Source: a virus
DNA length: 45,961 nt
Direction: 5' to 3' (one strand)
IMG/VR virus record: IMGVR_UViG_3300046837_000052
Location: 1 to 45,961 of that record
The notes under the pieces are model-generated. The model saw only the letters and a program-made list of their open reading frames with translations. It searched no databases and was not told the origin of the DNA. Shown piece after piece: positions 1-45,961 of the stretch; within the stretch, counting starts at the first letter, position 1, and every line of letters begins with the position of its first letter. A program made the position numbers and the translations under genes.

Positions 1-272
1 TCCCCCCCACGCTTTCCTCAGTGTGGAGGTACGAGGGGAGTGACCCTGGGACGGCTTGCTCAAGCCTCGTTCCGCCCCACTTAGCCCCTCCCGAGTACGG
101 GTAGGCCCTCTGCAACCCGCGTTGTAATAGCCACCTGTTGGTGTCCCGGACGTGGCTAACCATTCCGGGGGGCTCGCAACCCGCAGCTGAACCCAAGGGC
201 CGGCAGCCGCATTGACGCCTGGATCCTGCCCGCGCAGGACATCGAGGTCAAGGTCAAGATTCTGGATTCGTG
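1..272. other. non-coding, hairpin-rich leader
   Basis: No convincing gene is visible here on either strand. The stretch is GC-rich and holds several inverted repeats: GGCTT/AAGCC around a four-base loop (53-66), TAGCCAC/GTGGCTA (128-134 with 152-158), and TCCTGC/GCAGGA around a four-base loop (224-239). None is followed by a T-run, so none looks like an intrinsic terminator. The region ends at a promoter-like sequence. It may be the leader or structured RNA upstream of the left gene block, or the continuation of the RNA region at the other window end if the molecule is circular. Confidence 0.45.
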
Positions 273-302
273 TTGACGTTGATCGACAAGCTGTGCTAAT
301 AC
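273..302 (+). promoter_or_regulatory. sigma70-type promoter for the left gene block
   Basis: TTGACG (273-278), an 18-base spacer and TAATAC (297-302) fit a sigma70-like promoter. The expected transcript start near 309 leaves a short leader containing the GAGGAGGAG ribosome site and the ATG at 327. It would drive the plus-strand block to about 6690. Confidence 0.55.
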
Positions 303-326
303 CGAGTGTCCGAGGAGGAGGCAAGC

Positions 327-614
327 ATGGTCGTATGGCTGGAGGTAGAAGATGACCGGCAAGAACGGGCAAGAGCGTCCCGTCTGATCGGTCACTTGGA
401 TCTGGACCTTCCCCCCAAGGCGGAGGAGTGGGCCAGGGAGTGCGACGAGATCGTCCCGATTGGCGTAGGACGCGCCAGGTACGTCGGAGATCTGTTCGAG
501 GCTGGGTGGAAGCCTATCGTGCTCCGCCCGGGCAAGAGCGTGTGGAAGGCAGCTGACACGCTCCAGGCCCTGTCCGATTACTGGCTGCTGATCGAGACGA
601 AGGAGAAGTCATGA
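327..614 (+). CDS. hypothetical protein, first gene of left block
   Basis: This is a 95-residue soluble protein of unknown family. I chose the ATG at 327 over an in-frame GTG at 306 because GAGGAGGAG lies at 312-320, just ahead of it. The GTG would start inside that site and close to the predicted transcript start. The protein is acidic, with a mixed helix/strand pattern and no zinc or nucleotide-binding motif. Its stop overlaps the start of the annealing-protein gene by four bases, so the two are probably translationally coupled. That placement suggests an accessory role in recombination, but this is inferred from position only. Confidence 0.7.
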   Translation: MVVWLEVEDDRQERARASRLIGHLDLDLPPKAEEWARECDEIVPIGVGRARYVGDLFEAGWKPIVLRPGKSVWKAADTLQALSDYWLLIETKEKS

Positions 615-1516
615 CCGAGGCAACACAGGAAGTGGAGCTGACCGAACTGGAAACCGAAAAGGAGCTGGCCCTTGCGAGGTTCAACCAACTGGCGAAGCTA
701 CGGATGCCGTTCCCACCGACGTGCGTGGACACCGTCCCCAAGCCCACGCGCAAGGACGGGATCAAGGGCAAGTGCAACGACTGCGGAAGGTGGCACCGGC
801 TGCCCGCAATCCACCTGTCCTACGTCGGCCACGCCTACGTCACGGAGAGGCTTCTGGAGGTGGATCCGTTCTGGAACTGGGAGCCCTGCGCCGAGGTAGA
901 CGGGCGTCCCCGGTTCGAGTTCGACAGCAACGGGAACCTGCGTGGGCTCTGGATCAAGCTGACCATCTGCGGCGTGACCCGTCGTGGGTTCGGCTCGATC
1001 GAGGCTGGGGTGTTCGACCCGGAGAAGCAGCTGATCGGAGATGCAATCAGGAACGCAGCCATGCGCTTCGGTGTTGCCCTGGAGATGTGGACCAAGTCCG
1101 GGGAGGACGACGCCACCCAGAACTCCAAGGGGCGTGTCAGTGGTGAAGCGGCCGAGGACGTGAAGCCGGCCAGCTCCACGTTCCCACTGAACCCCAAGAC
1201 CAAGGGCGACAGGGTGATCAATGGCATCCCGATCACGGTCGCTGCCAGCTGGAACGACATCGAGCACGAGAAGCTCGGCGGCAAGGGCAAGTACCAGCAC
1301 CTGACCTGGGGTGAACTGATCGACCCGCAGGCCAGCGACGACCGGGTGTCCTACCTCACGAACTTCCTCCAGGCCAAGGCCCAGGAGAACTGGGACAAGC
1401 TGGGGGTCAACGACAAGGCGCTGGGCAAGAGCATCCTGCCCGTGTACCAGAACGTCCTGATCGCTCTCCAGGAGTACCAGGAGAGGATGGAAGCCTCGCC
1501 CACGGTGGATCTGTGA
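611..1516 (+). CDS. Rad52/Sak-like single-strand annealing protein
   Basis: This 301-residue protein is a probable phage recombinase that anneals complementary single strands. Residues 68-92 (HLSYVGHAYVTERLLEV then W-N-W-E-P), a GVTRRGFGS segment at 121-129 and LIGDAIRNAAMRFGVALEMW at 141-160 match the order of motifs in Rad52-like phage annealing proteins. Those typically show a 'V-x-x-R-L' helix, a short beta section and a 'D-A-x-x-x-A-A-x-x-F-G' helix. A CxxCxxxH motif at 55-62 may bind zinc. The C-terminal third is variable, as in the family. The ATG follows AAGGAG. The Gp157 protein and two nucleases downstream fit a recombination module. An ERF-type relative is the main alternative. Confidence 0.68.
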   Translation: MTEATQEVELTELETEKELALARFNQLAKLRMPFPPTCVDTVPKPTRKDGIKGKCNDCGRWHRLPAIHLSYVGHAYVTERLLEVDPFWNWEPCAEVDGRPRFEFDSNGNLRGLWIKLTICGVTRRGFGSIEAGVFDPEKQLIGDAIRNAAMRFGVALEMWTKSGEDDATQNSKGRVSGEAAEDVKPASSTFPLNPKTKGDRVINGIPITVAASWNDIEHEKLGGKGKYQHLTWGELIDPQASDDRVSYLTNFLQAKAQENWDKLGVNDKALGKSILPVYQNVLIALQEYQERMEASPTVDL

Positions 1517-1659
1517 GGCCGCTTCGATGCCTGTTCGGATTCCACCACTGGATCCACCCCTACAACGTGGTGCTGAGGCGTGAGGGCTGGGACGATATCG
1601 AATGGAAGCCCTGGCGGTGCGAGCGGTGCGGCAAGCCGATGGATGAAGTCGATGGCTGA
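1513..1659 (+). CDS. 48-aa putative zinc-ribbon protein
   Basis: A GTG start overlaps the stop of the annealing-protein gene (GTGA), and the frame stays open for 48 residues to a TGA that overlaps the next gene. The protein has a Cys and paired His near the N-terminus (residues 6-12) and a CxxC pair near the C-terminus, a layout suited to one zinc ion. It is rich in Trp and Arg. There is no clear Shine-Dalgarno site, so expression would depend on coupling to the upstream gene. Small Zn-ribbon proteins of this type are common in phage recombination regions. The function is unknown. Confidence 0.55.
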   Translation: MRPLRCLFGFHHWIHPYNVVLRREGWDDIEWKPWRCERCGKPMDEVDG

Positions 1660-2278
1660 AGAAGATCCCTGGCCCGTCGAGAAGCGCCCAGATGGGGCAT
1701 GCCCCCATCACTGGCGCGACGGGAGGCCGTATGCCATGGACGAACGCACCCGCAGGTGGCGGGCGACGTGGCGGAGGAACCGCAAGAAGAAGGGGATCTG
1801 CACCGAGTGTCGAAGGAAGGTTGTCCCGCACTACACGCAGTGCCTTTGGCACCTTGAAAAGAGGCGCGCAAAGCAGGGGACTACCGCGTGGATCCCGGGC
1901 GGGAAGGGCCGTCCTCCGACCGGGATCCAGGCCACCATCGACAAGGCTAAGAAGCAGAACAAGAAGGCCCTGTCCAATAGACTGCTGCGGATCGCCGCAG
2001 AGGAAGGACTCGGCAAGGCCGACGCGCCCGCCTTCCTGAGGTACTACCGTAAAAAGCTGAAGGCAAGCCGAGGCAAGGGCAAGCTGTCAGAGCTGATGCA
2101 AAACCCTAGCTATGAAGACCTTATGGCTCTAGCTGGTGAGTCGATAAAAGTGCTGGATGAGATTGTGCAAGACCCTGCAATACTGTATAGCAATACCCAG
2201 GAGGTAAGGCATGAAACTGTGGGAGCTGACGAAGGAGTACCAGGACCTGCTGTCGAAGATGGAGGAGATCCCTGGTAG
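1652..2278 (+). CDS. basic zinc-finger protein, unknown function
   Basis: This is a 208-residue, strongly basic protein. A C-x2-C-x10-C-x2-H motif near residues 41-58, followed by LEKRRAK, looks like a single zinc finger next to a basic nucleic-acid-binding stretch. The centre is Lys-rich and the last 60 residues are helical and more acidic. I start it at ATG 1652 (MAEEDPW), which overlaps the previous stop by eight bases; ATG 1643 is possible. Its 3' end overlaps the Gp157 gene by 68 bases. That tail is less G+C-rich than its neighbours. A DNA- or RNA-binding accessory role is plausible, but I do not recognise the family. Confidence 0.65.
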   Translation: MAEEDPWPVEKRPDGACPHHWRDGRPYAMDERTRRWRATWRRNRKKKGICTECRRKVVPHYTQCLWHLEKRRAKQGTTAWIPGGKGRPPTGIQATIDKAKKQNKKALSNRLLRIAAEEGLGKADAPAFLRYYRKKLKASRGKGKLSELMQNPSYEDLMALAGESIKVLDEIVQDPAILYSNTQEVRHETVGADEGVPGPAVEDGGDPW

Positions 2279-2735
2279 CGACCCATTCGCTGAGGTCCAG
2301 CCAGAGGAGGATGGAGTCCTGAAGGCCATCGAGGACACACTGGCTGGGCTCCAAGGCGAGATCGGCGAGAAGGTGGACGGGTGCGTGGCCGTGATGCGGA
2401 CGCTGGAGCACGAGGCCGAGGCAATCAGGACGGAGGAGGTGCGCATGGCCATCCGGCGCAGGCACCTCGAAGCCAAGGCCAAGCGACTGAAGGACTACGT
2501 GAAGGACTCGATGGTCCAGGGCGCGGTCAGCACGGTTGAGTCATCCCTGTTCAGGGTGACGCTGTACGACGCACCCCCGTCACTGGTGGTGGACGACGAG
2601 AAGCTGGTGCCGCCCGGCTACTTCATCATGCGTCCTGATCTGCAAACTGCGGCGGTCAAGCTGGCGTTGAAGGGTGGGCTGGAGGTTCCGGGTGCCCACC
2701 TGGAACGCGGCAAGAAGGCCCTGCGGATCTCCTAG
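2211..2735 (+). CDS. Siphovirus Gp157-family protein
   Basis: The whole 174-residue protein follows the Gp157 pattern. It begins MKLWELTKEYQDLLSKMEEI and has a long coiled coil at about 40-105 built on repeated EAEAIRTEEVRMAIRRRHLEA-type heptads. It then has a small beta domain containing PPSLVVDDEKLVPPGYF, and ends with a KALRI tail. Gp157 proteins occur beside phage recombinases and single-strand annealing proteins and have been linked to phage resistance in Streptococcus, but their mechanism is not settled. AGGAGG lies just upstream of the ATG. The length is close to the family norm. Confidence 0.82.
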   Translation: MKLWELTKEYQDLLSKMEEIPGSDPFAEVQPEEDGVLKAIEDTLAGLQGEIGEKVDGCVAVMRTLEHEAEAIRTEEVRMAIRRRHLEAKAKRLKDYVKDSMVQGAVSTVESSLFRVTLYDAPPSLVVDDEKLVPPGYFIMRPDLQTAAVKLALKGGLEVPGAHLERGKKALRIS

Positions 2736-2737
2736 GC

Positions 2738-3019
2738 GTGGCCCTATCCGACACAGCCCGTGCCCGCATCCTGATCGCAGCGATCAAGGAAGCGATGGCC
2801 AAGCGACACATGGAGAAGTACCTCGTGGACTTGGTAGTGGCGCGGCTGCGGGCGTGCCGGAAGATCGGGGCGAAGGAGGCTACATCCCGGGTGCTCGACG
2901 CCGTTCGAGTGATGCCGAACGTAACACACCAGTCCCCTCGGGACTGGAAGCTGGCGATCTACGATGCCGTTGTTACGGCCGGAGCAAAATATGACAAGGA
3001 CGATGAAGCCGAAGCCTAG
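2738..3019 (+). CDS. hypothetical helical protein
   Basis: This is a 93-residue, mostly helical protein with a basic centre and an acidic C-terminus (KDDEAEA). I do not recognise it. A GTG two bases after the Gp157 stop is used as start, with little Shine-Dalgarno support. ATG 2795, preceded by AAGGA, is an alternative and would give 74 residues. The 3' end overlaps the HTH gene by 29 bases. Position suggests a small regulator or recombination accessory protein; nothing in the sequence proves this. Confidence 0.55.
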   Translation: MALSDTARARILIAAIKEAMAKRHMEKYLVDLVVARLRACRKIGAKEATSRVLDAVRVMPNVTHQSPRDWKLAIYDAVVTAGAKYDKDDEAEA

Positions 3020-3314
3020 CCCCATTGTCGATGCCGAGACGTTCGTTCGTGCTTGGCAGACAGCAGAGAACATCGAGCAGGTGTGCCACGACACTGGCCT
3101 CCAACGCTCGACTGTGTGTGTCCGTGCATCACGGATGCGAAGCAAGGGCGTCCCGCTGAAGAACATGTACAGCGGGCGCAGCACACTCGACATCCCCTCG
3201 CTGGCAGATCTGGCGCGGGGACTGGTAAGGAAGCATGCAGACGAGGAAGTGATCCAGCGCGAACGCGCGCTAAGACTCAAGGAAGAAGAAGGAGAACTGA
3301 CAGATGAAAATTGA
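2991..3314 (+). CDS. small helix-turn-helix protein
   Basis: This 107-residue protein contains a likely helix-turn-helix: NIEQVCHDTGLQRSTVCVRA followed by SRMRSKGVPLKNM (about residues 27-60). The 'V-x-x-x-T-G-L-x-x-S-T-V' turn and the R-x-K-G-V-P-L tail resemble small phage HTH proteins that bind DNA. ATG 2991 is chosen because GGAG precedes it by six bases. The C-terminal third is a charged helix. It could regulate the phage promoters, for example those near 39.5 kb, but it lies in the middle of a recombination block and no operator contact can be shown from sequence. Confidence 0.6.
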   Translation: MTRTMKPKPSPIVDAETFVRAWQTAENIEQVCHDTGLQRSTVCVRASRMRSKGVPLKNMYSGRSTLDIPSLADLARGLVRKHADEEVIQRERALRLKEEEGELTDEN

Positions 3315-4089
3315 TCAAGCGAAGCTGAACGTCACGAAGGATGGAGCACTGGCCGTGCTGGAAGAGTACGAATCGGTGCCGGTCGACGAGCGCACCGCCC
3401 ACGACAAGTCCATGCTGGCCATGGCGCGGGCCGTGAAGGACGACAAGAAGGTCATCGACCTAGTCCAAGTGATCCGCGCAGGTGGGGCGGACAGGGGCGG
3501 TCGTCCGCGCCTGGCTGTGTGCCTGGCCAACCAGCGCGTATGCACCTACGACCGCGGTCTCTTCTCTGGAGGGGACGGTACGAATCAAAACGTGTGGCAC
3601 CTACGCGAGCAGGCCGAGCAGTTCCGGACTGTGTTCTCTGGGCGCGGCACCTCGATTGTCCCGATCGTTCCGCCCCGCGCACGCAAGGGCAAGATCACTG
3701 AATGCCTGACCCTCTTCGAGGCGGACTGGCAGGATGTCCCGGCTGACCCGGCGCTGCTGAAGCCCATCGGTGGGGTGTACTACGAGGTACTCTCCGAGTG
3801 GGACCTGACCGAGCTGGAGCGGGCAATGCTCTCCGAGTTCTCGACGACGGTCAGGCGAGAGCAGGTCGAGTCGCCTGAAGAGCGGGTGCGTCGGCAGTAC
3901 AGTGAGATGGTTGCGCAGACCGGCGCTGTCACCTTCGGCGGCATTAGCGGCACCACGTTCTCCGTCACCGATAACACACTCCTGAACAGCAGCATCCCGA
4001 CCTTCGGGTCCAGTTCGACCTACACCAGCCTTCAAGGTCAGACGCCCGCCAGCCCCAGCGGATTCATTCGAAAGATAATCGGCCGATGA
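3304..4089 (+). CDS. unknown 261-aa protein paired with next gene
   Basis: I do not recognise this 261-residue protein. Residues 1-60 are helical and charged. A central region has GGRPRLAVCLANQRVCTYDR, then SIVPIVPPRARK, then LFEADWQDVP and a WDLTELERAMLSEF helix. The last 60 residues are rich in Ser, Thr and Gly and look disordered or fibrous. A good ribosome site (AAGGAGAA) precedes ATG 3304. It overlaps the next gene by four bases (ATGA), so the two products are probably made in a fixed ratio and may act together. The low-complexity C-terminus is more like a structural or surface protein than a DNA-processing enzyme, although the neighbours are nucleases. Confidence 0.6.
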   Translation: MKIDQAKLNVTKDGALAVLEEYESVPVDERTAHDKSMLAMARAVKDDKKVIDLVQVIRAGGADRGGRPRLAVCLANQRVCTYDRGLFSGGDGTNQNVWHLREQAEQFRTVFSGRGTSIVPIVPPRARKGKITECLTLFEADWQDVPADPALLKPIGGVYYEVLSEWDLTELERAMLSEFSTTVRREQVESPEERVRRQYSEMVAQTGAVTFGGISGTTFSVTDNTLLNSSIPTFGSSSTYTSLQGQTPASPSGFIRKIIGR

Positions 4090-5804
4090 AAGTCAACCTC
4101 GCATCGGGAGCGAGCATCAGCATCCCCATCCCCAGCATCTTCTCTCGCTCGTGGATAACGGGCTGGAGCAGGCCAAGCCTGGGCGTGTGGTGGGCTGTGC
4201 GGAGACTCTCTGGTTCGATCGTCGAGATCGAGGTCGAGTGCTCCAATGCCGCCATCGTTCCTGGTCAGCCTGGATTCACGGCCGGGCAGATGACGGAGGT
4301 GGTCACGACCAGTCCAGATCGGGGATGGCAGTTGGCGCAGGACTGCGTACGGGACTGGCCGAGTCAGTGGTACCCACAGCGCGCGGCGTTCAGGCGCTAC
4401 GCCATGTACCCGACGAACCGCCCAGACCTGGCGGCGCAGGCCCTGGCTGTAGCGTCAGGCATCGTCAGTCCAAGCTGGCCCATCCATAGAGACGTGTTCG
4501 GGCCTGCGAACCTGCCCCTGCCCACGCTGTCTCCGATGCAACTGTCGGCCAACAGACAGCTGGCTCGTACCAGTCTGACGCTGGCGCGGAACGGACTGGA
4601 GTCTGGGCTCCCGTTCCACACCAACGAGGACACGGAGGACGGATCGGTAGGCCCTGTGTTCTACGCCGGCTGGCGTCCATGGGGTCCGACCAACAGGGCC
4701 GCACCTGCGGGCTCAGGCGTTCACTTCTCCTCAGGCTGGCAGCAGAGCGTGGAGTGGATGAACATGGCCTTGCTCGCAGCGGAGTGCTGCCACGAGAGGG
4801 CCTGGCACGCCTACCACGTCACGACCGGAGAGGTCATCACCTGCGACCACTACGGTGATCCCAGCCCTGACTACTCTCCAGGAACGGGGGATCCGAATAA
4901 CGGCTGGCTGCCGGAGTTCCGGGACAAGGCAGTCGGCGATCCGCTGCCCTTGCCGTTCGACGCGGCCCACTCCATCCGTGGGTTCCGGCACCTGATCGCT
5001 CTGTCCGAGATGATGGACTCGCCCATGGTCAGGCGGGCCATCGCTGGCCGAGCGGCGCAGGCGAGACTCGAATACTCCGAGAAGGGCAAGTGGCCCGTCG
5101 GTGGGTACACGCCGACGAATCTGCGCAACACCCTGGCCTGGGCCATGGTCAACCCCGAGCAGGGAGTCTTTGGCTATCAGCTCGGACGCATCACTGGCTG
5201 GCCCATGTGGATCATGGCGCAGCACCTGAAGGTGAACGGCGGCAGCGAGGGCGACAAGGACTGGGCGGAGGACATGCTCCTGCTCGCCAACACGGCCAAG
5301 ATGCCGACCGGCATTACACAGCGCGTCAGTCATCCCGACCCGTCTCCAGGCACTGACGTGTGGTACAACGCCACCTATGACATGGCGCAGTCCTTCGAGG
5401 CGTCCATCTTCTGGCACGGGGCGACGGCCCTTGAAACACAGCTCGGACAGCCTCCTCCTGCGGGATTGTTCCAGGCCGCAGCCTCCCTCTTCAGCGCCCC
5501 TCTCCGACCGTACTACTCCGGAGAATACGGACCGCCGCACTTCATCTACGTTGCCGACCGAGGCGGAAGTCCGCTCCGCACTATCACTGATGGGCAGGGC
5601 GATCCGGCAGCTCCGGGAGATGCGACGCACATGGAGGCGCTCGCTGCCCTGATGATCTCGAAGGAGCCAGCAGGACGATGGGTGACAGACTCGACGCAGG
5701 TCGGGGCAAGGTTCAATTCATGGCCGGAGAAGGAATCGAACCTGGCGTCCCGCATCGACCTGAACAACACGGCGTCCCTGCTCGCCCAGTATCAAAGGCT
5801 CTAA
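4086..5804 (+). CDS. unknown 572-aa protein, helical-toroid-like
   Basis: This is the largest gene of the left block and its family is not recognised. The sequence alternates Trp/Tyr/His-rich loops with amphipathic helices, for example FDAAHSIRGFRHLIALSEMM (about residue 298) and a later GWPMWIMAQHLKV. Repeated helix pairs with aromatic loops are typical of alpha/alpha-toroid carbohydrate-active enzymes such as heparinase-like lyases and glycoside hydrolases. That is a fold-level impression only; no catalytic signature is identified. There is no signal peptide. The ATG overlaps the preceding stop and the 3' end overlaps the nuclease gene. It could be a virion-associated depolymerase encoded away from the tail genes, or a scaffold-like protein. 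Confidence 0.55.
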   Translation: MKVNLASGASISIPIPSIFSRSWITGWSRPSLGVWWAVRRLSGSIVEIEVECSNAAIVPGQPGFTAGQMTEVVTTSPDRGWQLAQDCVRDWPSQWYPQRAAFRRYAMYPTNRPDLAAQALAVASGIVSPSWPIHRDVFGPANLPLPTLSPMQLSANRQLARTSLTLARNGLESGLPFHTNEDTEDGSVGPVFYAGWRPWGPTNRAAPAGSGVHFSSGWQQSVEWMNMALLAAECCHERAWHAYHVTTGEVITCDHYGDPSPDYSPGTGDPNNGWLPEFRDKAVGDPLPLPFDAAHSIRGFRHLIALSEMMDSPMVRRAIAGRAAQARLEYSEKGKWPVGGYTPTNLRNTLAWAMVNPEQGVFGYQLGRITGWPMWIMAQHLKVNGGSEGDKDWAEDMLLLANTAKMPTGITQRVSHPDPSPGTDVWYNATYDMAQSFEASIFWHGATALETQLGQPPPAGLFQAAASLFSAPLRPYYSGEYGPPHFIYVADRGGSPLRTITDGQGDPAAPGDATHMEALAALMISKEPAGRWVTDSTQVGARFNSWPEKESNLASRIDLNNTASLLAQYQRL

Positions 5805-6139
5805 GGGCGCGAGCTGCGCCAGCTGCTGTTGGAACGTACCGGAGCAAGGCCGAGCTTCGGTACGCCCAACGACTTGCCCTGATTGCGCGGGCTGGTCAGA
5901 TAAGCGCACACCTGTACGAGCCGATGGCGTTCTCTCTGGGAGATGACACGCGCTACACCCCGGACTTCATGGTGATCAAGAACGACGGGACGATCGAGTT
6001 CCACGAGGTCAAGGGGTTCATGCGGCCGGCTGCCCGGGTGAAGATCAAGGTCGCGGCTAGGATGTTCCCGTGGTTCAGGTGGTACATCTGCTGGGCATCG
6101 GGCAAGGAGCACTTCGAGATTGAAGAGGTCTCGGCTTAG
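5720..6139 (+). CDS. PDDEXK-fold phage endonuclease (DUF1064-like)
   Basis: This is a 139-residue protein with the core of a PDDEXK nuclease. It shows a YRSKAELRYAQRL helix with a conserved Glu, then YTPDF (79-83; Asp82) and E-V-K (Glu96, Lys98) followed by Gly. These are the metal-binding and catalytic residues of the fold. The arrangement matches small phage nucleases of the DUF1064 type, often found near recombinases. They are thought to cut branched or single-strand DNA. ATG 5720 lies inside the upstream gene; the first 35 residues are Pro/Arg-rich and not conserved-looking, so the functional start is uncertain. AAGG at 5708-5711 could serve as ribosome site. Confidence 0.7.
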   Translation: MAGEGIEPGVPHRPEQHGVPARPVSKALRARAAPAAVGTYRSKAELRYAQRLALIARAGQISAHLYEPMAFSLGDDTRYTPDFMVIKNDGTIEFHEVKGFMRPAARVKIKVAARMFPWFRWYICWASGKEHFEIEEVSA

Positions 6140-6437
6140 GCGGATCGGAGCAAGGAAGAAACGTGACCTCCCGAAGATCAAGGCTTTTCGTGATGCTGTT
6201 CTTGCTCGCGCTGGTGGTCGCTGCGAGCTATGTGGCTGCAAGACTCCTGATCTTGACCCGCATCACATCATCTTCCAGTCGAGAGCCCCCGGCTGGGACG
6301 GGCTCCACCTGCTGTCGAATGGGCTAGGCGTGTGCCGGTACTGCCACAATGGAATACACGAAGGGAGAATAGACCTTGGCGAAATCCTGTCTGCACAAGA
6401 AGTTCGGTGGCATCGTTCTGTTCACCCTGACAGGTGA
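6120..6437 (+). CDS. HNH endonuclease
   Basis: This is a 105-residue HNH nuclease. A basic N-terminus (MKRSRLRR) is followed by a zinc-ribbon pair Cys35/Cys38, the catalytic His pair 48-49 (DPHH), Asn67 (LLSN), then Cys72/Cys75 and His76 (CRYCH) with His80. All elements of the beta-beta-alpha-metal site are present, so it should be active. The start is TTG 6120: AAGGAG lies at 6104-6109 and the basic N-terminus fits the family. It overlaps the PDDEXK gene by 20 bases. A stand-alone HNH protein in a phage may serve packaging, recombination or host DNA degradation; here the recombination context is closest. Confidence 0.8.
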   Translation: MKRSRLRRIGARKKRDLPKIKAFRDAVLARAGGRCELCGCKTPDLDPHHIIFQSRAPGWDGLHLLSNGLGVCRYCHNGIHEGRIDLGEILSAQEVRWHRSVHPDR

Positions 6438-6690
6438 CCGGCTGGACTGGTGCCGTAACTGCGGCACGCTGCGCGCGCACAACACAACCGCCGAGGAGCT
6501 AGCCGAGTCTATGTTCGGCGAACCGAGCGAGGTGATCCAGTGCGAGATCAAGCCTCAGCTGATGATGCACTCGCAGCACATCAGGGATGTTATCGCGCGC
6601 GAGTCGAGGGCTGCCGCGCTGACTGAGTCATCTCGCGCATCGCCCGCTGAAGCTCCGTCATCGCCGCCTCCAGCTCCTTCTTCTCACTAG
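6376..6690 (+). CDS. small CxxC zinc-ribbon-like protein
   Basis: This is a 104-residue product from TTG 6376, supported by AAGGGAGAA just upstream. Residues 10-35 form a short beta unit with WCRNCG (Cys26, Cys29); Cys5 and His7 could complete a zinc site. The middle is helical. The last 27 residues (Ser/Pro/Ala-rich) are encoded opposite the end of the 1944-aa gene: the two genes converge and overlap by 101 bases. That tail looks like read-out of the opposite strand rather than a conserved domain. Function unknown; similar one-ribbon proteins are common phage accessory genes. Confidence 0.6.
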   Translation: MAKSCLHKKFGGIVLFTLTGDRLDWCRNCGTLRAHNTTAEELAESMFGEPSEVIQCEIKPQLMMHSQHIRDVIARESRAAALTESSRASPAEAPSSPPPAPSSH

Positions 6691-9600
6691 CACTGGTCGT
6701 CTGCTGCCACGCCTTGCGCAGTTCGGAGTATCCCTCCCGCAGTTTCATGGCATCGTTGCGCATCGAGGCCAGAGCGCCAGTCTCCCCGCCCGCCATCTGC
6801 TCTAGCTCCTGCTCTGAACCAGTCCCTTCACCGAGCTTCTCCTCGCCGCGCTTCATCCTCTGACTCGCCTCGTCCGTGGCGTTGACCTCTTCCTGGAACC
6901 GCTGTCCACGCCCAGCCGGGTTGGGCTGGCTGATGAAGTAGCTCGCACCAGGGAACTGCGCCGCCCGCACTTCGTTCCCTGTCAGGAGATCGGACATGCC
7001 GTTGACGAACTTGAAGGCGTTACGCGCTGTCCCGCCAACCATGAACGTGGCGACGTGCTCTAGCCACTCGGGGCTCAGGTCGATCGGGCCGGGGTTGGTC
7101 TCCGTGCCGCCGATCATGGCGAGCTGCTTCGCTACCGCCGCCCACTGAGGACTGACCGTGGTGAACGCGCGCTCGTAGTTTGGCTTGGCTAGTTCCCAGG
7201 GCTGACGGGGCGGAGCGATCTGCCGGCCAAAGGCGTCGGAGTTCTCGGCGATCTCCGTCAGCGGGCGGAAGGCCGTGGGCGTCATCTCGGTAGCGATCGT
7301 GTGCGCGCCGATCGGGTTCATGTTCTCCAGACTTTCGAGCGCCACCTTCTGCGCGAAGTCGGATGGCTTGATGCTTCCGCTGTACAAGTGCTCGGCCAGG
7401 ACACCCGTGTAGAACGGGAGGTTCCAGCCCCACGCCAGGGGGAAGCCGTAGAACTTTCCTTCACCGGCTGCGATCCGGAAATGGCGGGCCTTCTCCCAGT
7501 CCCCGAGCGAATCCCAGGCGTTGGTTCCGTCCTCGTCCTGGCCCCCGTTGTACCGGTTGTACAGGGACTCCATGAACCCGGCCGCCGCCATGCCGGAAGC
7601 CAGGGCGATGCCCCTCTTGGTGCCCACCGCCCGGGCGAAGCGGGACAACCCGGCAAGATTGGCCGCCCCGAAAGCGTAGGCCGCGCCGAGCGCAGGAGCA
7701 ATCGTGCCTCGACGGTTGAAGTTGACAGTGATCCCCTTCGAAACGGCAGCAGCCGCATCGTCCGACATGCCGCGCGCCTTCGCAGCCTTCCACGCGGAGT
7801 AGCGAGTTGCCTGTTCGACGGCTCCGTTGAAGTTCTCGAAGCTCTGGACAACGTCCGACATCACCTTCTTGATGTGGGCCGGCTTGTCCGAGTCTGCGTA
7901 CCTCTGGAATTCCTTGCCCAGGCGCTGCTTCTGGTTCTCGTAGCTCATCAGCTCGACCATGCCGGTCGTGCCGCCCGCAGCCTGGAACTTCCGGAAGTCG
8001 GCCGTATCATCCGACGGAGCCTTCTCGAAGGCGGCCTTCATCGCCGTCTTCATGGAGTCGAAGACGTTGCTGGGCTTCACCACCTCCTTGGCGAATCCAG
8101 CATTCAGGTCAACTGTCCCGAACGCAGCAGCAGCGCCGAGGTCTCTCGGCAGGTTGCCACCAGAGAAGATCACGTTCCACGCGGTGGCCATGTTCGTGAC
8201 CATGCGGGTCATCGGCCGCATCCACCCGAGCCACTTCGGAGCGTTCTGGACGTTCAGGCGAGTTAGCGCCTTGGCCAGCTTGAACCCGTCCTTCCCGTAC
8301 AGGCCGACCCACTTCTTCTCTCCGTTCTCGATGAAGCGGAAGACGCGGTTAGTCTCCACCAGCGACTTGGGAATATCGGCGAAACCGTCGTAGACCTGCC
8401 ACTTCGAGCTGTCCTGATTCTCGCGGACGAAGTCCCCGAAGGACCGGCCGACTCTGTTCTTCTCCGACACCGCCGCGCGCTGCATGGCCTGGCTGAATGC
8501 GGCGACAAGCGGGCTGTACGGCCTGGACGTACGTCCCTGCACGCGCTCGCTGATCTGGGTCGTCGCCTGGTACCCATCACCGTACGGCGTGTACTGAACG
8601 TCCGGCTCCCAGATGGACAGGTGCGGAACGTAGTGCGGGCCGAAGGCTTTGCGCCACCCGTCAGCCTCGCCCTTGCTCAGGTTCCCCTCCTGCACCAGCC
8701 AGTTCAGACCCTCGTCGGTCATCTGCCACACGAGGTTGCCAGCCTTGTCGTAGGCCTGCTGCTCCTTAGGGGTCAGGCTGGAGATCTCCGACTTGTACCG
8801 CGCGGCATCGGCAGGGGAGATTCCTGATCCTTTCTCCTGCTTCACAGCCCCGGGTTCTTCGGCGAGTTTCCCAGTCTCCAGGGCGGACTTCCCGCGCTCG
8901 GAAAGCTCCTGTTCGACCTCTTGGCCACGCTCCTTCTCACCACCGGACCGTGACTTGACGACCGCGCTGTACTCGGGGTCCGACTTCATCAGCAGGTAGG
9001 AGTCGAAGCTAGGTTTCCCGGGCTTGTCGTAGAACGGGTCGATGTCTCCGTCGGCCAGGGCGCTCATCACACCCTTCTGGTAGTAGTTCCTGATCCGCTG
9101 GCTCTGCTTGTAGCCAACTCGACCCCAGTAGGCGGTCTCCTTCAGGGATACGTCGCCAGACTCACCCTTGACCTTGCCCTTGATCGCACGTCGGACCGCT
9201 TCGAAGTCGTCGAAGAATGTCTCGTTAGCCGAGCGAAGCAGCCTGGCCATGGCGCTGACGTGCTCTGACGAGTCTCCTAGCGCCGGATCATCGCCCTCCT
9301 TGTAGGGAGTGAAGGCCGCGAAGAGCGGGTCCTGGTCCTTGCGCTTGCGCCCAGGCCTGTTGACCGCCTCGTCCTTGTCGAAACCGAACTGGACCCCACG
9401 CTCCCTGTTCTCCGCGATCTGCTCCATCGCAATCCGGATCTGCTTGGGAGTGATCTTCTTGACCCCGGACTTCTCGGCCATGGTCTCCATGATGGCCCTG
9501 GCTGTCGGGTCGATCTTCCCGGCCTCGACATCCCGCATCACCGCTCGGTACGCCAGCATCGTCCCGCGCACGACCTTGTTGTTCAGCCCTGCATCCACGA

Positions 9601-12424
9601 GCTTCGAGACTGACTTGAAGTTCTCGTCCGTCGGATCGAGCGTGACCTGGAGCTTGGCCGGGCCGGGCTCGACAGCCTTCTCACCAGCCTCAGCCGTGTA
9701 TCCACGGATCGCCTTCCTGATCTGCGTCGGTGTCGGGCGGAAGCCGATGTCGTCCTTGATGTCGCCGATCAGAGCCTCGCGGACGGCCGGCTTCATCCCA
9801 CCAGAGGCCACCTGGAACAGCCGGTCCTTGCCCTCGTCCGTCTGGACGTAGTGTCCGAGCGCCGTCGCCTTGCCTTCGTCGTCCAGTTCGTTGTTCTCGG
9901 CCAGACCCTTCAGGGCCTCCAGGGCGCTCTGAGCTGAGGCCTGACGATCAGCCTCCCCTTCGGCCTCTGTCTCTTCGTCCAGCGGCTCCTCGCGCGCCTT
10001 ACGCGCCGGGGGTTCCTCTTCCTCCATGACGTTCGGAGCGGCACTAGCCTTCGTCTCCGGAAGTTCAGCAGCCTGCTCGGGCGGGGCTTTGGGTTCGACC
10101 GGGGCCTCCGCCGCCGGCTCCTTGCCCTGAGCCTTCAGCTCGTCCGCAGCCTGAGCCTGGAGCCCAGCCTCGAAGCCGACGGGCTTCTTCTTGCCCATTG
10201 CCTCACGGGCCTTGGCTTGCTTCTCCTTCAGGATCTCGGCGATCTGCGGTTCGAGGTACTTCAGGTCCGAGCCCTTGGGCATCGGGAGCTGCTCCGCCTC
10301 CTCCGTCGGAACGCCCTCGACTGCCGGCTCGCCCGGGTTCTTGTGCGCCCCGATCATCCCCCACTTCTGACCAGGGGTCGGAGGGGCGAAGTTCGGCGGC
10401 TCTAGCGTCGGAGGTTTGCCGGTGGGCTCGACCTCATCTGGAACCTGTGACGCAGCACCCTGCTCCTTGCGGGCCGTGTCCTCCGCGCGCGCGCGCACAT
10501 GCTGGTCCAATTCCTGGACTGATGCGTCGAAAGTGGAGAGGCCGGGCTTGGAACTGTACTTCTGCCCTATCAGGCCGTTCAGCTTGTTTGTTATCTCGAC
10601 CGCGACGCCGTGCGCCTCCCTCGGGTTCAGATCACCACGACCACCAGTTAGCACCTGGATGTCCTTCAGCACCTGAAGCTGACGGTCCTGCATCGAGGGG
10701 AGGTCGGCCCCAGAGAGCTTGTTCACCCCCTTGATCACCGTGTCCAGGAAGTTGGCGAAGCTCAGTTTGCTCGGACCGGTAAGGGCTTTTCGTACGTAGT
10801 CCGGATCGGTGCCTAGTGTGTAAAGCATCCCGCTCACGTCCTGAGAGACCTGAGAGAATGTCTCTGCCCGAACTAGACCGGGATCCTTGAGCCACGCCGC
10901 ATCCTGATCGGGCTCGGCGTCGATCCTCCGCTTCATCGCATCGTCGAAGAGCTTCGGATACTTGGTCTGCAACTCACCGAAGAACTCTTTGAATGCGTCG
11001 GGGTTCGAGAACGCCAGCAGGTGCCCTTGTTCGTGCGCCGCGTAGCTGAAGAGCTTTGCAGGATCTGACGCCTGCGCGTCGAGCACCACAGTCCCAGACG
11101 GCGGATCGAACATCGCCGGCCGCGACAGCGCCTCTCCGGGGTGAGAGACCACCACGAGTCTTCCGCCCCGCGCCACGACGGCCTTCGAGATCGCCTGCTC
11201 CGCCTTGGTTGTCGGAGGAACGACCATCATCCGGTTGATACGGTCCCTGTCCTGATCGGACGTAGCGTCGGACAGGAGCGACGACTTGAAGCTGTCGACG
11301 ACCCCCTTCGCCTGATCGTCCACGGACTCCCACGGGATCGCGCCCTGAACCCGCTGCTCGTGCGGGATCTTGGGCTCCATCAGGTCGGACTTGATCTGCT
11401 CTGGAGTCCCGCCGCTCAGCTGGAGGATGCGCTGCCCGAACTCCGTGGAATGAACAAACCCACGTCCAGCTCCGCCGACAGTGCTCATGCCGGCGAACGC
11501 CTTCATGGCGTCGACCAGGACGGGCTTCTCCTTGTCCGTCAGCGTGTTCCAGACCGCATCGGCCGCAGCTGTCTGCGCAGCCCCAGCAGTTCCAGCGATG
11601 GCTCCGTGGACCAGGATGTCGGAGACCAGGCCCCTGGTCTTGTTGTCGATTCCAGCCAGGACCGGAAAGTCAATCCCGTACGTCGCGCCAATCCCACCGC
11701 CGAGGAAGTAGGCCTTCAGCGCCTTGCTCTTGTCTCCGGTCTCCCGAAGGACAGAGTCGTACATCTCCTCCGACTGACTGCCGGCTCCAAGCGCAGCAGA
11801 AGCCAGCGAACCAGCCACGCGCGCGCCCGTGACTCCAAGCCCAGCTTCAGTCGCCAGCTTTCCTGCGAATCCACCTGGCAGAGCAAACGCTCCGATTGTG
11901 CCGAGAGCGGATCCAGCTAGCCCAGTAACCTCCCGACCGATGGGTGCGTTAGCGCGTACATCAGCAGATGGAGGAGCGACTGACCTAGTTCCAATCTCAG
12001 CATTCCTCGCCATGTCAGCGAGGCCAGGAGCGACCGGGCGAATGATGTTCTCTGCCAGATTAGCGAATGGAGAAATGAAACTAGACGCAGCATTCGAGAG
12101 TGTGTCTTTGATGTACCCGCCGACGGTCGGCTCCCCGGGCACGACCTGCTTGATGTATTCATCCATCGGCATGATGTGAGGGGTGCCACCCTTCATCGGC
12201 CGACCGACGCGCAGGGGGAGTCCACGCCCCTGCGGCTTGAAGTTCAGCAGCTCCAGATCGGGGCCACTAACGTCCTCGCCAGCGGCCTCCATCCCGGGCC
12301 GCATCCCGACGTACTCCAGCAGCTCCTTGTCGACCTGGACGGGCTGGCTCAGGTCCAGGTTCCGGCTCTTGAAGTAGCTGAGGATGTCTTCGGCTGTAGG
12401 GTTGCCGATGCCCTGATTGGCCAT
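6590..12424 (-). CDS. giant internal virion/ejection protein with HEXXH site
   Basis: This 1944-residue protein is the last gene of the late operon, where short-tailed phages encode internal core proteins ejected with the DNA. Residues about 130-280 are Gly/Ala-rich and hydrophobic, suited to membrane insertion. HEQGH at 464-468 with Glu521 (V-R-A-E-T-F) downstream looks like a gluzincin-type metallopeptidase site. The centre (about 600-1000) is charged and low in complexity. Around 1400, MVTNMATAWNVIFSGGNLPRD and later hydrophobic segments resemble the 'large polyvalent protein' LPD38-type region of phage internal proteins. The C-terminus is a Glu/Gln-rich coiled coil. Its ATG directly follows the stop of the 468-aa gene. 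No lytic transglycosylase motif is evident. Confidence 0.72.
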   Translation of the reverse strand: MANQGIGNPTAEDILSYFKSRNLDLSQPVQVDKELLEYVGMRPGMEAAGEDVSGPDLELLNFKPQGRGLPLRVGRPMKGGTPHIMPMDEYIKQVVPGEPTVGGYIKDTLSNAASSFISPFANLAENIIRPVAPGLADMARNAEIGTRSVAPPSADVRANAPIGREVTGLAGSALGTIGAFALPGGFAGKLATEAGLGVTGARVAGSLASAALGAGSQSEEMYDSVLRETGDKSKALKAYFLGGGIGATYGIDFPVLAGIDNKTRGLVSDILVHGAIAGTAGAAQTAAADAVWNTLTDKEKPVLVDAMKAFAGMSTVGGAGRGFVHSTEFGQRILQLSGGTPEQIKSDLMEPKIPHEQRVQGAIPWESVDDQAKGVVDSFKSSLLSDATSDQDRDRINRMMVVPPTTKAEQAISKAVVARGGRLVVVSHPGEALSRPAMFDPPSGTVVLDAQASDPAKLFSYAAHEQGHLLAFSNPDAFKEFFGELQTKYPKLFDDAMKRRIDAEPDQDAAWLKDPGLVRAETFSQVSQDVSGMLYTLGTDPDYVRKALTGPSKLSFANFLDTVIKGVNKLSGADLPSMQDRQLQVLKDIQVLTGGRGDLNPREAHGVAVEITNKLNGLIGQKYSSKPGLSTFDASVQELDQHVRARAEDTARKEQGAASQVPDEVEPTGKPPTLEPPNFAPPTPGQKWGMIGAHKNPGEPAVEGVPTEEAEQLPMPKGSDLKYLEPQIAEILKEKQAKAREAMGKKKPVGFEAGLQAQAADELKAQGKEPAAEAPVEPKAPPEQAAELPETKASAAPNVMEEEEPPARKAREEPLDEETEAEGEADRQASAQSALEALKGLAENNELDDEGKATALGHYVQTDEGKDRLFQVASGGMKPAVREALIGDIKDDIGFRPTPTQIRKAIRGYTAEAGEKAVEPGPAKLQVTLDPTDENFKSVSKLVDAGLNNKVVRGTMLAYRAVMRDVEAGKIDPTARAIMETMAEKSGVKKITPKQIRIAMEQIAENRERGVQFGFDKDEAVNRPGRKRKDQDPLFAAFTPYKEGDDPALGDSSEHVSAMARLLRSANETFFDDFEAVRRAIKGKVKGESGDVSLKETAYWGRVGYKQSQRIRNYYQKGVMSALADGDIDPFYDKPGKPSFDSYLLMKSDPEYSAVVKSRSGGEKERGQEVEQELSERGKSALETGKLAEEPGAVKQEKGSGISPADAARYKSEISSLTPKEQQAYDKAGNLVWQMTDEGLNWLVQEGNLSKGEADGWRKAFGPHYVPHLSIWEPDVQYTPYGDGYQATTQISERVQGRTSRPYSPLVAAFSQAMQRAAVSEKNRVGRSFGDFVRENQDSSKWQVYDGFADIPKSLVETNRVFRFIENGEKKWVGLYGKDGFKLAKALTRLNVQNAPKWLGWMRPMTRMVTNMATAWNVIFSGGNLPRDLGAAAAFGTVDLNAGFAKEVVKPSNVFDSMKTAMKAAFEKAPSDDTADFRKFQAAGGTTGMVELMSYENQKQRLGKEFQRYADSDKPAHIKKVMSDVVQSFENFNGAVEQATRYSAWKAAKARGMSDDAAAAVSKGITVNFNRRGTIAPALGAAYAFGAANLAGLSRFARAVGTKRGIALASGMAAAGFMESLYNRYNGGQDEDGTNAWDSLGDWEKARHFRIAAGEGKFYGFPLAWGWNLPFYTGVLAEHLYSGSIKPSDFAQKVALESLENMNPIGAHTIATEMTPTAFRPLTEIAENSDAFGRQIAPPRQPWELAKPNYERAFTTVSPQWAAVAKQLAMIGGTETNPGPIDLSPEWLEHVATFMVGGTARNAFKFVNGMSDLLTGNEVRAAQFPGASYFISQPNPAGRGQRFQEEVNATDEASQRMKRGEEKLGEGTGSEQELEQMAGGETGALASMRNDAMKLREGYSELRKAWQQTTSASEKKELEAAMTELQRAMREMTQSARQPSTRAR

Positions 12425-13831
12425 CTACTTCTTCCCGCTCATCATCAGCTCCTGAAGAGCTGAATTGTAGCTGTCGGCCTTGTTCTGTTCCGGATCCACC
12501 AACGGGAAGCCTACCTGCTGTTGGCCACCGACGTTCATGACCTGGCCCATCCCCTGAAGACTGCCCTGAACTTCCTGGTTCGCTGCCGCGCGCAGCTCGT
12601 CGTCAGACATGGGCGTGTACTTCGAGAGGATCCGCTGGCCGGGAGACGCGCGCATCTTGTCGTCGAAAGCCTTTAGCCGCTTGTACGCGGATTCGATCTG
12701 CGCCTGGATGATCCTGGGAGTGACGCCGGTATTCGCTCCTCCAACTCCACGGCTCTTGTCGTACTCGGCCTGGGCATCTCGCCACCGAGCCTCGCTCTCC
12801 AGGTACCTGTTTCTCCAGGTGCTGGACTCCGCCTCAGCCCCGGCCTTGCGGTTGAAGACCCCGCGCCAGTAGTTCTCTGACCCAGCCTGGACGGGCTTCT
12901 TTCCATCCGGAGTGTCGATCTCCACCTGGTTTTGCAGGCTCAGGTTCATGATCCGCTGCCCCTCTTCCGGAGGCATCGTCCCCGCATTCACGGACTCCGA
13001 CGCAGCCTGCGCCGCTCGCATCGCAGCCGGGTGAATTCCGGGGTTCTCCATCATCTGCTGCTTGATGTGTGACGCAGCGATGAACGCAGTCTCTCCCTTG
13101 GCGTTCTCGTTTGTGAACCAGTTGGTCAGGAACGTCCCGCGCTGGCGGATGCTGTCGAGGTCGACCGACTTGTTGTTCAAATCGTTGGCCTGCTGCGTCA
13201 GCATGTTGTGAATCCACTCGGGCGGCTGAACCTCAGCTCCGCCCTTCCGGATCTTGTACGGGCCGGTCGGATCGCTGAGCATCCGATTGAAGTGGTCGGC
13301 CTCGTCTCGCCTCTGAGCCATCGACTCGGACTCGGTCGCCTCCTTCTGCGCCGAATGGAAGATGTCGTTCAGCGCCTGCGGCGGGAGATACTTCATCCCG
13401 GGGTGCTGCGCGATCATGCCGATGATGCTGGACCTGTACTGCGTGCGCAGATCTGCGTCAGAAGCAGCGGGCTGCTCAGGCCCGTACACGTTCGACGGGC
13501 CGTACGCCCCTCCACGGTGGTCGAGAACGAACTGATCCGAGGAATGTTCGTCGCCGAGCAGGGCGATCTTCTCCATGGCGCTGCTGAACGCCGCCTGCCC
13601 CTGCTGCGCCTCGGAGTACTGCTGCTTGCCGAACGCGAACTCCTGCTGCTTCAGCCCCAGTTCCTGAGCGGCACGCTGCCCCGCCTCCTTCTGGAGGTCA
13701 ATCAGTCTGTCCTGCTGCGCGAGCTGGTGGCCCTGGACGTATCCAGTTGCCAACCCCTGAGCCAGGCCAGTCAGTCCGGTCAGGAGGGGGTTCTGATTAC
13801 CCTGGAGTGCGCCAGCGGAGACGTTGACCAC
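12425..13831 (-). CDS. internal virion protein, Gln-rich coiled coil
   Basis: This is a 468-residue product from a GTG that overlaps the preceding stop. It is rich in Gln, Ala, Glu and Met, with long predicted helices (AQQDRLIDLQKEAGQRAAQE and others) and no transmembrane segment. Size, composition and position between a small Gly/Ala-rich protein and a giant protein match the three-protein internal core of T7-like phages (small, medium, large). It is therefore a likely ejection or core protein that assembles on the portal inside the capsid. This rests on synteny and composition, since such proteins diverge rapidly. Confidence 0.62.
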   Translation of the reverse strand: MVNVSAGALQGNQNPLLTGLTGLAQGLATGYVQGHQLAQQDRLIDLQKEAGQRAAQELGLKQQEFAFGKQQYSEAQQGQAAFSSAMEKIALLGDEHSSDQFVLDHRGGAYGPSNVYGPEQPAASDADLRTQYRSSIIGMIAQHPGMKYLPPQALNDIFHSAQKEATESESMAQRRDEADHFNRMLSDPTGPYKIRKGGAEVQPPEWIHNMLTQQANDLNNKSVDLDSIRQRGTFLTNWFTNENAKGETAFIAASHIKQQMMENPGIHPAAMRAAQAASESVNAGTMPPEEGQRIMNLSLQNQVEIDTPDGKKPVQAGSENYWRGVFNRKAGAEAESSTWRNRYLESEARWRDAQAEYDKSRGVGGANTGVTPRIIQAQIESAYKRLKAFDDKMRASPGQRILSKYTPMSDDELRAAANQEVQGSLQGMGQVMNVGGQQQVGFPLVDPEQNKADSYNSALQELMMSGKK

Positions 13832-14451
13832 TAGTGTCTAGCTCCCATCGCAAGCCCAGCGATGTTCCCGCCTGCGCTGAGGAGCTGCATCATTCGGTCA
13901 GCCAGCGTCGGAGCATTGCTCACGCTCTCGTATGCCATGCCCAGGGGGTTCATCTGTTGCTGCCCGTAGCCCTGCTCCAGACTGGAGAGCCCCTGCCAGG
14001 CTCCGCCCATCGCCTGGCCACGGGCAGCTTCGAGGTTCGCCTTGGCGGAGGCGACCGAACTGTTGATCGACGCCAGCGTCCGCTGGGTCTGTCCCATAGC
14101 TGATGTGCTGGCCTGGGATGCAGCTGTCGTGTTCCCCAGACCCCTGGAAGCCATGGACTGGGCAACCTGCCCCTGCGCCTGCGCGCCCGCAGACTGGGCC
14201 ATCAGCGTATTGGCAGACCCAACGCGACCGACGTTCTCGATCGCCTTGTTGTAGCCGGACGACAGCTCGTCCAGTCCGTGGAGCTGGTAGCCGGTCGACT
14301 TGGTGTGAGCCAGGGCGAGCTTCTGCTCCATCTCCTGGAGCAACGCCTTCAGGTTAGCGCCCTTTCCCTGATCGCCACCGAGCATGCCAAGCATGCCCAG
14401 GCCACCAAAGCCGCCGCCAACGCCCTTGATCAGTCCACCAAGTCCACCCAT
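13831..14451 (-). CDS. small internal virion protein (T7 gp14-like by position)
   Basis: This is a 206-residue protein. The first 30 residues are almost entirely Gly, Leu and Met (a flexible hydrophobic stretch), followed by an Ala/Gln/Ser-rich helical body and a second hydrophobic stretch at the end (AGGNIAGLAMGA). This pattern is typical of the smallest ejected core protein of podoviruses, which inserts in the host outer membrane. AGGAG precedes the ATG and the stop overlaps the next gene. Identification is by composition and gene order, not by a sequence signature. Confidence 0.58.
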   Translation of the reverse strand: MGGLGGLIKGVGGGFGGLGMLGMLGGDQGKGANLKALLQEMEQKLALAHTKSTGYQLHGLDELSSGYNKAIENVGRVGSANTLMAQSAGAQAQGQVAQSMASRGLGNTTAASQASTSAMGQTQRTLASINSSVASAKANLEAARGQAMGGAWQGLSSLEQGYGQQQMNPLGMAYESVSNAPTLADRMMQLLSAGGNIAGLAMGARH

Positions 14452-14460
14452 GGCTAACTC

Positions 14461-15015
14461 CTACGCAACGGTGATACAGCTGCCGTTGTCGCTCAGGACC
14501 TCGACGAACGAACTGATTCTGTGGTTGGTCGCCGTCCCGGCAGAGCGGGCGCACTTGACGTTGATGGCGATGGTCTGGGTGGCACCAATACCACCAGAGG
14601 CCGCACCAAGCGAAGCCGTGACTGTGGCGTTGGCGGTCAGGCCGTTCTGCGTGGCAGTTCCGACCGCAGCGCCGATCGTCGCCCCGGTCGCAGCGCCAGC
14701 GATCCGGGCAATGGCGATGTAGTACTCCTTCGTGGAGGTCGAGTCGCCGTCACCAAGGGTGCCGCAGGTGTACAGCCGTATGGCCCCACCGCATGTGGAG
14801 TTGACAACGGTGATCGTGAACACAGCCTGGTCTGTGTTGTCGGCCACCGGGAAGAAGTTGATGTACGCCTTCTGGTATTGACCAGTCAGCTTGGCGTCGA
14901 CCCCGCTGTTCAGAACCGTGATCGCAGCCGTGTTGGCGACGACCGTTGTATTGGTGGTTCCGACCTGAGAGTCGGTGTAGACCTGAGCTTGCTGTACTGC
15001 GCCGTGCGATGCCAT
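14461..15015 (-). CDS. putative minor structural protein, beta-rich
   Basis: This is a 184-residue protein dominated by Ala, Thr, Val, Gly and Ser with short alternating beta strands. It has four Cys residues and a Gly/Ala-rich middle (AGAATGATIGAAVGTA). I see no signal peptide and no enzymatic motif. It lies between the small membrane proteins and the internal core proteins, four bases after a stop. Composition suggests a virion surface or tail-associated protein of the kind that decorates capsids, but it could not be assigned to a family. Confidence 0.55.
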   Translation of the reverse strand: MASHGAVQQAQVYTDSQVGTTNTTVVANTAAITVLNSGVDAKLTGQYQKAYINFFPVADNTDQAVFTITVVNSTCGGAIRLYTCGTLGDGDSTSTKEYYIAIARIAGAATGATIGAAVGTATQNGLTANATVTASLGAASGGIGATQTIAINVKCARSAGTATNHRISSFVEVLSDNGSCITVA

Positions 15016-15018
15016 GGG

Positions 15019-15426
15019 TTATTTCCCGGAAGAGAGTTTGTCTTTGATGTTTTTGAGGAAGCCTAGAACGTGGAACTTGTGCTGCCCACCGAGCAGGAGA
15101 TTCAATGCCAGCCACCCAAGTCCAATCAGGAATAGGTAGCCAAAAAGCTGGTGGATCAGATCGGAGATGAATGATCCAGGAGTCGGAGTTGGTGCTGGAC
15201 ACCCACCGAACCAGCCATTCGTCGCACCCCAGAGCGTCACTCCGAGAGTGACCGCACCGAGCACGAGCCCGGGAACTCCACCGACAAGTAGGCCACCGCC
15301 AACAGCAGCAGCGGTACCCGCTGACACGCCGATACCCGGGCCGAGCGGAGGAGATTCGTGGTGCGATCCACCGGACACACAGGCGGCGAGGATCAGGACG
15401 AGTAGAACGAAGAGTTTATTCTTCAT
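15019..15426 (-). CDS. putative lipoprotein with membrane segments (lysis candidate)
   Basis: This is a 135-residue protein starting MKNKLFVLLVLILAACVSGG: a type II signal peptide with lipobox LAAC, so Cys would be lipid-modified after cleavage. Two further hydrophobic segments follow, one Gly/Val-rich (about 35-65) and one near FGYLFLIGLGWLALNLLL (about 95-112), and a basic tail. I prefer ATG 15426 (AAGG eight bases upstream) to an in-frame start at 15492 because it restores the signal peptide. It overlaps the preceding membrane-protein gene by 11 bases. Placement beside another one-span membrane protein suggests a lysis function (spanin or holin partner), but spanins usually lack extra spans. 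Confidence 0.6.
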   Translation of the reverse strand: MKNKLFVLLVLILAACVSGGSHHESPPLGPGIGVSAGTAAAVGGGLLVGGVPGLVLGAVTLGVTLWGATNGWFGGCPAPTPTPGSFISDLIHQLFGYLFLIGLGWLALNLLLGGQHKFHVLGFLKNIKDKLSSGK

Positions 15427-15697
15427 CGGGATACCTTGCCTTGCCTCCATTTGATAGCTCAGGAACGGACGACAATGGGTTTTGCCTGGCAAAGCGGAGA
15501 GCCCACGCCTCCATCTGCGAGTATGTCCACGTCTCGCCGTGCTGGGATTCGATTGAAGCCAGCCGGTTGTCGATCTTCTGGAGCCGACCGTTCAGCCAGA
15601 GTATGCCAACCGTGAATGAGCCCATAAGGCTGAGAGCAATTCCGATTGGCACTAGGGTCTGATCCGTGATCACTGACTGAAGGATAGTCAGAAGCAT
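15416..15697 (-). CDS. one-span membrane protein (holin/i-spanin-like)
   Basis: This 93-residue protein has one transmembrane helix (LVPIGIALSLMGSFTVGILW, about 16-35), then a short coiled coil (LQKIDNRLASIES) and a soluble segment with W-x-Y-S-Q-M-E-A-W-A-L-R-F and QNP. A short N-terminal membrane span followed by a coiled coil and a 'W...LR...NP' region is common in small phage membrane proteins of lysis cassettes, annotated as holin-like. It overlaps the lipoprotein gene downstream, so the two may act together. No endolysin is adjacent, which weakens the lysis assignment. Confidence 0.55.
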   Translation of the reverse strand: MLLTILQSVITDQTLVPIGIALSLMGSFTVGILWLNGRLQKIDNRLASIESQHGETWTYSQMEAWALRFARQNPLSSVPELSNGGKARYPDEE

Positions 15698-15699
15698 GA

Positions 15700-16077
15700 C
15701 TAGCCCGCACAGCCAATTTCGCCCTCAGCCTCGAAGGTCAGTGCGGTGGTCGTATTGGACCCACCGACCAGGAAGTCGGCCGAGTCGAAGCGCCACTCCC
15801 CGTACCGCTCGGCATAGGAGTTGGCAGCCACTGAGAACGCATTCCACTGGAACTCGGTGCCGGCAGCGTTTCCGCCAGTCGCACCCTTCCAGAGGGACAC
15901 GGTCACAGCGCCCGCCGTTTTGTTCGTGACGGTGATGTGGCGCAGGATGATGTACCGGTTCATGTCGGTGTATCCGACCGGAGGAGTAGCCATCGCTCCA
16001 GTGCCGACGTTCAGGATGTTGGTCGTGAGAGTGGTAGTCAGGGCCACGGGGCCAATGTTTAGTCTGCGGTTCTGCAT
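15700..16077 (-). CDS. putative small structural protein
   Basis: This is a 125-residue beta-rich protein (Thr, Val, Ala, Gly) with an NRYIILRHITVTNKTAGAVT segment and a C-terminal TTALTFEAEGEIGC. Similar short beta-sandwich proteins accompany tail-fibre genes in podoviruses and may cap or attach fibres. It follows the collagen-like fibre gene by 16 bases and precedes the membrane-protein gene by two. Its composition is like that of the 106-aa protein on the other side of the fibre, which suggests related roles. Function unproven. Confidence 0.55.
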   Translation of the reverse strand: MQNRRLNIGPVALTTTLTTNILNVGTGAMATPPVGYTDMNRYIILRHITVTNKTAGAVTVSLWKGATGGNAAGTEFQWNAFSVAANSYAERYGEWRFDSADFLVGGSNTTTALTFEAEGEIGCAG

Positions 16078-16093
16078 GGATGTGTCTTTCTGA

Positions 16094-17614
16094 TCAGGTG
16101 AACTCGAATACTATAATAGCGCCATCGGACCCTGGACCACCCGCGCGCGCTGTGGTGCCCGTACAGACCCCTCCAGATCCGCCCCCACCGATCAGTCCGG
16201 TGGCGGAGGACGGAAGTCCAGCGGCTTCGGCGATGCGCGCCCCACCGCCTTGCCCCCAGACGCTCGCCCCGCCCTGACCGCTGATGGCCAACGTGATGGA
16301 CAGCGTGTATCCGGGAAAGCCGGCAGCTCCCATTCCGTTGATGTCTCCGCCTGTCGAAAGGACGGCGCTTCCGCCCGTTACGGCCTGGATTGACGCACTT
16401 GCAGGACACCCGGCTCCGCCGTTACCGCGCCCAGCCGTGAGCAGCGAGGTTCCGAAAGTGCTGGCCGTTCCGTTGCTTCCAGCGTTGTTACCAGCAGTCC
16501 CACCCGCCCCTCCGGCACCAACCGTGTACGCATAGGTGGCCGACGGGGAGGTGATGTACTTCTCCAGGTAGCTCCCTGCTCCACCACCGCCACCAGCGGC
16601 CGACTGGGAGGCGGCCTGCGCCGCTCCACCACCACCACCACCACCGCCGCACATCCGCACCCAGATCGCCGAGATGTTCGCTGGCGTCGTGTATGTCCCG
16701 CTGGAAGAGCCGGTGAAAACCTGAATCGACATCAGTCTGCCGGTGGGCTTTCCAGCAGCCAGGCCAAGAACCAGGGCGCTCAGGGACAGGTCGGAAGAGA
16801 CGGTGACCGCCTCCATGACCCCAGTTGCAGCCGTTGTGCGCCCAACGAGAGTTCCAGTTGCGATCGACGTGGTGAGTTTTGTTCCGCCAGACGTGGACGT
16901 AGCGAGCGGAGCCGTGACCGTCAGGACTTCGCAGTTCCCCGTAATAGCAGTTGCGCGACCGACAACAGAACCTGTCTGGATCTGCTGAAACTTGGCAAAA
17001 CTGACTGCTGACGCGCCGATCGTTAGAGCCAGACTCGGAGATCCTGAGGCGGAGGTGCCAGTAACATCTCCGGTTACCGTTAGGCCAGGGTCGGCCCCCA
17101 TCCACGGCGGTGAATCATCGAGCTGATCGTCCCCCGCGAAGATGACCGATGGACCGACCGGACCGGCAGCTCCGGTGCTCCCAGTTGATCCTGTTGTACC
17201 GGCCGGACCGACAGGACCAGGTGGACCGCGCGGCCCCTCCTCGCCCTCCTCGGCGGGAAGAAACACAGCCGGACCAACAGCGCCAGCGGCCCCAGTTGAT
17301 CCAGCTGAACCCGTAGAGCCTTGAAGGCCCTGCGGCCCCGGAGGACCTGGAGGGCCGTCTTCACCAACCTCAGCCTGCATGAACACCGCAGGCCCAGCAG
17401 GACCAGCGGCACCGGTAGATCCGGTAGATCCGGTAGATCCAGTAGGACCAGGCGGCCCGCTAGGCCCAGGGGGGCCTGGCTCTCCCTGATCACCCTCGCC
17501 AACCAGGAACGTGGCGGGTCCAGCCGGACCCTGTGCCCCCGTACCTCCACCCCCGCCCCCAGTGCCGACGGGGACCTCGATCATCTCCCGGCCGTCGGCG
17601 TCGTACTTGGTCAC
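16094..17614 (-). CDS. collagen-like tail fibre with Gly-rich tip
   Basis: This is a 506-residue fibre protein. Residues about 20-165 are Gly-X-Y collagen repeats organised as three similar modules. Each has a GPPGP run, then STG triplets, then [11 protein letters not shown] and an acidic GE-D-G linker; a fourth copy decays. Such repeats form trimeric triple helices. Residues about 170-300 form a beta region with VVGRAT/LVGRTT repeats. The C-terminus is very Gly-rich (eight Gly in a row after WVRMC) and ends G-S-D-G-A-I-I-V-F, like polyglycine receptor-binding tips of tail fibres. GTG overlaps the upstream stop (GTGA). It is probably host-recognition hardware. Confidence 0.78.
17414..17440 (-). 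repeat. 9-bp tandem repeat in fibre collagen region
   Basis: Three perfect head-to-tail copies of a nine-base unit (GGATCTACC on the coding strand, encoding Gly-Ser-Thr) lie inside the collagen-like region. The unit length is a multiple of three, so slippage would lengthen or shorten the fibre without breaking the frame. Confidence 0.8.
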
Positions 17615-17931
17615 TCTACACCACCAGTAACAGTGTAATCGACCGACAGGGCGTTGGTGGTCTGGGCCTCTAGGAGATCTCCGGCGCTGAGCGAGTAAGC
17701 GTCGTCTTTTCCGAATAGCCGGTAGGACTGCTGTGGATCGAGAACAAACTGGCGGACGCGCCTGGAGGTGCCGTCAACGAGCCTGTTCACATAGACGGCA
17801 ATAGTCTCTGTAGAAACCCCGACATTATGGAAGGTAACAGCCTTGATATAGCTGATGTTGCCTGATGTATATATCGTCGCCTTGGACGTTGCCAACTGTC
17901 CCGATGCCAGTGATCCAGCGAGAATCGCCAT
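17611..17931 (-). CDS. putative small structural protein
   Basis: This is a 106-residue, beta-rich protein with a Gly/Ser/Ala N-terminus, a segment about [20 protein letters not shown] and a [16 protein letters not shown] region. No motif of known function is visible. It starts at ATG one base past the poly-Gly protein's stop and overlaps the collagen fibre gene by four bases, so it is translationally linked to both. Composition resembles the 125-aa protein downstream. A fibre-attachment or virion decoration role is likely by context only. Confidence 0.55.
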
Positions 17932-18369
17932 CTACCACCCAAGCCACGCTAGGCGGTCGTCCAGGAAGTTGTTGATGATCGTGGTCCCACCACCGCCCCC
18001 GCCGCCACCACCACCTCCGCCTCCGACGAACTGGCTGGAGTTGATGGTCGTCCCACCAGACTGAGCCATGAGGGACGGGCCGCCGCCAGTCTTGGTAGAG
18101 ACAGTCTGCGGAGCTGTTGAAACTCCGAAGTCAACCGACATTCCTGATCCGAGGCGGATGTCCAGTTCTCCGTTGGCGTTGATGAATAGCGGCGACCGGG
18201 AGTTGACGTTCAGAGCTGTCCGGCCAGACTTGTCCAGTGTCAGTCCATGGCCAATGTCAGATCCGGTGGCCTGGCCAGCCGCACCACGACGCAGGCGCGA
18301 ATCCATCCCCGGAGAATCGGGAACACGGAACCTGGCAGCGCGGTTGCCTCTGTTGAACTCGTTAGCCAT
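17932..18369 (-). CDS. tail-associated protein with 13-Gly run
   Basis: This 145-residue protein starts with a basic segment (NRGNRAARFRVPDSPGMDSRL), then has a beta region (GRTALNVNSRSPLFINANGE) and a stretch of 13 consecutive glycines before TTIINNFLDDRLAWLGW. The Gly run is encoded by mixed GGN codons, so it is kept by selection rather than being a simple DNA slip. The C-terminal hydrophobic helix could anchor to another tail protein, with the Gly run as a flexible or polyglycine-helix linker. Its start overlaps the nozzle stop (TGATG). Family not recognised. Confidence 0.6.
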   Translation of the reverse strand: MANEFNRGNRAARFRVPDSPGMDSRLRRGAAGQATGSDIGHGLTLDKSGRTALNVNSRSPLFINANGELDIRLGSGMSVDFGVSTAPQTVSTKTGGGPSLMAQSGGTTINSSQFVGGGGGGGGGGGGGTTIINNFLDDRLAWLGW

Positions 18370-21300
18370 CAGGAGATCGCCCCCTTCCTACCCATCGGAA
18401 CAGCCTGCATCTGGATGTCCTCGTACGACCAGCGAGCGTTTCCATCAGCCAGACCAAGCCTAATGAAACTAACGGCACCGCGCACGCGCGCAAGAATAGT
18501 CGGGTTGCGACCAGGAACGAGCTTCCCATGGGAGAGTGGGCTGCCCTTGTCATCAGCGGTCTTTGAGCCGTAGAGGTACCAGTTCGGTCCTGATTGCTCG
18601 GTGGCCATAACGGTGTCGATGTCTGTGAACATCCACTCCGAGTTGCTGCCCTTAGGCATCAGGGGTCCGATGGTGACGAAGCTGTCTATGGGCATTCCAT
18701 CGTCACTCGTGGCCTGGGACGACCACTGACGGACGAACCCGTCCTCTCCGCCAACCAGGAGCTTGCGGTCATCCGGGTCGTCGGCGTCGTACAGCATCGC
18801 CGCCGTAGGCTGTACGCCTGTGTTGAAGACGGATCCAAACGTGTCCTCGTGCCAAGCGTCGGTGCCGCGCTCCCAGAACCAGTGAGTCTGATAGACACCA
18901 CCATTGCCGTACGGGATCTGGAAGACGTGCAGACCGTCGTCGTCCGTGTTCCACACCAGCTCCAGGCGGTAATGCTCGAAGTCGACTTGTCGGATCCTGT
19001 TGCTGATTCTGTTCCTGGATAGTCCTCGCGGCGCTCCGCTCGGAGACAGCCTGTAGATCTCTCCACGGTTGTCAGCAAAGTACAGCATCCCGTCCGGGTC
19101 CTGCGCCCACGCGCGTCCGAAGGCCATGCCGATGGTGCTAGAGATCTGATCGAACCTGCCACCAGCCTTGGGATCTCCAGACATCTTGTAGATGCTGTGA
19201 TCACCTCCGATGATCAGGATGTCGTTGCTGTACGCGATCAGTGACGTAATGATGTCCGGGGCCTGACCAGCCTGCGACGATGATCCGGCGACGGCATCGG
19301 TCTCAGTGTCCGTGAGCGGGAATAGATCCCACCCGAACGGGTTGCCGTGCTGCGACATCGACCAGAAGTGCGCGTTGTCAGCAGAGCGGGCCAAAACCAG
19401 CCGGCCATTCCACTGCGTCATCAACTTGCAGCGAGGTTGGATCAGGCCTGACGTTGTCGACTTGAACGGCTTGAGCAGCCGCGTCTTCCCATCGTAGTAG
19501 AGATAACTCTTTCCATCGGTGAAGAAGACATTCCCGTACATCTGAACGGCGTCGATGTAGTCGGCAGAAGGGTCCAGCTGACCACCAACGACGGGCGTGA
19601 CGGACGAACTTGTGACGATGCTGATGTTCCCGTCGCACACAGCCAGGATGTCCGACTGGCGCTGCGTTCCTGATTCGAGAATCACATCGACAGTCCGGAA
19701 CTTGAAGAGCGCCTGCTTGCCTGTGTCTCCTGGATCAACCTTAGCGCCGAGGTAGAAGAACTCTCCGTGCTGGATAGTGTCGTCTGGACTGAAGTCCGGA
19801 TGGTTTGGATCGGCCTGGATCGAGTAGCAGTCGTTCGTGAACGGAAGACTGGAGATCCGGACAAACTCCCGCGCGAACCCGGCGCTGCTGGCCTTCCGGT
19901 ACCCGACAGCAGAGACGTTGCTGTAGACCCCTGTTCCACCGAAGGAGATAGGGACGTACAGGTTGTCGAACCCATCCGTGTCCAGGCGCGGGCGTTGGTA
20001 TCCAAAGCCCGTGCTGTCGAACGGATCAGGAACAGTGTTCAGAATCCACGGATCACCGGTAGGGCTGGTAGGAACCGCCCCCCCATCAGCCACCTTCCTG
20101 ATGTCGACGATGTCTGCCGGACTAACTGCGGGCCTACCAGCGGACGCGGGCACGCGGGGGCCGACGGAATAGATATCTCCATCGGAGTTGACCCTACAGG
20201 CATAGCCAACCCCACCAAACCCAGGAAGGACGAGCGTCGGCGGCGTAGCCTGCCAGAACTGACCACGCCCAGTGGTCAGCGCCCAGATCAGCCTTCCTGA
20301 CGTAGCCGACCATTTTGTTAGTGACCCGAACTTGCTTTGCAGGAGCAGAAACTCTGATACCTGTCCCTGCGTATTGCCATTTGCAGATGGGGGACCACCG
20401 CGCGAGTTGTTTGTCTTTTGAAGGGTGAAGGAATGTGGATACCACCCATGCGAGGTACCGGCTCCATTGATCGTCGTGGCTGTCGTTCCTGCTGTCCATG
20501 TGATGGCACCGCTGCTAGTAAGCGTGATTGGGTTGGCGTAAGGGGATATTGACTTTATCGCCATCCAGACTGTGTTGCTGGCTGACTCGAACGGAGCCAT
20601 CGCCTGGAAGGTTGGATGCTTGACCGTGCGCTGGTCGTAGTCGACACCGGGCTGGCCGATCTTGTTGATCGCGTAGTAGAGATTGGTAGCCGTCAGCCTG
20701 AAGCTGACGGTGGAGATGTGAACCTCGTTCGCGGCGCTCAGCGCCCCGCTTCTGAATGTGTACTGAACACCGTCGATGGTCTGCGTATCTCCGTTGCTTG
20801 GGTTGGTGGTCATCGAGAACCACCCAGCCTGGCCGGTCGGGAATTCGTGGGCGACTCCCCACTTATGCGCCAGGTACCCCTCGATCCGGTCGACTTCCGT
20901 GTCGCTGTCGGGCGTCCATACGCTGTCGGGGAAACTGGGCTCTGTCACCAGGCGCTGCTGGAAGCCGTTCTGGTCGTACCAGTCCGACAGGACGATCATC
21001 TCCGCGAACTCTCCGGCGAACCTGGAGTGCCCAGAGGTGCCGAGGTTAGCCAAGCCCAGAGTCACCGGAAGCGTGGTGAAGAAGGGAATTGACTGCCACC
21101 TGTCCACCGGGTGACCGTTGATCCTCATGAGCGACCTGGAAGCGGATCCAGCCTGATCGTGAACCCCTCCATCGCAGATCCATGTGATGATCGCCACCCC
21201 AGATCCAGAGAGAGGACCAGGGGAGACGCGCGCGGGATTCGCCGTGATGTCCGGACCAATGGCGGAGGGTGTGGACTGGCCACCATCCGATGCACGGCCA

Positions 21301-22706
21301 AACAGCTCGTACAGGTGGACGGACCCCGGCATCGGGATAGACCCGGGAAGGGTGTCGTCGGGGCGGCGGTTGATCGCCAGCATTCGACTCTGCGTGTTCG
21401 CGCCCGGGACGTTCAGGGAGAGGAGCCCGCGAACTGCGTCATCGATCCCGCACTTTACCACCATGAAAATGGCGAACTGCGCGCCCTTGTACGTGGGGAC
21501 GGGAGAGAGCTGTTCCGCCCTGTAGGCCCTGTCCGCGCTGGACGCCCCCTCACCGAGCATTGAACGGCCAGGAGTCGTGGCGGTGTAGCTCTCCCCCGTG
21601 AAGGAGATTGTCGGCTTTCCGTTCAGCCCGACAGCTCGGTACACCGGGCCGCGTTCAGTGTTCGGAGTTGGCGGGGCAGGCGATGCACCAGCGTTGGCGT
21701 AGAAGTTCCTTCCATTACCAGACTTGTCTCCGAGCACGATGACTTCGCCGCCGTCGTCACCAGATCCATCTGTCCTGGGAAGGATCGAGAGCGTGCTGCG
21801 ATCAGATGTGTCGAACCAGGACCAGATCCGTTTCTTCGATTGGTTCAGGTCCTTGGGAGTGAAGTCGATGGAGCTGACGGTGGTGAGCGGGGAACTGGGA
21901 TCAAGCCCTCGCAGCGGGTTCACGTCAGAAGCCACAAAGACAGAGTCGTCCTTTGGTGACACGTCCAGATCGTTGCCGGGACTCGGGACCTCCCATTCTG
22001 CCTGTTGCCCGGGAGCCTCGGTGTCGACGAACCCGTAGGTCCTAACGTACGACCGGTTGCGATCAGGAAAGTTCAGAAGCGCATAGAGCACTCCATCCTT
22101 CAGCCTGACGCGCTCGATGAATCCGCCCGGCTCGATCTGCCAGAGCATCTCCGTGCCGTTATCGTCGAGCTGGCGATAAGCCCACATCGCAGCCGTCGTA
22201 GAGTCTCCACCAGCCGACACGCCCGCATAGACGGTGCCAGTCTCCGTGTCCACTTCGAGCGCACGGATGATGTGGTCGATATCTGAAGCTGGGAGAGAGA
22301 CACGCCAGAGCTTCGTCCCCTCCGAGTTGTACTTGACGACGCCGACGTTCCCGTCGACCACGTAGACGTTCGACTGCTTGTCCCTGGCGATGGCCCTCAC
22401 GTCCGATCCGGACGGAGTTGACATGGCGAAGTCAGTCGTAGAGTTATTGCCCAGGTCCGTGTAGGTCTGCTTCTGTGCGTCAACGATCGACTGCGTCAGA
22501 AGACGCACGTTGGTCAGGCCTACAGGCAGAGAGGCCAGTTTGACCATCCCTGCCCGCTGCCCACCACGCAGGCGCTTGGTGATAGGGTCCATCACCCGCT
22601 CGTTCTGGGCCTCCCTAGTCGTCAGGGGCGGTTGGTCAAGATTGGCTAGCGAGTCAGAGAGGCCCTTTACCGGATACGGAGCAGGAAGGCGTACGCGCTT
22701 TCCCAT
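18369..22706 (-). CDS. tail nozzle-like beta-propeller with inserted LamG domain
   Basis: This 1445-residue protein follows the adaptor gene, where podoviruses encode the nozzle (T7 gp12, P22 gp10). Propeller-type repeats appear at about 90-280 (VRAIARDKQSNVYVVDGNVG) and from about 1005 to the end (GNVFFTDGKSYLYYDG, GMLYFADNRGEIYRLSPSG). Residues about 290-615 form a concanavalin/LamG-like insert, starting near RIWSWFDTSD and ending RIEGYLAHKWG, a hallmark of such domains. A third unit near 620-740 contains GDTQTIDGVQYTF. ATG 22706 is chosen over an upstream GTG inside the adaptor gene. The insert may bind surface glycans. Confidence 0.65.
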   Translation of the reverse strand: MGKRVRLPAPYPVKGLSDSLANLDQPPLTTREAQNERVMDPITKRLRGGQRAGMVKLASLPVGLTNVRLLTQSIVDAQKQTYTDLGNNSTTDFAMSTPSGSDVRAIARDKQSNVYVVDGNVGVVKYNSEGTKLWRVSLPASDIDHIIRALEVDTETGTVYAGVSAGGDSTTAAMWAYRQLDDNGTEMLWQIEPGGFIERVRLKDGVLYALLNFPDRNRSYVRTYGFVDTEAPGQQAEWEVPSPGNDLDVSPKDDSVFVASDVNPLRGLDPSSPLTTVSSIDFTPKDLNQSKKRIWSWFDTSDRSTLSILPRTDGSGDDGGEVIVLGDKSGNGRNFYANAGASPAPPTPNTERGPVYRAVGLNGKPTISFTGESYTATTPGRSMLGEGASSADRAYRAEQLSPVPTYKGAQFAIFMVVKCGIDDAVRGLLSLNVPGANTQSRMLAINRRPDDTLPGSIPMPGSVHLYELFGRASDGGQSTPSAIGPDITANPARVSPGPLSGSGVAIITWICDGGVHDQAGSASRSLMRINGHPVDRWQSIPFFTTLPVTLGLANLGTSGHSRFAGEFAEMIVLSDWYDQNGFQQRLVTEPSFPDSVWTPDSDTEVDRIEGYLAHKWGVAHEFPTGQAGWFSMTTNPSNGDTQTIDGVQYTFRSGALSAANEVHISTVSFRLTATNLYYAINKIGQPGVDYDQRTVKHPTFQAMAPFESASNTVWMAIKSISPYANPITLTSSGAITWTAGTTATTINGAGTSHGWYPHSFTLQKTNNSRGGPPSANGNTQGQVSEFLLLQSKFGSLTKWSATSGRLIWALTTGRGQFWQATPPTLVLPGFGGVGYACRVNSDGDIYSVGPRVPASAGRPAVSPADIVDIRKVADGGAVPTSPTGDPWILNTVPDPFDSTGFGYQRPRLDTDGFDNLYVPISFGGTGVYSNVSAVGYRKASSAGFAREFVRISSLPFTNDCYSIQADPNHPDFSPDDTIQHGEFFYLGAKVDPGDTGKQALFKFRTVDVILESGTQRQSDILAVCDGNISIVTSSSVTPVVGGQLDPSADYIDAVQMYGNVFFTDGKSYLYYDGKTRLLKPFKSTTSGLIQPRCKLMTQWNGRLVLARSADNAHFWSMSQHGNPFGWDLFPLTDTETDAVAGSSSQAGQAPDIITSLIAYSNDILIIGGDHSIYKMSGDPKAGGRFDQISSTIGMAFGRAWAQDPDGMLYFADNRGEIYRLSPSGAPRGLSRNRISNRIRQVDFEHYRLELVWNTDDDGLHVFQIPYGNGGVYQTHWFWERGTDAWHEDTFGSVFNTGVQPTAAMLYDADDPDDRKLLVGGEDGFVRQWSSQATSDDGMPIDSFVTIGPLMPKGSNSEWMFTDIDTVMATEQSGPNWYLYGSKTADDKGSPLSHGKLVPGRNPTILARVRGAVSFIRLGLADGNARWSYEDIQMQAVPMGRKGAIS

Positions 22707-22708
22707 GG

Positions 22709-23446
22709 CTACGTTGCCGTCGGCGGCAGGATCTGGTTCTGGAGGAGCCACTCGAAGTCGTCGTAGCCCCAGGCGGTTTGCAGAGATCCACCACGAAGAG
22801 GGCCGCGATTGGTCTGCTCGGAGGCATCAGAGCGGGCAGCGAACTGCCAATCAGGACCGCCGATCACATCCCTCAGCCTCATGGACATCGAGGCTTCGTC
22901 TTCCTTCTGGTATCCAAGAGCAACGGCCCGCAGCACCTGGATGAACAGCGGCTCCATCCAGACCGGAACTGGGATCAGGGCGCTGTCCGCGCCTTCGAGG
23001 TTCGTCCACCGCGCTCGGTAGAACATCTTGATCGTGTCGGGCTGGCTAGTCAGCGGAGTCGGGTAGATCTCGAAGCGAGGCTTGGGCACACCACTGGTGT
23101 CTGGAGCATGCGAGATGGCCACGTACAGCAGGTAGCCGGGAGACGCGAACGCCTGCGACCGATACTGCGCGATGACGTGGAAGTTCGACTGAATGACGCG
23201 AGCCGTCAGGCCGGCGACGTACTCGATGGTGACGATCTCGCCGAAGTCATCAGGAACAGGAGTCAGGTATTCCTGATTGGCAACCAGGCTCATCAACACC
23301 TGCGGGCGGATCAACCAGTTCCACGCCCGCATAGCCGTGAGTCTCTGGCCCGTCTCGTTGATGATGTAGAGCGGGTCCAGATCCTCTAGAAGCATCCCAC
23401 CGAGGGCATGCTTGATGTGAGCAGAGGCGTCTTCGACGGTGAGCAT
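22709..23446 (-). CDS. head-to-tail adaptor protein
   Basis: This 245-residue protein, between capsid genes and the nozzle, has the expected adaptor pattern. It begins MLTVEDASAHIKHALGG, then has NETGQRLTAMRAWNWLIRP, where a conserved 'N-E-x-G' and a Trp-rich helix are common in T7 gp11-like gatekeeper proteins. Helices continue with a beta domain (about 70-150) and a C-terminal arm. It would form a dodecameric ring below the portal. I use ATG 23446; an earlier TTG at 23533 would run through the intergenic hairpin. There is no strong Shine-Dalgarno site, which fits low expression. Confidence 0.65.
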   Translation of the reverse strand: MLTVEDASAHIKHALGGMLLEDLDPLYIINETGQRLTAMRAWNWLIRPQVLMSLVANQEYLTPVPDDFGEIVTIEYVAGLTARVIQSNFHVIAQYRSQAFASPGYLLYVAISHAPDTSGVPKPRFEIYPTPLTSQPDTIKMFYRARWTNLEGADSALIPVPVWMEPLFIQVLRAVALGYQKEDEASMSMRLRDVIGGPDWQFAARSDASEQTNRGPLRGGSLQTAWGYDDFEWLLQNQILPPTAT

Positions 23447-23450
23447 AGGT

Positions 23451-23491
23451 GGGCGGATGGGAGGAGGAAGGAGTAGGCCCCCCACCCGCCC
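23451..23491 (-). promoter_or_regulatory. hairpin between decoration and adaptor genes
   Basis: An 11-bp stem (23451-23461 with 23481-23491, one G-U pair) encloses a 19-base loop directly upstream of the adaptor start. There is no T-run, so it is not a standard terminator. It could attenuate, process or stabilise the capsid mRNA, lowering expression of the low-copy adaptor. Confidence 0.5.
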
Positions 23492-23499
23492 GAAACAGA

Positions 23500-24072
23500 C
23501 TAGGTGATGGTGATACCGGTGAACCCGGTCCAACCATTGAAGAGCACGTCCGTGATGCCGGTGGTGACCGTGCCGAGGCAGATGCCCACGACTCGGTTAT
23601 CTCCAACGGCGGCGGCCTTCAGGCAGAGGTTGGTGGTGTCGACCGCCAACTTCGTACCAGGAGTGACGGACCCCTGGCACTTCACCTTCAGGATGCCTTC
23701 GAACGCGACCTTCATGTTCTTCCCGGGGTTCGTCTGCGGGTTAGCCGCCGCACCCGTGGTGGAGGTGTCCTGAATGACACACACCGGGAACGGCGACGGA
23801 ACCACGTACGAAGCGTCCGAGACGTTGATGGCCGAGTTGAAGATCGACTGACCGGCATTGCGGCCGGGGAAGACCGAGACGTTAGTCGTCGTTCCGGTAG
23901 ACGGGTCGACGTAGGTCATCTGAGCCCCGCCAACGGTTCCGGCCATAGCCAGACACACAACTTCACCAGCGACTCGCGTGGTTCCGCTGCGGTTCTGGAC
24001 GACGATCGACTTGACTTCAGTCGGGTTGACCCCGTCTCCGGGAGCCCCGATCGGTGCAGTGATAAAAGGCAT
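23500..24072 (-). CDS. putative capsid decoration protein
   Basis: This is a 190-residue protein directly after the major capsid gene, beta-rich and low in charge. Segments such as EVKSIVVQNRSGTTRVAGEVV and GILKVKCQGSVTPGTKLAVD resemble beta-barrel capsid-associated proteins (decoration or DUF2190-like), in which 'V-x-G-x-x-L-x-V' strands are typical. The ATG is nine bases from the capsid stop with CTAAGGAG upstream. It probably binds capsid three-fold or quasi-three-fold sites to stabilise the head. A hairpin follows its stop, in line with strong expression that drops afterwards. Confidence 0.58.
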   Translation of the reverse strand: MPFITAPIGAPGDGVNPTEVKSIVVQNRSGTTRVAGEVVCLAMAGTVGGAQMTYVDPSTGTTTNVSVFPGRNAGQSIFNSAINVSDASYVVPSPFPVCVIQDTSTTGAAANPQTNPGKNMKVAFEGILKVKCQGSVTPGTKLAVDTTNLCLKAAAVGDNRVVGICLGTVTTGITDVLFNGWTGFTGITIT

Positions 24073-24081
24073 GGTGTCTCC

Positions 24082-25380
24082 TTAGTAGAGGTTGGAGCCT
24101 TGGGCCGCCGAGACGCCGACGTACATGTCGACGTTCGTACCAGCCTTACCGGGAGCCACGACGCCTTGGTGCTTGCGGCTGGTGCAGAGCAGGTTCCACC
24201 AAGTCGCCATGTACTGAGCCCAGGTGTCAGGGACGTTCGGGTGCCGGATCGGCTTGTCCTTGAACATCAGGCGCTCGGTGTGGGCCACCGGGTAGAGGTA
24301 GTTGGCGTTGACGGCGTAGATCCGAGGACCGACTCCATCAAACACGGTTCCACCGTAGGTCTGCGCATTGGCCGTGTTGGCCGCGTTTCCAGCAGCGGTA
24401 ACGAAGTTACCCTCGGTCGTGAGGCCAGTCTTGGCGAAGTTGCCGTAGACCGCAGCCGTCTCCAGCTTGTCCCACCTCTTCAGCGGGATGCCACGGAACT
24501 GCGGATCAGGATAAGCCGGGTCCTGAGGGCCAGCGACGTATCTGTCCTGATCGCCGCGCATGAGCGACATGATCGCTCGCTTGCCCTGGATCGTGCAGAG
24601 GAACTGCTGGTTGTTCAGGCGCTCGTCCTCCTGATAGGAGGTCAGGGTGTCGGGCTGAGCCCAGGTGATCTGCTCCCAGAGAGCATCGAGAGCACCAATC
24701 AGGTTGGCCGGGTCATCCTGAGTCGCGGACGAGTAGTTCGCGATGTTGGGATAGAACTGACCGTCGATGTTCACAGCGGTGGGATCGATGTCCTCGATCT
24801 TCGTCCAGGCCGCGCCGGGGAACCCGGAGGTCATAGACGTGTAGGGGAGGCCGTTGATCCACTCGTTGATGAACGGGAAGATCGAGTACGGGCTCGTGTG
24901 AGCCAGGGTCGTTCCTTCCATCTTCGAGGTATCAGGAACCGCAGAGAGCTGGCGTTCGAGTCCGTTCGCGACAGCAGTCTCCGAGATCACGTACTTCTCG
25001 TCCCGAAGGCGGACGAACTCTTCGAACATCGCGGCCTCGGAGCCGTAGCTGATCTTGTCGTTCAGGAGGATTTCCTGATCGTTCCAAGCCGAGTGCGCGC
25101 GCGTGTACCGCCAACGAACCACGCCTCTTTCGAGACGCTGCGGGTTGGTCGGGAAGGTCACGGATCCGGGCATCACCTCTTCGAAGGTTCCGGAGTCCCG
25201 AGGGACGAACCAGAATCGAATGTCTTCACCACCCTGAATGGGCATCCCGTTGTTCTTCCACCAACGAGACCACATGTAAGCGTGCGGGGTAGCAAAGTTG
25301 AGGACGTGCTCCGGCTTGGTGATCCGATAGAAGCCAGTGGCCTCGACGAAGTCGAGGAAGGCATCAAGGGAATTAGCCAT
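24082..25380 (-). CDS. major capsid protein (HK97-fold type)
   Basis: This 432-residue protein follows the scaffold gene and has the size and composition of a major capsid protein. The N-terminal region (about 1-110) would supply the N-arm and E-loop. A long helix containing SEAAMFEEFVRLRDEKYVIS is the likely spine helix. The rest is a mixed alpha/beta domain with many Trp and Tyr residues, and the C-terminus is Gly/Ala-rich. No cleavage site or decoration fusion is evident. It should assemble into the icosahedral shell on the scaffold core and with the portal at one vertex. The assignment relies on position, length and overall pattern. Confidence 0.78.
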   Translation of the reverse strand: MANSLDAFLDFVEATGFYRITKPEHVLNFATPHAYMWSRWWKNNGMPIQGGEDIRFWFVPRDSGTFEEVMPGSVTFPTNPQRLERGVVRWRYTRAHSAWNDQEILLNDKISYGSEAAMFEEFVRLRDEKYVISETAVANGLERQLSAVPDTSKMEGTTLAHTSPYSIFPFINEWINGLPYTSMTSGFPGAAWTKIEDIDPTAVNIDGQFYPNIANYSSATQDDPANLIGALDALWEQITWAQPDTLTSYQEDERLNNQQFLCTIQGKRAIMSLMRGDQDRYVAGPQDPAYPDPQFRGIPLKRWDKLETAAVYGNFAKTGLTTEGNFVTAAGNAANTANAQTYGGTVFDGVGPRIYAVNANYLYPVAHTERLMFKDKPIRHPNVPDTWAQYMATWWNLLCTSRKHQGVVAPGKAGTNVDMYVGVSAAQGSNLY

Positions 25381-25396
25381 TGACTAGTTTCAACTT

Positions 25397-26506
25397 TCAG
25401 CGGCCGATGACTCGCTGGGCACCACGAACATCGCCAGGATTCGCTCGAATGTGATCGAAAGCAGCCCGGTCGGGATTCGAAGTGACAGTGCGACTCATCA
25501 TCCGCCCAGTGGGAGTAGATCTGGAATGGCGACGGACCTGACGTTCGTCCTGATCGCCTTGATCCTTCTCCTCCGTTTCCTCGCGCTCCAGACCGAGAAC
25601 CGTGCAGGCGTCCTGCATCAGAGCCCGGAAGGCGTCCTGCGCACTGGGCATAGAGCTGTATTTCGCGCTCTTCTGTGCGTAGTAGTCCATCTGTTCCACG
25701 ACTGACTCGAAGGTTCGGGGATCAACGAGCTGGGGGAACATCCCTGACAGCTCCTTCCTGGTCGTCTCCACGGCAGCCAAAGTCCCAGTGTCAGCCTTCG
25801 GAGCGGGTTGCTGCTCCGCTCCGAGCTTACTGACGATAGGAGTCAGGATGTCATTGAAAGCCTTCTCCAGGGCCGTTGCGCCTTCATCATCCAAGAGGAG
25901 CTGTTTTGCAACCGGGGCCAGAGCCGACTTCAGATCGGGAAGCTCCAACTTCTTCTGTTGGCCAGAAGTGCTGGTGTCCGTCTTGGTCGGAGTGGCCTTG
26001 GCCGTCTTGGCGAGTTCGTGCGCCGCATCATCAGCATCCAGGGCACGGGCTCGTGCCAGGCCCCTTTTCAGGACCTCCTCGCGGGACATGGTGCTGAGTT
26101 CCTTGTGTTTGAACCCTGACCGGATGAGAGCATTCTTCGCTCGATCAAACTCCGGATTGGGCTCATCCTGTGCTTCTTCAGACTCCTTGGCGGGCGGCGC
26201 AGCCTGCTTGTCGGGCTCGGCCGTGGGAAGGACAGCATCCTTCACCGCCTGGAGACCCGTCCTAGCCGCAGCTTCCTTGTCCCTGCGCTCCTTGTGCCGG
26301 TTGCCCTCGTACCAGATCTGCTCGGGACTAGCCTGGACGCGCCGAGCCGTCGACTTCATGTCGTCGCCGAGCTGCTTCGCTCCGACTCCAGGGCCTTCGT
26401 CCACCTTGGAGATGGCCTTCGTGAAGGCGGCCTGATCCTTCGCGCGCTCCTCAGTCTGGGGCTTAGTCCCAGTCGAGTTTGTCACCAAGACTTTTTGCTC
26501 GGTCAA
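25397..26506 (-). CDS. capsid scaffolding protein
   Basis: This is a 369-residue, highly charged protein rich in Lys, Glu, Ala and Gln, with little hydrophobic core and a basic C-terminus (many Arg), as in phage scaffolds whose C-terminal helix binds the capsid protein. It has a Pro/Ala/Glu-rich disordered centre and a helical region around EALKAFNDILTPIV-like residues. It starts at TTG 26506: GAGGA sits just upstream at the normal distance, whereas no nearby ATG exists. The start overlaps the preceding gene by 44 bases. It directly precedes the capsid gene, the standard order. No protease domain is visible. Confidence 0.72.
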   Translation of the reverse strand: MTEQKVLVTNSTGTKPQTEERAKDQAAFTKAISKVDEGPGVGAKQLGDDMKSTARRVQASPEQIWYEGNRHKERRDKEAAARTGLQAVKDAVLPTAEPDKQAAPPAKESEEAQDEPNPEFDRAKNALIRSGFKHKELSTMSREEVLKRGLARARALDADDAAHELAKTAKATPTKTDTSTSGQQKKLELPDLKSALAPVAKQLLLDDEGATALEKAFNDILTPIVSKLGAEQQPAPKADTGTLAAVETTRKELSGMFPQLVDPRTFESVVEQMDYYAQKSAKYSSMPSAQDAFRALMQDACTVLGLEREETEEKDQGDQDERQVRRHSRSTPTGRMMSRTVTSNPDRAAFDHIRANPGDVRGAQRVIGR

Positions 26507-26882
26507 GTGTCTTCCTCACTCCCTTTATGCCCTCTGCGCGAGGACGGCCCTTGGAATCAAACTCGTGCAACTTGCCAGCCCGCTCGGCCGCCATCTTCCC
26601 CTGGAGCCAGTGCTCCTTCTGGTTGGCAGTCTTCCGCCTGCCATTGGTCTTGTCCCTGACCTGCGCGTCTGCTTCCTTGTGGCTGGAGAAGCCATACCAG
26701 AGGGGCAGCTGGTGCGTGGTGACCCTGAAGTCAGGCTGCACGCTGACCTGCGGATTGGATGGAATCCGCCGATAGAGCCGATTCCCCACCTGGACACATC
26801 GCCCAATCTTCGGCGCGCGCCCACACGGGTAATCTCGCTCCAGAAACTGACCATCATCTGATTGAAATTCGTACGTAGGCAC
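26463..26882 (-). CDS. FmdB-like small protein of the capsid operon
   Basis: This is a 139-residue protein with N-terminus MPTYEFQSDDGQFLERDYPC, matching the start of FmdB-type zinc-ribbon proteins (M-P-T-Y-E-F/Y), followed by GRAPKIGRCVQVG and YRRIPS. Only part of the usual CxxC pairs is kept, so zinc binding is uncertain. The C-terminal half is basic and helical. Such proteins are frequently found between portal and scaffold genes of phages; their role is unknown. The start is GTG with no Shine-Dalgarno site, three bases downstream of a promoter-like -10 element, so it may be read from a leaderless transcript. Confidence 0.62.
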   Translation of the reverse strand: MPTYEFQSDDGQFLERDYPCGRAPKIGRCVQVGNRLYRRIPSNPQVSVQPDFRVTTHQLPLWYGFSSHKEADAQVRDKTNGRRKTANQKEHWLQGKMAAERAGKLHEFDSKGRPRAEGIKGVRKTLDRAKSLGDKLDWD

Positions 26883-26885
26883 GGA

Positions 26886-26916
26886 TGTATAGTGGTGTGC
26901 TAATCCCAGATGTCAA
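26886..26916 (-). promoter_or_regulatory. promoter candidate for capsid operon
   Basis: TTGACA (26911-26916 on the minus strand) is followed after 19 bases by TATACA, or after 18 by CTATAC. The -35 overlaps the portal stop codon. A transcript would begin at or within the GTG of the FmdB-like gene and would carry scaffold and capsid genes. Internal late promoters for capsid genes are common in phages. Confidence 0.5.
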
Positions 26917-28775
26917 GACTGGGGTCCGCCGCCAATCGCACTCTTAGCCTTTTGGGCCGGCTTTGACTGTGCAGCCGCAGCGGTAGCTCCATTTCTCTGC
27001 TGGACCTGCTTGCCACTCTGCCCCGTAGATCCGGGCGTGGAATAGAAGATCGACTTCGGGGCAGGCTTGGGATTGGGGGTAGGAGACGGAGGTTGACCAC
27101 CCTGCCCCATCAGGGCCGCAGCCTGCATTGCCAACACCTTAGTGTCCAGAATATACCTTAGCTCTTCAATGCCGGTTAGCTCGGCCTTTACATCTAGGTA
27201 TTTCTGCCAGTCAACGAAGGGAGCCTGGGCCGCCGACATAGCCAGGAACTGGATCGTCTGCTCGATGATGTTCTGCTTCCGGTCGACATCCATCTCCAGG
27301 TTGCGCTCCATCGACCCAATCTCGACGCGGCAGTTCAGGAGTTCGAACTCGTCCGGGCTTTGCCCCTTCCGCAACCCACCCTTCACCTTGATCGGCCCCT
27401 GCATGGGTTGGCCGGTCTGCGGATCCTGGATCTTCCCGTCAGCCTCTGGGCCGAGGTCCAGGACTACATCCTCGTCCCGGTCGATGAAGTAGGCGACGTT
27501 CTTGAAGCACTCGGAGGTGAAGCTCTTGAACTTCGAGGTGATGTGCAGAACGCGCTTAGACGCTGCCTGTCCAGCCATGGCGTTCTCCGTGGCCGTCGCG
27601 TCTCCGGTGACGTTCCCGCGCATCGCATCCGTGATCCCCGAGATCCTGTCGAGGGTGTTCCGAGCGTCCATCTTGGCTTCGAGGTGGTTCTGGGTGATGC
27701 CGGCCATCTCCATCGAGTTCACGGCAGCCCGGACATTCGGATCGTTGATGTTGAAGACGTACTGATCCTTCCCGTTCGTGATGATCCCAGGGAGGTTCGG
27801 GTCTCCGGAAGTGATCAGGATGATCCGCTTGTACTCCTCGACGTTCTTCCTGATCGCGTTGGAGATCCGGTTCAGGTAGACCTCCTGCGATTTCGTGGCC
27901 AGGATCGACGCGAGCGGCGCAGATTCGTCCGGCACCACATAGCACCCACCGATGGTGTACGGCCCAGTTCTGGGACCGAAGTAGGGCTGGGGATCTCTCG
28001 CCCATCCGAGCTTCGAGTTCTGTCCGTCGACGACCGTGAAGAGAGAACCGTGGTAGCCCTTCTTCACTCCTGGAGACTCGTCCAGCGTCTCACCGGGAAC
28101 CCAGAACTCCCAGTAGGCGATCTCCTTCCGATCAGGAGTCTTCACACCCATGCCCCTGAACTTGTTCGCGCTGGTCTGATCAGTCTCCAGCTTGTTCAGG
28201 ACCTCTTCGTTCCACCCACTGTCCGGATCCTTCGCCCGCTCTAGGAGGGTGTCGACTGACTCGATCACCAGGTGGGCAGCCCACTGCCACGTCTCCGGCC
28301 CCGTAGCCGAGTGATCGGACAGGAACCGCTTTGGCGACACGCGGTGGATCGCGGGCCAGTACGGGGGATTCGCTGCGTCCTGGTATCCAGGCTTGGGCTC
28401 GCTCGTGACCAGTGCAATCGCGTAGCGGAGGCCGAAGTCCATCACGAACTTCTCGAAGGCGTGCCGTGACTGCACTTGGCGCGACCAGGCGTTGCACCCG
28501 TACGAGAGAGCCGAGGCCCTCATCTGCGCCTCCCCAGGCCGATCCGTTGTGATCCGGACACGAGGATCTCCGAGCGCCAGGTCAGCGAGCATCAGGGAGA
28601 ACCACTCGAAGGCGTGGTTCTCCGGCATGTTCTTCTTGTTCTTCGACCCAGCCCTACGGAACGCAGGGCCTACGAACGCCGCGATGTCGTCCTCCCACCC
28701 TTCGAGGAGAGGATCATACCTGGCCTTGGAGTAACGAAGCTCCTCCTGAAGACCTGCGACGCTCTTGTCGATCAT
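26913..28775 (-). CDS. portal protein
   Basis: This is a 620-residue protein of portal size. The N-terminus is helical with charged RYSKARYDPLLEGWEDDI. The wing region contains many conserved-looking aromatic residues. A long helical stretch about 300-400 includes SNAIRKNVEEYKRIILITSG, then MEMAGITQNHLEAKMDARNT and a GITDAMRGNVTGDATATENA segment, where phage portals carry the stem and crown elements. The last 70 residues are Pro/Gln/Ala-rich and flexible. Gene order terminase, portal, scaffold, capsid supports the call. It would form the dodecameric DNA channel. The ATG directly abuts the upstream 47-aa gene. Confidence 0.74.
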   Translation of the reverse strand: MIDKSVAGLQEELRYSKARYDPLLEGWEDDIAAFVGPAFRRAGSKNKKNMPENHAFEWFSLMLADLALGDPRVRITTDRPGEAQMRASALSYGCNAWSRQVQSRHAFEKFVMDFGLRYAIALVTSEPKPGYQDAANPPYWPAIHRVSPKRFLSDHSATGPETWQWAAHLVIESVDTLLERAKDPDSGWNEEVLNKLETDQTSANKFRGMGVKTPDRKEIAYWEFWVPGETLDESPGVKKGYHGSLFTVVDGQNSKLGWARDPQPYFGPRTGPYTIGGCYVVPDESAPLASILATKSQEVYLNRISNAIRKNVEEYKRIILITSGDPNLPGIITNGKDQYVFNINDPNVRAAVNSMEMAGITQNHLEAKMDARNTLDRISGITDAMRGNVTGDATATENAMAGQAASKRVLHITSKFKSFTSECFKNVAYFIDRDEDVVLDLGPEADGKIQDPQTGQPMQGPIKVKGGLRKGQSPDEFELLNCRVEIGSMERNLEMDVDRKQNIIEQTIQFLAMSAAQAPFVDWQKYLDVKAELTGIEELRYILDTKVLAMQAAALMGQGGQPPSPTPNPKPAPKSIFYSTPGSTGQSGKQVQQRNGATAAAAQSKPAQKAKSAIGGGPQS

Positions 28776-28919
28776 CTACCGCTTGTGGCCGGGAATCTCG
28801 GTCTGCGGACCGACGTATCCACCGCCACCGCCATAGCCGGGGAACCGTTCAGTCCACCAGGCCTTCGCATCCTTCTTGCCCAGATCGTCTCCCTGACTCT
28901 TCGGCTTGTCGTTGATCAT
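28776..28919 (-). CDS. 47-aa Gly-rich protein before portal
   Basis: This short gene starts at an ATG with AAGGGA seven bases upstream and ends exactly where the portal begins. The 47-residue product has an acidic/basic N-terminus (MINDKPKSQGDDLGKKDAKA), the aromatic motif WWTERFPGYGGGGG and a Pro-rich tail. Codon use and the good ribosome site argue for a real gene. It may be a small head protein or an inhibitor of portal assembly; nothing more can be said. Confidence 0.55.
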   Translation of the reverse strand: MINDKPKSQGDDLGKKDAKAWWTERFPGYGGGGGYVGPQTEIPGHKR

Positions 28920-28921
28920 GA

Positions 28922-29068
28922 CTATCCCTTCTTCAGAACTGCGCCAATGCTGCACGGAGCGGTACCCCGCTTCGAGGATCCACCGTAGGTTCCAGCCTCA
29001 TCCAGACCGGTCTCGCCGGGCTTGTTGATATCTCCGAGGGTCCCTCGGTTGGCAAATGTGTCACTCAT
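28922..29068 (-). CDS. 48-aa hypothetical protein
   Basis: This short gene has one of the best ribosome sites in the window (AAGGAG, eight bases before ATG). The 48-residue product starts MSDTFANRGTLGDINKPGET and ends AVLKKG, with a Gly/Ser-rich, probably unstructured middle and one Cys. It overlaps the preceding gene by eight bases and is two bases from the next. Conserved tight packing implies a functional small virion or accessory protein. Family unknown. Confidence 0.55.
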   Translation of the reverse strand: MSDTFANRGTLGDINKPGETGLDEAGTYGGSSKRGTAPCSIGAVLKKG

Positions 29069-29336
29069 CTTTCGGTCTCCTTATCGAACGTAACTCTTCA
29101 TCTGTTGGAGTGCGGATGTGCTTGATGGACAGAATCGCCTTGTCATCCATGCAGGACTTTACCACGACATCCGCGATCAGGAGGCCGATGGTGGACGGGA
29201 TGGTTAGCGAGATCTGACAGCCGAGGTTGTCGATGGCCCACTTCTGCTGATCCTCGTCCATGTCGTGGCAGTAGATCCGCCTACCGTGACGGTCCATCTG
29301 GGGAGCCTGCATAAGAGAAAACCTCTGTTCAGTCAT
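29061..29336 (-). CDS. 91-aa hypothetical protein
   Basis: This 91-residue soluble protein has an N-terminal MTEQRFSLMQAPQMDRHGRR, a DMDEDQQKWAIDNLGC helix, a hydrophobic beta stretch (TIPSTIGLLIADVVVKS) and a charged C-terminus. The hydrophobic stretch is short and interrupted by polar residues, so it is more likely a buried strand than a membrane span. Purine-rich GGGGGGAT precedes the ATG. It overlaps neighbours by eight bases on each side and forms a set of four small genes between the tailspike and the portal. Function unknown. Confidence 0.58.
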   Translation of the reverse strand: MTEQRFSLMQAPQMDRHGRRIYCHDMDEDQQKWAIDNLGCQISLTIPSTIGLLIADVVVKSCMDDKAILSIKHIRTPTDEELRSIRRPKDE

Positions 29337-29451
29337 TATCCCCCCTTATCTTCCTGATTGCCTTCTTGGACGGGCACCTGCCACTCATGGATCCAGGGTT
29401 GTGGTAGCAACCCTCCATGTACGCACGCTGCTTCTGGGACTTGTAGGGCAT
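29329..29451 (-). CDS. 40-aa 'MPYKS-QRAYM' phage protein
   Basis: This 40-residue basic protein begins MPYKSQKQRAYMEGCYHNPG. A 'M-P-x-K-S-x-x-Q-R-x-Y/W-M' start is a recurrent signature of very small phage proteins of unknown function, so I consider it a real gene. It also has Cys, His and a second Cys that might bind a metal. AGGAG lies six bases before the ATG. It overlaps the 91-aa gene and follows the tailspike stop by eight bases. Confidence 0.62.
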   Translation of the reverse strand: MPYKSQKQRAYMEGCYHNPGSMSGRCPSKKAIRKIRGDND

Positions 29452-29459
29452 GGGGACTC

Positions 29460-32270
29460 CTAGGGGGTGTAACTCACGCCGAATCCGGCGCGGATGTACG
29501 TGTTGACGGCAGTAGAGGTGAAGCGCGTCTCGGTGTCGAAGTAGCCGAGGTCTCTCGACTGCGACCGAGCGCCGGTCGTCCCGGTGATAGTTCCGTTGGG
29601 GTTCCGCACGCTGTTTCCGAACAGGAATGCGTCAAGCGTAGGACTGAGGCCGATCGACGACATGTAATGCTCAAGATCAACGTTATCGAGAGCGGCAGAA
29701 CCACCAGGGACGACAGTTCCAGCCGGGAAGGCATGCAGTTCGGGGATGCTGGCGGATCCGGAGTTCGGATCGCCCATCGCGGCGCGGAACGAGTTGACGG
29801 TGTAGGTGTTTCCGCCACCAGGAGGCGCGCCCGAATTGAACCAGCCGAGCGTGAGTGCGTCGAGCGAGAAATCCCCATTACCGCCGCGCATGGAGAAATA
29901 CTTGTTCCCATGCCCTGTGAACTTCGCCGGATCGATGAAGGTCGAGGTGGCAAAGGAGAGCAACGTGTCCGCACCAAGACCACTGACGCGCGGCTGCATC
30001 AGGATGTTGTTCACGAACGTATTGCCAGTAAATAGGGCGGCCTCCGCCGTGAATCCTTCGAGGGCAGCCGTCGTGCTCGGATCGGGCGGCGAATTGATGC
30101 TCTGCCAGTCATAGACGACGTTGCCTGAGAAGATCAGGTTTGCAGCGACGCGACCGGTCAAGTCATTGCGCCGGTAATTGATCGGAGTCGGGCCATGACC
30201 GAAGCGGTTGTGCGCGATCACGTTCCCGTCGATGATGCCGCTGCTCACATTGTCGAGCGCAATCCCCCATCCACGCGCATCGTTGGGATCGGCCGAGAAG
30301 TCGTTACCGTCAAGGATGACGTTCCCGCGCGCCTCTACGGTAATCCCGGCCGGCAGCGCCACGTTATCGAAGCCGTGCGATCCCAAGCGCAGGGCAATCG
30401 TGGTGCGGACCATGAGGTTGTTATTCACCACGCCGCCAGGTCGAATCGTATCGAAGCCGGCATTTCGCGCCAGAACATTGTCCTTGAGCGTCACGCTCGT
30501 CGCATTGCTGTTGACGTAGAGCTGGTGGGCCTGTTGGAACACGCCCGTCAGCGGCCCGTCGAAGCCGTAGCCGTTCCGGTCGAAGACGTTGCCCTCGACC
30601 GTCCACCCGTCGATAAAGTCGGAATAGATCCCGTGGCAGGAACTTGGATCGAGACTCCACTGATCATGGATGACACATCGACGCACCTTGAAGTTGACGT
30701 GGTGGATCGGGTCTTCCGTGCCCTGGACAATGATTCCGGTCGAGAACTCGCGGATGCGGCAGTCCTCCACGAGTAGATTCTGCGTCGCGCCAAACCACAT
30801 GATGGCTACCGGATTGCCGGAGTTGATCTGGGTGTGGTGGCCGTTGGCCCAGAACTCCAAGCCGATGATCGAGATATGGTTCGCGGGCGGAGCACCGTTG
30901 GGATCGGTCGGAGTGTGGTTGTAGATTCCGACGCCGCCGAAAGGCACATTGAAGTTGATCCCGAGCAGCGGGCGCGTCGTTCCTGATCCATAAGAACTGA
31001 GCACCATCGGTTCGCTGATCGACCGTCCGGCGCGCGACCAGTTCCCGAAGTTCTGTCCATCCCAGAAGTCGCCCTTCTTCAGGAGGATCCAATCAGGAAA
31101 TCCTGTTCTGAGCAGACCAACGCCACCACCCAGTGAACTTTTAGGCGTGAGCTGGGACAGCCCGTCATTCGCATCATTCCCACCGCTAGTAGAGACGTAG
31201 ACGATTCTCGTGTCGTTCGAAACGCTGGGGTTCGTCCATCCGGTGCCTGGCTTCGTCCCGACCTGCATGTTGACGTAGGTGGAGTGCGAGAGCGTCCCCT
31301 GCGTCCCCGTGATGATCAGGGAGTACAAGTTGATCGCCACGCCCCCAGTGTTGGTGACGTGGAGAGTTGTCGATGCTGTCGGAGTGAGAGATAGCGCGTC
31401 GAAGTTGAAGACCGCGCCATTCATCGCCGGGAATGCAGAGGCAGCGAGAGCCACCTGCCCAGTGAACCCAGTCCCCGCAGAGACCGTGACAGTGATGTCT
31501 TTTGTTGCGCCCACCGCGATAGCGCTAGACAGGATGTTCGTCGAGATCGTGAAGTCGGGGTGGGAGATGTCAATGCCGATCTGGGCGGTATGAACGATCG
31601 ACCCGGCAGTTCCCGTTATGGTGATGGGGTAGTTTCCACCAACTACAGAATTACCGACCAGGACATGCAGCGTCGTATTGCTACCAGGGTTCAGCGGATT
31701 AGTGCCAAACGAGTATGTCAGCCCAGTGACTGGCGGGCTGGCAGACAGAGTTACCGGGGCTGCGAAGCCATTGATCGCACCGACCGTAACGGTGAAAGCT
31801 AGATTGTCACCGATGTTCCCGTTCGCAGATGACGGGGAAACACTAATCGAGAAGTCCAGAGCAGTTGTCGTGGTTTTGGTGGGCCAGTTATAGACTTCAC
31901 GAATGACATATAGAGTGCCGGAGAATCCAGTCTTGATCTGATATTCTAGTCTGTACGTCCTGACTCCCTGTTCTACGTACGCTGCAAAGACATCATCACG
32001 AGACAGGTAGTGCTTGAAGTTGTATCCGACAGTGTCCTGATTCCAGATCGAACCAGTCTGTGGAGTGTCGAAGATCACATCGGCAGGTTGGATAGTCGCA
32101 GAGTAGAACGGGTCGTTTCCATTCACCTGCGGGTCGAAGATGTTCAGGATCACCTCTTCTACATCAGCCTGCTGGATGAATCCTCCGTTCGATCCAGTGA
32201 TCTGCGCTAGCGTCGACCCAAAATCTGCGCCCTCGTGCTTGGCGTCTCTCGTGCGGAGGACGACTGACAT
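29460..32270 (-). CDS. beta-helix tailspike with Ig-like domains
   Basis: This is a 936-residue receptor-binding protein. Residues 1-130 are a virion-attachment domain. Two Ig-like domains follow (about 138-242 starting DFSISVSPSSANG, and 242-345 starting DFTISTNILSSAI), each ending with a 'Y-P/S-I-x-I-T-G-T' strand as in bacterial surface Ig repeats. From about 355 (IVYVSTSGGNDANDGLSQLT) the protein enters a right-handed parallel beta-helix with many Asn-ladder-like turns (VEDCRIREF, NVFDRNGYGF), as in pectate-lyase-like depolymerases. Catalytic residues cannot be placed. It probably cleaves or binds host polysaccharide. The Ig domains suggest acquisition from a bacterial gene. Confidence 0.74.
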   Translation of the reverse strand: MSVVLRTRDAKHEGADFGSTLAQITGSNGGFIQQADVEEVILNIFDPQVNGNDPFYSATIQPADVIFDTPQTGSIWNQDTVGYNFKHYLSRDDVFAAYVEQGVRTYRLEYQIKTGFSGTLYVIREVYNWPTKTTTTALDFSISVSPSSANGNIGDNLAFTVTVGAINGFAAPVTLSASPPVTGLTYSFGTNPLNPGSNTTLHVLVGNSVVGGNYPITITGTAGSIVHTAQIGIDISHPDFTISTNILSSAIAVGATKDITVTVSAGTGFTGQVALAASAFPAMNGAVFNFDALSLTPTASTTLHVTNTGGVAINLYSLIITGTQGTLSHSTYVNMQVGTKPGTGWTNPSVSNDTRIVYVSTSGGNDANDGLSQLTPKSSLGGGVGLLRTGFPDWILLKKGDFWDGQNFGNWSRAGRSISEPMVLSSYGSGTTRPLLGINFNVPFGGVGIYNHTPTDPNGAPPANHISIIGLEFWANGHHTQINSGNPVAIMWFGATQNLLVEDCRIREFSTGIIVQGTEDPIHHVNFKVRRCVIHDQWSLDPSSCHGIYSDFIDGWTVEGNVFDRNGYGFDGPLTGVFQQAHQLYVNSNATSVTLKDNVLARNAGFDTIRPGGVVNNNLMVRTTIALRLGSHGFDNVALPAGITVEARGNVILDGNDFSADPNDARGWGIALDNVSSGIIDGNVIAHNRFGHGPTPINYRRNDLTGRVAANLIFSGNVVYDWQSINSPPDPSTTAALEGFTAEAALFTGNTFVNNILMQPRVSGLGADTLLSFATSTFIDPAKFTGHGNKYFSMRGGNGDFSLDALTLGWFNSGAPPGGGNTYTVNSFRAAMGDPNSGSASIPELHAFPAGTVVPGGSAALDNVDLEHYMSSIGLSPTLDAFLFGNSVRNPNGTITGTTGARSQSRDLGYFDTETRFTSTAVNTYIRAGFGVSYTP

Positions 32271-32588
32271 CTAGAACCTCGCCGCCTGCTGGTGGCGCAC
32301 TCCCGCGATGTAGGACGAAGCGATAGCGTGACGAAGTTTTGCAGTAGAGGCCACGGGTGGGATCACAGAGTTATCGTGGTAGAAGTACTCGGCAGCCATT
32401 CCGGATAGAGCCGTGAATGAAGTGATAGACGTGTAGAAGAATTCCGAGGCCTCGGCGGCCAGGTGTAGACCGACGAATCCGGAGATGAAGAAGTATTCGA
32501 CCGCCACTCCGGTGTAGAGCATGTCGGAGGCGGCCAGCATGTAGAACAGCTCGGCCGAATCAGCGGTGAGGCGTAGTTTTCCAGCCAT
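32271..32588 (-). CDS. 105-aa protein with four 18-residue repeats
   Basis: This small protein is built on an exact 18-residue period: Glu at 13, 31, 49 and 67, each followed by an aromatic trio (AELFY, VEYFF, SEFFY, AEYFY). Each unit begins with Leu or Tyr, then Thr/Ser/Ala and Gly/Ala. The DNA copies have diverged, so the periodicity is kept by selection on the protein. The C-terminal 35 residues (TAKLRHAIASSYIAGVRHQQ) are basic. It sits between a LamG-like protein and the tailspike, which suggests a fibre connector or coat of stacked beta turns. I do not know a named family. Confidence 0.62.
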   Translation of the reverse strand: MAGKLRLTADSAELFYMLAASDMLYTGVAVEYFFISGFVGLHLAAEASEFFYTSITSFTALSGMAAEYFYHDNSVIPPVASTAKLRHAIASSYIAGVRHQQAARF

Positions 32589-32592
32589 CTCA

Positions 32593-33669
32593 TCAGGTGA
32601 TCGTCAGGGCGTTCAGGCCGATCTGGAGTTCATCGAATAACTGCTTCGTCCAGGTTGCGCCGCTGGGGTGTTTCTCCCAGATCTTCTGCCTGCCCTGGTA
32701 GGAGGTCGTGTCGGTCTGGATCGGGCCGGAGTCGTAGAGCGTCGCCAGGGAAGGAGAGTACACGCATCCACGGTGGGTTCCGCCAACGGTCTGTCTGGTT
32801 GTCCAGATGTGGGAGACGCAGAAGATGGAGGCGGTAAGGGCGGGGCTCAGTTCCATCCTGAACGTGTCCCGGTCGGTGGCATCTCCATTGATGCGCCCCT
32901 TCAGGAGGAAGGTGGTGTCATTGTCGAAGGGGAGTTCTCGTAGGCAGTCGGACTGTGAGGCTCCGGGTGCGGGAGCTTGTCCGATAGCCCAGTCTGTGCC
33001 CGTCGTGTAGAGACCATCGCCATCAGTTCCTGCACGAAGCTGCACCGTTTTCTTCTTCACCAGTCCCGGCCAGTCGCCTGGATCTGTCCAGATCGCATCG
33101 GCACTACGAATAATCAGGTGGTCGATGTTGTACGCTACCTGTCCGGTGAACATCAGTCGGTCGATGGTCGTGGTCGCCCCATTCCTGGTGTCCACTGAGT
33201 TGGTGACCGATCCACCAAAAGCCACCGAGGTTAGGGCGTTGTCCTGAACGCCATCGACTTTGACCTGCACCCGTCCACTGGTATCGTCTACCAGGAACCC
33301 GCACTCGATGATGTACCACTGGTTCAGAGTGAGGGCAGTGGCGCTAGTGCCAAGGATGTTCGGTGCGCCGACGACCATCAGGTGTCGAGTTGCATCTACC
33401 TGGAGGGAGCAGTGTCTGGTTCCTCCGTTCATGAACTCGATCACCAGAGCCGGGGAACCAGGAGTTCCGGTGAGCTTGAACCGCATGTTCACCATGTAGG
33501 CGATCGCTGCGGGGAGGATCGGGGTAACGAGCGAGGAGGGGTTCTGAATCGAGAACCCATCAATATCGCTAACGACCATAGGTCCGACTGATCCTGACAG
33601 ATACCACTGGAGCACGTCAGTCTGCCGGTACTTAGTACAGGCGTCTGTGAAGACGGTCGTGACTGTCAT
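32593..33669 (-). CDS. LamG/concanavalin-like virion protein
   Basis: This is a 358-residue beta-rich protein. Segments such as AIAYMVNMRFKLTGTPGSPAL, then ATALTLNQWYIIECGFLVDD and GRVQVKVDGVQDNALTSVAF follow the strand order of concanavalin-A/LamG sandwiches (jelly-roll strands with 'W-Y-x-I-E' and 'V-x-V-D-G'). LamG-like modules in tails usually bind sugars. The C-terminal third includes TWTKQLFDELQIGLNALTIT, which may be an attachment helix. It overlaps the large terminase stop (TGATG) and is followed by the 18-residue-repeat protein, forming a receptor-binding module at an unusual place between terminase and portal. Confidence 0.62.
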   Translation of the reverse strand: MTVTTVFTDACTKYRQTDVLQWYLSGSVGPMVVSDIDGFSIQNPSSLVTPILPAAIAYMVNMRFKLTGTPGSPALVIEFMNGGTRHCSLQVDATRHLMVVGAPNILGTSATALTLNQWYIIECGFLVDDTSGRVQVKVDGVQDNALTSVAFGGSVTNSVDTRNGATTTIDRLMFTGQVAYNIDHLIIRSADAIWTDPGDWPGLVKKKTVQLRAGTDGDGLYTTGTDWAIGQAPAPGASQSDCLRELPFDNDTTFLLKGRINGDATDRDTFRMELSPALTASIFCVSHIWTTRQTVGGTHRGCVYSPSLATLYDSGPIQTDTTSYQGRQKIWEKHPSGATWTKQLFDELQIGLNALTIT

Positions 33670-35168
33670 CAGGGATCCTCGTCAGTCCAGGGTTCTTCGT
33701 TGCGTTCGCTCTTCAGTCTAGCCAGTAGTAGAGACCTTGGGGTACCAAACATCCCGGAGTTACTCCAGCCTCCGTATTCCCGTTCGGCGATGACGTGTGT
33801 CTTCACCTGTCTCTTCCACACCCACATGGCGGCGTAGCGGAGCGCATCACACCCGTGATCCTCACATCGAGGATCTGTCTCTTCATTGATCCTGCCCTGA
33901 TTGTCCTGGGAGAAGACGAAGAGCGGAATCTCAGTCTCCGTGGAGTAGGGCTTGGACGCGGAGACTAGAACTTCGTCTCTCTCCTGGAGGGCGTCTGCAA
34001 TCAGGAGGATCCGAGGAATCCCCTTTGGATCTGGGTAGAACCCCCACCGCACGAGGTCCAGTCCAGCCAGGTCACCCTGGGTTGATCGTCTCTTATTATC
34101 AGCCGGTCTTACTATTGCCCTAAACCCCTTACGCACCAGCATATCATTCATTAGCTGGATGTTATCGTTGCGTGACGGGTCGGCGACGATGATGTCGAAC
34201 GGGTGGATCTTCCAGGCCTGCATCACCCGATCGGCCCACCACTCCAGGGTCTTCTGGGTGGAGTAGTACTCCCGTGCCAGAACCATCCGCCTCTCGTGCC
34301 CCTCCCCATCAGAGACACCCCAGATCTGGAACGACCCAGGCTTGGTGAATCCCCAGTCGATGGAACCAATCCATCCCTTGATCCCCAGGGCCTCGTAGTC
34401 CCTCTGCCCCTCCTTCACAGGGCAGGGAATAACGTGGTTGATCGGGTCGAAGGATTCCCACACCGCCCCTTCAGCCGTAGTCCACTCACCCAGGTACTGA
34501 CGCTGGTAGGCAACGCCCTTCAGCGCCCGGAGGATGCCCATGTATGCCTCCCCCTCCTCCGTCCACCTCTTCTTGTCCTGATCCCACAGAAGCGGATTGT
34601 CCGTATGCCTAGAGCGGAATCTGATCATCCGCCCAGACTCCACCCTCTTCATCAGCCAGTGACCCTTCGGCCCAGGATTGCAGTCCGCAATCGCCAACTG
34701 CACACCCGTCGACCAGTGTCGAAGACAGGGAAGAATGTCCTGCCACTGCTTCTCCCCCACCTCTTCCCCCTGCTGGAACACCACTACATCCCAGTCCGTC
34801 GAGTACAGCCGCTCCGGCTCCTCCAGAGACCCCAGCACCAGCGAACTCCCATTGTTGAACTCGTAACTGTGCCTGTGAATCCTGGACGGACCAGATAGAC
34901 ACGGGTGCCCCTTCTGGCACACCTGGCTCTCCCACATCGGGATGAACGACTCCGTCAGAGACGCACGAGTCTTCCTGACCACCAAGACCCGCACCTTCTC
35001 GTACCTGTTCAACAACCAGTACAGGAACTCGTCCACCCCCCTGGACTTCCCCGTCCCGCGCGGCCCGTCAATCAGGACTTCCTTGATCGCCTTCTTCTCC
35101 CCAGGAGCGAAGACATCAAAAAGACTCTTCACCGCCCCGCGCAGCTCGATCTCCCCAGTCGCACTCAC
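33669..35168 (-). CDS. terL: terminase large subunit
   Basis: This 499-residue packaging ATPase/nuclease has Walker A GPRGTGKS at 35-42, an adenine-binding and coupling region, and a Walker B strand WDVVVFQ around 126-132 followed by Q133-G-E-E. The usual catalytic Glu after the strand seems replaced by Gln133, with Glu135/136 two residues on. The nuclease half has GSIDWGFTKPGSFQIWG and DIIVADPSRND (probable metal-binding Asp residues) and the terminal DHGCDALRYAAMWVW helix. The GTG start overlaps the small-subunit stop by four bases (GTGA). Length is typical. It packages DNA through the portal. Confidence 0.86.
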   Translation of the reverse strand: MSATGEIELRGAVKSLFDVFAPGEKKAIKEVLIDGPRGTGKSRGVDEFLYWLLNRYEKVRVLVVRKTRASLTESFIPMWESQVCQKGHPCLSGPSRIHRHSYEFNNGSSLVLGSLEEPERLYSTDWDVVVFQQGEEVGEKQWQDILPCLRHWSTGVQLAIADCNPGPKGHWLMKRVESGRMIRFRSRHTDNPLLWDQDKKRWTEEGEAYMGILRALKGVAYQRQYLGEWTTAEGAVWESFDPINHVIPCPVKEGQRDYEALGIKGWIGSIDWGFTKPGSFQIWGVSDGEGHERRMVLAREYYSTQKTLEWWADRVMQAWKIHPFDIIVADPSRNDNIQLMNDMLVRKGFRAIVRPADNKRRSTQGDLAGLDLVRWGFYPDPKGIPRILLIADALQERDEVLVSASKPYSTETEIPLFVFSQDNQGRINEETDPRCEDHGCDALRYAAMWVWKRQVKTHVIAEREYGGWSNSGMFGTPRSLLLARLKSERNEEPWTDEDP

Positions 35169-35578
35169 CCAGCCAACCCACCAGGCACGTCACCACGGAG
35201 CAACACATGCTTGGGCTGCACACCCTCCATCGACTTCAACGCCTGTCCAGGTGCCCCCTCCAACCTCTCCAGGATCATCCCCATCGCCTTCATCCTGTCC
35301 GCACCAGAAGCCTTCGAGTCCAGCGCCTGCTTCAACAACACGTCCGCTAACGCCACCGCCAACTTCGGCTGCTTCCTCAGCCTCCACTTCAACGCCTCAC
35401 TTATCCCCTTCGACTTCTTGACCCTACCCTCCGAACCAGACTCCCCCTTCTTGAACACCGTCCCCCTAAAACCAGGCGGCACTACCCCCTTCGGCCAACC
35501 ATTCCTACCCCTCCCTACACCCTTCGCCTCCGGCAATCCCTCAGGCCACGGAGATTGGGAACTATCCTGCTCAGTCAT
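35165..35578 (-). CDS. terS: terminase small subunit-like protein
   Basis: This is a 137-residue basic protein directly upstream of the large terminase and overlapping its GTG. Residues about 25-60 (RGRNGWPKGVVPPGFRGTVF then FKKGESGSEGR) resemble the DUF5681 N-terminal pattern often encoded next to terminases. The following helices (ISEALKWRLRKQPKLAVALA and on) could form the oligomerisation and DNA-binding part. ATG 35578 is used; an in-frame TTG at 35617 is an alternative. Position is the main argument for the small-subunit role. Confidence 0.65.
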   Translation of the reverse strand: MTEQDSSQSPWPEGLPEAKGVGRGRNGWPKGVVPPGFRGTVFKKGESGSEGRVKKSKGISEALKWRLRKQPKLAVALADVLLKQALDSKASGADRMKAMGMILERLEGAPGQALKSMEGVQPKHVLLRGDVPGGLAG

Positions 35579-35621
35579 TCGGGCATTATCCTGCCCTGAT
35601 AGGCTGGGCGGAGTCAAGGCC

Positions 35622-35630
35622 TCTATAGCA
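35622..35630 (-). promoter_or_regulatory. possible extended -10 late promoter
   Basis: On the minus strand TGC-TATAGA forms an extended -10 element (35622-35630) with no clear -35. It lies after the 35701-35740 terminator and about 45 bases before the small-terminase ATG, so it could start the late transcript. It is weak on sequence alone. Confidence 0.35.
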
Positions 35631-35700
35631 CCAGTCTCTCGAAAGAGGGGGAGGGGGGAGCGCCCCCAAGGCCTAGCTCGGTGGAACTGTCCGGAAGGTC

Positions 35701-35740
35701 AAAAAAAAAGCCCCTGCATGGAGCATGGTCCATGCAAGGG
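35701..35740 (-). terminator. Rho-independent terminator
   Basis: On the minus strand a 12-bp GC-rich stem (35729-35740 with 35711-35722, one G-U pair) with a six-base loop is followed, after one base, by nine T residues (35701-35709). It ends transcription of the 158-aa gene and insulates the late operon. Confidence 0.9.
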
Positions 35741-35769
35741 CAATGTAAGGCGCTGGGGCCTTGGACGGG

Positions 35770-36246
35770 TCATTCCCGACGCGCGCGGCGGAGTGTGCCG
35801 ATCGAGAGGACGACCTTGACGTTGACGCCATCAGCCATCCGGTTCTCGGCATCGACGCAGGGGAAGCTCCGACGTCCATCGGTCAGGAAGACGGCCGGAG
35901 GATCTCCCGATCCGACGGCCGGCGCAGACCACGGGACGAAGAGCGTAATTCCCTTCCGGTCAGCATCCAGGATGGTCGGCCGGAGGAGGGCGGCTTCGGG
36001 ATCCCGGTCTTCGGCCAGTCTGTAGAGGTTCTCGGCCATTCCGGAGGGCTTGTGAGCCTTGGGAGCGGCCTTTTGGGCTCTTTCGGTCACCTTGAGGCCT
36101 TGGAGGGCTTGAGCGGCGCGGTCCGTTTCTTCGTCGGCTTCGGACAGGGCTTCCGTTTCCTCGGCTTCTCTGGCCTTGGCCTTCGCGGCGTTCACGAGTG
36201 CGGAGATTCCGCTCCCGACCGGCTTCAGTTTTTCAATCTTGGACAT
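35770..36246 (-). CDS. unknown 158-aa protein, monocistronic
   Basis: This 158-residue protein has a helical, Glu/Ala-rich N-terminal half (AKAKAREAEETEALSEADEE) and a beta-rich C-terminal half (about 85-155) with TLFVPWSAPAVG and PPAVFLTDGRR. I do not recognise it. It is flanked by its own consensus promoter (36323-36351) and a strong terminator, so it is a single-gene unit between the early operon and the late genes. A regulator of the late switch or a single-strand DNA-binding-like protein would fit this isolation, but there is no direct sequence proof. GGAG lies upstream of the ATG. Confidence 0.62.
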   Translation of the reverse strand: MSKIEKLKPVGSGISALVNAAKAKAREAEETEALSEADEETDRAAQALQGLKVTERAQKAAPKAHKPSGMAENLYRLAEDRDPEAALLRPTILDADRKGITLFVPWSAPAVGSGDPPAVFLTDGRRSFPCVDAENRMADGVNVKVVLSIGTLRRARRE

Positions 36247-36322
36247 GGTTCAAACTCCAATCCACCGGAGGGCTGAAAAGGCGATGCGCGGATCGGTGGT
36301 TTCTCCGCGTTGCCATGCCCCT

Positions 36323-36351
36323 ATTCTACTCGACCGCCAGCCTATTGTCAA
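36323..36351 (-). promoter_or_regulatory. consensus sigma70 promoter
   Basis: On the minus strand TTGACA (36346-36351), a 17-base spacer and TAGAAT (36323-36328) match the sigma70 consensus very well. It drives the single 158-aa gene. The bases around the -35 (TTGACAATAGGCTGG) resemble those of the minus promoter at 39461-39490. Confidence 0.82.
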
Positions 36352-36380
36352 CCTATCGGCTCGGATTGTCGGTCATGTAT

Positions 36381-36409
36381 GCACTGAGTGTCCAGCTCTG
36401 AGTCAGTGC
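36381..36409. repeat. inverted repeat upstream of promoter
   Basis: GCACTGA (36381-36387) and TCAGTGC (36403-36409) form a perfect 7-bp inverted repeat with a 15-base centre. It lies about 30 bases upstream of the -35 of the 36323-36351 promoter and 60 bases after the stop of the leftmost early gene, so it could be a regulator site or a weak terminator hairpin without T-run. Confidence 0.4.
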
Positions 36410-36467
36410 TTCCCCGATCAAGGGCAAGGCGCACGTTCAAGGCGATGCCGACGCGGTCAAGGCATGC

Positions 36468-36737
36468 TCACTTCTTCAATGCCCTCTGGATGGCCTTCTT
36501 CCATTCGTGGGGAGTGCTTAGAAGGGCGTGCGAGCGCGAGCCGCTCCACACCTTGCCATCCTTGTCCATGCACCACACATCGCTCACTTCGCGCAGGGCG
36601 GGCGCGACTTCATCCCCATGGGCCATGCTGGAGCGGGCGCGGGCGCGCAAGGCCCGATTGGCATGCCGCTTGTCCTGCTTCTCGCTCCGGGCGGTGGTGA
36701 TCCCATGGATGGGCGTCTTCTTCCGCGACCTGCTCAT
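36468..36737 (-). CDS. MSRSRKKTPI-family phage protein
   Basis: This is an 89-residue basic protein starting MSRSRKKTPIHGITTARSEK, a recurrent N-terminus in small phage proteins of unknown function, followed by KQDKRHANRALRARARS and a short C-terminal domain containing WCMDKDGKVWSG and PHEWKKAIQRALKK. The basic part should bind nucleic acid or a negatively charged partner. ATG 36737 overlaps the upstream stop; the longer open frame to 36893 is not used because it removes this N-terminus. It is the last gene of the leftward early operon. Confidence 0.62.
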   Translation of the reverse strand: MSRSRKKTPIHGITTARSEKQDKRHANRALRARARSSMAHGDEVAPALREVSDVWCMDKDGKVWSGSRSHALLSTPHEWKKAIQRALKK

Positions 36738-37171
36738 GATGCCTCCATGCATGCCCTGGCCAGCCCCACGCACTGGGCCTGCACCTCTTCCTGCGTCCAG
36801 TAGCGCCCTTGCCCGCCCCGAATGGCGGGGTACTTCGCGTCGATCGCGGGGCACACGTCGAAGGCATGTCCAAAGTCCGCACCGAGCCACCACGCATGCT
36901 CTGGCTCGCCCGGATCAGGAACATGGCAGATCCCATCCACCGGATCCCCGTCGCACTGCGCACTGTACGTCAACCCTCCATGGCACCCCACGTCGATGTC
37001 CTGGTAGAGCTTCCCGTGCCATGCGTGCCCAGCAGGAACACCCACGTACATGCACCACACCCCAAACTGGTTCCTCTTCAAGAGACACGGCAGACCATGA
37101 GCCTTGAACTCCACCCTGTCCGCCTCGCTCTGCCACGGCCCTTCTCCCCACTCCGCCTTGTCCATCTTCAT
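36734..37171 (-). CDS. conserved phage protein, His/Cys/Trp-rich
   Basis: This 145-residue protein belongs, by recall, to a widespread phage family of unknown function. It has HGLPCLLKRNQFGVWCMYVG, then HAWHGKLYQDIDVGCHGGLT, then DGICHVPDPGEPEHAWWLGA and a final acidic-aromatic part. Several His, Cys and Asp residues in conserved-looking positions suggest metal binding or an enzyme site, but no reaction is known. It overlaps both neighbours by four bases (ATGA), so it is coupled within the early operon. Confidence 0.66.
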   Translation of the reverse strand: MKMDKAEWGEGPWQSEADRVEFKAHGLPCLLKRNQFGVWCMYVGVPAGHAWHGKLYQDIDVGCHGGLTYSAQCDGDPVDGICHVPDPGEPEHAWWLGADFGHAFDVCPAIDAKYPAIRGGQGRYWTQEEVQAQCVGLARACMEAS

Positions 37172-37395
37172 CCCTCTTTATCCATCCCTGCGCAATGGCG
37201 CAGATACGAGTCCTGAACGGCGTTCAACATCGTGATTGCCTCGCCGATGTGGTTCATACACGTCGATGTGTACTTGATCCCTTCATCCGTGTAGAGCTTG
37301 AAACAGATATGACTCGGCTCTTTACAGCCGGTCTTTACACTACAGATTTCACCGTGGTGCTCCATCCCCATGCCCATTCCCTCCGGCACCTTCAT
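37168..37395 (-). CDS. 75-aa Cys-rich hypothetical protein
   Basis: This is a 75-residue protein with Cys residues spread along its length (about 18, 24, 31, 46, 68) and a Met/Gly/His-rich start (MGMGMEHHGE). The spacing could provide one zinc site. It has no clear family. The ATG overlaps the previous stop (ATGA) and the stop overlaps the next gene, so it is part of the coupled early operon. An in-gene 6-bp palindrome near its 3' end (37188-37203) is probably coincidental. Confidence 0.5.
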   Translation of the reverse strand: MKVPEGMGMGMEHHGEICSVKTGCKEPSHICFKLYTDEGIKYTSTCMNHIGEAITMLNAVQDSYLRHCAGMDKEG

Positions 37396-37583
37396 GCCTT
37401 CTCCTTCTGTTCTCCGCGCAGGGCGGCCTTGATTCCGGCCGCGATCAACAGTTCAGCGCTACTAGGGTCCTCGGCGATCATCCCCACGAGGTCGGACTCC
37501 TGCATTCCATACGTCACGAGGAAGCTGGCGAGGATTGCGGCCGTATCCATCGCGCTCGTCTCCGGCGGCTTCGGGTTGGTCAT
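37392..37583 (-). CDS. 63-aa hypothetical helical protein
   Basis: This 63-residue acidic-to-neutral protein is mostly helical: TNPKPPETSAMDTAAILASF, then VTYGMQESDLVGMIAEDPSS and a helix with IAAGIKAALRGEQKEKA. The pattern resembles a small EF-hand-free helical bundle. It is unassigned. Four-base overlaps join it to the genes on both sides. Confidence 0.5.
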   Translation of the reverse strand: MTNPKPPETSAMDTAAILASFLVTYGMQESDLVGMIAEDPSSAELLIAAGIKAALRGEQKEKA

Positions 37584-37795
37584 GTGATCCTCACTCCCAG
37601 CTGCGCCGCTACATGGCGCAACACCATCCTCACGTCCTGACCGGATAGACCACCCAGAGCCCGCTGGATCACTCCAGCTGCACTCACACGAGCCATGGCT
37701 CTGTCCGCGTCCTCCGTGCTCGTGCCCTTGCCCTGGAGCGTCCTGATCGCCCTGGCAGCCATCTCCCTGTCCGCCTCACCTCCATGCGTTGCCAT
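37580..37795 (-). CDS. 71-aa hypothetical helical protein
   Basis: This is a 71-residue protein, basic and helical (ADREMAARAIRTLQGKGTS then VIQRALGGLSGQDVRMVLRH). I use ATG 37795, which overlaps the SAP-like gene's stop (TGATG) and has AAGGAG just before it; the longer open frame upstream is Gly/Trp-rich noise from another frame. It may be a helical bundle protein. No function is known. Confidence 0.5.
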   Translation of the reverse strand: MATHGGEADREMAARAIRTLQGKGTSTEDADRAMARVSAAGVIQRALGGLSGQDVRMVLRHVAAQLGVRIT

Positions 37796-38142
37796 CACTC
37801 CTCCTTCCGATCCGGAATCGGACCCTCCGTGTACCCACCCGCAATCTCCTTCACCACTCCATGAGCATCGAAGAAGTCCCCCCGGCCAACGAGGTTCGCC
37901 ACCTTCATCAAAAGCCCAATGCGGGCGAGCAGATGCTCCTTGTTCGTCCCATTCGTCTTCAGGCCAGCCGCCTTGCACAGCTGGTCAATGTCCTCCATCA
38001 ACAGGAACGTGGATCTGAACCAGAACGGACCATCCTTCCCGCGCTTGCAGGATATGTCCCACAGCTCCGCCCACTTCTCCGCAGGCCAAGCATGACAGCC
38101 CGCATACGCCGATCCGTCACCCCGATCAGGAACACTCACCAT
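37795..38142 (-). CDS. SAP-like domain protein
   Basis: This is a 115-residue protein. The first 55 residues contain Cys/Trp-rich segments (GCHAWPAEKWAELWDISC) and RSTFLLMEDI. Residues about 60-85 (IDQLCKAAGLKTNGTNKEHL then LARI) match the SAP motif, a short helix-turn-helix-like unit that binds DNA. The remainder is an acidic tail. ATG 38142 has AAGGAG upstream. The SAP-like unit suggests a DNA-binding accessory protein that might modulate host DNA transactions early in infection. The call depends on motif recognition by eye. Confidence 0.55.
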   Translation of the reverse strand: MVSVPDRGDGSAYAGCHAWPAEKWAELWDISCKRGKDGPFWFRSTFLLMEDIDQLCKAAGLKTNGTNKEHLLARIGLLMKVANLVGRGDFFDAHGVVKEIAGGYTEGPIPDRKEE

Positions 38143-38144
38143 GG

Positions 38145-38474
38145 CTACCACTCCTTCCTGGGCTTCTGCCCTGCACGAGAGAAGTCCGCAGACCTGCGAC
38201 CACTGGCCTCCAAGAGCTTGGGGAAGAGTTCCATGAACCCGAACTTCATCAGGAATGCCGCATTCGAGCCGACCGCGAACATGGCCTTCTTGCCCTCCTC
38301 GCTCTCGATGTCCGTGCATGCTTCCAGAGCGTCCATCGCCTCCCTCGTCATCAACTGCACGAATCCCAGAACGTCCATGCACTCCTGATCCGTGAGCGAC
38401 GGGATCTCGCCACTCTGGAACATGCGTGTGATCTCTTCACATCGCGCACGCTTCGCCTCTTGTTCCTTCTCCAT
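38145..38474 (-). CDS. 109-aa hypothetical helical protein
   Basis: This is a 109-residue acidic, helical protein (MEKEQEAKRARCEEITRMFQ, then REAMDALEACTDIESEEGKK). No known motif. I start at ATG 38474, where GGAGGTCAC is the ribosome site; a longer open frame to 38939 reads through the upstream gene in another frame and is rejected. The leader can pair with an upstream element (see 38475-38534), so translation may be controlled. Confidence 0.58.
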   Translation of the reverse strand: MEKEQEAKRARCEEITRMFQSGEIPSLTDQECMDVLGFVQLMTREAMDALEACTDIESEEGKKAMFAVGSNAAFLMKFGFMELFPKLLEASGRRSADFSRAGQKPRKEW

Positions 38475-38534
38475 GTGACCTCCAGTGAAAATGAGAAATG
38501 GTCCGCCATGCGCACCGACCTCAAGAGAGGTCAC
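38475..38534 (-). promoter_or_regulatory. possible ribosome-site switch
   Basis: The leader of the 109-aa gene contains GTGACCTC (minus strand, 38527-38534). It can form a local hairpin with GAGGTC (38517-38522), or pair eight bases with GAGGTCAC (38475-38482), which is the ribosome site of the gene. Competing pairings like these are how translation switches work. A GATC-GCAA-GATC hairpin lies just upstream. Confidence 0.4.
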
Positions 38535-38575
38535 GATCTTGCGATCTGCACACACAGCGGACCAAGGACAGTGAT

Positions 38576-39112
38576 CTAGTGATGTGACTCGTGCTGTTCC
38601 CGAACGGCCTCCGCGTGCTTGTCCGCCGCGTCCGCCTTGGCCAGATCGGCCTTGAGCTTCTTGGCGATCTGATGGGGAACTGCGCCTGAGTGCTTCAGCC
38701 TCCGCTCCAGATCCCTGATCTCGCCCTTGAGCAACTCGTTCTCCGCCTTCAGGGCTTCGCCAGCCTCCGCTGCATGCTCCATCGCAGGAATCTGCGCTTT
38801 CATCGCGCTTTCCAACTCCCCGACACGTCCACGGAGCTTGAACAACTCGCCCATGATTAGCCCGGCATTGATCGAATCGCAGTCTGCACGCTTCTTGGCG
38901 TCCTGATCCTCGATCCTCTCCGAATTGCCCTGAATCCAAAGCGCCACTGCCTCTGCACGCTCCTCGAACACGAGCAGTTCCAGGGCATTCGTCTTGAGCG
39001 CCGAGCCTTCGTCGTCCCTGTCGAACTTGTTGTCCTCTTGCAGCAGTTCATTCAATCTCGCCGTGAGCCTGATTCGATTCGCCGGGACTTTCCTATCCGG
39101 TGTACTGAACAT
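38576..39112 (-). CDS. coiled-coil protein, early operon
   Basis: This is a 178-residue protein, the largest of the early operon. Residues 1-60 include RKVPANRIRLTARLNELLQ and an acidic loop. Residues about 85-165 form a long coiled coil (GELFKLRGRVGELESAMKAQ, then LKAENELLKGEIRDLERRLK). The end is His-rich. It would oligomerise. Ribosome site GAGGTCAC precedes the ATG and is identical to that of the next gene. A host-takeover or structural role cannot be told apart from sequence. Confidence 0.6.
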   Translation of the reverse strand: MFSTPDRKVPANRIRLTARLNELLQEDNKFDRDDEGSALKTNALELLVFEERAEAVALWIQGNSERIEDQDAKKRADCDSINAGLIMGELFKLRGRVGELESAMKAQIPAMEHAAEAGEALKAENELLKGEIRDLERRLKHSGAVPHQIAKKLKADLAKADAADKHAEAVREQHESHH

Positions 39113-39118
39113 GTGACC

Positions 39119-39220
39119 TCAACCTTTCATTGCCATGTGAATTAGAAGAATCAGAACGAGCCACCAAAGAAGGCAGCACGCACCAATCAGGAACCAAACC
39201 CTGAAGTACATCGACCCCAT
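39119..39220 (-). CDS. 33-aa membrane micropeptide
   Basis: This open frame, with ATG two bases after the preceding stop, encodes MGSMYFRVWFLIGACCLLWW followed by a Leu/Ile-rich run and ends MAMKG. It has one transmembrane helix of about 20 residues and a short basic tail. Phage membrane micropeptides of this size include inhibitors of host transport or superinfection exclusion factors; no specific role can be given. It is not in the usual size range of annotated genes, but the hydrophobic helix is very unlikely by chance. Confidence 0.5.
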   Translation of the reverse strand: MGSMYFRVWFLIGACCLLWWLVLILLIHMAMKG

Positions 39221-39222
39221 GG

Positions 39223-39282
39223 CTACTCGTCCTTGGGCATCTCCATTTCGATCAGCCGGAACAGCCCCTTCACGTTCTCCAT
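39223..39282 (-). CDS. 19-aa micropeptide (weak)
   Basis: A 19-residue open frame (MENVKGLFRLIEMEMPKDE) runs from ATG 39282, inside the end of the 39-aa gene, to a TAG just before the membrane micropeptide. It has no strong ribosome site and would depend on translational coupling. It may only be a linker that keeps ribosomes moving; included because it tiles exactly between its neighbours. Confidence 0.3.
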   Translation of the reverse strand: MENVKGLFRLIEMEMPKDE

Positions 39283-39389
39283 GGCTGATTGTCAGCCCTG
39301 AAATGCCCGATGATCGACGTTGCGCTCAGAAGCCGTTCGCCACGGCCATTGAAATTGGGGCCAGATGCCCCGTACTTGATATACTTCAC
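39270..39389 (-). CDS. 39-aa first gene of leftward early operon
   Basis: This 39-residue open frame starts at GTG 39389 with GGAGGT six bases upstream and lies about 65 bases downstream of the predicted transcript start. The product (MKYIKYGASGPNFNGRGERL and on) is basic and probably unstructured. A good ribosome site as the first one in an early transcript argues for a real peptide. Function unknown. Confidence 0.45.
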   Translation of the reverse strand: MKYIKYGASGPNFNGRGERLLSATSIIGHFRADNQPWRT

Positions 39390-39460
39390 TTCTTGACCTC
39401 CATTGTTAGTGGCATGATTGCCTACCGATTGCAGACCCAATATCTGCGTCGGCGACAAGG

Positions 39461-39490
39461 ATTATACCCAGCCGGCCCGCCGATTGTCAA
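39461..39490 (-). promoter_or_regulatory. early promoter, leftward
   Basis: On the minus strand TTGACA (39485-39490), an 18-base spacer and TATAAT (39461-39466) match the sigma70 consensus fully at -10 and -35. It drives the leftward small-gene operon. Confidence 0.85.
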
Positions 39491-39506
39491 GCGATTTTCC
39501 TAAGTC

Positions 39507-39638
39507 GTTTTGCCGTCCGGGCTTACGGTTTAGGTCTTGTCAATCGGGATACTCGATCGGTATAATCATCGGCTCGAACCGAAGCATTACTGTCTAGTTT
39601 TGCCAGTCGTGCTTAGGTAGGTCCATTACTGTCGAGTT
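39507..39638 (+). repeat. operator-like direct repeats between early promoters and gene
   Basis: Two repeat pairs lie here. GTTTTGCC, six variable bases and GCTTA occur at 39507-39525 and 39597-39615. CATTACTGTC(T/G)AGTT occurs at 39585-39599 and 39624-39638 with one mismatch. The first copy of pair one is between the divergent promoters; the others are downstream of the rightward transcript start. Spacing and sequence suggest binding sites for a phage or host regulator. Confidence 0.5.
39537..39566 (+). promoter_or_regulatory. early promoter, rightward
   Basis: TTGTCA (39537-39542), 18 bases and TATAAT (39561-39566) give a strong plus-strand promoter for the AAA+/VWA gene cluster. It is back to back with the leftward promoter at 39461-39490; the -35 boxes are 46 bases apart. 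Its -35 context TTGTCAATCGG resembles TTGACAATCGG of the opposite promoter. Confidence 0.8.
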
Positions 39639-39695
39639 ACATACCCTATGTCACCCACCAAGATCAAGAAGCAGAGGCAAAAGGAGAGGTCAAGA

Positions 39696-40970
39696 GTGTC
39701 CAAACCCAAAGAAGAATCCATGGCCGTCCAGGTCATGCCTGAAGTCACCCATACCATGCCCGCCCTGGACCACGAGGCCATGCAGGCCATGTTCATGGCC
39801 AAGGTCAAGGAGACCGTCGAAGAGGTCATCGGCCCTCAGGCTCCCTCCGAGCGCATCACCCGTGAAGCCGAGATCTTCGCCAGGGAGACTCGCTCCATGA
39901 TCCTGACCGCCGTGGAAGGCGCGTATCAGGACGCCAACGAGAAGCTGAACCAGGCAGCCACGAAACGTGCCCATGCCTTCAAGGCCCTGACCAAGAAAGT
40001 CGCCACCGCCCAGATCGCCGCGCTCCTCGAAGAAGCCAAGGATAAGCGCATGTTCATGGGCAGCGTCGAGGACCGTGCCTTCGTCACGGAAGCAATCCGC
40101 GATGTCGTCAAGGGCCTCTGCCCCGAGGACCTCGGCCACATCTCCAGGCTCCCTGGACCCAGCACGATCACACCGGATCCGCTCTGGGATGCGTCCCTCT
40201 CCCCCGGTGTCACAGACTTCCTGGCGGTGTGGAAGAGACATGGACCTCGCTCCTGCATCGTCACCGGCCCGTCTGGCTGCGGCAAGACGCACCCCATCCG
40301 CCAATGGGCTCGCGGACTGGGCCTGCAAGTCTGGATCATCCAAGGGGGAGAGGGATGCGCCACGAGGCGTGAAGCGGTCGGGGGATACACCCTGAACCAA
40401 CGCGAGGGAGCCTCCGTCATGGAGCGACAGGTCGGCATCGCAGCCTCCGCCGCCATCCAGGGTGGACTGCTCCTGATCGACGAGTACGACAAGATCGACC
40501 CCTTCGTCCTCGGCCAGCTGAACGACCTGATCGACAACGGAGGGCTCATGATGCCCTGGGGAGAGTTCATCGTCCCCCATCAGGACTTCCGCGTCGCCAT
40601 GACAGGTAACGGCCTGTCGGACGACTCAGGGGCCTACGTCACGCACCAGACCTCCTCCGAACTCCCCATGCGGTGCTGGGGCTGCCACGCACACTGGCCC
40701 AATCAGGAAACCGAGGCTCAGTGGCTCGTCAAGGCCGGTGCGGACGAAACCACCGCTGCCCGTGTCGCCAGCACGTCTTCGGCAATTCGTGCAACTTCCG
40801 TCCGCCCCGCCCCCAGCCTGCGCACGTCGCTGTTCGTTATCAACGCGCTCAAGGCCATGTCGTGGAAGGACGCCTGGGTGTCCTCTTACCTGTACCAATT
40901 CAACAAGGACGCCGCGAAGGAGGCCGCAGATGTCATCGGAACAGCAGAAGGCAAGAAGAAAAAGGCTTGA
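39696..40970 (+). CDS. MoxR/CobS-like AAA+ ATPase
   Basis: This is a 424-residue ATPase. The N-terminal 170 residues are helical and unassigned. Walker A GPSGCGKT is at 191-198 and Walker B LLLIDEYDK near 258-266 with Asp262/Glu263. A sensor-like V-A-M-T-G-N-G-L then follows, so it should hydrolyse ATP. The core is of the MoxR/CobS type, whose members work with a VWA protein to remodel partner proteins or insert metal ions. GTG 39696 is chosen over ATG 39648 because AAGGAGAGG sits nine bases before it. The VWA gene overlaps its end by 41 bases, fitting a two-component machine. Confidence 0.72.
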   Translation: MSKPKEESMAVQVMPEVTHTMPALDHEAMQAMFMAKVKETVEEVIGPQAPSERITREAEIFARETRSMILTAVEGAYQDANEKLNQAATKRAHAFKALTKKVATAQIAALLEEAKDKRMFMGSVEDRAFVTEAIRDVVKGLCPEDLGHISRLPGPSTITPDPLWDASLSPGVTDFLAVWKRHGPRSCIVTGPSGCGKTHPIRQWARGLGLQVWIIQGGEGCATRREAVGGYTLNQREGASVMERQVGIAASAAIQGGLLLIDEYDKIDPFVLGQLNDLIDNGGLMMPWGEFIVPHQDFRVAMTGNGLSDDSGAYVTHQTSSELPMRCWGCHAHWPNQETEAQWLVKAGADETTAARVASTSSAIRATSVRPAPSLRTSLFVINALKAMSWKDAWVSSYLYQFNKDAAKEAADVIGTAEGKKKKA

Positions 40971-42402
40971 TGCCTGCGAGAAGATCAGGTCTGTGCTTCT
41001 TCTGGAAGAACACCACTCCAGGACCATCGCCATGGGGATCGCCGCTCGACTCATGGAGATCTCCCACGTCGCCCCGACGGAGGCTTGCAGCAACACTCCA
41101 GCCTCCAAGCTCTCTGGCGAAGCGGCCCAGCTGACCGGGGCCATGCACTCGATCGTCAACTCAGCTGGACCCACGCTGAAGCAGGCCGCAAGGGACGCGG
41201 GGATGTCCCTGAGCCAACTGAACCTCGACCTGAGAAATTCCTACTACGCCCTGAGCGCAGCTTCAATTCGGCCTGTCGATGCCGTCACGTCCATGCGGGC
41301 CGTTCTGAAGTTCGTCCTTGACCTGGAACGTGATCGACCCAAGGGGCCAGCCGGCCCAGCCGCTCCGCAACAGGCCGAAGGTGAGCCCCAGTTCACCATG
41401 GGCCAGGGCAAGATGTCGTCCGGCATGCCCGTCGAAGGCGCGGGCAATTACAGAGACTGGACCATCATCTCGGAGGAGATCTTCGATTCCAGGTTCGCCT
41501 CGTGGTGGGACCAGCGCGTCAGCAAGAGGACGATGAACGTCAATGCCAATGCCCAGCTGACCCGAGCATTGACAGCAACGAAGCGTTCACGGGTCGTCCG
41601 ACACCCCGACGGTGACAGCCTGGACTTCGAGGCCCTTCCTGATCTTGGTGCAAGGGTTCCTGACCCCAACCCCTTCGCCAAGGCCATGAACAAAGCGGTG
41701 ACGCCGAATCTTCTCATCCTGATCGACCAGTCCGGGTCGATGTCTACTTCAGGCGGCGGGGACCCATGGTCGCGGATGCAGCATGCCAATGCAGCCGCGA
41801 CCATGATCGCCAAGTCCGCTGTCCAGGCTCGATGCCCGTTTGCCGTCGTCCCTTACGAGGAGGACGCACACTACGCTGCGGCAGTAACCTGGAAGCCGGG
41901 CAAGCCTGTCCCGAAGTTCCCGATTGCGTTCGATGCCCGTGGAGGCAACGACCTCATGGGGGCCACTCTCCAGGCGGCGCACTGGTACTTCAAAGGTCCG
42001 CGAGACAGAGAGAGGCGCATCTGCATCTCGATCTGCGACGGCGACATGACTGCAACTGGGTACATGCGTGGCTACGACAGGCACTCGCACATCAAGTCGA
42101 AGCGTAGACCCTACAACAGTCAAATCGGGAAGAGCCCTGGATGGATTATCAATTCCGCCGTCGAGGACATGCGTGATCTGCCCATGATGCTCGGAGTCGA
42201 GGCACACGCAATCTCAGTGGCGGTCAGTCAGACCCACTGGGAGAGGTGCGTTAGCGCCGGCCGCGACCCGCATAGACCCGAAGACAATCTCTTCGGCCAC
42301 ATCATTGGAGCATTCGCGTCGGTCAGGAATGTGGAGACGGCAGAGCGCCTGCCGCTGGAGATGTCCAGGCTGGCGGCAGAGATCCTTCAACCAACGAGAT
42401 AG
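40930..42402 (+). CDS. CobT-like VWA-domain protein
   Basis: This is a 490-residue protein starting at ATG 40930 with AAGGAGG seven bases upstream, inside the AAA+ gene. The first 250 residues are helical. Residues about 255-400 form a VWA domain. The MIDAS motif DQSGS is at 266-270, the second loop has GGNDL (338-342) where a Thr is usual, and the third has ICDGD (368-372). An Asn in place of the metal-coordinating Thr may change ion binding. AAA+/VWA pairs occur as CobS/CobT and MoxR-VWA systems. The phage role is unknown; candidates are a virion-assembly chaperone, a host-protein remodeller or a counter-defence device. Confidence 0.7.
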   Translation: MSSEQQKARRKRLDACEKIRSVLLLEEHHSRTIAMGIAARLMEISHVAPTEACSNTPASKLSGEAAQLTGAMHSIVNSAGPTLKQAARDAGMSLSQLNLDLRNSYYALSAASIRPVDAVTSMRAVLKFVLDLERDRPKGPAGPAAPQQAEGEPQFTMGQGKMSSGMPVEGAGNYRDWTIISEEIFDSRFASWWDQRVSKRTMNVNANAQLTRALTATKRSRVVRHPDGDSLDFEALPDLGARVPDPNPFAKAMNKAVTPNLLILIDQSGSMSTSGGGDPWSRMQHANAAATMIAKSAVQARCPFAVVPYEEDAHYAAAVTWKPGKPVPKFPIAFDARGGNDLMGATLQAAHWYFKGPRDRERRICISICDGDMTATGYMRGYDRHSHIKSKRRPYNSQIGKSPGWIINSAVEDMRDLPMMLGVEAHAISVAVSQTHWERCVSAGRDPHRPEDNLFGHIIGAFASVRNVETAERLPLEMSRLAAEILQPTR

Positions 42403-42413
42403 GAGCAAGACCC

Positions 42414-43013
42414 ATGGCAAAGAAGAAAGCGTCAATCAGAGAGTTCGGCATCAGGGTGTTCTTCACCGACGCCCTGTGGAAGGAGATGGATAAGTGGCAC
42501 CAGGAGCATTTCCCGGACAAGACCTGCGACGAGATGACCAGAACCAGCTACGGGCTCGCCATGTTCTCCGCGCTGTTCCACGGCATCGACAGGGAGATGC
42601 TCGGCGAGGTTGGCAAAGCAGCCGCAGCCGGGGCCTATCAGCACCCAGGTAGCGTGCCGGCTGTCCTGATCCAGGGCGACACTCCGTTCGGGGAGATGAG
42701 CCTGAACATGCTACCGACCATGAACGCGGTCATCATCTCTCCGTCGTCCGAGTCCAACGGCAGCGTGCAAGAGGCAATCTCCAGTGTCAACGAGATCGTC
42801 AAGTCGGGAAAGACGCCGACCAGCTACACGGTTTCATCGTCAGAGAAGATCGCTCCGAGCGCCGTGTCCGAGGCTGCCTATAAGGCCAAGTCGCAGATGT
42901 CGAAAGACGCCCTGAACAGCCTCTTGTCCATGATGGGCGGCAAGCCAGCGGAGAAGAAGCCCGAGGAGGAGAAAAAGTCCAGGTTCGACCCGTTCGGATT
43001 CAACAAGAACTAA
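42414..43013 (+). CDS. unknown third member of the AAA+/VWA cluster
   Basis: This is a 199-residue protein with AGGAG upstream and 11 bases after the VWA stop. It begins AKKKASIREFGIRVFFTDAL, has a helical and beta mixture in the middle (GEMSLNMLPTMNAVIISPSS) and ends with a Lys/Glu-rich low-complexity stretch. No known motif. Immediate co-transcription suggests it is the substrate or adaptor of the ATPase/VWA pair. That is inference from gene order. Confidence 0.6.
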   Translation: MAKKKASIREFGIRVFFTDALWKEMDKWHQEHFPDKTCDEMTRTSYGLAMFSALFHGIDREMLGEVGKAAAAGAYQHPGSVPAVLIQGDTPFGEMSLNMLPTMNAVIISPSSESNGSVQEAISSVNEIVKSGKTPTSYTVSSSEKIAPSAVSEAAYKAKSQMSKDALNSLLSMMGGKPAEKKPEEEKKSRFDPFGFNKN

Positions 43014-43032
43014 CCAGCCGCCACTCCATGAT

Positions 43033-43078
43033 GGGACGTGGCGGCGGCGGCTGGCGACATGGGTAGCTGCCACGTCCC
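43033..43078. repeat. 10-bp perfect inverted repeat between genes
   Basis: GGGACGTGGC (43033-43042) and GCCACGTCCC (43069-43078) form a perfect 10-bp inverted repeat with a 26-base centre that contains a further GGCGGCGGCGG run. No T-run follows, so an intrinsic terminator is unlikely. It may be an RNA hairpin that separates the AAA+/VWA cluster from the helicase genes, or a protein-binding site. Confidence 0.5.
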
Positions 43079-43102
43079 GATCAATACACACTAGGAGGTC
43101 AT

Positions 43103-43498
43103 GTGAATTTCACAGTTAGCATTACACGACACAGGCTCGTCGAGAAGCTGAAGGAGCAGGCGGGATTGTTCCGCCTTGCTGCGACCGAGTGGCACGATCG
43201 GTCCACCGCGCACAAGATCTCTGGCGACTTGAACCAAGTGCATTGCAGGGATCGAGCGCGACAGCTGCGGACGGCGGCGCAGGAGATGCTGTTCATCGCC
43301 GACTGCGCCGGCAAAGGCCCGTTCAAGCTGCCGATTGAGCAGGCAAGGCAGATGCACCTGCTCGACGACCCGTACATGTACGGCGTCCATCCGATGCCGC
43401 AGATCCTCGGCGAGAATGGACAGCCCGTGTCCGACAAGTCGCTTCAGGCCGAGTCGAACGACGACGACGATGAAGAAGGACCGGAGGTGGAGCTTTAG
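43103..43498 (+). CDS. 131-aa unknown protein before helicase
   Basis: This is a 131-residue protein starting at GTG 43103 with GGAGG upstream. It is helical (ITRHRLVEKLKEQAGLFRL, then HCRDRARQLRTAAQEMLFIA), with a basic middle and a strongly acidic C-terminus (ESNDDDDEEG). It precedes the replicative helicase by two bases, so it could be a helicase loader or DNA-mimic partner, but no motif supports this. The acidic tail resembles that of DNA-binding-protein inhibitors. Confidence 0.55.
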   Translation: MNFTVSITRHRLVEKLKEQAGLFRLAATEWHDRSTAHKISGDLNQVHCRDRARQLRTAAQEMLFIADCAGKGPFKLPIEQARQMHLLDDPYMYGVHPMPQILGENGQPVSDKSLQAESNDDDDEEGPEVEL

Positions 43499-43500
43499 CC

Positions 43501-44769
43501 ATGAATGAATCAGCCAAGGTCCTTGCAGCCACGGCTCTGCTTTACCCCTGGTCTGCCGGCTCCATCGTCGAGGCTTTGGATGGGGCAAGCTCGGGGTCCG
43601 AGTTCGTCGATGCGGTGCTGGCGGCGGTCGTCGAGCTTGGATCTGGGGCGGATCTGCAATCCGTCTCGCTCCACCCGAAGGTCCGGTGTCGCATGTCCAC
43701 GCTGCTGGAATTGCAGATCGCATCGTCCACTCCGAACGATGCCCTGATCCATGCGAAGAGGGTGAAGGCGAGGTCGCAGGCGAGGCAGGTTGCCGATGGA
43801 ATCTCCAAGGCCAAGGCCCTGCTGGACGAAGCGGCCAAGGCACCCACTGTCGAGGCCGTGCATCTCGCCATGGGAGAGGCCGAGCGGATCGCACTGGAGA
43901 CGCTACGCCAAGTTCAAGGCCAAGGCGCACTCACGCTCAAGGTCGAGGCCGAGGAGATCGCAGCCTCGATCAAGGAGGGCAAGCTGGCGGCGGCCCCACG
44001 GTCCACTGGGGTCAGGGATCTGGACTCTCTCCTGAGCGGGGGGACTAGGGCTGGCGAGCTGATGCTGATTGCCGCCCGGCCTGCGGTGGGCAAGACCACG
44101 CTGCTGATGCAGGTGGCTGCGCTGACCGCCATCGCTGGCGGCTCGACCATGGTGTTCTCCATGGAGATGCACCGCTCGTCACTCGTCGAGAGGATGGCGA
44201 GCCAGCTCAGCGGTGTCCCTCACCAGCACATCCGCGCAAGGAACATGTCGGCCACAGACAAGGCAAGCGTCCAGCGTGCCTTGGATAGCATCGGCTCGAT
44301 CCCGCTCTACGTGGACCACGGATCCATCCAGACTCCTGCGAGCATCCGATCTGCGGCAAGGCGGGCGGCGCACAAGGGGGTGTCCATGATCCTGGTGGAC
44401 TACATCCAGCTGGTGCGCTGCTCCAAGAAGGACAGGACCAGGGCGGAGGAGGTGGGAGAGATCACCTCGGAGCTGAAGTCCATCGCCATGGAGCTGGACA
44501 TACCTGTGATCGCAGCCTCCCAGCTCTCAAGGGCAGGCGACACGCAAGGCGAGGAGCGACCGGGGCTCCGTCACCTTAGAGACTCTGGCTGCCTGGAACA
44601 GGACGCCGACATCGTGGTCCTGCTGCACCGAACCGGACAGCAAGGTGGGATGTACAACCCGACTGTAGAAGCCATCGTAGCAAAGAACCGCAATGGCCCT
44701 ACAGGCATGGCTAAGATCATACACCAAGCGGAGTTGTGTAGATTCGTAGATTTCCCGATTGAAGTGTAA
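43501..44769 (+). CDS. dnaB: DnaB-type replicative helicase
   Basis: This is a 422-residue hexameric helicase that unwinds DNA at the phage fork. The N-terminal 155 residues are helical and short compared with bacterial DnaB, with little similarity. The RecA-like core starts at GVRDLDSLLSGGTRAGELML (about 170). It has Walker A ARPAVGKTT (192-200), SMEMHRSSLVERM, Walker B ILVDYIQLV, AASQLSR and LRDSGCLEQDADIVVLLHR, all standard DnaB motifs. The end has VAKNRNGPTG. Catalytic residues are intact. No primase gene is visible nearby, so the phage may use a host primase or one encoded outside the window. Confidence 0.87.
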   Translation: MNESAKVLAATALLYPWSAGSIVEALDGASSGSEFVDAVLAAVVELGSGADLQSVSLHPKVRCRMSTLLELQIASSTPNDALIHAKRVKARSQARQVADGISKAKALLDEAAKAPTVEAVHLAMGEAERIALETLRQVQGQGALTLKVEAEEIAASIKEGKLAAAPRSTGVRDLDSLLSGGTRAGELMLIAARPAVGKTTLLMQVAALTAIAGGSTMVFSMEMHRSSLVERMASQLSGVPHQHIRARNMSATDKASVQRALDSIGSIPLYVDHGSIQTPASIRSAARRAAHKGVSMILVDYIQLVRCSKKDRTRAEEVGEITSELKSIAMELDIPVIAASQLSRAGDTQGEERPGLRHLRDSGCLEQDADIVVLLHRTGQQGGMYNPTVEAIVAKNRNGPTGMAKIIHQAELCRFVDFPIEV

Positions 44770-44832
44770 GTGGATAGGCAATACAACCTGCAAGCCGAGG
44801 CAATCTCGGCCGCACATACCAAGGAGAAGGAC

Positions 44833-45669
44833 ATGAAAGAACCCGAAATGAGCGTGGAAGAGATCACCCCGGCATACGCCGCACAGGTGCTCGCCACGAT
44901 GAACGACACGAACTTCCGCAAGATCTCCCGGACCTACGTTGACCTCCTGACCACGTCGATCAGGAAGAACAACTGGGACATGAACGGCGAGCCGATCATC
45001 TTCGACACCGACGGCAGCCTGATCGACGGACAGCATCGGATGGCTGCGGTTATCCAGGCCAAGAAGAGCATCCGTTCCGTGGTCATCCGTGGCGTCGCGC
45101 CCTCTGCGGCGGTGACGATCGACCTCGGCAAGCGCAGGGGTACGTCCTGCCACCTGACTGCTCTTGGCTACGCTTCCGCCAATCAGCTGGCCTGCGTGGC
45201 GGGGATCTGGATGAGCTACCTCGACGGTGAGCGTGGCAAGCAGCTGCTCTACAACAGGTGGGGCACCAAGGAGATCGTCCAGTTCATCAAGAAGGACGGG
45301 CATGCCGAGCGGATCCTTGACATCCTCAATCAAGTTCAATCCGCTGGTAAGTTCTCCTCGATCTCCGTCCTCACCGGAGCGACCGTGATTGCTCAGGAGC
45401 ACTACCCGCCCGGCAAGGCCCTGGAGTTCGCCAATCAGGTGGCCAAGCAGGACTTCCCGCGTGGATCCCCGGCCGCACTCCTGGTCAAGAGGCTGGTGGA
45501 CGAGAAGTCCAAGACCCTCGAAGGCCGGATGCAGCGGTGGTTGCAGATGGTCCTGATGGGGCGAGCCATCAAGGCTCACTGTGAGGGAACGACCCTGGCC
45601 AAGCTCCAGGCAGGGAAGATCGGGCACGCCGTGTTCCCGAGCATGGGCGATGAGGCCCGGGCCGCTTGA
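44833..45669 (+). CDS. DGQHR-motif ParB-like protein
   Basis: This is a 278-residue protein. DGSLIDGQHRMAAVI (about 60-74) with the core D-G-Q-H-R at 65-69 is the signature of ParB/sulfiredoxin-like phage proteins with nucleotide- or DNA-binding roles. In some families it marks a nuclease or transferase pocket. The N-terminus (EITPAYAAQVLATMNDTNFR) also fits. The rest is helical. ATG 44833 is favoured over GTG 44770 because AAGGAG is six bases upstream; the extra 21 residues would be weakly supported. It follows the helicase and may act in replication or partition. Confidence 0.68.
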   Translation: MKEPEMSVEEITPAYAAQVLATMNDTNFRKISRTYVDLLTTSIRKNNWDMNGEPIIFDTDGSLIDGQHRMAAVIQAKKSIRSVVIRGVAPSAAVTIDLGKRRGTSCHLTALGYASANQLACVAGIWMSYLDGERGKQLLYNRWGTKEIVQFIKKDGHAERILDILNQVQSAGKFSSISVLTGATVIAQEHYPPGKALEFANQVAKQDFPRGSPAALLVKRLVDEKSKTLEGRMQRWLQMVLMGRAIKAHCEGTTLAKLQAGKIGHAVFPSMGDEARAA

Positions 45670-45721
45670 TCCTGATTGGTGCTAGAGTGGTGTCAGTCCG
45701 ACTGGGCTGGCCCACTCCTAC

Positions 45722-45765
45722 GCCCCACGGTTGGGCCATCCCCGACATGTCAGACGCCGTGGGGC
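45722..45765 (+). other. hairpin in non-coding region before tRNA
   Basis: GCCCCACGG (45722-45730) and CCGTGGGGC (45757-45765) are perfectly complementary with a 26-base loop. Together with the following element it forms most of a 178-base gene-free stretch (45670-45847) ahead of the tRNA. No promoter of consensus quality is visible just before it; the RNA is probably part of the upstream transcript. Confidence 0.45.
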
Positions 45766-45776
45766 ACTTCGAAAAG

Positions 45777-45840
45777 CCGAGGATCCGTGAAACGGGGGAC
45801 AGCCTGGGGAGGCTGCACGTCGTGGAGCACAGGTCCTCGG
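45777..45840 (+). ncRNA. 64-nt cloverleaf-like RNA element (tentative)
   Basis: A perfect 7-bp closing stem, CCGAGGA (45777-45783) with TCCTCGG (45834-45840), encloses two or three internal hairpins: CCGT/ACGG, CAGCC/GGCTG with a six-base loop, and a weak GTG/CAC. The closing stem has tRNA acceptor length, but there is no TpsiC-type GTTCGA sequence and no clear anticodon loop. It may be a degenerate or unusual tRNA-like RNA, or a processing element for the tRNA that starts seven bases later. Confidence 0.35.
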
Positions 45841-45847
45841 CCCCTAT

Positions 45848-45920
45848 CGCCGGGTGGAGCAGCAGGCAGCTCGCCAGCCTCATAAGCTGGAGGTCGCTGG
45901 TTCGAATCCAGCCCCGGCTA
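45848..45920 (+). tRNA. tRNA-Met (CAT), initiator-like
   Basis: This is a 73-nt cloverleaf. The acceptor stem is 45848-45854 with 45913-45919, where only the first pair (C1 with U72) is mismatched, as initiator tRNAs mismatch 1:72. The D-arm is GAGC/GCTC with A11:U24, the anticodon loop CTCATAA has anticodon CAT, the variable loop is AGGTC and the T-arm GCTGG-TTCGAAT-CCAGC. The body is close to bacterial tRNA-fMet. The anticodon stem is CCAGC/GCTGG and lacks the three consecutive G:C pairs typical of initiators. CCA is not encoded. An elongator Met or a lysidine-modified Ile tRNA is less likely given the acceptor mismatch. Confidence 0.85.
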
Positions 45921-45961
45921 CACGTCACCGTAGCTCAAGAACAAGAGCGCGGCTGGTGGGC

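Follow-up and report, generated by a model that had tools for sequence, protein, structure and literature searches.

Bacterial initiator tRNA carries the formylation elements G2:C71, C3:G70 and A11:U24 (PMC7949028) and, canonically, three G:C pairs in its anticodon stem at 29:41, 30:40 and 31:39. Stems are written below in that order, so the canonical stem is GC/GC/GC. On the ribosome, G30-C40 is gripped by A1339 of 16S rRNA in a type I A-minor contact, and the contact of G1338 with 29-41 is of type II and involves mostly the 2'-OH of 41 (PMC11497404). Swapping G30-C40 to C-G lowers in vivo initiation about 20-fold in E. coli (PMC11497404), and efficient initiation is reviewed as needing both G29:C41 and G30:C40 (PMC11231383). 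The inactive '3GC mutant' has all three pairs changed (UA/CG/AU), yet it is charged and formylated (PMC10486304). Like the tRNA described here, the E. coli 3GC and M1 mutants (PMC10486304, PMC11497404) have the body of an initiator but changes in its anticodon stem. Both mutants change G30:C40, whereas the tRNA described here keeps it.

The window, meaning the whole 45,961-nt stretch of DNA analysed (IMG/VR virus record IMGVR_UViG_3300046837_000052), contains a single tRNA according to ARAGORN and Rfam (Table 1). ARAGORN calls it tRNA-Met(CAT), and it matches Rfam RF00005 with 61.7 bits (E = 4e-11). A sequence-only reading had pointed to the acceptor mismatch C1xU72 and to A11:U24, and both are present. 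The D-arm and variable loop are initiator-like, as that reading proposed, and it was right that the gene does not encode CCA: A73 is followed by CAC. Its description of a hybrid lacking the three G:C pairs is overstated. The stem is indeed altered, being A:U/G:C/C:G where the canonical stem is GC/GC/GC; 29:41 is the sole pair turned A:U and 31:39 is a flipped C:G. The loss is not total, since the middle pair, G30:C40, is intact and one of the three pairs is thus canonical. Nor is the stem a one-off, since a class of phage tRNAs shares it. Because the tRNA does not have the three G:C pairs, we file it as an initiator-like variant and not as a standard tRNA-fMet.

Table 1. Position and parts of the initiator-type tRNA gene in the window
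Feature	Position	Strand	Basis
Initiator-type tRNA gene, anticodon CAU, nt 1-73; full reading CGCCGGG UG GAGC AGCAGGCA GCUC G CCAGC CUCAUAA GCUGG AGGUC GCUGG UUCGAAU CCAGC CCCGGCU A	45848..45920	+	ARAGORN, Rfam, profile scores, hand reading
Acceptor stem, 5' strand CGCCGGG: C1 (mismatch with U72), G2:C71, C3:G70	45848..45854	+	sequence
D-arm GAGC-AGCAGGCA-GCUC with A11:U24 (initiator/formylation element)	45857..45872	+	sequence
Anticodon arm CCAGC-CUCAUAA-GCUGG	45874..45890	+	sequence and stem census
Anticodon CAU	45881..45883	+	sequence, ARAGORN
Variable loop AGGUC, then T-arm GCUGG-UUCGAAU-CCAGC	45891..45912	+	sequence
Acceptor 3' strand CCCGGCU, A73, then CAC	45913..45923	+	sequence

We scored the tRNA against two profiles built from CAT tRNAs of the fetched viral loci. 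The initiator profile, trained without any AU/GC/CG stem, gives 61.0 bits; the elongator-type CAT profile, trained on just 11 sequences with Met and Ile2 types mixed, gives 31.7 bits. Its overall sequence is therefore nearer to initiators than to elongators. Median initiator-minus-elongator differences were +38.9 bits for held-out initiators, +34.2 bits for AU/GC/CG tRNAs and -12.6 bits for held-out elongators, with every held-out elongator negative. The objection set out beforehand, that an elongator or Ile2 model would fit better, is removed within the reach of such profiles, the elongator-type one scoring 29 bits worse. Bacterial tRNA-fMet has a mismatch or weak pair at 1:72, found here as C1xU72, and all three formylation elements are present. 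Elongator tRNA-Met and tRNA-Ile2 have a paired 1:72 and Y11:R24, neither of which is found here; the other CAT tRNAs in the same viral loci have mostly Y11:R24 or other 11:24 pairs. This is a genuine phage tRNA of initiator type with an altered anticodon stem, which bears out the proposal of a phage-encoded initiator-like tRNA.

Over 84,980 cellular genomes, the AU/GC/CG pattern was found at only 15 places. At least six of them have terminase or portal genes nearby, and eight of the 15 genomes also have an ordinary initiator by the strict pattern. The broad initiator pattern was found in 167 of 299 Pseudomonadota genomes, where the stems among the matches listed, the chosen centre aside, are GC/GC/GC or AU/GC/GC. 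An initiator whose 31:39 pair is other than G:C was found in three of 399 Pseudomonadota genomes: the chosen centre and two with GC/GC/CG, or 2 of 398 without the centre. For Bacillota the broad pattern was found in 197 of 300 genomes; among the matches listed, the centre aside, the 5' sides of the stems are GGG or AGG, and two have U39 (G:U at 31:39). The Bacillota centre also carries a phage-like copy. Actinomycete initiators, from a Streptomyces plasmid and from Nonomuraea, have C1xU72 with GC/GC/GC; they were located with a Streptomyces query sequence, which matched at 98.7%.

In viral contigs, the broad initiator pattern gave a first sample of 121 tRNAs, with stems AU/GC/GC (52), GC/GC/GC (38), UA/GC/GC (15), AU/GC/CG (7) and others (9). 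Many viral AU/GC/GC copies match alphaproteobacterial host initiators exactly and may be host genes at prophage edges. At least 119 viral contigs carry the AU/GC/CG stem pattern, in the form of at least 85 distinct tRNAs. All 85 have five intact T-stem pairs and so are not decaying copies. A changed 31:39 pair is found in at least 120 viral contigs and a changed 30:40 pair in 31 (complete scan); in a minority of phage initiator-type tRNAs, four loci among them, G30:C40 itself is flipped to C30:G40. Isolated phages with AU/GC/CG are Wakanda (Streptomyces), RHph_TM3_3_3 (Rhizobium), NV1.1.1 (Sinorhizobium) and phiWae14 (Aeromonas). AU/GC/U.G is found in Mycobacterium phage Aegeus, Vibrio phages and Synechococcus phage S-CRM01, and GC/GC/GC is retained in Pseudomonas phages D3, Y6 and Haboob. 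At eight phage or phage-like loci, no more than about 2.5 kb separates the initiator-type tRNA from the gene for the terminase large subunit.

The window tRNA belongs to the phage AU/GC/CG initiator class as defined in the present analysis: A11:U24, the CUCAUAA loop and A29:U41/G30:C40/C31:G39 in a phage genome. The class is phage-enriched, and as far as we searched, in a literature search that covered few subscription papers, no description of it was found. An exact search of viral contigs with the D-arm and anticodon arm of the window tRNA matched no other contig. Its closest named counterparts are the tRNA-Met genes of the Streptomyces phages Wakanda and Muntaha (82.9% match each). The Wakanda tRNA shares C1xU72, A11:U24 and an identical CCAGC-CUCAUAA-GCUGG arm; it lies inside a large tRNA array and encodes CCA, whereas the window tRNA stands alone without CCA. 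With the Streptomyces plasmid initiator, the window tRNA is identical at 59 of 74 aligned positions and shares C1xU72, A11:U24, the CUCAUAA loop and the AGGUC variable loop. It differs in its AU/GC/CG stem without CCA (GC/GC/GC and encoded CCA in Streptomyces), at C4:G69 and in a D-loop shorter by one base. The alphaproteobacterial initiator (AU/GC/GC) has the same A29:U41 and G30:C40, but its 31:39 stays G:C.

As a control, we compared initiator-type with other phage tRNAs. A strong 1:72 pair (G:C or C:G) occurs in 6 of 242 phage tRNAs with CAT and A11:U24 against 486 of 707 non-CAT phage tRNAs (P = 1e-83), C29:G41 in none of the 242 against 100 of 700 (P = 3e-14), and G30:C40 in 118 of the 121 first-sample initiators against 502 of 700 (72%; P = 2e-12); these P-values are indicative only because the compared sequences are related. 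Initiator-specific constraint shows more clearly in the avoidance of strong 1:72 pairs and the complete absence of C29:G41. Retention of G30:C40 is significant, not dramatic. Since 72% of phage elongators also have this pair, its retention alone is weak evidence, and drift is possible. A11:U24 and the loop are not independent evidence because the search patterns themselves fix them.

We read the window tRNA, with moderate confidence, as a functional phage-encoded initiator with a variant anticodon stem; judged from its sequence, initiator function is likely. The transcript would be processed and its CCA added by a host enzyme. Host MetRS would charge it via the CAU anticodon, host Fmt would formylate it via C1xU72, G2:C71, C3:G70 and A11:U24, and IF2 would accompany it into the P site. 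In that site, the retained G30:C40 should still give the type I A-minor contact to A1339, A:U at 29:41 should be tolerated by G1338, which makes its contact mainly via the ribose of 41, and 31:39 would lie outside the A1339/G1338 contact. We infer from these contacts, and from the 3GC mutant having all three pairs changed, that AU/GC/CG should still initiate. In the searchable literature we found no measurement of how well a stem with both A29:U41 and C31:G39 initiates. Because the same stem occurs in many unrelated phages and almost never in bacteria, the AU/GC/CG tRNA is probably a working phage-specific version of the initiator. The phage copy would supplement or replace host tRNA-fMet in infection, when initiator may be limiting or damaged. 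Two points count against the functional reading: the scan for a sigma70-type promoter near the tRNA gene found none, and the review cited above requires G29:C41, which is A:U here, as well as G30:C40. A terminator scan also found nothing.

The stem change may also evade host nucleases that attack initiator tRNA, so that the phage copy would survive tRNA-fMet cleavage in an abortive response. We regard this tentatively, and as an added reason for the functional-initiator reading, not a contradiction of it. VapC of Shigella and Salmonella cleaves tRNA-fMet between A38 and C39 (PMC4105405), VapC targets are anticodon stem-loops read by sequence as well as structure (PMC7180214), and mycobacteriophage tRNAs are altered in the anticodon loop in ways predicted to make them nuclease-resistant (PMC10264068). 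C31:G39 and A29:U41 change nucleotides beside the A38/C39 bond, which is how survival is proposed to come about; nucleotide 39, 3' of the bond, is G in the window tRNA. The 31:39 changes described above, found in at least 120 viral contigs but in only 2 of 398 Pseudomonadota genomes, point the same way. Against evasion, the loop itself is unaltered (CUCAUAA), and most phage initiators of the first sample (n = 121) keep G31:C39. Nuclease evasion is a possible cause of the 31:39 flip, and the suggestion of the sequence-only reading that such a tRNA could survive host tRNA cleavage is plausible.

Relaxed constraint could also explain the stem, though we doubt it to a similar degree. A supplementary phage initiator need not be optimal, and its stem might drift toward ordinary tRNA stems, leaving only the stronger limits (1:72, 29:41 not C:G and, mostly, 30:40). 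All three pairs vary in phages, and C31:G39 occurs in 221 of 700 non-CAT tRNAs of the same viral loci. The 7 of 121 AU/GC/CG initiators are close to the expectation from elongator pairs (0.23 x 0.72 x 0.32, about 5%). However, the helices are intact, and the complete lack of C29:G41 together with the excess of G30:C40 argues that constraint remains.

It is unlikely that the tRNA interferes with initiation as the 3GC mutant might, being charged, formylated and IF2-bound while initiating poorly and disturbing host initiation or 30S maturation: the 3GC mutant also changes G30:C40, which the window tRNA retains, and a block on its own initiation would bring a phage little benefit. Reading the tRNA as an initiator-like elongator, either tRNA-Met or tRNA-Ile2, would account for the elongator-like stem pairs, and the CAU anticodon is common to all three types; this reading is very improbable given the profile scores, C1xU72 with A11:U24, and the separate elongator-type CAT tRNA (U11:A24, G1:U72) that Wakanda has beside its AU/GC/CG initiator. 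That the tRNA is a host gene at the attachment site bordering a prophage, or a copy in decay, would suit its place at the extreme end of the record but is just as improbable, since the gene is complete with compensated pairs, the stem is not in the sampled cellular initiators and no integrase was recognised among the proteins examined. Both were considered and set aside.

A preference for GTG or TTG starts was set aside as well. The sequence-only reading had suggested that the initiator favours many such starts, but the 25 likely genes begin with 19 ATG, 6 GTG and no TTG (longest-ORF starts), which does not indicate a special need. Part of the annealing protein is 53% identical to mycobacteriophage proteins, and the actinophage matches of TerL and DnaB are weak. 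Together with C1xU72, as in the actinomycete records, these matches tentatively suggest an actinobacterial host. Searches for relatives through the ParB-like protein, TerL and DnaB found none close. The window is a singleton and a contig end, and tblastn of a 620-aa protein gave no match.

Several other features were observed. The 178-base stretch that separates the tRNA from the ParB-like gene (45670-45847) folds into three strong hairpins (MFE -91.2 kcal/mol); the third (about 45776-45841) ends 6 bases before the tRNA and has z = -3.8 against shuffles. This region has no Rfam family at threshold and no match in isolated phages. The last ~40 bases (45921-45961, ACGTCACCGTAGCTCAAGAACAAGAGC...) look like a second tRNA's 5' half (TAGCTC...GAGC), without the usual D-loop GG and cut by the record end. 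At 39648-42402, a MoxR/CobS-like ATPase (phrog_249) precedes a reading frame that contains a von Willebrand-like DQSGS motif, an arrangement resembling the cobaltochelatase-like pairs of some phages.

A broader view, which we put forward only speculatively, is that phages carry a widespread initiator class that breaks the '3GC' rule in a pattern, with the A1339-contacting pair mostly kept and its flanks changed, selected to initiate while escaping nucleases or altering start-site selection. If true, these natural initiators, with two pairs changed and the one gripped by A1339 kept, would be natural experiments on P-site selection. The AU/GC/CG class would also bear on phage initiator tRNAs as a means to withstand tRNA-cutting defences.
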